Below are positions 1-64,000 of a stretch of DNA of 64,000 bases, piece after piece (position 1 is the first letter of the stretch; each line of letters starts with the position of its first letter). The notes under the pieces are model-generated. The model searched no databases. It was not told where the DNA came from and saw nothing but the letters and a program-made list of their open reading frames with translations. Made by a program: the position numbers and the translations under genes. This DNA is from Betaproteobacteria bacterium. Lineage in GTDB: Bacteria; Pseudomonadota; Gammaproteobacteria; Burkholderiales; Rhodocyclaceae. The stretch covers positions 218,470-282,469 of the forward strand of contig WRIU01000002.1 of assembly GCA_009782565.1 (NCBI GenBank), given 5' to 3'.

Positions 1-2
1 TC

Positions 3-749
3 GTCCGCGCGCTGATGGAGCGTCTGCCGCTGGAGAGCATCGTCTATTTCGGCGATACCGCGCGCGTACCCTATGGCGTCAAATCGGTGGCGACGATCGA
101 GCATTTCACCGCCCAGATCGTCGACTTCCTGTTGCGGCGGGAAGTCAAGATGCTGATCGTTGCCTGCAACACGATGGCTGCCGTGGCTTTGAAAACCATT
201 ACAGCGCGCGCCGGGGACATCCCTGTGCTCGATGTCATCGAAGCCGGCGCGCGCGCCGCCGTGGACGTATCGAGCGGTGGGCGCATCGGCGTCATTGCTA
301 CGCCGACCACGATCAACAGCAACGCCTATGCACGGCGGATACACGCGCTCGACCCTGGCGCGCGCGTCTATTCGCAAGCCTGCCCGCTCTTCGTGCCGCT
401 CGTGGAAGAAGGCTGGCTCGATCACCCGGTCACACGGCTCACGGCGCAGGAATATCTGCGCCCGGTGCTGGCCGAAGATGTCGGAAGCCTGGTGCTCGGA
501 TGTACGCATTACCCTTTGATCAAGCCGCTATTGCGTGAGGTGGCGGGAGAGAAAGTCAAACTCATTGATTCGGCGGAGACGACAGCCGAACTGGCCGCAG
601 ACAGGTTGCGGGAAGCGGGGCTGGCCGCGAGCGGGCTGGAACCGGCGGCCTATCGCACTTTCGTGACCGATGTGCCGTTGCGGTTTCAGACCATTGGGGA
701 GCGATTCCTGGGGCGCTCGCTGGGAGAGGTCGAGTTGGTGGAGTGGTGA
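3..749 (+). CDS. murI: Glutamate racemase (5' truncated by window edge)
   Basis: Open frame continues upstream of the listed ATG to the window edge; motifs YFGDTARVPYG, ACNTMAAVAL and LGCTHYPLI. Confidence 0.93.
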   Translation, partial: VRALMERLPLESIVYFGDTARVPYGVKSVATIEHFTAQIVDFLLRREVKMLIVACNTMAAVALKTITARAGDIPVLDVIEAGARAAVDVSSGGRIGVIATPTTINSNAYARRIHALDPGARVYSQACPLFVPLVEEGWLDHPVTRLTAQEYLRPVLAEDVGSLVLGCTHYPLIKPLLREVAGEKVKLIDSAETTAELAADRLREAGLAASGLEPAAYRTFVTDVPLRFQTIGERFLGRSLGEVELVEW

Positions 750-823
750 GGTCTTCGGGCGCTGACGACGCATGAGTCTTGCTGCTAGACTTGATATCCT
801 CCGCTTACACGACAGGCGCATCT

Positions 824-1960
824 ATGTCCGGCAATACTTTCGGTACTCTGTTTTGTGTCACCTCTTTTGGTGAATCCCATGGTCCGGCCATCGGCTGCGT
901 GGTTGACGGTTGTCCGCCAAGGCTACCGCTTGCGGAGGCGGACATCCAGGCCGACCTCGATCGCCGCAAGCCCGGGACTTCACGCCATGTCACCCAGCGC
1001 CGCGAGCCGGACGAGGTGGAAATACTCTCCGGGGTTTTCGAGGGGGCGACGACGGGCGCGCCTATTGCCATGTTGATCCGCAACCAGGATCAGCGCTCGA
1101 AGGATTACAGCGACATCGCCGAACTTTTCCGACCGGGGCACGCCGATTATTCTCATTGGCAGAAGTACGGCGTGCGCGATTACCGTGGCGGCGGGCGCTC
1201 TTCGGCGCGCGAAACGGCGGTGCGGGTGGCGGCGGGGGCCATCGCGCGCAAATGGCTGGCCGAAAAGTTCGGTATCGTGATTCGCGGTTATCTGGCTCAA
1301 CTCGGTGAGATACCCATTCCTTTCGAGTCCTGGGATGTCGTCGCGGGCAGTCCTTTCTTCGCGCCCAATGTTTCCCTTCAGCCCAAACTCGAAGCAACCA
1401 TGGACGACCTGCGCCGCGAGGGGGATTCGATTGGCGCGCGCATCAACGTGGTGGCCAGCGGCGTGCCGGTGGGGTGGGGGGAGCCGGTGTTCGACCGGCT
1501 GGATGCCGACATCGCTTATGCGATGATGGGCATCAACGCAGTGAAGGGGGTCGAGATTGGCGCGGGTTTCGCGTCGGTGGGGCAGCGCGGTTCGGAACAT
1601 GGCGACGAGATTACGTGCGAGGGTTTTTTGTCGAACAATGCGGGCGGGGTGCTCGGCGGCGTGTCGTCGGGGCAGGACGTGGTGGTAAGCATGGCGGTGA
1701 AACCGGCTTCCAGCATCCGCCGTGAAAAGCGTTCGATCAATCTTGCCGGTGAAGCGGTGACGGTGAGCACGCAAGGGCGTCACGACCCCTGCGTGGGCAT
1801 ACGCGCCATTCCCGTGGCCGAGGCCATGCTGGCCCTGGTGCTGATCGACCACGCCTTGCGCCATCGCGCCCAGTGCGGCGATGTGTGTACGAACACCCCC
1901 AGGGTTGCGGCGTTGGCTCCGGAGGGAGATGCACGACCGCCTTCTCCCCGGAAAATGTGA
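824..1960 (+). CDS. aroC: Chorismate synthase
   Basis: [38 protein letters not shown] and [10 protein letters not shown] motifs; start placed at the internal ATG at 824. Confidence 0.96.
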
Positions 1961-2080
1961 GTGCGGCAGTCCAACGCATTGAAGGTGTCCGCTGTGCTAC
2001 ACTCGAAATGATGGTGGACTTTTAAGTCTTGTGCCTTTTGTTTTTTTCCGCAGCAACTCAAGCAAAGGAGGAGATGAATC

Positions 2081-2764
2081 ATGAAACGAAGTGTCGGATT
2101 GCTGACCCTGGCCGTCCTGCTTGCCGCTCCTTCCCTGGCCATCGCCGACGGCATCGGCCTCTACATAGCCCCAAAACTGATTGACGGCTACGCCCGGATG
2201 CAAGATGTAAAGGATGTTAGTCCTTCTGGTGATGTAAATAGAAAATGGAGTGACAATGACAGCACCTTTGGCGCCGCCTTGACTCTGGGTTATGACTTTC
2301 ATCAGAAATTCCAGATTCCCTTACGCGCGGATTTGGAATATGCCGCCTTTGGCAATGTTACCGGCAAAGAAACTTGGCGATCCTTCGGTGGAAAATTCTC
2401 CTACAAGCAAACGCTGAAGATACAGACCTTGTTTCTGAACGCCTATTACGATTTCCGCAACAGATCGGCCTTCACGCCCTACGCGGGGGGCGGTTTCGGT
2501 CTGGCCTCCATCAAGGCTAATGGCCGATATGAGACTTACTGGAGTTACAGCGATTCGTACGGCGCGAAAAGCACGACCAATTTTGCCTGGAATATCGGGG
2601 GGGGTGTGGCGTACAAGGTCAGCGAACAGTTCAGCCTGGATCTGGGCTACCGTTTTGCCGGACTGGGCAAGGCCAAGACGAAAGTGGATGAATACGGTTA
2701 TGTTCTCAAAACCAGAGACGTCTACATGAGCCAGTTCCTGTTGGGGGCACGCTTTACCTTCTGA
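2081..2764 (+). CDS. Outer-membrane beta-barrel protein (opacity/OmpA-like porin fold)
   Basis: Signal peptide, alternating beta-strand pattern, YAGGGFGLASI, C-terminal ...LLGARFTF ending in Phe. Confidence 0.75.
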   Translation: MKRSVGLLTLAVLLAAPSLAIADGIGLYIAPKLIDGYARMQDVKDVSPSGDVNRKWSDNDSTFGAALTLGYDFHQKFQIPLRADLEYAAFGNVTGKETWRSFGGKFSYKQTLKIQTLFLNAYYDFRNRSAFTPYAGGGFGLASIKANGRYETYWSYSDSYGAKSTTNFAWNIGGGVAYKVSEQFSLDLGYRFAGLGKAKTKVDEYGYVLKTRDVYMSQFLLGARFTF

Positions 2765-2786
2765 GCAATAACCGCTGTCACATCAT

Positions 2787-2834
2787 GCGCGGCGCGGCGT
2801 TCGCCAACGGCGGGCCGCGCCGCGTTTCTTTTTG
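2787..2834 (+). terminator. Rho-independent terminator after the beta-barrel protein gene
   Basis: gcgcggcgcggc ... gccgcgccgcg stem followed by tttcttttt. Confidence 0.75.
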
Positions 2835-2957
2835 ATGTCCGGCGCACGAGGCGGGTGCGCGCATGTACCGGCCATGCAGCGTTTTTCGGCTACCACTGCG
2901 GATAGCCGTGTGAAATAATTAGCAGCTTCTTTCTCCAAAAGGCTGTTGAAACGTCTG

Positions 2958-4367
2958 ATGAGTGCCTGGACGCTGTACGAAAAACTGTGGTCGGATCACG
3001 TCGTCCGCGAAGAGCCGGATGGTACGGCGCTGATTTACATCGACCGCCATCTGGTGCATGAAGTCACCAGCCCGCAAGCCTTTGAAGGGTTGAAACTCGC
3101 AGGGCGCAAGCCCTGGCGCGTCTCTTCCATCGTGGCGAGTGCCGATCACAATACGCCGACCGACCATTGGGAAGAGGGCATCCTCGACCCGGTTTCCCGC
3201 CAGCAGGTGGAAACGCTCGACGCCAATATCCGTGAAACCGGCGCGCTGGCTTATTTCCCGTTCAAGGACTCGCGTCAGGGCATCGTGCATGTGATCGGCC
3301 CGGAAAACGGCGCGGTGCTGCCTGGGATGACGGTCGTCTGCGGCGATTCGCACACCTCTACGCATGGCGCGTTCGCGGCGATGGCGCACGGCATCGGCAC
3401 TTCCGAAGTCGAGCATGTGCTGGCGACGCAATGCCTGGTACAGAAAAAATCGAAAACCATGCTGATCCGGGTCGAAGGCCGCTTGGGCAAGGGTGTGACC
3501 GCCAAGGATGTGGCGCTGGCCATCATCGGCAGGATCGGTACGGCGGGCGGTACGGGGTATGCGATGGAGTTTGGCGGTTCCGCCATTCGCGCCCTTTCGA
3601 TGGAAGGGCGGATGACGCTCTGCAATATGGCGATTGAGGCCGGGGCGCGATTGGGGCTGGTGGCCGTCGACGAGGTGACGATCAATTACCTGAAGAATCG
3701 CCCCTTTTCGCCGCGCAGCGAGGATTGGGACAAGGCGGTGAAGGTCTGGCGCACGCTGCGTTCGGATGAAGGCGCTACGTTCGACCGTATCATGGAGCTG
3801 AACGCGACGGAAATCCTGCCACAGATAACGTGGGGTACGTCGCCGGAAATGGTCGTGCCCGTGACCGGCATGGTTCCAGACCCCCGGAAGGAAGCGGATA
3901 TGGCAAAGCGGGAAGGGATGGAACGCGCGCTCGCTTACATGGGATTGCAGGCGAATATGCCCATCCAGTCGATCAGGATCGACAAGGTGTTCATCGGCTC
4001 CTGTACCAATTCCCGCATCGAGGATTTGCGTCAGGCGGCGGCGGTTTTGAAAGGCCGCCGGAGGGCGGAGAACGTCAGGCTTGCGCTGGCCGTGCCGGGT
4101 TCCGGTCTGGTCAAACGCCAAGCGGAAGCGGAAGGGCTGCATGAGATTTTCATCGCTGCCGGGTTTGAATGGCGCGAACCGGGCTGTTCGATGTGCCTTG
4201 CCATGAACGCCGACCGGTTGGAGCCGGGCGAGCGTTGTGCCTCCACGTCGAACCGCAATTTTGAAGGCCGCCAGGGGCCGGGGGGCCGTACTCACCTGGT
4301 CAGTCCGGCGATGGCCGCTGCTGCTGCCATTGCCGGGCATTTCGCCGATGTACGGGACATTCTTTGA
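2958..4367 (+). CDS. leuC: 3-isopropylmalate dehydratase large subunit
   Basis: [64 protein letters not shown] Fe-S ligands. Confidence 0.96.
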
Positions 4368-4382
4368 TTACGGGGGACTGAA

Positions 4383-4517
4383 ATGAAACGGGGAACATTG
4401 TTTTGCATCATTTTGCTGATGGTTTTCGTTTCCGGTTTGACGGCCTGCAATACCGTGCGCGGTGTCGGCAAGGACGTCGAGGCGGGAGGAAAGGCGATTC
4501 AGAGAGCGTCACAATGA
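4383..4517 (+). CDS. Entericidin A/B-like small lipoprotein (44 aa), below the ORF-track length cutoff
   Basis: MKRGTLFCIILLMVFVSGLTACNTVRGVGKDVEAGGKAIQRASQ*: lipobox LTAC and the entericidin pattern CNTVRGxGKDVexgGkaI. Confidence 0.85.
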   Translation: MKRGTLFCIILLMVFVSGLTACNTVRGVGKDVEAGGKAIQRASQ

Positions 4518-4585
4518 AGCTGGAAGTGAAGCTGGAAGGTTTGGTTTCATAAAGCTGAACGGGGCGTTTCGCAACAGGAACACGC

Positions 4586-5227
4586 ATGGAAAAATTCGTT
4601 ACTTTTACGGGTCTCGTCGCCCCGCTGGATCGCAACAACGTCGATACGGATGCGATCATCCCCAAGCAATTCCTGAAGTCCATCAAGCGCTCCGGGTTCG
4701 GGCCGAACGCGTTCGATGAATGGCGCTATCTGGATCAGGGCGAACCGGGCATGGACAATAGCCTCCGCCCCCTGAATCCCGGATTTGTGCTCAATCAGGA
4801 GCGTTACCGGGGCGCGTCGATTTTGCTTGCCCGCGCCAATTTCGGCTGCGGCTCCAGCCGCGAGCACGCGCCCTGGGCGTTGGCGGATTTCGGTTTCAAG
4901 GTGATTCTGGCCGAGTCGTTTGCCGATATTTTTTTCAATAACTGTTTCAAGAATGGGCTTTTGCCTTTGGGGTTGCCCAAGGCGGAAATCGACGCGCTTT
5001 TCGGCCTCACCGAGCATATGCCGGGATTTTCGCTGACCGTGAACCTGGCGGAACAGACGATTGTTCGACCCGATGGCGCTGTAATTCCATTTCAGGTGGA
5101 TGCGTTTCGCAAGGAATGCCTGCTGAACGGTTGGGACGGCATCGGCCTGACCTTGCGCCACGCCGATGAAATCCGTGCGTTCGAGGAGCGCCGCAGGCAG
5201 ACGTACCCGTGGCTGTTTGTGGCCTGA
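4586..5227 (+). CDS. leuD: 3-isopropylmalate dehydratase small subunit
   Basis: [46 protein letters not shown]. Confidence 0.96.
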
Positions 5228-5243
5228 TTAAAAAGGATAATGA

Positions 5244-6305
<1,062 letters not shown>

Positions 6306-6376
6306 TTTGACACACGTTATTTCGCGTAATGAGGTTTTCCGCGCGGAGCGAGTTTTGGTTTTGTAGTGAGGAAAGC

Positions 6377-7510
6377 ATGAAACGAGTAGGTCTGGTAGGT
6401 TGGAGAGGAATGGTGGGTTCCGTGCTGATGCAGCGGATGACGGAAGAGAATGATTTCGCTCTTTTTGAACCCATTTATTTTTCGACCTCCAACGCGGGCG
6501 GACAAGCGCCTGTTTTCGGCGGCAAACAGGCCGCGCAGCCCTTGCAGGATGCGGCTGATATTGATGTGCTCAGGACGTGCGACATCGTCGTTACCTGTCA
6601 GGGCGGCGATTACACGAAAGAAGTGTTTCCCAAGCTGCGCGGTGCGGGTTGGCAGGGACACTGGATCGACGCCGCGTCGGCGCTCAGGATGGCGGACGAC
6701 GCAGTCATCATTCTCGACCCGGTCAACCTGGATGTCATCAAAGGCGCGCTCGTGAAGGGCGGCAAGAACTGGATAGGCGGGAATTGCACGGTGTCCTTAA
6801 TGCTGATGGGGCTGGGCGGGCTGTTCCAACACGACCTCGTCGAATGGGTCTCGTCGATGACCTACCAGGCTGCTTCCGGCGCGGGGGCGCAAAACATGCG
6901 CGAACTGCTCTCGCAGATGGGCGCGCTCCACGCGTCGGTGGCCGATTTGCTTGCCGACCCGGCTTCGGCCATTCTCGGCATCGACCGTAAAGTGGCTGAA
7001 ACCATGCGTTCCCCGGCTTTCCCAACCAAAAATTTCCGTGGCGTGCCGCTGGCGGGCAGCCTCATCCCGTGGATCGACGTGCCGGTCGAGTGCGGGCAGT
7101 CGAAGGAAGAATGGAAGGGCGGCGCGGAGTGCAACAAGATTCTCGGCAAGCCGCCGTTCCGCACGGCGGGCAGCATCCCGGTCGACGGCCTGTGCGTGCG
7201 TGTCGGGGCCATGCGCTGCCATTCACAGGGGCTGACCATCAAACTGAAAAAGGATGTGCCGCTCGACGAGGTTTCCGGAATGATTGCTTCGGCCAACGAA
7301 TGGGTGAAGGTCGTGCCGAACGAACGCGAGATTTCCGAGCGTGAACTGACCCCTGCCGCAGTGACGGGAACGCTTTCCGTCCCTATTGGCCGACTTCACA
7401 AATTGGCGATGGGTCCGGAGTACCTTGGAGCGTTTACCGTTGGAGATCAGTTGTTATGGGGTGCTGCGGAACCGTTGCGCCGTATGTTACGCATCTTGCT
7501 CGATCAATGA
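6377..7510 (+). CDS. asd: Aspartate-semialdehyde dehydrogenase
   Basis: [38 protein letters not shown] active-site Cys; [15 protein letters not shown]. Confidence 0.96.
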
Positions 7511-7717
7511 ATACGGATGTAATATCCGGCAATGGAGAACGCCAATGCTGATACGGAGAAACATTTTTTTATGGATGTCCTCCGCAGTCGCGTTGGTGGT
7601 ATTCTTTTCCAGTTTGAAACGGTTGCTACAAGTACCTAGAATTAATGGTAAATTGCAGCTTCCATTTCGTGATATATCGCCCTTTGCTTGGTTGATGAAG
7701 GGGAGCAGGTTTTGAGG

Positions 7718-10693
7718 ATGGCGATGAAACCGATTATTAAAGTGCCCCTGATCGCGGCAGCGGTTCTCTTTTTACCATTTGGCGCGCAGGCTGCCGGACT
7801 CGGTGAGTTTACCGTCCGGAGTATGCTGGGAGAGCCGCTGAATGCTGAAATTCAGCTCAATGCGACCCAACAGGAGCTACAGTCACTGACAGCCCGCGTT
7901 GCTCCGGCCGAAGCGTTTTCGCAGGGGGGGATTCCTTACGCCAGCTTCGTGCCCAATGTACGAGTTACGGTCGAAAATCGGGGTGACCGCTCGGTGCTGA
8001 GACTCAGCAGCGATGTTCCGGTCAACGAGGCCATTGCCAGTTTGGTCATTCAGTTGAACTGGGATGACGGGCGTTTGGCGCGAACTTATAACTTCCTGCT
8101 CGAACCGCGTGACCTGGTCATTCGGCAGCCCGCTCCTGTCGAGCCTACGGTGGCCGCTCCACCCACGCCGCCCCCGCCTATGGTCGAGAGCCCGCCTCCG
8201 CCTCTGCCGGAGATTCAGGTTGCACAGGCTTCGGATCCGGTTCCGGCTGCGGAATTGGATCTTGGGGATGAGCCGACGTTCGTTTATTCGGGGCCGGAGC
8301 CCGAACCCGAACCTATCCAGTTTGTGCAGGAACCCGCTCCTGTGGCCGCCATGCAGCAGGAAAGGCCGCCGGTCGAACCTGAAAGGGACGTTCCGCCGCA
8401 GATGCCGTATACCGCGCCAACTCCCGCTTATTTTCCAGAAGCCGACGGAGGCGACCATACCGTCAAGTACGGTGAGACCTTGGGAGCCATTGCCAGCCGC
8501 CGTATGCCTGCGGATGTGACGCTCGACCAGATGATGATGGCCTTGTACCGTGCCAACCAGACGGCGTTCATCGACAGCAACATCAACCGGCTCAGAACCG
8601 GGGTCATCCTCAAGATGCCGTCTGCCGATGAAGTGCGGAGCACCAGCGCCGCCGATGCGCGCAGGGAAGTGCGAGTCCAGGCGAGAGATTTCAATGCCTG
8701 GCGCGCGCAGGTAGCTTCGGAAGCGGTTCGCCGCCCTGCGAGTTCAACGGAAGAAGACGCAGGGATGTCGCGCGGTATCGATGCGGTTCCGCCGGTTGCC
8801 GAGCAGGATCGCGACAAGGTGGTGATTGCTTCTCAGGAAAGCTCCGGGCAAGGCGGCGATGCTGCCCGTATACAGGAGTTGGAAACAGACCTTGCTGCGG
8901 CGGAGAATGCACAGAGAGAGGCTTCGGAAAGAGTCAGGGAACTCGAGGCAATCAAGAGCCTGGAAGATCAGCGTACCAAGTTGCAGGAACAGATTGCTTC
9001 TGCGCCGTCCGAGCAGCCTGTAACCGAAACGCCCCCCGCTCCAGTGGTCGAGGAGACGCCTCCCACAGCCGAAGCATCAGCGTCTTCTGAACCTGCCGCT
9101 GCCGAGTCTGAAAGTACGCAGGATGCCGCAATAAAAGTAGAAAACGATTTTCAATCTCAGGATCAAGAAGACGACCCGCTGATAGCGAAGCTGAAGGAGT
9201 TGATAGCCGATCCGGCTGTTGTGGGGGTTGTCGCGCTGGTTGCCTTGCTTCTGTTCGGTTTTCTTGCTTTCCGTTCCTGGCAGCGCAAACGTTCTGATAT
9301 CGGGCTGGACACCCTCTCGCAAGATGCGACGAGCATGTTCCCGGGTGAGGCGACTTCGATCTTCGGGGACAACGGCGGGCAGAGCGTGGATACCACCGCC
9401 AGCAGCGTCATTCATACCGATTTCAGCCAGACCGGGTTGTCGATCGACACGAACGAAGGGGTCGACCCGGTGGCCGAGGCCGATGTTTATATGGCCTATG
9501 GGCGTGACAGCCAGGCCGAGGAAATCCTCAATGACGCGCTCAAGTCCGATCCGAAGCGTGGTGCGATTTACGTCAAGCTGCTTGAAATCTATGCCCAAAG
9601 GCAAGATCTGACGCAGTTCGAGGCCACGGCTTCCGAGCTCTTTTCCCGCACGGAAGGCCAAGGCCGGGATTGGGAAAAGGCGGTGCAAATGGGGCGTCGG
9701 CTCGATCCCTCCAATCCGCTCTATTCCGGCAAGCCGTCCAGGCAGGGAGGTGGTGAACTTTCAAAATTGCCAGGGCTTGAACCTACCCTCGAAGAGCCCT
9801 CCAGTCTGGATATGGGCGCACCCACGACAGGCTCCGGTATGGCTCTGTCCGGCCTGGATTTTGGAACCTCGCCGACGACGGACGAGTCCTCAGCGGCGAA
9901 TGCCGGGCAACTGAAAGAAACTGCAGTAATGCAGGGTCAAATGGACGATGCGCTATCGACTCGGGCAGCTACCAGTACCATTCCGAGCGCACAGGCAAAG
10001 CCCAAGCGGTCGGGGTCCGCGCAGACTGCCGCCGCCGGTCCTGCCACGGAAGTCGATTTCCAGTTTGAACCGGCGGAAACCACGCCAAAGGCTGCGGGCA
10101 GTATCGACTTCGATCTCGGCAAATCGCAGGCGGTTTCCGAAGCGGGCAAACAGCCTATTTCCGTCACCGTGTCCAGGCAGCCTGCCGCAGGTGTTGCTTC
10201 CAGGCAGCCAACAGGCGTTTCTTCCAAGAAAGCCGGTAGCAGGCCAGCCGCGCCCAAGACAGCGGGCGATCTGGCCGGGCCGTTTGATTTCGATTTGCCC
10301 GCGCAAGGTCAGGGTGCCTCCGGCGACATGAGCGGGACGGTCGTGCTGCCATCCGCACGGGGTGGCAATGAACGCGGCGATGACGTGACGCTGGATCTTG
10401 AGAAAACCAGTTTCGATCCGGACGCGCTCGATTTCGACCTTAACCTCGATCTCAAGCAGGACGCTGCTACGGGTTCATTCTCTCCCAAGGCCGGGGACTC
10501 TCGCTCGCCCGCATCCAACGGCCTGACCGATGCGGTAGACGCGGGCGAAATCGACACCAAGCTTGAACTGGCGCTGGCCTATGGGGATATGGGCGATACC
10601 GAAGGCGCGCTGGAACTGCTCAAGGAGGTCGTCGCCCAAGGCAATGCCGCACAGAAGGCGGAAGCCAAGGCATTGATTGCCAAGCTGGGTTGA
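7718..10693 (+). CDS. fimV: FimV/HubP-family polar peptidoglycan-binding (LysM) protein
   Basis: GLGEFTVRSMLGEPLNAEIQL N-terminal motif; LysM-like segment HTVKYGETLGAIASRRMP; single TM followed by acidic region and C-terminal KLELALAYGDMGDTEGALELLKEVV. Confidence 0.88.
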   Translation: MAMKPIIKVPLIAAAVLFLPFGAQAAGLGEFTVRSMLGEPLNAEIQLNATQQELQSLTARVAPAEAFSQGGIPYASFVPNVRVTVENRGDRSVLRLSSDVPVNEAIASLVIQLNWDDGRLARTYNFLLEPRDLVIRQPAPVEPTVAAPPTPPPPMVESPPPPLPEIQVAQASDPVPAAELDLGDEPTFVYSGPEPEPEPIQFVQEPAPVAAMQQERPPVEPERDVPPQMPYTAPTPAYFPEADGGDHTVKYGETLGAIASRRMPADVTLDQMMMALYRANQTAFIDSNINRLRTGVILKMPSADEVRSTSAADARREVRVQARDFNAWRAQVASEAVRRPASSTEEDAGMSRGIDAVPPVAEQDRDKVVIASQESSGQGGDAARIQELETDLAAAENAQREASERVRELEAIKSLEDQRTKLQEQIASAPSEQPVTETPPAPVVEETPPTAEASASSEPAAAESESTQDAAIKVENDFQSQDQEDDPLIAKLKELIADPAVVGVVALVALLLFGFLAFRSWQRKRSDIGLDTLSQDATSMFPGEATSIFGDNGGQSVDTTASSVIHTDFSQTGLSIDTNEGVDPVAEADVYMAYGRDSQAEEILNDALKSDPKRGAIYVKLLEIYAQRQDLTQFEATASELFSRTEGQGRDWEKAVQMGRRLDPSNPLYSGKPSRQGGGELSKLPGLEPTLEEPSSLDMGAPTTGSGMALSGLDFGTSPTTDESSAANAGQLKETAVMQGQMDDALSTRAATSTIPSAQAKPKRSGSAQTAAAGPATEVDFQFEPAETTPKAAGSIDFDLGKSQAVSEAGKQPISVTVSRQPAAGVASRQPTGVSSKKAGSRPAAPKTAGDLAGPFDFDLPAQGQGASGDMSGTVVLPSARGGNERGDDVTLDLEKTSFDPDALDFDLNLDLKQDAATGSFSPKAGDSRSPASNGLTDAVDAGEIDTKLELALAYGDMGDTEGALELLKEVVAQGNAAQKAEAKALIAKLG

Positions 10694-10747
10694 TTCGGCT
10701 ATTCCAGTTTGCCGCCGCCGGATTTGTCCTGCGGCGGCTCTCTCTTT

Positions 10748-11359
10748 ATGAATGCGGGCTCAATCCTTTTCCTGTGGGCAACTGCGGCGGTCTTTATGCA
10801 GCAGGTTGAAGGCTGGGGCCTTGCCGCGTTGACCGTTGCGAGCCTAGCCGTGGCGCTTGGATGTACGCGTACCCAATGCGTACGGTTGCTTGCCAGGATT
10901 CGCGTTCTTTTGCTGGCAATTCTGGTGCTGTTCGCCTGGTTTACGCCTGGGGAGGCAGTCTTCATGGATTGGCCGCGCCTGGGACCCAGCCGGGAGGGCT
11001 TACTGCTTGCACTCACGCATGGCTGCCGTCTGGCGGCGCTGGTGTGCTGGGTGGCGGTTCTCCTTGGGCGCATGCCGGCAGAGCGGCTTGTGAGCGGCCT
11101 TTACGCGCTTGCCCGCCCGTGCGGGGCATTCGGCCTGCCGGCGGAACGGTTCGCCTTGCGGCTGCTTCTTGTGCTGCATTACGCCAGCGCCGCGCGGAGT
11201 GGCGAGCGGCCTTGGCAGGATTGGAAGGGTTGGCTGAATCCGCCTGCCGCCGAGACCTGTGGCGAGGCCGTGCGATTGACGCGAGAACGCTTGGGCTTCT
11301 TGGACATTGCCTTGCCAGCCGTGGCGTGTATTTTTCTGGCGTTCTGGTGGCTACGGTGA
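10748..11359 (+). CDS. CbiQ-like (ECF transporter T-component-like) membrane protein
   Basis: Multiple hydrophobic segments with a CbiQ-like layout; directly overlaps the truA start. Confidence 0.5.
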   Translation: MNAGSILFLWATAAVFMQQVEGWGLAALTVASLAVALGCTRTQCVRLLARIRVLLLAILVLFAWFTPGEAVFMDWPRLGPSREGLLLALTHGCRLAALVCWVAVLLGRMPAERLVSGLYALARPCGAFGLPAERFALRLLLVLHYASAARSGERPWQDWKGWLNPPAAETCGEAVRLTRERLGFLDIALPAVACIFLAFWWLR

Positions 11360-12150
11360 GAATCGCGCTTGGCATCGAATACGCGGGTGATGCCTTTGAG
11401 GGCTGGCAAAGCCAGCCGCACGGGCATACGGTACAGGATACCGTCGAACGCGCGCTTGGGTTCATTGCCGGTGAGCCTGTCAGGCTGCATGCCGCCGGGC
11501 GTACCGATACCGGCGTGCATGCTACTGCCCAGGTCGCGCATTTCGATACCGAGGCGCGCCGTCCCATGACAGCCTGGGTTCGGGGAGCCAATACCTGGCT
11601 GCCGACGGGTGTGGCGATTCGATGGGCGGTGGAAGTCGATGAGGGCTTTCATGCCCGCTATCTTGCCCGTGAGCGCAGTTACCGCTATCTGCTTTTTGAT
11701 GCGCCGGTGCGTCCTGCGGTATTGGCCGGACGGGTGGGCTGGTTTCATCTGCCGCTCGATGTGGAAAAAATGGCGGTCGCTGCCGCGCAGTTGTGCGGCG
11801 AGCACGATTTTTCTTCCTTCCGTGCTGCGTCCTGTCAGGCCAAAACCCCCGTAAGAATCATGTCCAAGGCTCATGTGGCGCGCGAAGGAGGCATCATCGC
11901 GCTCGATTTCAGCGCCAATGGCTTTTTGCATCACATGGTTCGCAATCTCGTCGGCGCGCTGGTGGCCGTCGGCAAGGGCGAACAGCCGCCGCAATGGCTC
12001 GGCGAACTGCTGGCATGCCGAGAGCGGGCGAAGGGCGCGCCGACTTTTTCTCCAGACGGGCTTTACCTCTGCGGGGTGTCGTACCCTTCACGCTGGCCGC
12101 TGCCGGAAGATGGGTATATTATGACGAAACCTTATTTTGCGATGATATAA
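11356..12150 (+). CDS. truA: tRNA pseudouridine(38-40) synthase TruA (GTG start)
   Basis: VRIALGIEYAGDAFEGWQSQ; AAGRTDTGVHATAQVAHF catalytic motif; FLHHMVRNLVGALV. Confidence 0.96.
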   Translation: MRIALGIEYAGDAFEGWQSQPHGHTVQDTVERALGFIAGEPVRLHAAGRTDTGVHATAQVAHFDTEARRPMTAWVRGANTWLPTGVAIRWAVEVDEGFHARYLARERSYRYLLFDAPVRPAVLAGRVGWFHLPLDVEKMAVAAAQLCGEHDFSSFRAASCQAKTPVRIMSKAHVAREGGIIALDFSANGFLHHMVRNLVGALVAVGKGEQPPQWLGELLACRERAKGAPTFSPDGLYLCGVSYPSRWPLPEDGYIMTKPYFAMI

Positions 12151-12798
12151 ATGTTGCGTACCCGGATAAAAATTTGCGGCCTCACCCGGCCACAGGATGT
12201 CATCGCGGCGGTTGATGCGGGAGCCGATGCGGTCGGCTTCGTGTTCTACCCGCCCAGTCCGCGCAATGTCTCGTTCGAGCAGGCCGCCGCGCTGGCGGAT
12301 TTGTTGCCGCCTTTTGTCACGGCGGTGGGGCTGTTTGTCGACCCGGAGGCTGAATTCGTGGCCGGGGCATTGCGCCATGTACCTCTGCAATGGCTTCAGT
12401 TTCATGGCGACGAGAGCGATGCGCGATGCGCGGCCTTGTCCACGATTCCCGGTACGGGTCGCCGTTTGCCCTGGATCAAGGCGGCTCGGATGCGTCCCGG
12501 AGTTGATCTGCTAGAATTCTCTATTTCCCATCCCGGCGCCCGTGGTTTGTTGCTCGACGCTTTCGTCGAAGGGTATGGCGGTAGCGGCAAGACGTTCGAC
12601 TGGTCGTTGGTTCCCCCAGGGCTGGGGCGTCCGCTGGTGCTCTCCGGAGGACTCGACCCCGGCAACGTGGGCGAAGCCATCCATAGGTTGCGCCCTTGGG
12701 CGGTCGACGTGTCGAGTGGGGTAGAAGTGGCAAAAGGAATCAAGGACGCAGCGAAAATCGCTGCGTTCGTCACAGGAGTTCGCAACGCCGATGGCTGA
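12151..12798 (+). CDS. trpF: Phosphoribosylanthranilate isomerase
   Basis: [54 protein letters not shown]. Confidence 0.96.
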
Positions 12799-13999
12799 TG
12801 GTCAGCATTCGTTTCCCGACGCGCAGGGGCATTTTGGCCCATATGGCGGTATTTTCGTCGCCGAGACGCTCATGCCCGCGCTGGAGGAATTGCGAGCGGC
12901 CTTTGAGGCGTGCCGCGAGGATCAAACTTTCATCGCCGAGCTTGAGCACGAGCTTCGCCATTACGTTGGGCGGCCAAGCCCGATTTACCATGCCCGGCGG
13001 CTTTCCGAAAAACTGGGCGGGGCGCAGATACTTCTGAAGCGCGAAGACCTCAATCACACGGGAGCGCACAAGGTCAACAACTGCATCGGGCAGGCGCTGC
13101 TGGCCAAACGCATGGGCAAGCCCAGGGTGATTGCCGAGACCGGCGCGGGGCAGCACGGCGTGGCGACGGCTACCGTGGCAGCCCGCTACGGCTTCGAGTG
13201 CGTGGTCTATATGGGTTCCGAAGACGTGAAACGGCAGGCCGCCAACGTCTATCGCATGAAGCTCCTGGGGGCGAGCGTGGTTCCGGTGGAATCCGGCTCG
13301 AAGACGCTCAAGGATGCGCTCAACGAGGCCATGCGCGATTGGGTGACGAATGTCTCCGGCACTTTCTACATCATCGGCACGGTGGCCGGGCCGCATCCTT
13401 ATCCGATGATGGTGCGCGAATTCCAGACGGTGATCGGAAGGGAGTGCCTGACGCAGATGGTGGAGGGATTCGGACGCCAGCCGGACATGGTGATTGCCTG
13501 CGTGGGGGGCGGTTCCAACTCAATAGGCATTTTCCATCCCTATATCCCCTTTGATGATGTGCGTCTGCTGGGTGTCGAGGCAGCCGGGGAGGGGATAGAG
13601 ACGGGTCGGCACTCCGCGCCGCTGACGTCCAATGCCAGGGCAGGGGTTCTGCACGGCAACCGCACTTACGTGATGCAGGACGAAAACGGGCAGGTCATCG
13701 AGACCCATTCCATTTCCGCTGGGCTGGATTATCCGGCTGTGGGGCCGGAACATGCGTGGCTGAAAGACAGTGGCCGTGCCGAATACCTGGCCGTGACCGA
13801 TACCGAGGCGCTCGACGCGTTCCACGCGCTTTGTCGCCTTGAAGGCATCATTCCGGCGCTGGAGTCCGCGCATGCCTTGGCGCAGGCCATGAAGCTTGCG
13901 CCTGGGCTTGCCCGCGACAAACTCCTGCTGGTCTGCCTTTCCGGGCGCGGCGACAAGGATATGCACACCGTAGCCGAGCGTTCAGGCATCCAGTTCTGA
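12791..13999 (+). CDS. trpB: Tryptophan synthase beta chain
   Basis: [56 protein letters not shown]. Confidence 0.98.
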
Positions 14000-14024
14000 A
14001 CTTCTCGCGCCCACACAGGTTTTT

Positions 14025-14840
14025 ATGTCCAGAATTCAAATCACTTTCCAACGTTTGCAGGCCGAAGGCCGTAAGGCGCTGATCCCTTTCATCACTGCGG
14101 GCGACCCGGATGATGAGTTGACCTTGCCGCTGATGCGCTCGCTGATCAAGGCCGGGGCCGACATTATCGAACTCGGTGTGCCGTTTTCCGACCCGATGGC
14201 CGACGGCCCCGTCATCCAGCGGGCCTCGGAACGGGCATTGGCCAAGGGCATGAGCCTCGCCCGTGTGCTCGGCATCGTTCGCGCTTTCCGCGCGGAAGAT
14301 ACGGCTACTCCGGTCGTGCTGATGGGTTATGCCAATCCCATCGAGGCGATGGGTTTTGGCGCGTTTGCCGAGGCGGCCAGACAGGCGGGCGTCGATGGTG
14401 TGCTGGTGGTCGATTACCCGCCCGAGGAATGCGCGGAATTTACCGCAAGTGTGCGCGCCGCCGGGATCGACCAGATTTTCCTGCTTGCGCCGACTTCTTC
14501 CGAACAGCGTTTCCGCGAAGTCGCGCAAGCGGGCAGCGGCTATCTCTATTACGTCTCCCTCAAGGGCGTGACGGGTGCGGCAAGCCTCGATTTCGACGAA
14601 ATCGCCAGCCGCATCCCGCGCATCCGTGCCGTGGCGGGGATGCCGGTGGGGGTGGGTTTCGGCATCCGTGACGCCGAAACCGCGAAAAGGATAGGCATGC
14701 TGGCCGACGCGGTGGTGATCGGCAGCCGCATCGTCCAGGAAATCGAGGCAAGCCCGCGTGAGCGGGTTTGTGCCAATGTTGAAACGTTCGTGCGCGGAAT
14801 TCGTGTCGCGCTCGATGAACTTGCCGGAGCATATTCATGA
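14025..14840 (+). CDS. trpA: Tryptophan synthase alpha chain
   Basis: [38 protein letters not shown]. Confidence 0.98.
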
Positions 14841-15709
14841 GTTGGCTGCAAAAACTGCTCCCTCCCCGGATTAAGCGCGATGAAGGCGCGGTACGCAACA
14901 AGTCGATTCCGGAAGGGCTGTGGATCAAATGTCCGGCCTGCGAGGCAGTGCTCTATCACTCCGACCTCGAAAGCAACCTGCATGTTTGCCCCAAGTGCGG
15001 GCATCACTTGCGTATCAGTGCGCGCGAGCGGTTCGATCTGCTGCTCGATGCTGAAGACCGCCTCGAAATCGGTAGTGAAATAACTCCCGTCGATTCGCTC
15101 AAGTTCAAGGATTCGCGCAAGTATACGGAACGCCTGTCGGCGGCGGCAAAAGGGACGGACGAGACTGAGGCGATGCTGGTCATGCAAGGCACAGTGCTTG
15201 GTGTGCCGCTGGTCGTGGCCTGTTTTGAATTCGATTTTCTCGGTGGCTCAATGGGCTCGGTGGTCGGGGAGCGTTTCGTGCGGGGCGTCCGCGTAGCGCT
15301 CGATCAGCGCTTGCCTTTCATCTGCATCACGGCTTCCGGCGGGGCGAGAATGCAGGAAGGTCTATTTTCGCTGATGCAGATGGCCAAGACGACGGCGGCC
15401 ATCACCCAACTCGCCCAGCGCGGGCTGCCGTTCATCACCTTGCTGACCGATCCGACGATGGGTGGGGTGTCGGCGAGTTTTGCCTTCATGGGCGATGTGG
15501 TGATTGCCGAACCCGGCGCACTGATTGGTTTCGCTGGCCCACGGGTGATCGAACAGACTGTGCGCGAAAAGCTGCCGGAAGGTTTTCAGCGTTCCGAGTT
15601 CCTGCTTGAAAAAGGCGCGATCGACATGATCGTCGACCGTCGGCAGTTGCGCGAGTGTTTGGCCGAACTTCTCAATCTTCTCAATCGGCAACCGGCTGTC
15701 CATGCCTGA
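14837..15709 (+). CDS. accD: Acetyl-CoA carboxylase carboxyltransferase beta subunit
   Basis: Zn finger [56 protein letters not shown]. Confidence 0.97.
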
Positions 15710-17030
15710 TTCGTGCGGTGACGGGGAAGGCCCGGCGACGCTGTCCGGCTGGCTCGAATTGCTTGAGGCGCGGCATGGCGCGTCCATTTGCCTCGGCCTG
15801 GAACGTGTCTCGGAAGTGCTTGCCGTGCTGGGTTCCAGTTCCAGCGCGCTCGTGATTGCCGTAGGCGGCACAAACGGCAAAGGCTCGATCTGCGCCATGC
15901 TCGAAGCCATTCTGTGTGCCGAAGGCTATCGCGTTGGGCGCTATACCTCGCCCCATCTGCTGCGCTACAACGAGCGGGTGCACATCGAAGGCGTCGAGGT
16001 CGGCGACGAAGTGCTGGCGGCTGCTTTTGCCGATGTTGAAACGGCGCGCGGCAATGTGCCGCTGACCTATTTTGAGCATGGTACGCTGGCGGCTTGGCAG
16101 GTGTTCTGCGCGGCGCGGCTCGATGTCATCATCCTCGAAGTTGGCTTGGGTGGACGGCTCGATGCGGTCAACGCTGTTGATGCCGATTGCGCCATCGTCT
16201 CCGGGGTAGCGATGGATCACATGGATTATCTCGGCGATACGCGCGAGGCCATCGGTTTTGAGAAAGCAGGCATTTTCCGTGCTGGATGCCCGGCAATCTG
16301 CGGCGACCCGGAGCCGCCGCAAAGCCTTATCGAACACGCGCGGGCGATTGGCGCGGAGCTTTGGGTTTGCGGGCGCGATTTCGGTTTCAAGGGCGGGCAT
16401 CAGCAATGGAGCTACTGGCGTAACGAAATGCCGTGCTCCGCGCGCCGCGAAGCCCGGATCAATCGCGGCGGGCTGGCCTACCCGGCCCTGCGCGGCGCAA
16501 ACCAGCTTTTCAACGCGGCTTCGGTGATGGCCGCGCTTGATGCCTTGCGCTCACGCATCCCGGTATCCATGCAGGCGATTCGGCAGGGTTTGATGCGGGT
16601 CGAACTGCCGGGGCGTTTCCAGGTGTTGCCGGGGCAACCCCTGGTGGTGCTCGACGTGGCTCATAATCCGCAGGCGGTGGAAGTTCTGGCTGAAAATCTC
16701 GATGGGCTTGGATTTGCCCCCGAAACCTGGGCGGTATTCGGCATGCTTGCCGACAAGGACGTGGAGGGCGTCGCGGAGCGCATGAGCGCGCGTGTCGACC
16801 ATTGGTTGCCCTGTAGCCTGTCCGGCCACAGGGGGCTGGATTCCGAGACGTTGACGGGGCGCTTGCGTGCAGCAGGGGTGGAGAGGCGCAAAATTGCGGA
16901 AGGCTTTGCGACGCCTGCCGAAGCATTCGCGCAAGCGCGGGAACACGCAGCCGCAAATGATAGAATCGTGGTGTTCGGTTCCTTCCTGACCGTGGCGGAT
17001 GTACTGGCGGCAATTCAAGATCGCCGCTGA
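15702..17030 (+). CDS. folC: Dihydrofolate synthase / folylpolyglutamate synthase
   Basis: [43 protein letters not shown]. Confidence 0.94.
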
Positions 17031-17058
17031 CGCGCGATGTACCAATAAGGGGTTCAAG

Positions 17059-17781
17059 GTGAGTGATTTTCCGGCAAGCGACGCAGACGACCTCGAAATC
17101 AAGAAACGGGCGCGCCGCCGCCTCGTAGGGGCGACAGTTCTGGCGCTGCTGGCGGTGGTTGTGTTGCCGCTGGCGATCAGGGACGGCGAAGCGCCGCGCA
17201 CTGTGCCTGACATGCAGGTTTCCATTCCTGAGCGGGATGAGCTTGAATTGCCTCCGCCCGTGCCTGAGGACGATTTTGAATCCGCCAGGGTCGTCATTGA
17301 ACCGGATGCCGTTTCGGGCGAGCCCGGATTCCCCGTCGAAATGCCTCCCTCCTTGCCAGAGCCGCCTTCTCCGCCATCGGCGTCCCTGCCGCCGGAGCAG
17401 CGCGCTCCTACTCCGCCCGTCCAATCATCCGGAGAACATCGGCCTCCGCCATCCCGTCCGGGCACCATCGAAAAGGAAACCGAGGCTGCGCGGGCGCTTG
17501 CCTTGCTCAATGACTCTTCTCCCGCAAAGGAAACTGAAACAGGCGGAAAAGCGGGCAAGAAGGTACAGGGGCAGGTCTTCGTCCAGGTTGCTTCCTTCGG
17601 TAAAGCGGACAGAGCCGCCAAGCAGGTGCAAGAACTGAAAAAGCAGGGCTTTGCCGCGTACGCTGAAAAGGCAGGTAAGGTGACGCGGGTTCGTATCGGC
17701 CCGTTGCCCCGGAGCGAAGGGGAACAGGCCGTGGCGCGCCTGAAGGCTCAGGGTCATAACGCGATGTTGTCATTGCGCTGA
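17059..17781 (+). CDS. dedD: SPOR-domain protein (DedD-like), GTG start
   Basis: N-terminal TM (RRRLVGATVLALLAVVVLPLAI), Pro-rich linker, C-terminal SPOR domain VQVASFGKADRAAKQVQELKKQGFAAY...RVRIGPL. Confidence 0.8.
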   Translation: MSDFPASDADDLEIKKRARRRLVGATVLALLAVVVLPLAIRDGEAPRTVPDMQVSIPERDELELPPPVPEDDFESARVVIEPDAVSGEPGFPVEMPPSLPEPPSPPSASLPPEQRAPTPPVQSSGEHRPPPSRPGTIEKETEAARALALLNDSSPAKETETGGKAGKKVQGQVFVQVASFGKADRAAKQVQELKKQGFAAYAEKAGKVTRVRIGPLPRSEGEQAVARLKAQGHNAMLSLR

Positions 17782-17811
17782 ACATTGGACATTTAACGCC
17801 GAGTTTCAGCG

Positions 17812-18306
17812 ATGACAGTTTTCGATTACGCGTTCCTGTCTATTCTCGGACTGTCGGCCACGCTGGGATTATGGCGGGGGCTGACAAGCGAGGTTCTAGG
17901 GCTGGCAGGTTTGGTTCTGGCCTTGGTTACGGCAACCCATTATGCCGATGTTGCGGCGCACCAGTTTGAAAACATGATCGACGACCCGCGTGCTCGCGTG
18001 GCTGCGGCATTCGCGCTGATTCTTTTCGCCGTATTGTTGGTGGTGTCGCTGGCAAAACTTTTTTTGCGGCGTCTGCTGTGCACAGTAGGATTGGGCGCGA
18101 CAGACAGGTTTTTTGGAGCTGTGTTCGGCATTGTCCGGGGCCTGATGATCGTTTTGATCGTGGTCTGGGTTGGCGGCCTGATCGGCATGTCGCGTGAACC
18201 GTGGTGGGAGCGGGCACTGTTCGCGCCGCTGCTGGAAAAAGCGGTGAGCAGGATCGAACCGTGGCTGCCGGACATTGATTCGGCAGTCGATGACATTCTC
18301 AAATAG
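17812..18306 (+). CDS. cvpA: CvpA family colicin V production protein
   Basis: Four-TM CvpA pattern ([30 protein letters not shown]); located directly upstream of purF. Confidence 0.92.
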
Positions 18307-18317
18307 GGTGGTATTTC

Positions 18318-19856
18318 ATGTGCGGGATTCTCGGAGTCGTAGCGGCCTCTCCAGTCAACCAGTTGCTCTATGATGGGTTGCTGGTATTGCAACATCGCGG
18401 GCAGGACGCGGCGGGTATCGCCACTGCGGAGGGTAACCGTTTTTTCATGCACAAGGCATCCGGCTTGGTGCGTGATGTCTTTCGCACCCGCAACATGCGT
18501 AACCTCGTTGGTAACTGGGGAATTGGGCATGTGCGTTACCCCACGGCGGGTTCGGCGTTCAATGTTGCCGAGGCGCAGCCTTTCTACGTCAATTCGCCTT
18601 TCGGGCTGCTTCTGGCGCATAACGGGAACCTGACCAATTCGGAGGCGCTCAAGCGCGAGATATTTCTCTCTGACCGCCGCCACATCAACACCAATTCCGA
18701 TTCCGAAGTGCTGCTCAACGTGCTGGCGCATGAGATGGAAGACGCGGCAGGTGGCCCCAGGCTCGATGAGGCGGCGATATTCCGCGCCGTAGTGGGCGTG
18801 TACCGGCGTTGCCGGGGCGCTTACGCGGCTGTGGCGATGATTGCAGGTTATGGGTTGCTGGCTTTTCGTGACCCGTATGGCATTCGCCCCTTGGTGATCG
18901 GCAAGAAAGAATTGCCGGACGGCACGGTCGAATGGTTGGTCGCTTCCGAATCCGTCGCGCTCGATACCTTAGGGTTCAGGCTCTTGCGTGACCTTGCGCC
19001 GGGCGAGGCAGTGCTGATCGACACGGAAGGTAATTTCCGCAGCCGCGTGTGCGCGGCAAGAACCGTAGACGCGCCGTGCATGTTCGAATACGTCTATCTC
19101 GCGAGACCCGATTCCATCATGGATGGCGTATCGGTGTATGAAGCGCGCCTCAAGATGGGGGAATTCCTTGCCGAGAAAATGAAGCGCACCATGCCGCATG
19201 CGGGCATTGATGTCGTGATTCCAATTCCTGATTCAAGCCGCCCTTCGGCGCAGGAAATGGCGTTGCGGCTGGGGCTGCCGTATCGCGAAGGCTTCGTCAA
19301 AAACCGCTACATTGGCCGGACTTTCATCATGCCAGGACAGTCCTTGCGAAAGAAATCCGTGCGCCAGAAGCTCAACACCATTCATCAGGAATTCAAAGGC
19401 AAGAGCGTACTGCTGGTCGACGATTCCATCGTGCGCGGTACGACCAGCAAGGAAATCATCAATATGGCACGCGAGGCGGGTGCGGCCAGGGTGTACATAG
19501 CTTCCGCCGCGCCGCCGGTGCGTCACGCGAATGTTTACGGCATCGACATGCCGACGCGCATTGAGCTCATTGCGAATGACCGTACCGAAGACGAGATTCG
19601 CCGTGAGATAGGTGCGGACGGCCTGCTTTACCAGGATCTCGATGATCTCAAGGCATCCGTGCGTGCGATCAACCCTGTGATTCAGTTTTTCGAGACTTCC
19701 TGTTTCGATGGCGACTACATCACTGGCGACATTACTCCCGAGTATCTTTCCGGGGTCGAAAACCAGGACAGCAGCCAGGATTTCGGTATGGCGACCGATA
19801 TTTTTGGTGACGGTGGCCAACTCGGCCTCAATCTGATCGACCAGGAAGACCGCTAA
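18318..19856 (+). CDS. purF: Amidophosphoribosyltransferase
   Basis: MCGILGVV N-terminal nucleophile Cys; [19 protein letters not shown] motif. Confidence 0.98.
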
Positions 19857-20365
19857 GATTTGCCCGGTTTTTTGCCGGGAAAGAGGCGGCGAGCACAGCC
19901 GCAAAAAATATTCTGTGAAAATATTCACAGATACATAATTGTTGGAGTAAACTTCTCGCCTGTTTCATATCGCTGGAACAGAGGGGAATGATGTGCTGAA
20001 CGGGCTTTTTGAGTCCGCATACAAGGCGCTTGTGGTCTGTCCCGCGCCGGAAAGCCGGTTGTTTCCCCTTTTGCATATTTTGCGGATAGCATAAGGATGA
20101 CTTTCCCATGTTGACCTTTGACGAGCGCCCGCATTTGCCGTTTTCCTGCGTCTCCGACGAAACGCAGGCCATCGTTCGGACTTACAGCGCCATTTGTACC
20201 CCCGGGTTTTTTGTTGGTTTCAACACTTTGCTGGTGAAACCACAACTCCGGAACGGTTTAGATGCTTTGCAAAGTAGCCCGGCTTCGCCAGAAATCCGGT
20301 ACAGCCTTTCGCCCTGATGGGTTTGACGCAAAGCAGGAATAATCGAGAGAGGGGGATATTGAATT

Positions 20366-20677
20366 ATGAAAATGGCGTATAAAGTATATTACCGCAGGTT
20401 GATCGCTGGTTCCCTGTTTATCCTGGGTCTATTTTTCCTGTGGTCCCTTGTCCAAGCGTCTGATCTGGCAGGTGCAGTCACAGCGGTTCTTTTGACGATT
20501 ACCCTTGGTATCTGGCTTGGAGCATCCATGCCGGGAATCTTATTGTGCGTCATGACTTCGTCCTGCCTGATGGGGTACGGGCTGTTTGTGCGTAAAAGAT
20601 ATGCCCTCATGCTTTTCTGGAGTGGCTTTGCCCTGTTCTTCCTGGCAGGGATGATGGGGCTGGGGACTCGCTACTGA
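20366..20677 (+). CDS. Hypothetical small membrane protein
   Basis: 103-aa ORF with three hydrophobic segments; RBS-like gagaggggg upstream. Confidence 0.5.
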   Translation: MKMAYKVYYRRLIAGSLFILGLFFLWSLVQASDLAGAVTAVLLTITLGIWLGASMPGILLCVMTSSCLMGYGLFVRKRYALMLFWSGFALFFLAGMMGLGTRY

Positions 20678-20947
20678 CCGCATATCCATCCCTCTTCCGC
20701 TTGCAATAGAAGGGGGCGGGATGGTCAATGTACGATTTTTCCGTTCACAGCCTGCCCTCCCATGTGGCGCATCCGCCTGATGAATGTCTACCATTCCTGA
20801 TTCATCTGTGCCCTTGTGACACAATATATAGCTGCCTGGATGTTTGGTGGCTGCCGGTTTTTCGCGCCTGCCTGCTTGTCGGGAGGAAAGAGGGCGCGTT
20901 CAGGCTGATTTTCCAGACTGTTTTGATTGTTTTTATCAGGAGTGAGC

Positions 20948-22357
20948 ATGAATCCTCAAGATGTCATGAAGTTGATCCAGGAAAACGAGGTCAGTTTCGT
21001 TGACTACCGTTTTACCGATACCATCGGCAAGGAGCAGCACGTCAGTGTGCCGGTTTCCGCTTTTGAAGAGGAAGCGTTCGAGCACGGCCTCATGTTTGAC
21101 GGCTCTTCGATGGCCGGATGGAAAGGTATCCAGGCTTCCGACATGATGCTGCTCCCGGATGCTGAATCTGCCTACATCGACCCTTTTTTCGATGAAACCA
21201 CCCTGGTACTGACTTGCGACATTGTTGAGCCGTCCGATGGCAAGGGGTATGACCGTGACCCACGCTCCGTCGCCAAGCGCGCCGAAGCCTACCTGAAGAG
21301 CACCGGCGTCGGCGATACCGCTTATTTCGGGCCGGAACCTGAATTCTTCATCTTCGACGCCGTCGAATGGTCGGTCGATATGTCCGGTTCTTCCGTCAAG
21401 ATATTTTCCGAAGAAGCGGCCTGGTCGACAGCCGAAAAGTACGAAGGGGGCAATCTCGGACACCGCCCGCGCGTCAAGGGGGGGTATTTCCCCGTGCCGC
21501 CGGTCGATAGCCTCAACGACATCCGGGCCGCGATGGTCTTGGCGCTTGAGAGTATCGGTGTGCCGGTTGAAGTGCACCACCACGAAGTAGCTAATGCCGG
21601 ACAGTGCGAGATCGGAACCCGGTTTGCCACGCTGACCCGCCGTGCCGACTGGACGCAGATGCTCAAATACGTGGTGCACAACGTCGCGCATCAGTACGGA
21701 AAGACCGCTACTTTCATGCCTAAGCCCATCGTTGGCGACAACGGTTCCGGTATGCACGTGCACCAGTCCATCTGGAAGAATGGTCAGAATCTCTTTGCGG
21801 GCAACGGTTACGCGGGTCTGTCGGAAATGGCGCTGTACTACACCGGCGGGATCATCCGCCACGCGCGCGCCCTGAACGCCATCACCAACCCCGGAACCAA
21901 CTCCTACAAGCGGTTGGTTCCCGGTTTTGAAGCTCCGGTGAAACTGGCTTACTCCGCCCGCAACCGCTCCGCTTCCATCCGCATCCCCTACGCGACCAGC
22001 CAGAAGGGTCGCCGCATCGAGGTACGTTTTCCCGACCCCACGGCCAATCCGTACCTGGCGTTCGCGGCGATGGCGATGGCAGGTCTGGATGGCATCCAGA
22101 ACAGGATTCATCCGGGAGACCCCGCCGACAAGAACCTTTACGACCTGCCGCCGGAGGAAAACGCCAAGATTCCGACCGTGTGCTCCAGCCTCGATCAGGC
22201 GCTCGATTGCCTCGATAAAGACAGGGAATTCCTGACGCGCGGTGGCGTATTCTCCAACGACTTCATCGACGCCTATATCGAACTGAAGATGGAAGAAGTC
22301 TCCCGCTATCGTATGACGACGCACCCGGTCGAATTCGACATGTACTACAGCCTTTGA
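20948..22357 (+). CDS. glnA: Type I glutamine synthetase
   Basis: [43 protein letters not shown]; adenylylation site NLYDLPPEE. Confidence 0.98.
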
Positions 22358-22418
22358 ACATGCGTCGAGCGCAATCCTCGGCCTTCGAGCCGGGATGGCT
22401 TGATTCGGAGAGGCGATA

Positions 22419-22449
22419 TAAAAAAGACGGGCGTTGCCCGTCTTTTTTT
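22419..22449 (+). terminator. Rho-independent terminator after glnA
   Basis: aaaaaagacgggc gtt gcccgtctttttttg. Confidence 0.9.
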
Positions 22450-22551
22450 GCCTGATTGAGGTAAGGGTTGGCGTTTGTTCTTTTTGGCATGGTGTAGTTT
22501 TCGGCGTGGAGGGATTTTTTCCTTTTTGGGCAGACATAGAGGACTTCAGCC

Positions 22552-23055
22552 ATGAAACCCACGCGCGTCGCCGTTTCTTCATCCTTGTTTTTTCTGACGT
22601 TCGCCCTCGCGCCGTTTTCCGCTTCCGCGCAGGTGTTCAAATGCGTCGATGCCAACGGGAAAGTGACCTACAGCAATAATGGCGGCTCGGCCAAGGGGTG
22701 CAAGCAGCTCTCCAACGAACAGTCCGTTTCGACCATCTCCATGCGTCCCAATCCCTCGCCTGCGGCATTCCCAAAAGTGAGCGACGATACGCAGAGGGAA
22801 CGCGACAAGACCCGGCGTCAGATTCTGGAGAAAGAACTGGATAGCGAACAGTCTGCGCTGGAGGAGGCGCGCAAGGAACTGACTGAACAGGAAGCTACTT
22901 TTCAGGGTGGCGAGACCTTCGTAAACCGGCAGACCGGTGTAAGAGGCGTGAATTACCAGAAAAAACTTGATCGCTTGCAACCGTACAAGGATGCCGTTGG
23001 GCGGCGCGAGCGTAACATCGAGGCCTTGACCCAGGAGTTATCCGGGTTGCGTTGA
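22552..23055 (+). CDS. DUF4124 domain-containing secreted protein
   Basis: Signal peptide; QVFKCVDANGKVTYSNN DUF4124 signature; C-terminal coiled-coil. Confidence 0.75.
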   Translation: MKPTRVAVSSSLFFLTFALAPFSASAQVFKCVDANGKVTYSNNGGSAKGCKQLSNEQSVSTISMRPNPSPAAFPKVSDDTQRERDKTRRQILEKELDSEQSALEEARKELTEQEATFQGGETFVNRQTGVRGVNYQKKLDRLQPYKDAVGRRERNIEALTQELSGLR

Positions 23056-23144
23056 ACACGGAGCGTTGGGCGCAAATTTCTTTGAAGTTCCCTTCCGCGC
23101 GAACGGGGAAGGAAGAGGTTTTATTTCCGCGATTTAGCGCGTAC

Positions 23145-23855
23145 TCAATCCTTATGTCTGACAATTACGCGCTGATAAACGCCGCCAAAAAATGTTTTTT
23201 TCTCCCAGACATATTTATGGGCGTCACTTGCGTAATGGCTGATTTCATTTTTCCATAATGCTTCGGCAAATGGTTCGAGTAAATGATTGACGATTTTAAG
23301 AATATAACGAATTGGCTGCCATTTGGCCGGATTTGCATAATCGACGAAAATGGCTTTTCCATTTTTTGGTAACTTTTTTAGTATGTGATCAACAATCTGA
23401 TATTTTTTATCGTCGGGGACTTCATGCAAAAGAAAGAAACTGCATATCACATCATAGTCGATGTCCCCTTCACCGGTAAAATCGGCTGCGTCGCAGCGAA
23501 CCACCTTACACCAAGGTTTATCGGCTAATTTACGCTCTGCGTGTTCGATTTGTATTGGTGTGATGTCGGTCAGGTGGAATGCGCCTTGCGGCCCGATTTT
23601 TTCTGCGACACGTTTGACCAGGTCACCGTAAACATGTGCAACCTGCCAAACACGCATCCCTTCCTTAATTTCATTCAGGTACGCGCGCATCAGTCTTTGG
23701 TCGTTGAAAAACAATAAAACACGGACGACTATATTATGATCCAGCAGACGTACTTTCTCTGGATTAACGTATGCCCATTCGTACACTTCAGTCATGTACG
23801 CAGGAAGGTTTTCGTAATATGGGTCAGATGCCGTCAAAGTATTGTTTTGTTCCAT
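23145..23855 (-). CDS. rquA: RquA-like rhodoquinone biosynthesis enzyme (class I SAM-dependent methyltransferase fold)
   Basis: YEWAYVNP, degenerate SAM motif I WQVAHVYGDL, DITPIQIEHAERKL, SFFLLHEVPDDKK, IFVDYANPAKWQPIRY, LEPFAEALWKNEIS, KKTFFGGVYQRVIVR; these match the RquA motif layout recalled from Rhodospirillum rubrum. Confidence 0.75.
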   Translation of the reverse strand: MEQNNTLTASDPYYENLPAYMTEVYEWAYVNPEKVRLLDHNIVVRVLLFFNDQRLMRAYLNEIKEGMRVWQVAHVYGDLVKRVAEKIGPQGAFHLTDITPIQIEHAERKLADKPWCKVVRCDAADFTGEGDIDYDVICSFFLLHEVPDDKKYQIVDHILKKLPKNGKAIFVDYANPAKWQPIRYILKIVNHLLEPFAEALWKNEISHYASDAHKYVWEKKTFFGGVYQRVIVRHKD

Positions 23856-24118
23856 GATGGAAGAAAAACGTAAAAAACGAAAAGAGAAATTTATAGATTA
23901 CAGATAAATTATAAATGCACTGCAACATTAATGCAATACTTTTAAGTAAATTTTGAAATCTTAATATTGATTATTGCTTTTTTGGCGGATACGGTATAAG
24001 CGATGCGCCATAAGGAAATATGTTGTTACCATTAAAAAAATATGCTTTTTTTATAATTTTGTTCTGTCTCCCGTTCTGCGGTAAAATCCAAAACCCGCTC
24101 CGCTGGAATGGAACCGCC

Positions 24119-25000
24119 ATGAGTATTGTTGCCCGCCTGCCTCATTACGCCCATTTGATTCGCGTCGATTCGCTCGGCAAGCAAGTGGGTACGATGTTGT
24201 TACTCTGGCCGACGATGTGGGGGCTGTGGATTGCTGCCGAAGGCTCACCCCCCCTGTATATGGTGTTGATTTTTGCGCTCGGCAGTTTCTTGATGCACTC
24301 TGCCGGGTGTGTCGTCAATGACTACGCGGATCGGGAGTTCGACGGGCATGTGGAGCGAACGCGGGATCGCCCTCTCGTCACGGGAGCCATCAGCGTGCGT
24401 GAGGCGTTTTGGTTTGGTTTGGGACTGTTGTTCCTTTCCTTTTTGTTGATCCTGCCGCTCCAGAATATCCGTGTGTTCCTGATAGCGTTGCTGGCGCTGT
24501 TCCTGGCGGTGAGCTATCCCTTTACGAAGCGGTTTCTCCCCGTGCCGCAAGCCTACCTGGGGGTGGCGTTCGGATTCGGCATTCCGATGAGTTTTGCCGC
24601 CGTGCAGAACACTGTGCCGCCGATGGCCTGGTTGCTGGTGGTGGCAAACCTCTTTTGGGTGATTTCCTACGATACGTCGTATGCGATGGTGGATCGCAAC
24701 GACGACATCAAATTGGGCCGCATCCGTACTTCGGCCATTACGTTTGGCCGTTACGAGGTCGCGATAGTGATGCTGTGCTATGCGGTCTCTTTGTCCCTGA
24801 TTACCGTGGTGGGGTTGGCGTTCGGGCGAGGGTGGGTTTTTATCGCCGGGATGGGGGTGGCCGCGCTGGTGGCGGGGCGTGTGTTTCTGCTCATCCGCAC
24901 ACGCGAGCGCGCGGCCTGCTGGCGCGCCTTCATAGACAACAACTGGGTGGGTGCGTCGGTTTTCGCCGGATTCGCGTTGGATTATCTCGTGCGGGTTTGA
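24119..25000 (+). CDS. ubiA: 4-hydroxybenzoate octaprenyltransferase
   Basis: [69 protein letters not shown]. Confidence 0.96.
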
Positions 25001-25010
25001 GGCGTTAAGC

Positions 25011-25871
25011 ATGGACTTCATGAGCGCCCTGCGGGCTGCATGGCGAGAACGCGACAGCCTGCTTTGCGTGGGGCTCGATCCCGACCCGACCCGATTGCCG
25101 CCGTCCTTGGCTGGCAGGCCACGAGCCATTTTCGAGTTTTGCCGGGGCATTGTGGACGCGACCGCCGATCTGGTTTGCGCGTTCAAACCGCAGATTGCTT
25201 ATTTCGCGGCTTGCCGCGCCGAAGATCAACTCGAAGCCCTGATTGAACACATCCACGCGCGGCATCCGGGCATCCCGGTGATCCTGGACGCGAAACGTGG
25301 GGACATCGGCAGTACGGCGAGCCGCTACGCGGAGGAAGCCTTCGCGCGTTACCAGGCGGACGCGGTCACGGTGAATCCTTATATGGGGCAGGATTCCGTG
25401 GAACCTTATCTGGCCTGGGAAGGCAAGGGGGTGATTCTGTTGTGCCGCACGTCGAACCCCGGTGGGGGCGATTTGCAGAATCTCGATCTCGGTGATGGCG
25501 AAAAGCTCTATGAGCGCGTCGCCCGGCTTGCTTCCGGCGCCTGGAACGCGAATGGGAATTGCGCGTTGGTGGTGGGGGCGACGTTCCCGGAGGAGTTGGC
25601 CCGCGTACGTGCGCTGGTGGGGGAATTGCCGTTGCTCGTGCCCGGCATTGGTGCACAGGGCGGGGATATTGCGACTACGGTGTCTGCCGGGCAGACAGGC
25701 GATGGCTTGGGGCTGATGCTCAATTCGTCGCGTGCCATCCTTTACGCGGGCGAAGGCGAGGGCAAGTGTTGGGACGGGGATTTTGCCGCCGCCGCGCGTC
25801 AGGCGGCGCTCGATACCCGCGCCGCGATCAACGCATGCCGCGTGTCCGTTCCTGTGTTCAGGGAAAAATGA
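25011..25871 (+). CDS. pyrF: Orotidine 5'-phosphate decarboxylase (type 2)
   Basis: [49 protein letters not shown]. Confidence 0.95.
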
Positions 25872-28242
25872 ACGATCTGTCTTCGACCGGCGCAGCGCGT
25901 TGTTGTCGCGGCGCCTCACGGCGCTCGGAGGAAGAAGGAAGACCAAACAGGGAACTGAACCAGTCGATGGGGTCGACGGAGTCTTCTTCCTTGGGTGGAA
26001 GTTTCAACGCCGGGGGTTTGTTTTCAGCGTAGTAGAAGTCTTCGCGCTGACCGTCCAGCACTTTGGCGGAAGCAATGCCCGTCGGGCGGGGGAGGGAGGT
26101 TTCCGGCATGCCGGCCAGCGCGGTTCGCATGTAGTCGATCCAGATCGGCAGCGCCGCAGTTCCCCCTGTTTCGCCTTTGCCTAGATTGCGCGGGATAGGG
26201 AAACCGATCCAGGAGACGGCGACGACCTTGGGGTTGTAGCCGCAGAACCAGGCGTCGACGAAATCGTTGGTGGTTCCGGTTTTGCCAGCCAGGTCGTTGC
26301 GGTTGAGGCTGCGGGCCCGGGCCGCCGTACCCCGGCGCACGACATCCTGGAGCAGGGAAGTCATCACCCAGGCATTACGTGCATCGATCACCCTCTGGGC
26401 TCCCTCGCCGACGATCAGCGGCTTGGTGCGGGCAAGCGGTTTGTCGTTGCCATCCCGGATTTCCTTGATGACATAAGGGTTGATGCGGTAGCCGCCATTG
26501 GCAAATACGGCGTAGGCGGCTGCCATTTCCCACGGCGTGACGGATCCCGTGCCCAAGGCCATCGCCAGGTAGGGCGGATGGTGGGCGGCGTCGAAGCCGA
26601 AGCGCCTGATGTACTGCTGTGCGTAGCTTGGACTGATGTCTTCGAGTACGCGGATGGCCGGGATGTTTTTCGAGTGCGCGAGGGCGTCCCGCAGAGTGAT
26701 GATGCCGCTGTATTTGTTGTCGTAGTTGCGCGGGCTCCATTCTTGCACGGTGGTGCCGCCCGCCGGGTAAAACAGAGGCTCGTCTGCGATGAGCGTACCG
26801 GGCGCGTAGCCTTTTTCCAGGCTGGCGGAGTAGATGAAGGGCTTAAAACTGGAACCGGGCTGGCGCTCGGCCTGGGTGACGTTGTTGAATTTTTTGCGGT
26901 CGTAGTCGAAGCCACCGACCAGGGCACGCACCGCGCCGGTTTTCGAGTCGATGGAAAGCAGGGCGGCTTCGGCTTCCGGCAACTGGGTGAGTTCCCAACC
27001 TTGGTCGGACTTGCGGATACGTACCAGTGCGCCACGGCGCACCCGGCGGGTTTGCGAGGCTTTTTCACTCAACAGGGGGGCGGCGAAACGCAGGCCATCG
27101 CCGTTGATGGAGATCGTCCGTCCGTTGCGATAGACGGTGACTTCCTTTGGTGTGGCTGCGAGCACCACGGCAGCGAGCAGGTCGCCGAAGTCGCGCGCCA
27201 AGGCGATTTCTTCATTCATCGACTCGTTCGGCGCGCCGGGTGGCAGGGAAAGCACTTTCTCCGGGCCGCGGTAACCGTGGCGGCGGTCGTAATCCATGAC
27301 GCCTTTTCGCAGGGCTCCGTAGGCGGCTTCCTGCTCGGCGCGAGTAATGGTGGTGATGATCTTGAGGCCGCTTTGATAGGTGATCTGTTCGCCGAATTGC
27401 TCGATGGCGATCTGGCGCGCTATTTCGGCTACGTATCCGGCGTGTACCGAAGATTTGATAGCGTCGGTATTCCCTGCGGCCTTTCTGGAAGAGATTCGCA
27501 GGGGTTCATCCAAGGCTTGTTTGTATTGAGCTTCGCTGATGAATCCGGCTTCGAGCATGCGCCGAAGGACATAGCGTTGCCGCTGTTGCGCCGATTCGAA
27601 ATTGGAAATCGGGTTGGCAGCACTGGGAGCCTGGGGCAGTCCGGCGAGCATGGCGGTTTCGGCCAGGGTGAGCTTGTCGAGCGGTTTACCAAAGTAAATC
27701 TGGGCTGCGGCCGAAAAGCCATAGGCGCGCTGTCCGAGGAATATCTGGTTGATGTATAGCTCCAGTATCTGATCCTTGCCGAGGTTATGTTCGATCTTGA
27801 GCGCAAGCAGGATTTCGTAAAGCTTGCGGTTATAGGACCTTTCGCGCGTCAGGAAGAAATTGCGCGCGACCTGCATGGTGATGGTCGACCCGCCCTGCCC
27901 GCGTGAGCCAGAACGCATGTTGTTGATGAACGCGCGCGTAAAGCTGATGAAGTCGATACCCGAGTGCTCATAGAAGTTTTTGTCTTCCGCCGCGAGCAGC
28001 GCCTGCCTGAGATGGGCGGGAACGTCCTGGATTCTGACCAATGTTCGCCGTTCTTCCCCGAATTCGCTGATGAGATGGCCGTCGGCGGTGTAGACGCGCA
28101 TGGGGACGCTGGGTCGGTAATCGGTCAGGGTGTCGAGAGGGGGCAGATTGGGCCAGGCCAGCAGGCAGATAACGGTCAGCGTGGCCAATCCGATGATCGC
28201 CAGGGCCAGTAACGCGGCGAGCGGATATAGAAGCCAGCGCAT
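25858..28242 (-). CDS. mrcA: Penicillin-binding protein 1A (bifunctional transglycosylase/transpeptidase)
   Basis: [61 protein letters not shown]; start placed at [10 protein letters not shown]. Confidence 0.95.
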
Positions 28243-28542
28243 GGTGTGTCCGTGTGAAATTGAACAGATCACATTATATACGGGCAAGGGAGGGGTTCAT
28301 TAACGGCGTTCTGTGCCGTTACCGAAAGAGGGCAGGCTGCCAGGCTCATCTGGGTGTTCCCGACAGAGAATCGAGAAGGATGTTTTTGCGGGAGTGGTTC
28401 GGTGTCACTTCATTAGGACATGAAGGGGAAAGTTCCTTGTGACGCTTTTGAGAGCCTGCCTAGAGTGGGTGCATGTGCCGGGAGACCAGACGCGGGCGTG
28501 GTTTGGTTTGTTTCCTAACATGATGAAAAAAAAGGATTTTTC

Positions 28543-29616
28543 GTGGCCGACATTTCTCTCTTTGGTTCAAGGTCGCGTCAGCTTGTCGGACTCGACATAT
28601 CTTCCTCGTCGGTCAAGCTGGTGGAACTGGCTTCTGGCGACCGGGGCGTGCGGCGCGTCGAACGCTACGTGATCGAGCCGCTTTCGGGCGAGGCCGTGGT
28701 AGATGGCAATATCGCCAACTTCGATGCCGTGACCGATGGTTTGCGGCGCGCGCTGCGGCGTTTCGGTTCCGGCGTCAAGAATGTCGCCATTGCCCTGCCG
28801 GCTTCGGCGGTATTCGCCAAGAAAATCATCTTGCCAGCCGGCCTGCGCGAACTGGACATGGAAATGCAGGTCGAGTCCGAGGCCGCGCAGATCATTCCGT
28901 TCGCGATCGACGAGGTCAATCTCGATTTTCAGGTCATTGGCCCGACCAGTTCCCCGGACGAGGTGGAGGTGCTGGTCGCGGCTTCGCGCAAGGAGCAGGT
29001 CGAAGACCGGGTCAGCGTGGCGGAAGCCTGCGGGCTGAAAGTGACGGTGGTCGATGTCGAATCCCTGGCGCTCGAAGCCGCTTTCGATCTGGTGGCTCGG
29101 CAACTGCCTGGAGCGGATTCAGGAAAATTGGTGGCGCTGGTGGATATTGGTGCGGCGGTGATGAACTTCATCGCCCTGCGGAATGGGCAACGAGTCTATG
29201 CGCGTGAACAGGCGTTCGGCGGGCAGCAACTCACCAAGGATATTTCCCGCCAGTACGGCATGAGCCAGGACGAAGCCGAAGCGGCCAAGCGTTCAAACAG
29301 CCTGCCGGATGATTACGCAAGCACAGTGTTGCAGCCGTTCATGGAAAACCTGGCGCTCGAAGTCTCGCGCGCCTTGCAGTTCTTCTTCACTTCCACGCAC
29401 TACAACGAAGTCGATTACATCGTGCTGGCCGGAGGTTGCGCGGCCATCTCCGGTCTGGCGGATGCCATCGGCAAACGCACCCAGGTGAAGACCAACATCG
29501 CCAATCCCTTTTCGGGCATGACGGTGCCGTCGAAGCTGGGATCCAGAAAACTGCTGGCCGACGCGCCTTCCCTGATGGTGGCGTGCGGGTTAGCCTTGCG
29601 GAGATTCGACGAATGA
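28543..29616 (+). CDS. pilM: Type IV pilus inner membrane protein PilM
   Basis: LVGLDISSSSVKLVELA; position in pilMNOPQ. Confidence 0.94.
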   Translation: MADISLFGSRSRQLVGLDISSSSVKLVELASGDRGVRRVERYVIEPLSGEAVVDGNIANFDAVTDGLRRALRRFGSGVKNVAIALPASAVFAKKIILPAGLRELDMEMQVESEAAQIIPFAIDEVNLDFQVIGPTSSPDEVEVLVAASRKEQVEDRVSVAEACGLKVTVVDVESLALEAAFDLVARQLPGADSGKLVALVDIGAAVMNFIALRNGQRVYAREQAFGGQQLTKDISRQYGMSQDEAEAAKRSNSLPDDYASTVLQPFMENLALEVSRALQFFFTSTHYNEVDYIVLAGGCAAISGLADAIGKRTQVKTNIANPFSGMTVPSKLGSRKLLADAPSLMVACGLALRRFDE

Positions 29617-30212
29617 TCAGGATCAATCTCCTCCCTCACCGGGAAGAAAAACGCAAAGAGCGGCGTCGGCAGTTCTACGTGAGCGCCGGACTGATGTTTG
29701 CGCTTGGGAGCGCTGTCTGGCTCCTGATGCACATGGTCAACGCCGGAAACATCGAGCGTCAGGCTGGGCGCAACAAATACTTTCAGGACAACATTGCCGC
29801 GCTCGACCGTGAAATTGAGGCGATCAAGGATTTGCGCGGCCAGATAGACCGTCTGCTGGCTCGCAAGCAAGTCATCGAGACCTTGCAGAGCAACCGTGCC
29901 GAAACCGTGCATCTGCTCAATGAACTGGCGGCGCGGATACCGTCCGGGGTCTTTTTGTCCTCAGTCTCTCAATCCGGCAACAAGATCGCCCTGAAGGGCT
30001 ACGCGCAATCCAACGCCCGCATCTCCAACATGATGAGCAGCCTGAACGAATCGCCGTTCCTGGCGAGGTCGGAAGTGGTCAAGAGCGTGGCGGAACTGCT
30101 CAATAACCGGCGTGTGTACAGCTTCGAGATCAATGTCTATATCGAGATCGAGACGCCTGCCGCGCCTGCCAACGAGGCGGCGACTCATGCCGCGACGACA
30201 CTAAAGGGCTAG
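29613..30212 (+). CDS. pilN: Type IV pilus assembly protein PilN
   Basis: MIRINLLPHREEKRKERRRQF; start at 29613 overlaps pilM stop. Confidence 0.93.
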   Translation: MIRINLLPHREEKRKERRRQFYVSAGLMFALGSAVWLLMHMVNAGNIERQAGRNKYFQDNIAALDREIEAIKDLRGQIDRLLARKQVIETLQSNRAETVHLLNELAARIPSGVFLSSVSQSGNKIALKGYAQSNARISNMMSSLNESPFLARSEVVKSVAELLNNRRVYSFEINVYIEIETPAAPANEAATHAATTLKG

Positions 30213-30215
30213 GAA

Positions 30216-30890
30216 ATGAAAGGCATCGACTTTCAACGTCTGCAAGACGATTTCCGGGGCTTGAATTTCAATGACCCCGGTGTCTGGCCGAAAGCGCCAA
30301 AAATTGCGGCTTTCGCGCTGATTCTGGTCGCGGTGGTTGCGTCGGGCTGGTTTTTCGATTGGTCGGATCAATGGAGCGAGCTGGAACAAAAGCAGCAAGA
30401 AGAATTGAAACTGCGCGAAAGTTGGGTGAACAAGAAGCGCCAAGCCATCAATCTCGATGAATACAAGCGCCAGCTCGAAGAAATCAACCGCCAATTCGAT
30501 TCCCTCGTCCGGCAGTTGCCAGGCAAGGCTGAAATGGAGTCCCTGCTCTCAGACATCAATCAGGCTGGGGTCGGGCGCGGTTTGCAGTTCGACCTGTTCC
30601 AGCCCGCCAAGGACGACATCCGGGAGTTCTACGCGGCAGTTCCGGTCACGATCAGCGTGACGGGCAGCTACAACGACCTGGGGGAATTCGCCAGCGATGT
30701 CGCCAAGATGCCGCGCATCGTCACGATCAAGAACATGGTGCTTACAGCGGCTCCGGCTCACGGTAGCAACAGGGGCAGGGAAAAAACCACTGTGGCCTAC
30801 GACGGGCGGCTAAAGCTGGACGCGACGGCGGAAACCTATCGCTACCTCGATGAAGAAGAACTGAACAGGCAGCGGGGAGACAAAAAATGA
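30216..30890 (+). CDS. pilO: Type IV pilus assembly protein PilO
   Basis: Single TM; LPGKAEMESLLSDINQAGVGRGLQFDLFQP. Confidence 0.93.
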   Translation: MKGIDFQRLQDDFRGLNFNDPGVWPKAPKIAAFALILVAVVASGWFFDWSDQWSELEQKQQEELKLRESWVNKKRQAINLDEYKRQLEEINRQFDSLVRQLPGKAEMESLLSDINQAGVGRGLQFDLFQPAKDDIREFYAAVPVTISVTGSYNDLGEFASDVAKMPRIVTIKNMVLTAAPAHGSNRGREKTTVAYDGRLKLDATAETYRYLDEEELNRQRGDKK

Positions 30891-31462
30891 GAATGCGCCC
30901 AGCACAAAAAACGCGTCATACCCAGGCAGGACAAATCGTGCTTGCCGCGATGGTGATGGCGTGCGGCGTCCTGGTCGCCGGTTGCGAGAACGACCAGGGA
31001 GACATCCAGAGCTGGATGCGCGAACAGGCTACAGGCATGCGCGGCGCGGTCAAGCCGTTGCCGGAAATCAAAATTTTTCCGGTCATTGATTATGTCGCTC
31101 TGGATGAACTGGAGCCGTTCAACGCAGCGCGCATTGAACCGGCCAAGCCGCAAAGGCTCCGCGCGGACGACCCGCGCCTCGACCCCGACAGGCAGCGCGA
31201 ACCGCTGGAAGCGTATCCGCTGGAGACCCTGAAGATGGTCGGTGTGCTTGGGAAGGGCAAGTCGATCCATGCGCTCGTCCAGGCCGACAAGGCGCTCTAC
31301 CAGGTGCGCGTCGGCAATTTCATAGGACGCAATTATGGAAAGGTCATCACTATCAGCCAGGATTCACTGGAACTTCAGGAATTGGTTGAGGATTTGAATG
31401 AAGGGTGGGTCGAACGAGTTACAACCGTACAGTTGCAAGAGCGGCAGGAGGCAGGAAAATGA
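30887..31462 (+). CDS. pilP: Type IV pilus lipoprotein PilP
   Basis: Lipobox LVAGC; ETLKMVGVLGKG; VRVGNFIGRNYGKV. Confidence 0.93.
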   Translation: MRMRPAQKTRHTQAGQIVLAAMVMACGVLVAGCENDQGDIQSWMREQATGMRGAVKPLPEIKIFPVIDYVALDELEPFNAARIEPAKPQRLRADDPRLDPDRQREPLEAYPLETLKMVGVLGKGKSIHALVQADKALYQVRVGNFIGRNYGKVITISQDSLELQELVEDLNEGWVERVTTVQLQERQEAGK

Positions 31463-33711
31463 AAACGAAAACAAGTGCACCGTCATTACTGATGACGGCA
31501 ATAGTGGGGTTCTCCATGCTCGGGTTCCCCGCGCAGGCACAGGCACAGGCGCAATTCCCGATTCAGGGGCAAGCCGTTGCCGCCCCCAACCTCAACAGCA
31601 TCAAGTCGTTCAATGTGGCCGATGACGGCGGCACGCTCTATGTGCGCCTGACTACGAAAACGCCTCTGAAGGCAACGCCGGCCAGCTTTACCGTGGCCAA
31701 CCCGCCCCGGATCGCGTTCGATTTTCCGGGCATGGCCAACGAGGTCGGTCAGAGCGTGCAAAGCGTCGAACGCGGCGATTTACGCAGCGTCAACATCGTA
31801 CAGGTCGGCGACCGCACCCGCATGGTGCTCAACATGGCCAAGCTCCTGTCCTACGATACCCGCGTCAACGGCAATACACTGACCATCGCCTTGACCCAGG
31901 GAGGCAATGCGGCATCTGCGCCGAGGCCAGCCGACACGCCCGCTGCCAGGGGGGCTGCGCCCGCGCCGGTACAGGTTGTTTCGGCACGGGTTGCGCCGCC
32001 ACGAGCCGCGTTGGGGCGCAGCGTCAATGACATCAACTTCCGGCGTGGCGACAGGGGCGAGGGCAGGGTCATCGTTCAACTCTCCAGCGCCGACGTTGGC
32101 GTTGATGTGCGCCAGCAGGGCGGAAAACTGGTTGTGAGTTTCCTCAAGGCGACATTGCCGGACAACCTCCGCCGCCGGTCGGACGTCACCGACTTCGGTA
32201 CGCCGGTGACGCAAATGCTTGCCGAGCAGCAGGGCGAAAACGTCCGCCTGACCGTGACGCCCACCGGGATGTGGGAACACAACGCCTACCAGAGCAGCGA
32301 TCAGTTCGTGCTGGAAGTCAAGCGTGTCGCCGAAGACCCCAACCGGCTCGTGCAAAGGGGCGGCGGGCGCGTCAAGTACGCGGGCGACAAACTCTCGCTA
32401 AATTTCCAGAACGTCGACGTGCGCTCGGTGTTGCAGGTCATCGCCGATTTCACCGACTTCAACATCGTCACGTCCGACTCCGTACAGGGCAACCTCACCC
32501 TGCGGTTGAAGGATGTCCCCTGGGATCAGGCACTGGACATCATCCTCCAGGCCAAGGGGCTGGACATGCGTAAGAACGGCAACGTGATCTGGATTGCCCC
32601 CGGCGAGGAACTCGCGGCGCGTGAAAAGATGATCAACGAGGCGCGCGCGCAGGTCGAAGAACTGGAGCCGCTGCAAACCGAGAGCTTCCAGATCAACTAC
32701 CACCGCGCTACGGAGATCACCAACTTCCTGCAAGCCAAGGGCCAGACCGTGTTGTCCAAGCGCGGCAGCGTGGTGGTCGATGACCGCAGCAACAAGGTTT
32801 TCGTGACCGATGTCGGTTCGCGCCTCGCCGATGTGCGCCGGGTCATCACCGAGATCGACATTGCGCCGAAGCAGGTGTTGATCGAAGCCCGCATCGTGGA
32901 GGCCAGCAAGGGCTTTGCGCGTGACCTCGGCGTGAAACTGGGCGGAGGCAGCAGAGGGCTGGCGAGTCTGGGCGGTGGCGCGAAAATCGGTTTCGGCCAT
33001 ACCAATTTCGCAAATTACGATTCCACCGACAAAACAATCACAGAGGCCGGACGCGGCGACCCGTACAACACGATTGCCTACTTCCCGCAGGGTGGTCGGC
33101 AGGATGGCGCTCCCGCCTGGAGCGGAAATGGTATAGCGAATGCGTTCGGAGCGCTTGGACTGACGCTCGTCAATAGCAGACTCACACGATTCCTGAATAT
33201 CGAGCTGCAAGCGCAGGAGTCGGACGGCAAGGCGCGCACCATCTCCAGCCCGCGCGTACTGACCGCCAATAACGTTGAAGCCTTGATCGAGCAGGGAACA
33301 GAGATTCCGTACCAGGAAGCGTCGAGTTCCGGAGCAACGAGTACCTCGTTCAAAAAAGCGGTGCTCGCGCTCAAGGTCAAGCCGCAAATCACGCCGGATG
33401 GCCGCCTGCAACTTGCCATCCAGGTGAACAAGGATCGCCCGATTCCCGACGTGACGGGAGCCATCGGCAGGGAGCCTCCGTTGGAGACCAAGAGCGTCAA
33501 GAGCGACGTGCTGATCGACAACGGTGGAACTGTGGTGATCGGCGGCATCTACTCCGACGAAGAAATCAGCAACATAACCAAGGTTCCGCTGCTGGGTGAC
33601 ATCCCCTTCCTCGGTCATCTCTTCCGTTCGACCAACAAGACGAAGAACGAAACAGAACTGCTGATCTTCGTAACACCGCGCATCGTCGATGAGGCTTTGA
33701 CCATGCGCTGA
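31459..33711 (+). CDS. pilQ: Type IV pilus secretin PilQ
   Basis: AMIN domain; NFQNVDVRSVLQVIADFTDFNIV; secretin core VLIEARIVEA; VVIGGIYSDEE. Confidence 0.96.
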   Translation: MKTKTSAPSLLMTAIVGFSMLGFPAQAQAQAQFPIQGQAVAAPNLNSIKSFNVADDGGTLYVRLTTKTPLKATPASFTVANPPRIAFDFPGMANEVGQSVQSVERGDLRSVNIVQVGDRTRMVLNMAKLLSYDTRVNGNTLTIALTQGGNAASAPRPADTPAARGAAPAPVQVVSARVAPPRAALGRSVNDINFRRGDRGEGRVIVQLSSADVGVDVRQQGGKLVVSFLKATLPDNLRRRSDVTDFGTPVTQMLAEQQGENVRLTVTPTGMWEHNAYQSSDQFVLEVKRVAEDPNRLVQRGGGRVKYAGDKLSLNFQNVDVRSVLQVIADFTDFNIVTSDSVQGNLTLRLKDVPWDQALDIILQAKGLDMRKNGNVIWIAPGEELAAREKMINEARAQVEELEPLQTESFQINYHRATEITNFLQAKGQTVLSKRGSVVVDDRSNKVFVTDVGSRLADVRRVITEIDIAPKQVLIEARIVEASKGFARDLGVKLGGGSRGLASLGGGAKIGFGHTNFANYDSTDKTITEAGRGDPYNTIAYFPQGGRQDGAPAWSGNGIANAFGALGLTLVNSRLTRFLNIELQAQESDGKARTISSPRVLTANNVEALIEQGTEIPYQEASSSGATSTSFKKAVLALKVKPQITPDGRLQLAIQVNKDRPIPDVTGAIGREPPLETKSVKSDVLIDNGGTVVIGGIYSDEEISNITKVPLLGDIPFLGHLFRSTNKTKNETELLIFVTPRIVDEALTMR

Positions 33712-33742
33712 ATCAAATAAGACGCCTCCACTGCTATGATGT

Positions 33743-33776
33743 AAGGCGGTGTCCCTTCGGGACGCCGCCTTTTTTC
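33743..33776 (+). terminator. Terminator between pilQ and aroK
   Basis: aaggcggtgtccc ttcg ggacgccgccttttttc. Confidence 0.8.
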
Positions 33777-33794
33777 ATCTTTGCGAAAAAACAA

Positions 33795-34340
33795 GTGACC
33801 CGTTTGATTCTGATTGGGATGATGGGAGCCGGTAAAACGTCGGTGGGGCGCGAACTGGCCAGACGCCTGAACTTGCGTTTCGCCGACTGCGACCACGAAC
33901 TCATCGCGCGTACCGGCGTATCGGTTCCAATCATCTTCGAGATCGAAGGCGAGGCGGGTTTCCGGCGGCGCGAGTCGCGCCTGCTCGCCGAACTGCTCGA
34001 CGAACCCGACATCATCATTGCCACCGGCGGCGGCATCGTGCTCGACCCCGCCAATCGCGCCCTGCTCTCGGAGCGGGGAACCGTCATCTATCTCAACACG
34101 CCGCCTTCTGTCCTCTGGGAACGCACCCGGCGCGACCGCAACCGCCCGCTGCTCCAGGTCGAAGACCCGCGCGGGCGCATCGAGGAACTGTATCGCCAGC
34201 GCGACCCTCTGTACCGGGCAGTGGCCGACATCATCGTCGACGGCGAACATGGTTCTTGTTCGTCGATGGCAAGAAGGGTTGAAAAGGCGCTGGCCGAGCG
34301 CACGGTGAATGCGAACGGGAAACCCTTATGCGTGTCCTGA
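33795..34340 (+). CDS. aroK: Shikimate kinase (GTG start)
   Basis: [38 protein letters not shown]. Confidence 0.95.
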
Positions 34341-35416
34341 ATGTCGAACTGGGCGCGCGCAGCTATCCCATCCACATCGGGGCGGGCCTGATCGACCGCG
34401 CGGAACTTTTCCTTCCCCACCTGCGATCACGCAAGCTTGCAATCGTGACAAACGAAGTGGTCGGGCCGCTTTACCTTGAGCGCCTGTGCGCGGGGTTTGC
34501 CCGCGTGGACACGGGCGTGGAAATCGTCCCCATCATCCTGCCTGACGGCGAAGCGTATAAAGAGTGGCAGACCCTCAACACGATTTTCGATGCCCTGTCG
34601 AGTGGGCATTGCGAGCGATCCTCCACCCTCATTGCCCTTGGCGGCGGCGTGGTGGGCGATATGGGAGGGTTCGCGGCGGCGTGCTGGCAGCGGGGCATGC
34701 CCTTCATCCAGATACCGACCACGCTGCTCGCGCAAGTGGATTCCTCGGTGGGCGGCAAGACCGCGATCAACCACCCGCAAGGCAAGAACATGATCGGGGC
34801 CTTCTACCAGCCGCGCCTGGTGCTGGCAGATACCGCAACGCTCGACACCTTGCCGGAGCGGGAATTTTCAGCGGGGCTGGCCGAAGTCATCAAATACGGC
34901 CTGATTCGTGACGCCGCGTTTTTCGATTGGCTGGAACAGAACATCGACGCCCTGCGCGCCCTTGACGCCGGGGCGCTTGCCTGGGCCATCGAGCGTTCCT
35001 GCCGCAACAAGGCGGAAGTCGTCGCTGCCGACGAAACTGAGCAGGGGGAGCGGGCGCTTCTCAACCTTGGGCACACCTTCGGCCATGCGATTGAAACCGG
35101 CCTCGGCTACGGGCAATGGCTGCACGGCGAGGGCGTGGCCGCCGGTACGATGATGGCGGCAGAACTCTCCCGCCATCTCGGGTGGATCGGCGGCGGCGAT
35201 GTGGCGCGCATCGAACGCCTGTTCGAGCGTGCCGGGCTACCCACATACGGCCCGGCTTTGGGGACGTCGCGTTACCTGGAATGGATGGCGCACGACAAGA
35301 AAGTCGAAGCGGGCAAACTGCGTTTTGTACTCTTGCGCGGCATCGGGCAAGCCGTGATAACGGGCGATGTCGAAATGAGCGATGTCCGCGCGGCGATTGA
35401 GGCGCGTTGCCGGTGA
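34328..35416 (+). CDS. aroB: 3-dehydroquinate synthase
   Basis: [54 protein letters not shown]. Confidence 0.97.
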
Positions 35417-35424
35417 GGTGAGGC

Positions 35425-36582
35425 ATGGAAAAACTCGCACCTTACGCCGTCACCGAATCCGTTTCCCGTGGCCGTTGCCATACCGAGCCGCCGCCGCGCG
35501 AGCGCGGCGAATTCCAGCGCGACCGCGACCGCATCATCCACTCGACGGCTTTTCGTCGGCTCGAATACAAGACCCAGGTTTTCATCAATCACGAGGGCGA
35601 CCTGTTCCGCACCCGTCTGACCCATAGCCTGGAAGTGGCGCAGTTGTCGCGTTCCATTGCCCGCGCGCTGGGACTCAACGAAGAACTGATCGAGGCCGTC
35701 GCTTTGGCGCATGACCTTGGGCACACGCCCTTCGGGCATGCCGGGCAGGACGAGTTGAATATCTGCATGGAAGCCTTCGGCGGCTTCGAGCACAACCTGC
35801 AATCGCTACGCATCGTCGACACGCTCGAAGAGCGTTACGCGGCTTTCGACGGGCTTAACCTGATGTTCGATACGCGGGAAGGCATCCTCAAACATTGTTC
35901 TCCGGCCAATGCCCATACCCTCGGCGAACTTGGGCGGCGTTTCATCGAAAAAACGCGGCCTTCGCTCGAAGCGCAGATCGTCAACCTCACCGACGAGATG
36001 GCCTACAGCAACCACGATGTCGACGACGGCCTGCGTTCGGGGCTGCTGCGCCTCGAACAGCTCGACGCGGTGGCAATTTTCGCGCAGTGCCGCCGCGAGG
36101 CCGAGGCGCGCTGGCCGGGATTGGCCGGGCGGCGGCTGGTGCATGAAACCATCCGCCGCATGATCGACGCCTTGGCGCTCGACCTCATCACCCAGACACG
36201 CGCCAACATCGCGCAGAAGGGGGTGGAGACGCTCGACGATGTGTACGCCGCCCAGACGCTGGCGGAGTATTCCGGGGAGATGCGACAGAAGTTGCGAGAG
36301 CTGAAAACCTTCCTGTTCGACAACCTCTATCGCCACGAGCGGGTCTTGAGCATGAGCGACAAGGCGCGTCGCGTCATTGCCGACCTGTTCGCGGCCTACA
36401 TGGCCGATCCGGGTTTGCTGCCGCCTCAGCATCGCGCGCGCGCGCAATCCGGCTCCGACTCCGACAAGGCGCGCGCCATCGCGGACTACATTGCCGGGAT
36501 GACTGACCGTTACGCGATGAAGGAGCACCGGCGTCTGCACGGCGAAGCCGATGGCTTGCGCGGTGATAACGGTCTGCTGTGA
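35425..36582 (+). CDS. dgt: Deoxyguanosinetriphosphate triphosphohydrolase-like protein
   Basis: [47 protein letters not shown] domain. Confidence 0.93.
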
Positions 36583-36636
36583 ATACGTTCTAAAAATCCG
36601 TCGGGATCAGTGTTGCTGCGCGTGCCCCCCGGTTTT

Positions 36637-36713
36637 TGGCGCGCCCGGAAGGATTCGAACCTCCTACCCCTTGGTTCGTAGCCAAGTACTCTATCCAGAT
36701 GAGCTACGGGCGC
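36637..36713 (-). tRNA. tRNA-Arg (anticodon ACG), CCA encoded
   Basis: Reverse complement GCGCCCG..GCTC..GAGT..CTTGG CTACGAA CCAAG..GGAGG TTCGAAT CCTTC CGGGCGC GCCA folds as a cloverleaf. Confidence 0.95.
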
Positions 36714-36821
36714 TTTTCGAGTGAAGCGCGTCATTATATGGTGGGGAGGCTGAATGTCAACCGCCGCGCCGCTTTGCCTGTGTGAATCATCTCGGTTTGA
36801 GCGGTTTTGCCCGTTCAAAGG

Positions 36822-36856
36822 AAAAAAGCGCGCAACCGTAAAGTTGCGCGCTTTTT
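36822..36856 (-). terminator. Terminator of mdh (near-symmetrical)
   Basis: aaaaaagcgcgcaac cgtaaa gttgcgcgcttttt. Confidence 0.9.
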
Positions 36857-36880
36857 GCAGGAACGACCTTCAATCGGAAC

Positions 36881-37873
36881 TCAGCCGAGCAGGTCTTTTA
36901 CGCCGTCGCGCTCTTCGAGCAATTCGTTGAGCGTTTTGGTCATGCGCTCGCGCGAGAACTCGTCGATGTTTAGCCCTTGGACGATTTTGTATTCGCCGTT
37001 TTCGGTCGTGGTCGGGAAGCCATAGACGATGCCTTCAGGAATGCCGTAGGAACCGTCGGAGGGCACGCCCATCGTGACCCATTCGCCCTTCGAGCCGAGT
37101 ACCCAGTCGCGGATGTGGTCGATTGCGGCATTGGCTGCCGAAGCCGCCGAGGAGAGCCCGCGCGCTTCGATGATTGCTGCACCGCGTTTGCCGACAGTGG
37201 GCAGGAAGGTGTCCTTGTTCCAGGCGTCGTCGTTGATGAGGCTCTTGACGTTGTCGCCATTGGAGGTGACAAAACGGTAATCGGCGTACATGGTGGGCGA
37301 GTGGTTGCCCCACACCACCAGGTTTTTCAGGCTGGAAACCGCACGGTCGGTCTTGGCGGCCAGTTGAGACAGGGCGCGGTTGTGGTCGAGGCGCAGCATG
37401 CCGGTGAAGTTTTTGGCCGGGATGCGGCCGTACTTCAGCGCGATTTCCTTGGCGATGTACGCATTGGTGTTGCAGGGGTTGCCGACGACCAGCACCTTGC
37501 AGTTGGGGTCGGCATACTGGCCGATGGCCGCGCCCTGCACGGTGAATATCTTGGCGTTTTCAGTCAGCAAGTCCTTGCGTTCCATGCCGGGGCCGCGCGG
37601 TCGCGCGCCGACCAGCAGGGCGACCTGGGCGTCCTTGAAGGCGACGTTGGGATCGTCAGTCGGGATGACGCCTGCCAGAAGCGGGAAAGCGCAGTCGTCC
37701 AACTCCATGATGACGCCCTGGAGGGCTTTTTGAGCCTGAGGCAAGTCGAGCAGTTGCAGGATGACAGGTTGATCCTTGCCGAGCATCTCGCCGCTGGCGA
37801 TGCGGAACAGCAGGCTGTAACCGATTTGACCGGCAGCGCCGGTGACGGCAACGCGAATAGGGGCCTTACTCAT
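36881..37873 (-). CDS. mdh: Malate dehydrogenase
   Basis: [46 protein letters not shown]. Confidence 0.97.
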
Positions 37874-38055
37874 GGAGGTTCCTCCCTCTGTGTGTGGTAT
37901 GCGGGAAAGATCTTACGCCATACGCCGTATGATAGCTATATGGCAGGGGTGCAAATGCTAATTATAGATGGTTTGTGCTGTCAATTTATATCTTATATAA
38001 AACATATCATATATAAACCATGGACGTTTTTTATTTTTTATGTTCCAATACGCAG

Positions 38056-38787
38056 ATGGCACAGATATCTCCTACCTTCAGTCCGCTTTATCAGCAGATC
38101 AAAGGGTTGATCTTGCAGGCGCTCGAATCCGGGGAATGGCGTCCGGGGCAGGTCATTCCCAGTGAGCAGGAGTTGGCCGCGCGCTTCAACGTCTCGCAGG
38201 GGACGGTACGCAAGGCTATCGACGAGATGGCGGCGGAAAACATCCTGGTTCGCAGGCAGGGTCGGGGTACTTACGTGGCCTCGCACACTGACCCTCGGCA
38301 GATGTTCCGTTTTTTGCGGTTGCTTCCTGAAAGCGGGGAATTGCTTACCCATCCGAAGAGCATTCCCGTCGACTGCTGGCGCGCCAAGGCCGGACAGGAA
38401 GCAGCTCGCATACTGTCCATCGAGCAGGGTGCGCCGATCATCATCGTGCGCCGGGTACTGCAATTCGGGCATAAACCCATCGTGGCCGATGAAATCTATC
38501 TGCCAGAGGAACTCTACCAGGGCTTGAACATGGAGATGCTGCAAGCCTGGAGCAGTTCGCTGTACTCGCTGTTCGAGACGCGCTTCGGGCTCCGCATGAT
38601 CCGCGCCCAGGAGCGCATCCGTGCCGTAGCCGCCGACCGTGCAGCGGCTGAGTTGCTCCAGGTGAAGGAGGGCATGCCATTGCTGTCAGTCGAGCGGGTA
38701 ACCTACACTTATGGGGATAAACCGGTGGAATGGCGGCGGGGGGTGTATTCTACGAGCGAGTACTACTATCTAAACGATCTCGCTTAA
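38056..38787 (+). CDS. GntR family transcriptional regulator (HutC/UTRA type)
   Basis: PLYQQIKGLILQALESGEWRPGQVIPSEQELAARFNVSQGTVRKAIDEMAAENILVRRQGRGTYV; UTRA C-terminus; divergent from mdh, upstream of sdhC. Confidence 0.92.
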   Translation: MAQISPTFSPLYQQIKGLILQALESGEWRPGQVIPSEQELAARFNVSQGTVRKAIDEMAAENILVRRQGRGTYVASHTDPRQMFRFLRLLPESGELLTHPKSIPVDCWRAKAGQEAARILSIEQGAPIIIVRRVLQFGHKPIVADEIYLPEELYQGLNMEMLQAWSSSLYSLFETRFGLRMIRAQERIRAVAADRAAAELLQVKEGMPLLSVERVTYTYGDKPVEWRRGVYSTSEYYYLNDLA

Positions 38788-38861
38788 CGTTTTATCCTAT
38801 TCTGATGGGTTTAACGGGGTTTCCGTTATTTTTGTTTCGTTTTTTCGTGGGGAGAGGCTTC

Positions 38862-39248
38862 ATGACTGAAGCAACTGTACGTGAAAGGCCAAAACATCTG
38901 GCTATCTGGCAGATACATTTTCCGCTTCCGGCGATTGTATCCATTTTGCATCGGATTAGCGGAGCGGGGCTTTTCCTGTTCTTACCGTTTCTGATCTGTC
39001 TGCTCGACAAGAGCCTGCTCAGTTCCGATTCGTTCGAGGGGTTCAGGGCGGTCATTGCCCATCCGCTGGCGAAACTCGTCCTGCTGGGTCTGTTGTGGGC
39101 GTACCTGCACCACTTCTGTGCCGGTATTCGCTACCTGTTCCTCGATATTGACAAAGGACTGGATTTGCCGTGCGCGCGCAAGTCCGCAGTGGCTGTCGTG
39201 ATTGTGAGTTTGTCGCTGACTGTCGTGATCGGAGGGGTATTATGGTGA
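38862..39248 (+). CDS. sdhC: Succinate dehydrogenase cytochrome b556 subunit
   Basis: RPKHLAIWQIHFPLPAIVSILHRISGAGLFLFLPF; HHFCAGIRYLFLD. Confidence 0.95.
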   Translation: MTEATVRERPKHLAIWQIHFPLPAIVSILHRISGAGLFLFLPFLICLLDKSLLSSDSFEGFRAVIAHPLAKLVLLGLLWAYLHHFCAGIRYLFLDIDKGLDLPCARKSAVAVVIVSLSLTVVIGGVLW

Positions 39249-39598
39249 AACGTCTCGCTATAGGCGCGCATTACGGCCTGAAAGATTGGCTCATACAGCG
39301 TGTGACCGCCATTTATATGGCGCTCTTTACGCTCGTTTTTGCCGCTTTGCTCCTCTTTTGCTTGCCTGAGTTCAGCTATGAGGCGTGGTCGGGGCTGTTC
39401 TCGTCGACGAGCGTCAAGTTCTTCTCCTTCCTGTTTATTGTGTCGCTTTGCTATCACGCCTGGATTGGCGTGCGCGATATTTGGATGGATTATGTCAAAC
39501 ATGCCGGGTTGCGGCTGGCACTGCACCTGGTTGTCCTTTTCCTGCTCGTCGGTTATGTCGGATGGGCCGTGCGGATTCTCTGGAGGTTGTCAGCGTGA
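39242..39598 (+). CDS. sdhD: Succinate dehydrogenase membrane anchor subunit
   Basis: [38 protein letters not shown]. Confidence 0.95.
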
Positions 39599-41391
39599 AC
39601 GTCGCAAAACGTACTTTCGATGCGGTTATCGTCGGCGCGGGTGGCGCCGGTTTGCGCGCCGCGCTGCAACTTTCCGAGGCGGGCCTGAGAACCGCTGTGC
39701 TCTCCAAGGTGTTTCCAACCCGCTCGCACACCGTCGCCGCGCAGGGTGGGGTAGCAGCCTCTTTGGGCAATACCACCGAGGATCACTGGCACTGGCATAT
39801 GTACGACACTGTCAAGGGGTCGGACTGGCTCGGCGATCAGGACGCCATTGAGTTCATGTGCAAGAAGGCCAACGAGGTCGTCATCGAGCTTGAACACTAT
39901 GGGATGCCGTTCGACCGTACCGACAACGGCAAGATTTATCAACGCCCGTTCGGCGGGCATTCCATGAATTACGGCAAGTCCCCGGTAATGCGCTCCTGCG
40001 CGGCGGCTGACCGTACCGGGCATGCCATGCTGCACGCGCTCTATCAGCGCAACGTGCGCGCGCACACGCAATTTTTCGTCGAATGGATGGCGCTCGACCT
40101 CATCCGGGATGCCGAAGGCAATGTGCTCGGCGTGACTGCGCTCGAACTGGAAACTGGGGAAGTGTCGATTTTCCACTCCAGGGCGACGGTTTTTGCCACG
40201 GGAGGTTCGGGCCGGATTTTCTATTCCTCGACCAACGCCTTTACCAATACCGGCGATGGCCTGGGCATGGCGGCGCGCGCGGGTCTTCCGCTCGAAGATA
40301 TGGAATTCTGGCAATTCCACCCCACCGGCGTGGCCGGGGCGGGCGTACTGATTACCGAGGGCGTGCGCGGCGAGGGCGGTATTCTTCGCAATGCGGGCGG
40401 TGAGCGTTTCATGGAACGCTACGCGCCGAACCTTAAAGATTTGGCATCGCGCGACGTGGTATCGCGTTCAATGGTGACGGAGATCAATGAAGGGCGCGGC
40501 TGTGGGCACGACAAGGATTACGTGCTGCTCGACATCACGCACTTATCGCCTGAGATCATCATGAAGCGTCTGCCGGGCATCCGCGAGATTTCAATCCGCT
40601 TCGCGGGGGTCGATCCGATCAAGGCCCCGATCCCCGTAGTGCCGACTTGCCACTACCAGATGGGCGGGATTCCGACCAACTTCAAGGGGCAGGTGGTGCA
40701 TCCGAGGCACGGCAATCCGGGTACGCCCGTGCATGGTTTCTATGCGGCGGGCGAGTGCGCCTGTGCCTCGGTGCATGGCGCGAACCGCCTCGGAACGAAT
40801 TCCCTGCTCGATCTTCTGGTGTTCGGCAAGTCGGCGGGCGAATCCGTGGTCGCGGACTTCAAGGCCGGTGATCTCGATCTCAAGCCTTTGCCTGATGATG
40901 CTGCCGATAGGTCGCTCGCCCGGCTTGCCCGGCTGGAATCGCAGAAGAAAGATGGCAACGCGGTTCACGATGTGCGGCTGGCCATGCAGCGCACCATGCA
41001 GAAACACGCCGGGGTGTTCCGTTTCAAGGATTTGCTCAAGGAAGGCGTGACCGCTATTTTGGAAGTGGCCGAAAGCGCGAAGAGCACCTACATCAACGAC
41101 AAGTCCAAGGTCTGGAATACTGCACGTCAGGACGCCCTGGAACTGGACAACATGATCGAAGTTGCCAAGGCGACGATGATCTCCGCCGAGGCGCGCAAGG
41201 AATCGCGTGGCGCGCACGTCCGGGACGACGCACCGGATACTCCGGAGCATCCGAACGGCCGCGACGACCAGAACTGGCTCAAGCATACCCTGTGGTTCAG
41301 CGCGGATAACCACCTGGAATACAAGCCGGTGCACCTGAAGCCCTTGTCCGATGATGTCGAGCCGATTGCGCTCGCCAAGCGGACGTACTGA
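39595..41391 (+). CDS. sdhA: Succinate dehydrogenase flavoprotein subunit (GTG start)
   Basis: [66 protein letters not shown]. Confidence 0.98.
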
Positions 41392-41416
41392 GCCTGAACG
41401 CTGGAGAGAAACACAA

Positions 41417-42133
41417 ATGCAAATGAGTAAACGCACCGTTCAATTCAAGATATACCGTTACGACCCTGACAAGGACGACAAGCCCACCATGCAGGATATT
41501 TCGGTGGAACTCGACCCGACCGACAAGAAACTGCTCGATGCCCTGGTGAAGCTCAAGGCCAAGGACGATAGCTTGTCGTTCCGCCGTTCGTGCCGCGAGG
41601 GAGTGTGCGGGTCGGACGCGGTCAACATCAATGGTGTCAACGCCTTGGCATGCTTGACCGATGTCGACAGCCTTTCTCAACCCATTGTGCTGAGGCCCTT
41701 GCCGGGGTTGCCGGTGATCCGCGACCTGATCGTGGACATGACCCAGTTCTTCAAGCAATACCACTCGATCAAGCCCTACCTCATCAACGACGAACCTCCG
41801 CCCGAGCGCGAGCGCCTGCAAAGCCCGGAGGAACGTGAGGAACTCAATGGGCTGTACGAGTGTATCCTGTGTGCATGCTGTTCGACGGCTTGTCCATCGT
41901 TCTGGTGGAATCCGGACAAATTCGTCGGCCCTTCGGGATTGCTGAACGCTTATCGCTTCATTGCCGATACGCGCGATCAGGCTACCAACGAACGGCTGGA
42001 CGATCTCGAAGACCCGTACCGGCTGTTCCGCTGCCACACGATCATGAACTGCGTCGCCGTCTGTCCGAAGAGTTTGAATCCAACCAGGGCCATCAACAAG
42101 ATCAAGGACATGATGGTCGTTCGGGCGATTTGA
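41417..42133 (+). CDS. sdhB: Succinate dehydrogenase iron-sulfur subunit
   Basis: SFRRSCREGVCGSDAVNINGVNALAC; YECILCACCSTACPSFWWN; CHTIMNCVAVCPKSLNPTRAI. Confidence 0.98.
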   Translation: MQMSKRTVQFKIYRYDPDKDDKPTMQDISVELDPTDKKLLDALVKLKAKDDSLSFRRSCREGVCGSDAVNINGVNALACLTDVDSLSQPIVLRPLPGLPVIRDLIVDMTQFFKQYHSIKPYLINDEPPPERERLQSPEEREELNGLYECILCACCSTACPSFWWNPDKFVGPSGLLNAYRFIADTRDQATNERLDDLEDPYRLFRCHTIMNCVAVCPKSLNPTRAINKIKDMMVVRAI

Positions 42134-42136
42134 GCG

Positions 42137-42373
42137 ATGACGATCAACCGGGGAAAAGTGCGCTGGCAGTGCCGCAGGTCTTTACTTGAACTCGACCTGG
42201 TGCTGGCGCGTTTCTTGGAAAAGGAGTTTGAACATCTCAATGACGATCAAGTGGCCGATTTTGAAGATATGCTGCGTTGCGACGACTACGACCTGTGGGC
42301 GTTCATCAACGGGAGCAAACCTTGTGAGGTTGCCCGCTGGCAAAAAATGATCGAGCGATTGAGGCAGTGCTGA
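42137..42373 (+). CDS. sdhE: FAD assembly factor SdhE (succinate dehydrogenase flavinylation)
   Basis: RWQCRRSLLELDLVLARFLEKEF...LNDDQVADFEDMLRCDDYDLWAFINGSKP; position between sdhB and gltA. Confidence 0.93.
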   Translation: MTINRGKVRWQCRRSLLELDLVLARFLEKEFEHLNDDQVADFEDMLRCDDYDLWAFINGSKPCEVARWQKMIERLRQC

Positions 42374-42463
42374 AACGATAAAGTCTCCCGGCTGTCCCAT
42401 TGCCAGGAGCATTTGGACTTCCAAGCCATCCAGGGGCATCAACAACACAAGGAGGAGGACCCC

Positions 42464-43756
42464 ATGAGCGAAGAACGTAAGGCAAGTTTGACTATTGATG
42501 GTAAAACCAACGACTTCCCGATAATGAAAGGCACACACGGGAACGATGTCATCGATATTCGTACACTAGGCGCCAAGACCGGACATTTCACCTATGACTC
42601 CGGTTTCTTGTCGACCGCCAGCTGCCAATCCACCATCACCTTCATCGACGGCGACAAGGGCGAACTGCTGTATCGCGGCTACCCCATTGAGCAACTGGCC
42701 GAAAAATGCAACTTCCTGGAAGTTGCCTATCTGCTGCGTAACGGCGAACTGCCGGATGCTGCTGAGAAAGCCGACTTTGAAGGCATCATCCGCCGCCACA
42801 CCCTGGTACATGATCAGTTAACCCGGTTCTACAACGGTTTTCGGCGTGACGCCCACCCGATGGCGGTCATCGTCGGCGTGGTTGGCGCGCTATCGGCGTT
42901 CTATCACCGGGGCATGGACTATTCCCGGCTTGAGGATCGTGACGTTTGCTTTCACCGCATCATCGCCAAGCTGCCGACCATCGTGGCGCTGGCCTATCGT
43001 TATACCACCGGCCTACCGTTCATGTACCCCAGGAACGACCTCGATTACGCCTCGAACTTCATGTACATGATGTTTGGCGTCCCCTGCGAGGAGTACAAGG
43101 CCAACCCGGTGCTGTCGCGCGCGCTCGACATCATCTTCACCCTGCATGCCGACCACGAACAGAATGCCTCCACTTCCACGGTGCGCCTGGCCGGTTCTTC
43201 CGGGGCTAACCCCTTTGCCTGCGTCGCGGCGGGTATTTCCTGCCTGTGGGGTCCGGCGCACGGGGGCGCGAATGAGGCATGCCTGGAGATGCTGGAAGAA
43301 ATCGGCGATGTTTCCAGGGTGGGCGAGTACATCAATCGTGCCAAGGACAAGAACGACAGTTTCAAACTGATGGGCTTCGGCCACCGCGTCTACAAGAACT
43401 TCGACCCGCGTGCCAAGCTCATGGGCAAGGTATGCGCCGAAGTGCTTGCCGAACTGGGGCTCGAAAACGACCGCTTGTTCAAGCTCGCCCAAAAGCTCGA
43501 AAAGATTGCCCTCGAAGACGAATACTTCATCGAGAAGAAGCTCTACCCGAACGTGGACTTCTACTCCGGCATCGTCCAAAAGGCATTGGGCGTTCCCACC
43601 ACCATGTTCACCTGTATCTTTGCCCTGGCGCGCACGGCGGGTTGGCTGGCTCAATGGGAAGAGATGATTACCGACCCGGAATACAAAATCGGGCGTCCCC
43701 GTCAACTTTATGTTGGCGCGGCCCGACGCGACGTTCCGGACATCGGCAAGCGTTGA
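42464..43756 (+). CDS. gltA: Citrate synthase
   Basis: [65 protein letters not shown]. Confidence 0.98.
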
Positions 43757-44031
43757 TTGAAAACAGGCGCGGGGGGCGAGTCCTCCCGTGCCGCCCGACC
43801 GCTGTCCGGATCGGGTCGAACATGAGCCAAACGCAATCCTCGTAATGAGGGGCAGGGTGGTTCAGACATACGGGTGGGATGCGCTTGCAGACTTGTTGAC
43901 GCGGGGCGGGCCGACAAGGCCGTTCCATTTTTTTCCGACAGGCTTGGCGTAAGCATATCTCTTATATAAAAATACAAGCATGGCATCGTCGGGGCGGCGG
44001 CTGTGCCTGGAACATGACAGGTGGTTTCAAA

Positions 44032-46887
44032 ATGAGAGAAAAGGAACTTCAAGGCACGTCCTATCTGTTTGGTTCAAACGCGCCTTTCATTGAAGAGCTT
44101 TACGAAAGTTATCTCGCTGACCCTGCTTCGGTCGATGAACGCTGGCGCGTGTATTTCGACCAACTCCAGGCACAGGCGGGCGCGGCAGTGCGGGATGTGG
44201 CTCACGGCCCGATCATCACTGCCTTCGAGCAGTTGGCCAAGCGTGGCCCAGTGCGGACGGCGAGTTCAGAAGGCGAGGACAAATTGCAGGCTGACGTCCT
44301 GCAACTGATTGCCGCCCATCGCTATCTTGGCAACCGCCGCGCCAGCCTCGACCCGCTCAAGCGTGGCGACCGGCCCCAGATCGGCGAACTCGAACCCTCG
44401 CATTACGGGTTCACCGAGGCCGATCTGTCCAAGACCTTCAACGTCGGCAACTTCAAGGGCGTTTCAGGGGATCGAGCGACCCTGCGCGATATTATCGAAG
44501 CCCTGCGCCAGACCTACTGTGGCAACATCGGCGTCGAATATCAGCATATTTCCGACACGGCTGAACGGCGCTGGATACAGGGGCGACTGGAAAGCGCTCG
44601 CGCCACGCCGGATTTCACACCGACCGAGAAACGTCACATCCTGGGGCGCGTGACCGCTGCCGAAACCCTCGAACGCTACCTGCACACCCGCTACGTCGGG
44701 CAGAAACGCTTTTCACTCGAAGGTGGTGAATCGACCATCGTCGCAATGGACGAACTCGTGCGTGTTGCGGGCAAGCTGGGTGTGACGGAAACCGTGCTCG
44801 GCATGGCGCACCGTGGCCGGCTCAACGTCCTGGTCAACGTCCTGGGTAAATCGCCTTCCATGCTCTTCTCCGAATTTGAAGGCAAGGTCAAAGCCGACCT
44901 CTCCGCAGGCGATGTCAAATACCACATGGGTTTTTCCAGCAATATCATGACCCCTGGCGGGCCGATGCACCTGGTGCTGGCCTTTAACCCTTCGCACCTG
45001 GAAATCATCAACCCGGTTGTGGAAGGCTCCGTTTACGCGCGTCAGATTCGGCGCGGCGGGGAAGACGCCAAGAGTCAGGTTCTTCCCGTTCTGATCCACG
45101 GCGATGCTGCCGTAGCCGGGCAGGGCGTCAACCAGGAAATGCTCAACTTCTCCCAGACCCGGGGTTACGGTACGGGCGGAACCATCCATCTGGTCGTCAA
45201 CAACCAGATCGGTTTTACCACGTCCAACCCGCTCGATTTGCGCTCCTCTCTTTACTGCACCGACATTTTCAAAGTGGTCGAAGCCCCGATTTTCCACGTC
45301 AACGGCGACGACCCGGAGGCCGTGGCCTTCGTTACCCGGCTGGCCGTCGAATTCCGCCAGGAATTCAAGAAGGACGTGGCAGTCGACATTTTCTGCTTCC
45401 GCAAGCTCGGCCACAACGAGCAGGATGAACCGATGGTCACGCAGCCGTTGATGTATCAGATCATCCAGCAGCATCCTGGTACGCGTAAACTCTACTCCGA
45501 CCGCCTGGTGGCTGAAGGCACGATTGCCGCCGATGAACCCGACAAGATGATCGCCGAATATCGCGAGCATCTCGACCGGGGCGAGTTGCTCTACAACCCG
45601 GTGCTTTCCGGCTACAGGCGTCATTTTTCGGCGGACTGGACTCCTTTCCTCAAACAGTCCTACACGGACGACGCCCATACCGCGATTCCCGCACAGGAAG
45701 TCCGCCGTCTCGCGCAAGCACTGACCACGATTCCGGAAGGCTTCGCGCTCCACTCCCGCGTACAGAAAGTCATCGACGACCGCGCCGCGATGGGGCGGGG
45801 CGAACTGCCAATCGACTGGGGTATGGGAGAGAATCTTGCCTACGCCAGCCTGCTTGCCCAGGGATTTGGTGTGCGTATTTCAGGTGAAGACGTTGGCCGG
45901 GGCACCTTTTTCCATCGCCATGCCAAGCTGCACGACCAGAAACGCAAGCAGCGCGCAGAGGGCGTTTTCATGCCGCTGGCTCACATCCAGGAAGGGCAGG
46001 CCCGTTTCCAGTGCTTCGATTCGGTGCTCTCCGAAGAAGGCGTCCTAGCCTTTGAATACGGCTACGCGACCACTGAGCCGAACGAACTCGTCGTCTGGGA
46101 AGCCCAGTTTGGCGACTTCGTCAACGGCGCACAGGTCGTCATCGACCAGTTCATCTCCTCGGGCGAAGCAAAATGGGGGCGCATCACCGGGCTGACCCTG
46201 CTCCTGCCGCATGGTTACGAAGGGCAAGGCCCCGAACACACCTCTTCGCGGCTGGAACGCTTCATGAACCTGGCGGCGGAAAACAACTGGCAGGTTTGCG
46301 TCCCGTCCACCCCCGCGCAAGTCTTCCACCTCTTGCGTCGGCAGATGCTACGCAAGCTGCGGAAACCCCTGGTCGTCATTACGCCGAAATCTCTGCTGCG
46401 TCACAAGGAAGTGGTATCGAGCATCGAAGAGCTCGCCACCGGTCAATTCCAGACTGTGATTCCCGAAGTCGAGCCGCTCGATCGCAAGAAAGTCAAGCGC
46501 ATCGTGCTGTGCCAGGGCAAGCTCTACTACGAATTGCTCGCTTATCGACGGGAACAGAAAATCACCAATACCGCGCTGATTCGCCTCGAACAGCTCTATC
46601 CCTTCCCGGTTCAGGCATTTGCCGCAGCGATCGAGCAGTTCCCCAACGCGAAGGAAGTCATCTGGTGCCAGGAAGAGTCGCGCAATCAAGGTGCCTGGTA
46701 TTGGCTGGCGTCCAGGCAACACCTGATAAACGTCCTCGGTACGCGCCGTGAACTGCTACTGGTCAGCCGTCCAGCTTCTGCTTCGCCAGCCGTGGGCTAC
46801 CATGCCAGGCATGTGCAGCAGCAAAAGGACATCATTGAACACGCGTTTGGGCCGATCCAGAATACGACTCCGCAGTCGCCCAACTAA
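44032..46887 (+). CDS. sucA: 2-oxoglutarate dehydrogenase E1 component
   Basis: [54 protein letters not shown]; start 44014 also possible. Confidence 0.97.
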
Positions 46888-46913
46888 CCAATAAGCAAAA
46901 GAGGGAAACTCTC

Positions 46914-48116
46914 ATGTTAATCGAAGTCAAAGTACCGCAACTGTCCGAGTCCGTATCCGAAGCCAGCCTCGTAACCTGGCACAAGAGAGCCGGAGAAGCT
47001 GTTGCGCGCGATGAAAATATGGTCGACATTGAAACCGACAAGGTCGTGCTCGAAACCCCGGCTCCCGCTGATGGCGTTCTTATCGAAATTGTCAAGAACG
47101 ATGGAGAAACCGTCACTTCGGGCGACCTGATCGCCCGGATTGACACCGAGGCCAAGGCTACCGCCACCGCTACGCCGTCCTCCGAACCCGCTGCCGCTAC
47201 GGCGCCTGCCAGCGCCGGAACGGCGGGCGAACCCAGCCCGGCGGCGCGCAAGATACTGGAAGAAAAAGGCGTCCCAGCTTCTTCCGTAAGTGGTACGGGA
47301 AGAGGTGGGCGTGTCACCAAGGAGGACGCTCTGGGCACCAAACCCGCCGCTGCACCCGCTGCGGCAAAGCCCGCTGCCGCACCACCTGCCGCTGTCGTGC
47401 CCGCATTTATCGGCGACCGTCCGGAAGAGCGCGTCCCCATGACCCGCCTGCGTGCCCGCATTGCCGAGCGCCTCATCCAGTCCAAGAACGAGAACGCCAT
47501 CCTGACCACGTTCAACGAAGTGAACATGGCTCCCGTCATGGCTCTTCGCAAGCAATACGGCGATAAGTTTGAAAAAGCCCACGGTGTGCGTCTCGGCTTC
47601 ATGGGTTTCTTCGTCAAAGCGGCTGTCGCGGCGCTCAAGCGGTATCCGATTCTCAATGCCTCGATTGACGGCAACGACATCATTTACCATGGCTATATCG
47701 ACATTGGCGTTGCCGTGGGCAGCCCGCGCGGCCTCGTCGTTCCTATCCTGCGAAACGTCGAAATTCTCTCGGTGGCCGAAATCGAACTCAAGATTGCCGA
47801 GTTCGGCAACAAGGCCAAGGATGGCCGCCTGTCGATAGAGGAACTCACCGGCGGGACTTTCTCCATCTCCAACGGCGGCGTGTTCGGTTCGATGATGTCC
47901 ACGCCCATCATCAACCCGCCGCAATCGGCCATCCTCGGCATCCACGCCACCAAGGATCGCCCGGTGGCCGAGAACGGCCAGGTCGTCATCCGTCCCATCA
48001 ACTACCTGGCGCTTTCCTACGATCACCGCATCATCGACGGACGGGAAGCTGTCCTCGGCCTGGTTGCGATGAAGGAAGCCCTGGAAGACCCGGCGCGGCT
48101 GATATTGGATGTTTGA
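46914..48116 (+). CDS. sucB: 2-oxoglutarate dehydrogenase E2 (dihydrolipoyl succinyltransferase)
   Basis: Lipoyl domain IETDKVVLE; catalytic [13 protein letters not shown]. Confidence 0.97.
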
Positions 48117-48181
48117 TGTGACGACGCTTCGGGATGGAGGCTGAGAAACGTTCATCCCGGAGTTCGGTCTGAGCATTCTTT

Positions 48182-48210
48182 CCCCCCTCTCCCGCAAGGG
48201 GAGAGGGGGG
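48182..48210. repeat. Intergenic palindromic (REP-like) element
   Basis: ccccccctctccc gcaag gggagaggggg-type 12-bp stem with 5-nt loop; no U-tract. Confidence 0.5.
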
Positions 48211-48311
48211 GGCTTCCCTCGCCGTACTTGCGGGAGGGAGAAATTACACAGACATGTATACGTCTGAGCTAAAAACACTCTAAAATGACAATATTATTGT
48301 GTGAGAGAAAG

Positions 48312-49187
48312 ATGAAACGGGTTGAAAAATCTCTTGGCAAAGTACACAAGCCCTTGTGCTGTGCCACATTGGCATTGTCTTTGTTGTTGGCGTTGCCAAA
48401 CGCGTTTGCCCAAGGCAATTCCGCGAAAAATGCAAAAGATGATTTGTTTCAGGATAGTATTTTAGTCGGAAAGGGGGCTTGGGGAGACATATATGTGAGA
48501 CGCGGTAGTGATATTTTTGCAAATGGCTTCATTTTACCCATGAACAGATTTCTGGTTTCTTATAGAAGCGAAGAGAAGGATGAAAAAAATACCGCTTTTG
48601 CTTTTCTGCTCGGTGTGGCCGATGCTACCGAGGGAAAAAAGTGGTGTAGTTATGGCAACTATAAACCTGTGACCGTTTTTGATGCAGTCAATGAAGGTGT
48701 GAGAAATTTGAAGCCGTCACGCTACGATGAACGCGCGGCTTATGTTATTACTGAAATGTTGGTAAAAAAGTATCCCTGTAGAAAAGGAGAAACATTGGCG
48801 AACTCATTTATTCCTAATGACTCTATCCAAGAGGTCAAGGATGACCCGTTTCAAAAGAGCATTCTGACAGGGGGAGGGTTTACAAGTGAGCAGAAAAGAC
48901 AAGGAGAAGATATTTTTGTACCCAATCTGCCCCTGAGTAGTTTTCTGGGTTCTCGTAGCATCGAAGATTCAGAAGAAAGAAATGCTGCTTACGCATTTTT
49001 ACTTGGAGTCGCTGATGTGACTGAGGGAAGTGCATGGTGTAGCTATAGAAGATTCAAGACGACCACTCTTCTTGAAGAAATTCATATCGGGTTGAAAAAA
49101 CTGAATCTGTCTCGTTATGATGAACGTGCAGCTTATGTCATTACCGAGATTTTCGAAAGTAACCTCCGCTGCCAAAAGGAGCATTGA
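48312..49187 (+). CDS. Secreted tandem Rap1a/Tai4-like T6SS amidase immunity protein
   Basis: Signal peptide; two copies of FLLGVAD(A/V)TEG..WCSY...L...RYDERAAYVITE...C; directly precedes a Tae4-like gene. Confidence 0.72.
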   Translation: MKRVEKSLGKVHKPLCCATLALSLLLALPNAFAQGNSAKNAKDDLFQDSILVGKGAWGDIYVRRGSDIFANGFILPMNRFLVSYRSEEKDEKNTAFAFLLGVADATEGKKWCSYGNYKPVTVFDAVNEGVRNLKPSRYDERAAYVITEMLVKKYPCRKGETLANSFIPNDSIQEVKDDPFQKSILTGGGFTSEQKRQGEDIFVPNLPLSSFLGSRSIEDSEERNAAYAFLLGVADVTEGSAWCSYRRFKTTTLLEEIHIGLKKLNLSRYDERAAYVITEIFESNLRCQKEH

Positions 49188-49188
49188 G

Positions 49189-49674
49189 ATGCCAAACTTT
49201 GCCAGACTGAAGGCTAACCATTATTCTTCCGATGCGGATAGTCCAGATTACAAAGATAGAGAAGGTGTTTACAAAGAGATCGGCTACGATGCTAATGCTC
49301 TGATAAGACAAAATGATGCGTATCAGAATACCTGTGCCGTGCGTATGAGTTTGGCTCTTCTCAAATCGGGCGTTCATTTCGGTACGCCGAGCAGTTGGCT
49401 GCGGGTAAAAGACGGCACTTACAAAGGGCGTTCTATCGGTACTGGCGCGAAAACGCTGGCGGACGCGTTGCGTAAACCGACGGTTCTGGGTGAACCGTTG
49501 ACCGGGGAAAAGGCGGCGAAGGCGATGGAAACCAGAAAAGGGATCGTGTTTTTTCACAACATTCCGGGCTATGGCGGTGGGCATATCGACCTGATCGAAC
49601 CCTCGAATATCTGCCATTCAAGGTGTTATTTTGATACGGGGTTCAAGGAAATATGGTTCTGGCCCGTGGATTGA
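49189..49674 (+). CDS. Tae4-like type VI secretion peptidoglycan amidase effector
   Basis: Catalytic Cys motif QNTCAVRMSLALLKSG; KGIVFFHNIPGYGGGHIDLIEPSNICHSRCYF...IWFWP matches the Tae4 layout (catalytic His in GHxxL, C-x-x-x-C pair, terminal LW/FWP); no signal peptide. Confidence 0.82.
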   Translation: MPNFARLKANHYSSDADSPDYKDREGVYKEIGYDANALIRQNDAYQNTCAVRMSLALLKSGVHFGTPSSWLRVKDGTYKGRSIGTGAKTLADALRKPTVLGEPLTGEKAAKAMETRKGIVFFHNIPGYGGGHIDLIEPSNICHSRCYFDTGFKEIWFWPVD

Positions 49675-49684
49675 AATTTTGAAT

Positions 49685-49725
49685 GATGCCTGAGCGTGTT
49701 CGCGTCAGGCATTGGTGTTGTTGTT
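49685..49725 (+). terminator. Terminator-like hairpin after the Tae4-like gene
   Basis: gatgcctga gcgtgttcgcg tcaggcatt followed by T-rich ggtgttgttgttttt. Confidence 0.65.
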
Positions 49726-49744
49726 TTTCCTTGAGGAGTATGAA

Positions 49745-51169
49745 ATGTCCAAAGAATTCGACATCCTCGTCATTGGCGGTGGCCCTGGCGGTTACGTGGC
49801 CGCCATCCGCGCCGCGCAACTCGGCTTCACGGTCGCTTGCTGCGAGTCCAACCCTTATGCCGATCCCAAGGGCGAACCGAGGCTGGGTGGCACTTGCCTC
49901 AATGTCGGCTGTATCCCCTCCAAGGCGCTGCTCCACACTTCGCATCTGTATGAAGAAGCCGCCCATGCCTTCGCGGGGCAGGGCATCGAAATCGGTGCCC
50001 CAAAAATCAACGTCTCGAAGATGCTTGCCCGCAAAAACGGCATCGTTGAGCAACTCACCGGCGGCATCAAGGGGCTTTTCAAGAAAAACAAAGTCACTTT
50101 CCTGTCCGGCCATGGCGCGTTTGCCGGTAAATCAACGAATGGCTGGAAACTGAAGGTTGGCAAGGAAGAAGTTGAAGCGAAACAGGTCATCGTGGCGACC
50201 GGCTCCAGACCGCGTCATCTGCCTAACCTGTCCGTCGACAATAAGCTCGTCTGCGACAACGTCGGCGCGCTCGACATAGATGCCGTTCCAAAGAAACTCG
50301 CCGTTATCGGCGCGGGCATCATCGGACTCGAAATGGGTTCCGTCTGGCGACGTCTGGGCGCGGAAGTCACCATTCTCGAAGCCCTGCCCGAATTTCTCCC
50401 CATTGCCGATGTCGATGTTGCCAAGGAAGCCCTGAAAATTTTCACCAAACAGGGTCTTGTCATCTACACCGGCGTCAAGATCGGCGAAGTCAAGACGGGC
50501 AAGAAAAACGTCACCGTCGCCTATACCGACAAGGACGGCAAAGCCGCGCAACTCGAAGCCGACCGCCTCATCGTCTCCATAGGCCGCATTCCCAACACCG
50601 AAGGGCTGAACGCGGGCGCGGTGGGCCTCAATCTCAACGAGCGTGGCCAGATCGAGGTCGATGCTCACTGCAAGACCAATCTTCCCGGCGTCTGGGCCAT
50701 TGGCGACGTCGTGCGCGGTCCCATGCTTGCCCACAAGGCGATGGAAGAGGGCGTACAGGTGGCAGAACTCATTGCCGGACAAGCGGGGCATACCAATCTG
50801 GATGCCATTCCCGCCGTTATCTACACGACACCGGAAATCGCCTGGGTCGGCAAGACGGAGCAGCAACTCAAGGCCGAAGGCGTTGCCTACAAGGCGGGCA
50901 AGATACCCTTCCTCGCCAATGGCCGCGCGCTCGGCATCGGTGCGCCGGAAGGGTTCGTCAAAATGCTGGCCGATGCCAAAACGGATCGTATCCTGGGAGT
51001 CCACATCATCGGCGCGGGCGCTTCCGACCTCATCAGCGAGGCTACCGTCGCGCTGGAATTTGCCGGGGCTTCGGAAGACCTCGCCCGGATTTGTCACGCC
51101 CATCCGACCCTCTCGGAAGTCCTCCACGAAGCGGCGCTCGCTTGCGACAAACGGGCGCTGCACTTTTGA
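49745..51169 (+). CDS. lpdA: Dihydrolipoyl dehydrogenase (E3)
   Basis: [55 protein letters not shown]. Confidence 0.97.
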
Positions 51170-51184
51170 GCAGGAGGTGTTTTT

Positions 51185-51655
51185 ATGAAACTTGAAGGAA
51201 CACTGCTGGTTGTAAAGGATATCAACGCGTCTCGCCGCTTTTATCAGGATGTACTGTCCAGGAAGGTGGTACTGGATTTAGGCGTATACGTCGTTTTTGA
51301 GGAAGGCCTGTACCTTTTGACCGAAGGGCAATGGATAGAATTTCTTGACAGCAAGTCAGTTCCGTTCAACTACGGCAATAATGTCTGCCAGCTTGGTTTT
51401 GAAGATGGCGACATCGACGCCTTCATGGCGCACTTCCGGAAATTTCCGGACATAAAAGTGCTGACACCGCTCAAGGAATACGCCTGGGGGCAACGGTCTA
51501 TCCGTTTCTACGATCCGGACGGGCATGTCATTGAGGTGGGTGAAAGCATGACGGTGGTGGTAAAGCGCTTCCTGCGCTCCGGCTTGTCGGTTGAGGAAAC
51601 TATGCAAAAGACCATGTTTCCGCGTGAATTCGTGGAAATGTGTGCAAAAGAATGA
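51185..51655 (+). CDS. VOC (glyoxalase/bleomycin resistance) family protein
   Basis: LEGTLLVVKDINASRRFYQDVLSRKVV; SIRFYDPDGHVIEVGESM. Confidence 0.88.
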   Translation: MKLEGTLLVVKDINASRRFYQDVLSRKVVLDLGVYVVFEEGLYLLTEGQWIEFLDSKSVPFNYGNNVCQLGFEDGDIDAFMAHFRKFPDIKVLTPLKEYAWGQRSIRFYDPDGHVIEVGESMTVVVKRFLRSGLSVEETMQKTMFPREFVEMCAKE

Positions 51656-51691
51656 GAGCGTTATAGCCCGTACATTTTTCAAGCAAATGAA

Positions 51692-51722
51692 AATGCCCTT
51701 CCGCTTGTCGGGGAAGGGCATT
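51692..51722. terminator. Bidirectional terminator between convergent VOC gene and rpoC
   Basis: aatgcccttcc gcttgtcgg ggaagggcatt. Confidence 0.75.
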
Positions 51723-51852
51723 GGGGCGTACAAAGTTTCCAGCCTTCCGGCTGGGGACTGAAGCTCGGTCTGTGTTCAGGCACCGTGGCGGCAATGAAAC
51801 CGTTCCGCAGGGATTGCGGATCGGAGACATGCCGCCTCGTTGCCTTACCGCA

Positions 51853-56091
<4,239 letters not shown>

Positions 56092-56134
56092 GTATTCACT
56101 CCATCCTAGGAGACGCGTTGCGCGATGTCGTCGA

Positions 56135-60283
<4,149 letters not shown>

Positions 60284-60366
60284 GGATACTCCGGGCTAGA
60301 GGTGTTACGTCAGGAAAACAATGCTGCCTTGTTCCGGCTTCAGCGCGCCTTCGGCAAGGCACGAAA

Positions 60367-60395
60367 GGGCTGGTGCCCGCAATGAGCGCCAGCCC
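60367..60395 (-). terminator. Hairpin in the rplL-rpoB intergenic region (possible attenuator)
   Basis: gggctggtgc/gcgccagccc stem (one wobble), followed by TTTCG on the minus strand. Confidence 0.5.
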
Positions 60396-60411
60396 CGTCC
60401 AAAGGCGGGAA

Positions 60412-60789
60412 TTACTTGATCTCGACCTTGGCGCCCGCTTCTTCGAGTTGCTTCTTCAACGCCTCGGCTTCGGCCTTGGGCAGAGCCTCTTTCACCGTCT
60501 TCGGCGCGCTGTCGACGAGGTCCTTGGCTTCCTTCAGGCCCAGGCCCGTGGCTGCGCGCACGACCTTGATGACCTCGACTTTCTTTTCGCCGATACCGGC
60601 GAGAATCACGTCGAATTCAGTCTTTTCCTCGACCTCAGGCGCAGCGCCGCCGCCCGCGCCCGGCCCGGCCACAGCCATCGCCGCAGCGGAAACGCCAAAT
60701 TTTTCTTCAAACGCCTTGACCAAGTCGTTCAGTTCCATGACCGTCATCGAGCCAACGGCTTCGAGGATGTCTTCTTTGCTGATTGCCAT
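60412..60789 (-). CDS. rplL: 50S ribosomal protein L7/L12
   Basis: [57 protein letters not shown]. Confidence 0.99.
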
Positions 60790-60837
60790 TTCAAATCACT
60801 CCACAATCGAATGTGTTTGGAAAACCATAAAGGATGT

Positions 60838-61341
60838 TCAGGCTGCCGCGCCCGCTTCTTCGCGCTGTTTGGCCAGCGCGGCAAGCACCACGGCAAAACC
60901 GGAAACCGGCGCCTGCATGACGCCCAAGAGCCTTGCAAGCAGTTCTTCGCGCCCCGGAATCGAGGCCAGCGCCTGGACGCCTGCCTTGTCGAGCACCTTG
61001 CCGGCGTATGCGCCTGCGCGCATCACCAGTTTGTCGTTGCCCTTGGCAAAGTCGTTGAGCACCTTGGCTGCCGCCACCGGATCCTCCGAAATGCCATAGA
61101 TCAGCGGCCCGGTCAGTTGGGCAGCCAGATCGGCAAACGGGGTATCGGCCAGCGCGCGGCGAACCAGGGTGTTCTTGAGCACACGCAGGTATACGCCAGA
61201 CGCGCGGGCCTTGGCGCGCAACACGGTGAGATCGCCCACCGCGATGCCGCGATACTCGGCCACCGCGATCGTCTGGGCATTGGCCACCTGTGCCGACACC
61301 TCAGCCACTACGGCTTTCTTGTTTTCAAGATCGAGACCCAC
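60838..61341 (-). CDS. rplJ: 50S ribosomal protein L10
   Basis: [33 protein letters not shown]. Confidence 0.98.
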
Positions 61342-61579
61342 GGGTCTTTCCTCCTATCGAAGTCCACACACGGAGAACTTTGACGCTCTCCGCCCCCACG
61401 GCGACCTGGATCAGGAGCACAGCCAAATAGCCTGAATCCTGTTCTGGGTTCACCGTCTGCGTAGGCCGCAAACTTCACGATTAAACGGCTTGTCCGATCA
61501 AACAAACAGCCGTACCTACGGTCTTTGACGATCCGCCCGGCCAATACCAGCGCCGGACGGCCCAAAGTCCTTTGTTTCC
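61342..61579 (-). promoter_or_regulatory. Probable ribosomal protein L10 leader
   Basis: About 238-nt non-coding gap between rplA and rplJ, the expected location for the L10 autoregulatory leader; structure not computed. Confidence 0.5.
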
Positions 61580-62275
61580 TCAACTCGCCACACCGGCGGT
61601 ATCGACCCTCACGCCCACGCCCATCGTGCTGGAGAGCGCGACGCGGCGCAGGTAAACGCCCTTGGCCGCAGCCGGGCGAGCCTTGACCAGCGCGTCGATG
61701 AAAGCCCTGAGATTTTGTTCCAACGCATCGACGCCGAACGAGGCGCGGCCAATCGTGGCATGCACCAGCCCCGTCTTGTCGGTGCGGTACTGAACCTGGC
61801 CGGCCTTGGCATTCTTTACTGCGGTAGCGACATCCGCCGTCACAGTGCCGACCTTGGGGTTCGGCATCAGGCCGCGCGGTCCGAGAACCTGACCAAGCTG
61901 GCCGACGACGCGCATCGCGTCCGGCGTGGCGATTACCCGGTCGAAGTCGATCTTGCCGCCTTTTACCTCAGCGGCGAGTTCCTCGAACCCGACGATGTCC
62001 GCGCCCGCCGCGCGGGCGGCATCGGCCTTTTCGCCCTGGGCGAATACGGCCACCCTGACCGTCTTGCCCGTGCCTGCCGGCAGCACGACGGAACCGCGCA
62101 CCACCTGATCGGACTTGCGCGCGTCGACACCGAGATTGACCGCGACATCGATGGATTCATCGAATTTCGCCGTCGCGCATTCCTTGACCAGCACCAGCGC
62201 GTCAGCCACCGGGTAGGTTTTGCTGTGGTCGACTTTCGCGCGCTGCGCCTGTATACGTTTGGAAAGTTTCGCCAT
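61580..62275 (-). CDS. rplA: 50S ribosomal protein L1
   Basis: [46 protein letters not shown]. Confidence 0.98.
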
Positions 62276-62277
62276 GA

Positions 62278-62709
62278 TCACAGCCCCTCCACAGTGATGC
62301 CCATGCTGCGGGCGGAGCCAGCGATGGTACGCACTGCCGCGTCCATATCAGCCGCTGTGAGATCGGGCTGCTTGGCTTTTGCAATTTCCTCTGCCTGGGC
62401 GCGGGTGATCTTGCCCACCTTGTCGGTATGGGGCCTGGGCGAACCCTTGTCAATTTTCGCGGCCTTCTTGATGAGAACCGTCGCGGGCGGCGTTTTCATC
62501 ACGAAGGTGAAGCTCTTGTCCGCGAACGCGGTAATCACCACGGGAATCGGCAGCCCTAGTTCCATGCTCTGGGTCTTGGCGTTGAACGCCTTGCAGAATT
62601 CCATGATGTTCAGGCCACGCTGGCCGAGCGCCGGGCCTATAGGGGGGCTTGGGTTGGCCTTGCCGGCCGGAACCTGCAATTTGATATAACCAATAATCTT
62701 CTTCGCCAT
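62278..62709 (-). CDS. rplK: 50S ribosomal protein L11
   Basis: [41 protein letters not shown]. Confidence 0.99.
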
Positions 62710-62828
62710 GACGGCTTTTCTCCTAGATGAGTGCTAACGCACAGGTTGCCCTGCGCTCCTCGTTACAACCGCCGCCCCGTCGGGTACGGAGCGGTTTTTG
62801 ACAGGCATTTTTGCCTGTCGTTCCATGC

Positions 62829-63362
62829 TCAGGACTTTTCGACCTGAGCAAAATCCAGTTCCACCGGGGTCGCCCGACCAAAAATGGTCACGGACACCCG
62901 CAGTTTGCTTTTCTCGTAATTGACCTGTTCGACCGCGCCATGAAAATCGGTAAACGCGCCTTCCTTGATCCGCACGACTTCGCCATTCTCGAACAGCACC
63001 TTGGGACGCGGCTTCTCCACACCCTCCTGCATTTGCAGCAGTATCTTGTCGACATCCTTCTGCGGGATGGGCATCGGCTTGTTCGCTGTGCCGCCGACAA
63101 AGCCCGTTACTTTGGACGTGGATTTCACCAAATACCAGGACTCATCGTTCATTTCCATCTCGATGAGCACGTAACCCGGAAAAAATTTACGCTCGGAGAC
63201 GTTTTTCTGGCCGCCCTTCATCTCGACTACTTCTTCCACCGGAACCAGTATCTGCCCGAAGAACTCTTCCATCCCGGTGCGCGTGATCCGCTCAATCAGC
63301 GAACGGCGCACGGATTTCTCGAACCCAGAGTAAACGTGAACGACATACCAGCGTTTTATCAT
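62829..63362 (-). CDS. nusG: Transcription termination/antitermination protein NusG
   Basis: [34 protein letters not shown] region [13 protein letters not shown]; start at MIKRWY. Confidence 0.97.
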
Positions 63363-63364
63363 GA

Positions 63365-63715
63365 TTACTTTTTCCACCCTAGGATGAGGTCGTACACCAC
63401 CCACTCCAGGCTCTTGTCGGTCAACCAGAGGAAAATCGCCATGATCACGACGAACACGAACACGATGCCCGTCATCTGCATCGTTTCCTTGCGCGTAGGC
63501 CAAACTACTTTCCTGGTTTCAATGACCGCATCCTTGACGAATACGGCAAAACGCTTCCCTGGTTCGGTAAACCACGCCACCACGCCGCCAGCGGCCAGAC
63601 CGGCCATGACACTGAGTACGCGCAGCACCTGCGGTTGCCCGCTCAACACGTAAAAACCAGTCACGCCGGCAATGATCAAAACAACCGCCAGCCCGAATTT
63701 TAATTTGTCGGCCAT
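63365..63715 (-). CDS. secE: Preprotein translocase subunit SecE
   Basis: Three TM segments; [39 protein letters not shown]. Confidence 0.95.
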
Positions 63716-63739
63716 CGAGGCAAAGATTTCCGGATAAGT

Positions 63740-63815
63740 TGGCAGGGGCAGAGGGAATCGAACCCCCAACCTTCGGTTTTGGAGACCGACGCTCTGCCAG
63801 TTGAGCTATACCCCT
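63740..63815 (-). tRNA. tRNA-Trp (anticodon CCA), CCA end encoded
   Basis: Reverse complement AGGGGTA..GCTC..GAGC..TCGGT CTCCAAA ACCGA..GGGGG TTCGATT CCCTC TGCCCCT GCCA. Confidence 0.96.
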
Positions 63816-63878
63816 GCGACAGAGACTACAAAGCGCACCCTCGCGGGCGCGCTCCCAAATCGACCAATCAGCGGGCGG

Positions 63879-64000
63879 TTACTCGATAACCTTAGCGACG
63901 ACCCCGGCGCCGACCGTTCGGCCCCCCTCGCGGATGGCGAAGCGCAAGCCCTCCTCCATCGCGATCGGGCAGATCAGCTTCACCGTGATCGACACATTGT
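63879..64000 (-). CDS. tuf: Elongation factor Tu, C-terminal fragment (truncated by window edge)
   Basis: Minus-strand translation ...[39 protein letters not shown]. Confidence 0.97.

Follow-up and report, generated by a model that had tools for sequence, protein, structure and literature searches.

Quinol:fumarate reductases of the Wolinella type are known with menaquinol. The use of S-adenosylmethionine (SAM) as amino donor has been established for R. rubrum RquA (Rru_A3227), in which Asp118 contacts the SAM ribose and Asp143 lies near the adenine, and a double alanine mutant at these two positions makes no rhodoquinone (RQ; PMC9814641). Stairs et al. (PMC5953543) found rquA to be generally unlinked to candidate quinone biosynthesis genes and noted that 12 bacteria with rquA carry a second frd/sdh operon. 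RquA co-occurs with the oxygen-independent ubiquinone (UQ) pathway in 73 of 84 genomes and with menaquinone in 5 of 84, and a low-potential quinone pathway was invariably present in genomes having only the oxygen-independent UQ pathway (PMC11707229).

Here we describe an rquA gene in a window of 64,000 nucleotides, the whole stretch of DNA analyzed, from a genome of 2.27 Mb (99% complete) that belongs to a Rhodocyclales genus with metagenome-assembled genomes (MAGs) from higher-termite hindguts. The altered motif I and both SAM-pocket aspartates of R. rubrum RquA and of the family model NF038261 are likewise found here; in distinction from the R. rubrum system, the window protein lies in a Rhodocyclales branch and its gene has ubiA as its divergently oriented neighbor (Table 1).

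Table 1. Positions of rquA, its key residues, its neighbors and the respiratory and quinone genes discussed in the text (window positions unless a locus is named)
Feature	Position	Strand	Assignment and evidence
rquA	23145..23855	-	rhodoquinone biosynthesis, predicted amino transfer from ubiquinone to rhodoquinone; NF038261 297.5 bits, cut-off 175
Altered SAM motif I, WQVAHVYGDL, residues 70-79	23619..23648	-	Q71, A73, V75, Y76 and G77 invariant in 47 RquA
Asp97	23565..23567	-	corresponds in spacing to Asp118 of R. rubrum, which contacts the SAM ribose (PMC9814641); invariant 47/47
Asp122	23490..23492	-	corresponds in spacing to Asp143 of R. rubrum, which lies near the adenine of SAM (PMC9814641); invariant 47/47
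AT-rich gap separating the divergent genes rquA and ubiA	23856..24119		264 bp for a ubiA start at 24120
ubiA	24020..25000 (start probably 24120 by homology)	+	4-hydroxybenzoate polyprenyltransferase; TIGR01474 298.8 bits, cut-off 275.45
sdhC	38730..39248	+	succinate dehydrogenase cytochrome b556 subunit; TIGR02970 121.7 bits, cut-off 52.3
sdhA	39385..41391 (domain starts near 39619)	+	flavoprotein ORF; TIGR01816 930 bits, cut-off 727
sdhB	41351..42133	+	iron-sulfur subunit; NF004616 369.5 bits, cut-off 228
Citrate synthase, in sdh cluster	42413..43756	+	PF00285
sucA	44014..46887	+	2-oxoglutarate dehydrogenase E1; PF02779, PF16870, PF00676
FrdCAB	L065:4781-8459 (own contig C12)		second complex II
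UbiV-UbiT fusion	L066:7891-9396 (own contig C13, about 16890-18395)		501 aa

Identity of the RquA protein

The sequence-only reading had proposed a candidate RquA; the coordinates and strand that it gave for the open reading frame, which encodes 236 aa from ATG to stop, are right to the base, and every peptide that it quoted is present. The RquA equivalog NF038261 (NCBIfam) covers the protein over model positions 1 to 217 of 218 with a score far above its cut-off, and the UbiE models fall far below theirs, the best being NF001240 at 31.4 bits for a cut-off of 378. When UbiE of the same genome is taken as outgroup of a tree, the protein groups inside the RquA set and UbiE far outside it, the outgroup being a single sequence on a very long branch and the root serving for drawing only. 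The replacement of the Gly-rich motif I claimed for this protein falls where Class I methyltransferases carry that motif. Among 47 aligned RquA sequences (the window protein and 46 from fetched loci, a few of which are the same genome in two collections), 38 columns are invariant, including His144 and Glu145, and the RquA-diagnostic residues at motif I and at the two aspartates are retained in all 47; a second alignment comprised 21 sequences. Asp97 and Asp122 were matched to their R. rubrum counterparts by the 25-residue spacing and the position of the motif, without aligning the R. rubrum sequence. By analogy with R. rubrum, SAM would be the amino donor here also, as the earlier reading had supposed.

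We considered whether the product might be a Class I methyltransferase, UbiE/UbiG-like or other, whose motif I has degenerated and which only looks like RquA. UbiE models and generic methyltransferase domains give weak matches that point that way, as does a fold search with an AlphaFold model (methyltransferase-type core, moderate pLDDT of 68.7), which returned generic methyltransferases; the fold matches are too weak for an argument about the active site, and we found no solved structure close in sequence to this RquA. However, the score of 297.5 bits to the RquA equivalog stands against 31.4 to UbiE, the genome already holds a separate, complete UbiE (414.6 bits), and motif I has kept its RquA form, and we regard this alternative as highly improbable. 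The curated model, the alignment and the tree bear out the assignment as RquA: the protein is an ordinary member of the known family, and from its sequence the product is almost certainly a genuine RquA.

Distribution and history of rquA

The gene is also present in another MAG at 92% identity, which, like the model scores, speaks against a chance resemblance, and the closest RquA proteins, 92 to 74% identical, come from the MAGs Nt197, Th196, Emb289 and Lab288 and two 'Azoarcus sp.' MAGs. The four named MAGs derive from Neocapritermes taracua, Termes hospes, Embiratermes neotenicus and Labiotermes labralis, higher termites that were sampled by gut compartment (PMC7024585). Given these origins of its relatives, the window's own genome probably comes from a termite gut as well. 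Next in similarity are proteins of Propionivibrio and Accumulibacter (69-72% identity), that of Propionivibrio soli SG131 being 72% identical. In the RquA tree, the window protein pairs with the Neocapritermes MAG (97/89) and then with the Termes MAG (91/77); deeper forks are without resolution. The patchy distribution ascribed to rquA holds in this family, in which 81 of 250 genomes pass the NF038261 cut-off, compared with 0 of 14 control genomes. Within the genus, the gene is found in four of eight genomes (G000, G054, G198 and G238). It is not found in G107, G143, G174 and G219, which are drafts, 95-98% complete, so that a single absence is no proof; here and below, gene absences rest on family profile searches.

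Could rquA have been acquired horizontally by the clade, from an AT-rich donor, instead of by descent within the Rhodocyclales? Its G+C content is 0.41-0.46 throughout the termite clade, compared with 0.52-0.58 in the flanks, and it is absent from four genus mates whose ubiA has different neighbors. However, the nearest relatives of this RquA are all Rhodocyclales (Propionivibrio, Accumulibacter), in which the G+C content of rquA is close to that of its own flanks; the shared site in six related genomes speaks against a very recent arrival; loss in the other genus mates would fit equally; and the deeper branches of the tree lack resolution. We consider transfer somewhat unlikely. A search of plasmids for RquA found none. 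In the window itself, positions 23145-24019 (rquA and the gap) have a G+C content near 0.40-0.45, with 0.52-0.62 on both sides; the dip at rquA is present in all termite-clade copies and is small in Propionivibrio.

The rquA-ubiA gene pair

The order glnA, a DUF4124 gene, rquA, divergent ubiA, pyrF and ponA is kept, contigs permitting, in six related genomes (L003, L004, L005, L006, L007 and G238, with G198 an apparent duplicate of L005). In genus mates without rquA, the neighbors of ubiA differ, being riboflavin genes and nusB in G143 and recG in G107 and G174. As Stairs et al. (PMC5953543) saw no general linkage, the pairing of rquA with ubiA is a local feature, and it suggests shared regulation. 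The gap between the two genes is poorly conserved and contains no FNR box within 1 mismatch; a promoter and terminator scan gave a result about equal to that of shuffles. In a more distant Rhodocyclales MAG (L018), a gene for a Crp/FNR-family regulator (L018:1223-2002) lies 38 bp upstream of rquA; close to its N-terminus the regulator has a cluster of cysteines resembling that of FNR.

Ubiquinone synthesis

Contig C13 of the same genome encodes UbiU (540 bits) and a protein in which UbiV (375 bits) and UbiT (108 bits) are fused, all over cut-off, with an ABC1-kinase (UbiB-like) gene nearby. By its gene content, oxygen-independent UQ synthesis is present in this genome, without a full-length UbiH/UbiI/UbiF-family hydroxylase: a profile search with PF01494, which we take to be the flavin monooxygenase family that includes hydroxylases of these types, returned just Gly-rich fragments of 29-38 positions, three of the four being identified as D-amino acid dehydrogenase, HpnE and SdhA. 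UbiN is distantly homologous to flavin monooxygenases (PMC10626278). Within the genus, only G107, G174 and G219, none of which has rquA, yielded a UbiH/UbiF-family hydroxylase over cut-off; in the other genus mates, the best PF01494 matches are halogenase-like or FixC-like (G054, G143 and G198) or span 187 profile positions (G238). G143 (L098, L096) has UbiV-UbiT and the fumarate reductase, and neither rquA nor an identified oxygen-dependent UQ hydroxylase.

UbiV and UbiT share one open frame in seven of the eight genus genomes; in G107 a stop separates the two neighboring frames, which share the same phase, and in all seven genomes examined outside the genus the genes are separate. A limited literature search found no earlier report of this fusion. 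Zymomonas mobilis likewise has a fusion among the three oxygen-independent UQ proteins, in that case UbiT-UbiU (PMC6747719), whereas here UbiV is joined to UbiT, with UbiV first. RquA in combination with the oxygen-independent UQ pathway only is also seen in Magnetococcus marinus and other Magnetococcia (PMC11707229); unlike them, the present host belongs to another class and has the fused UbiV-UbiT and a Wolinella-type FrdCAB. The genome fits the association of a low-potential quinone with the oxygen-independent UQ pathway (PMC11707229).

Fumarate reductase and electron transport

All three subunits of a Wolinella-type fumarate reductase are encoded here, as in the known enzyme, over curated cut-offs (FrdB 419.5, FrdA 1114 and FrdC 351 bits), and the reductase, recognized by its cytochrome b subunit, is found in all eight genus genomes with or without rquA. 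In contrast with the menaquinol-linked Wolinella enzyme, the candidate donor here is rhodoquinol, a MenD over cut-off being absent. The sdh cluster (38730-46887) lies about 15 kb from rquA, and contig C3 carries a cbb3-type oxidase pair, COX1 and FixO. Contig C1 encodes a MenA-like UbiA-family prenyltransferase (L067:6958-7947) that scores below every MenA cut-off; a radical SAM protein is encoded next to it, its neighbors also include mnmE and a Fic/VbhA-type pair (L067:9130-10943; a VbhA-like antitoxin and a Fic-domain protein with a KfrB domain), and there are no menaquinone genes among them.

We propose a model in which the product of UbiA would be converted to UQ without oxygen by UbiU and UbiV-UbiT. 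RquA, binding SAM and Mn2+ as in R. rubrum, would swap one ring methoxy group of UQ for an amino group derived from SAM, yielding RQ. Rhodoquinol may then act as low-potential electron donor to the Wolinella-type FrdCAB of contig C12, and UQ would serve the succinate dehydrogenase of the window and the cbb3 oxidase at traces of oxygen. The analysis establishes what the gene is, which residues are conserved, its genomic surroundings and the complement of genes described above; from these we infer the enzymatic activity, the presence of RQ and the direction of electron flow. RQ-based fumarate respiration, already suggested from the window alone, would be the natural and simplest reading, strengthened by the presence of FrdCAB and an oxygen-independent UQ pathway in the same genome. 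The electron-transport model as a whole is probable.

Its weak point is that the mates without rquA share the reductase, with G143 also lacking an identified oxygen-dependent hydroxylase. The MenA-like gene on contig C1 and the moderate quality of the structural model also count against it. Given that the reductase is present in eight of eight genus genomes and rquA in just four, the occurrence of the enzyme is not explained by rquA alone. The four mates without rquA have no MenD over cut-off, so that their reductase may use another quinol, and it could be that RQ is made here also but that the reductase works mainly with another quinol, RQ serving other quinone-linked enzymes. Against this, MenD over cut-off was found in none of the eight genus genomes by profile search, and the potential of RQ is suitably low (-63 mV, PMC11707229); we judge this alternative improbable. 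For the lineage, we put forward, tentatively and at slightly below even standing, that these termite-gut Rhodocyclales gave up oxygen-dependent UQ synthesis, rely on UbiU and the fused UbiV-UbiT, and run a menaquinol-type fumarate reductase on rhodoquinol by means of RquA, with rquA and ubiA co-expressed from one divergent promoter region.

Implications

The combination of genes, the UbiV-UbiT fusion and the pairing with ubiA are mildly new. A literature search found no earlier report of RQ in a termite-gut lineage, and the present analysis predicts RQ in such a bacterial lineage. The genus is a small natural test set, whose closely related members can be compared both for the loss of oxygen-dependent UQ synthesis and for whether they carry rquA. 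The question of whether a low-potential quinone and fumarate reductase are gained together is raised in PMC11707229; the occurrence of the reductase throughout the genus, and of rquA in only part of it, bears on this order of events.
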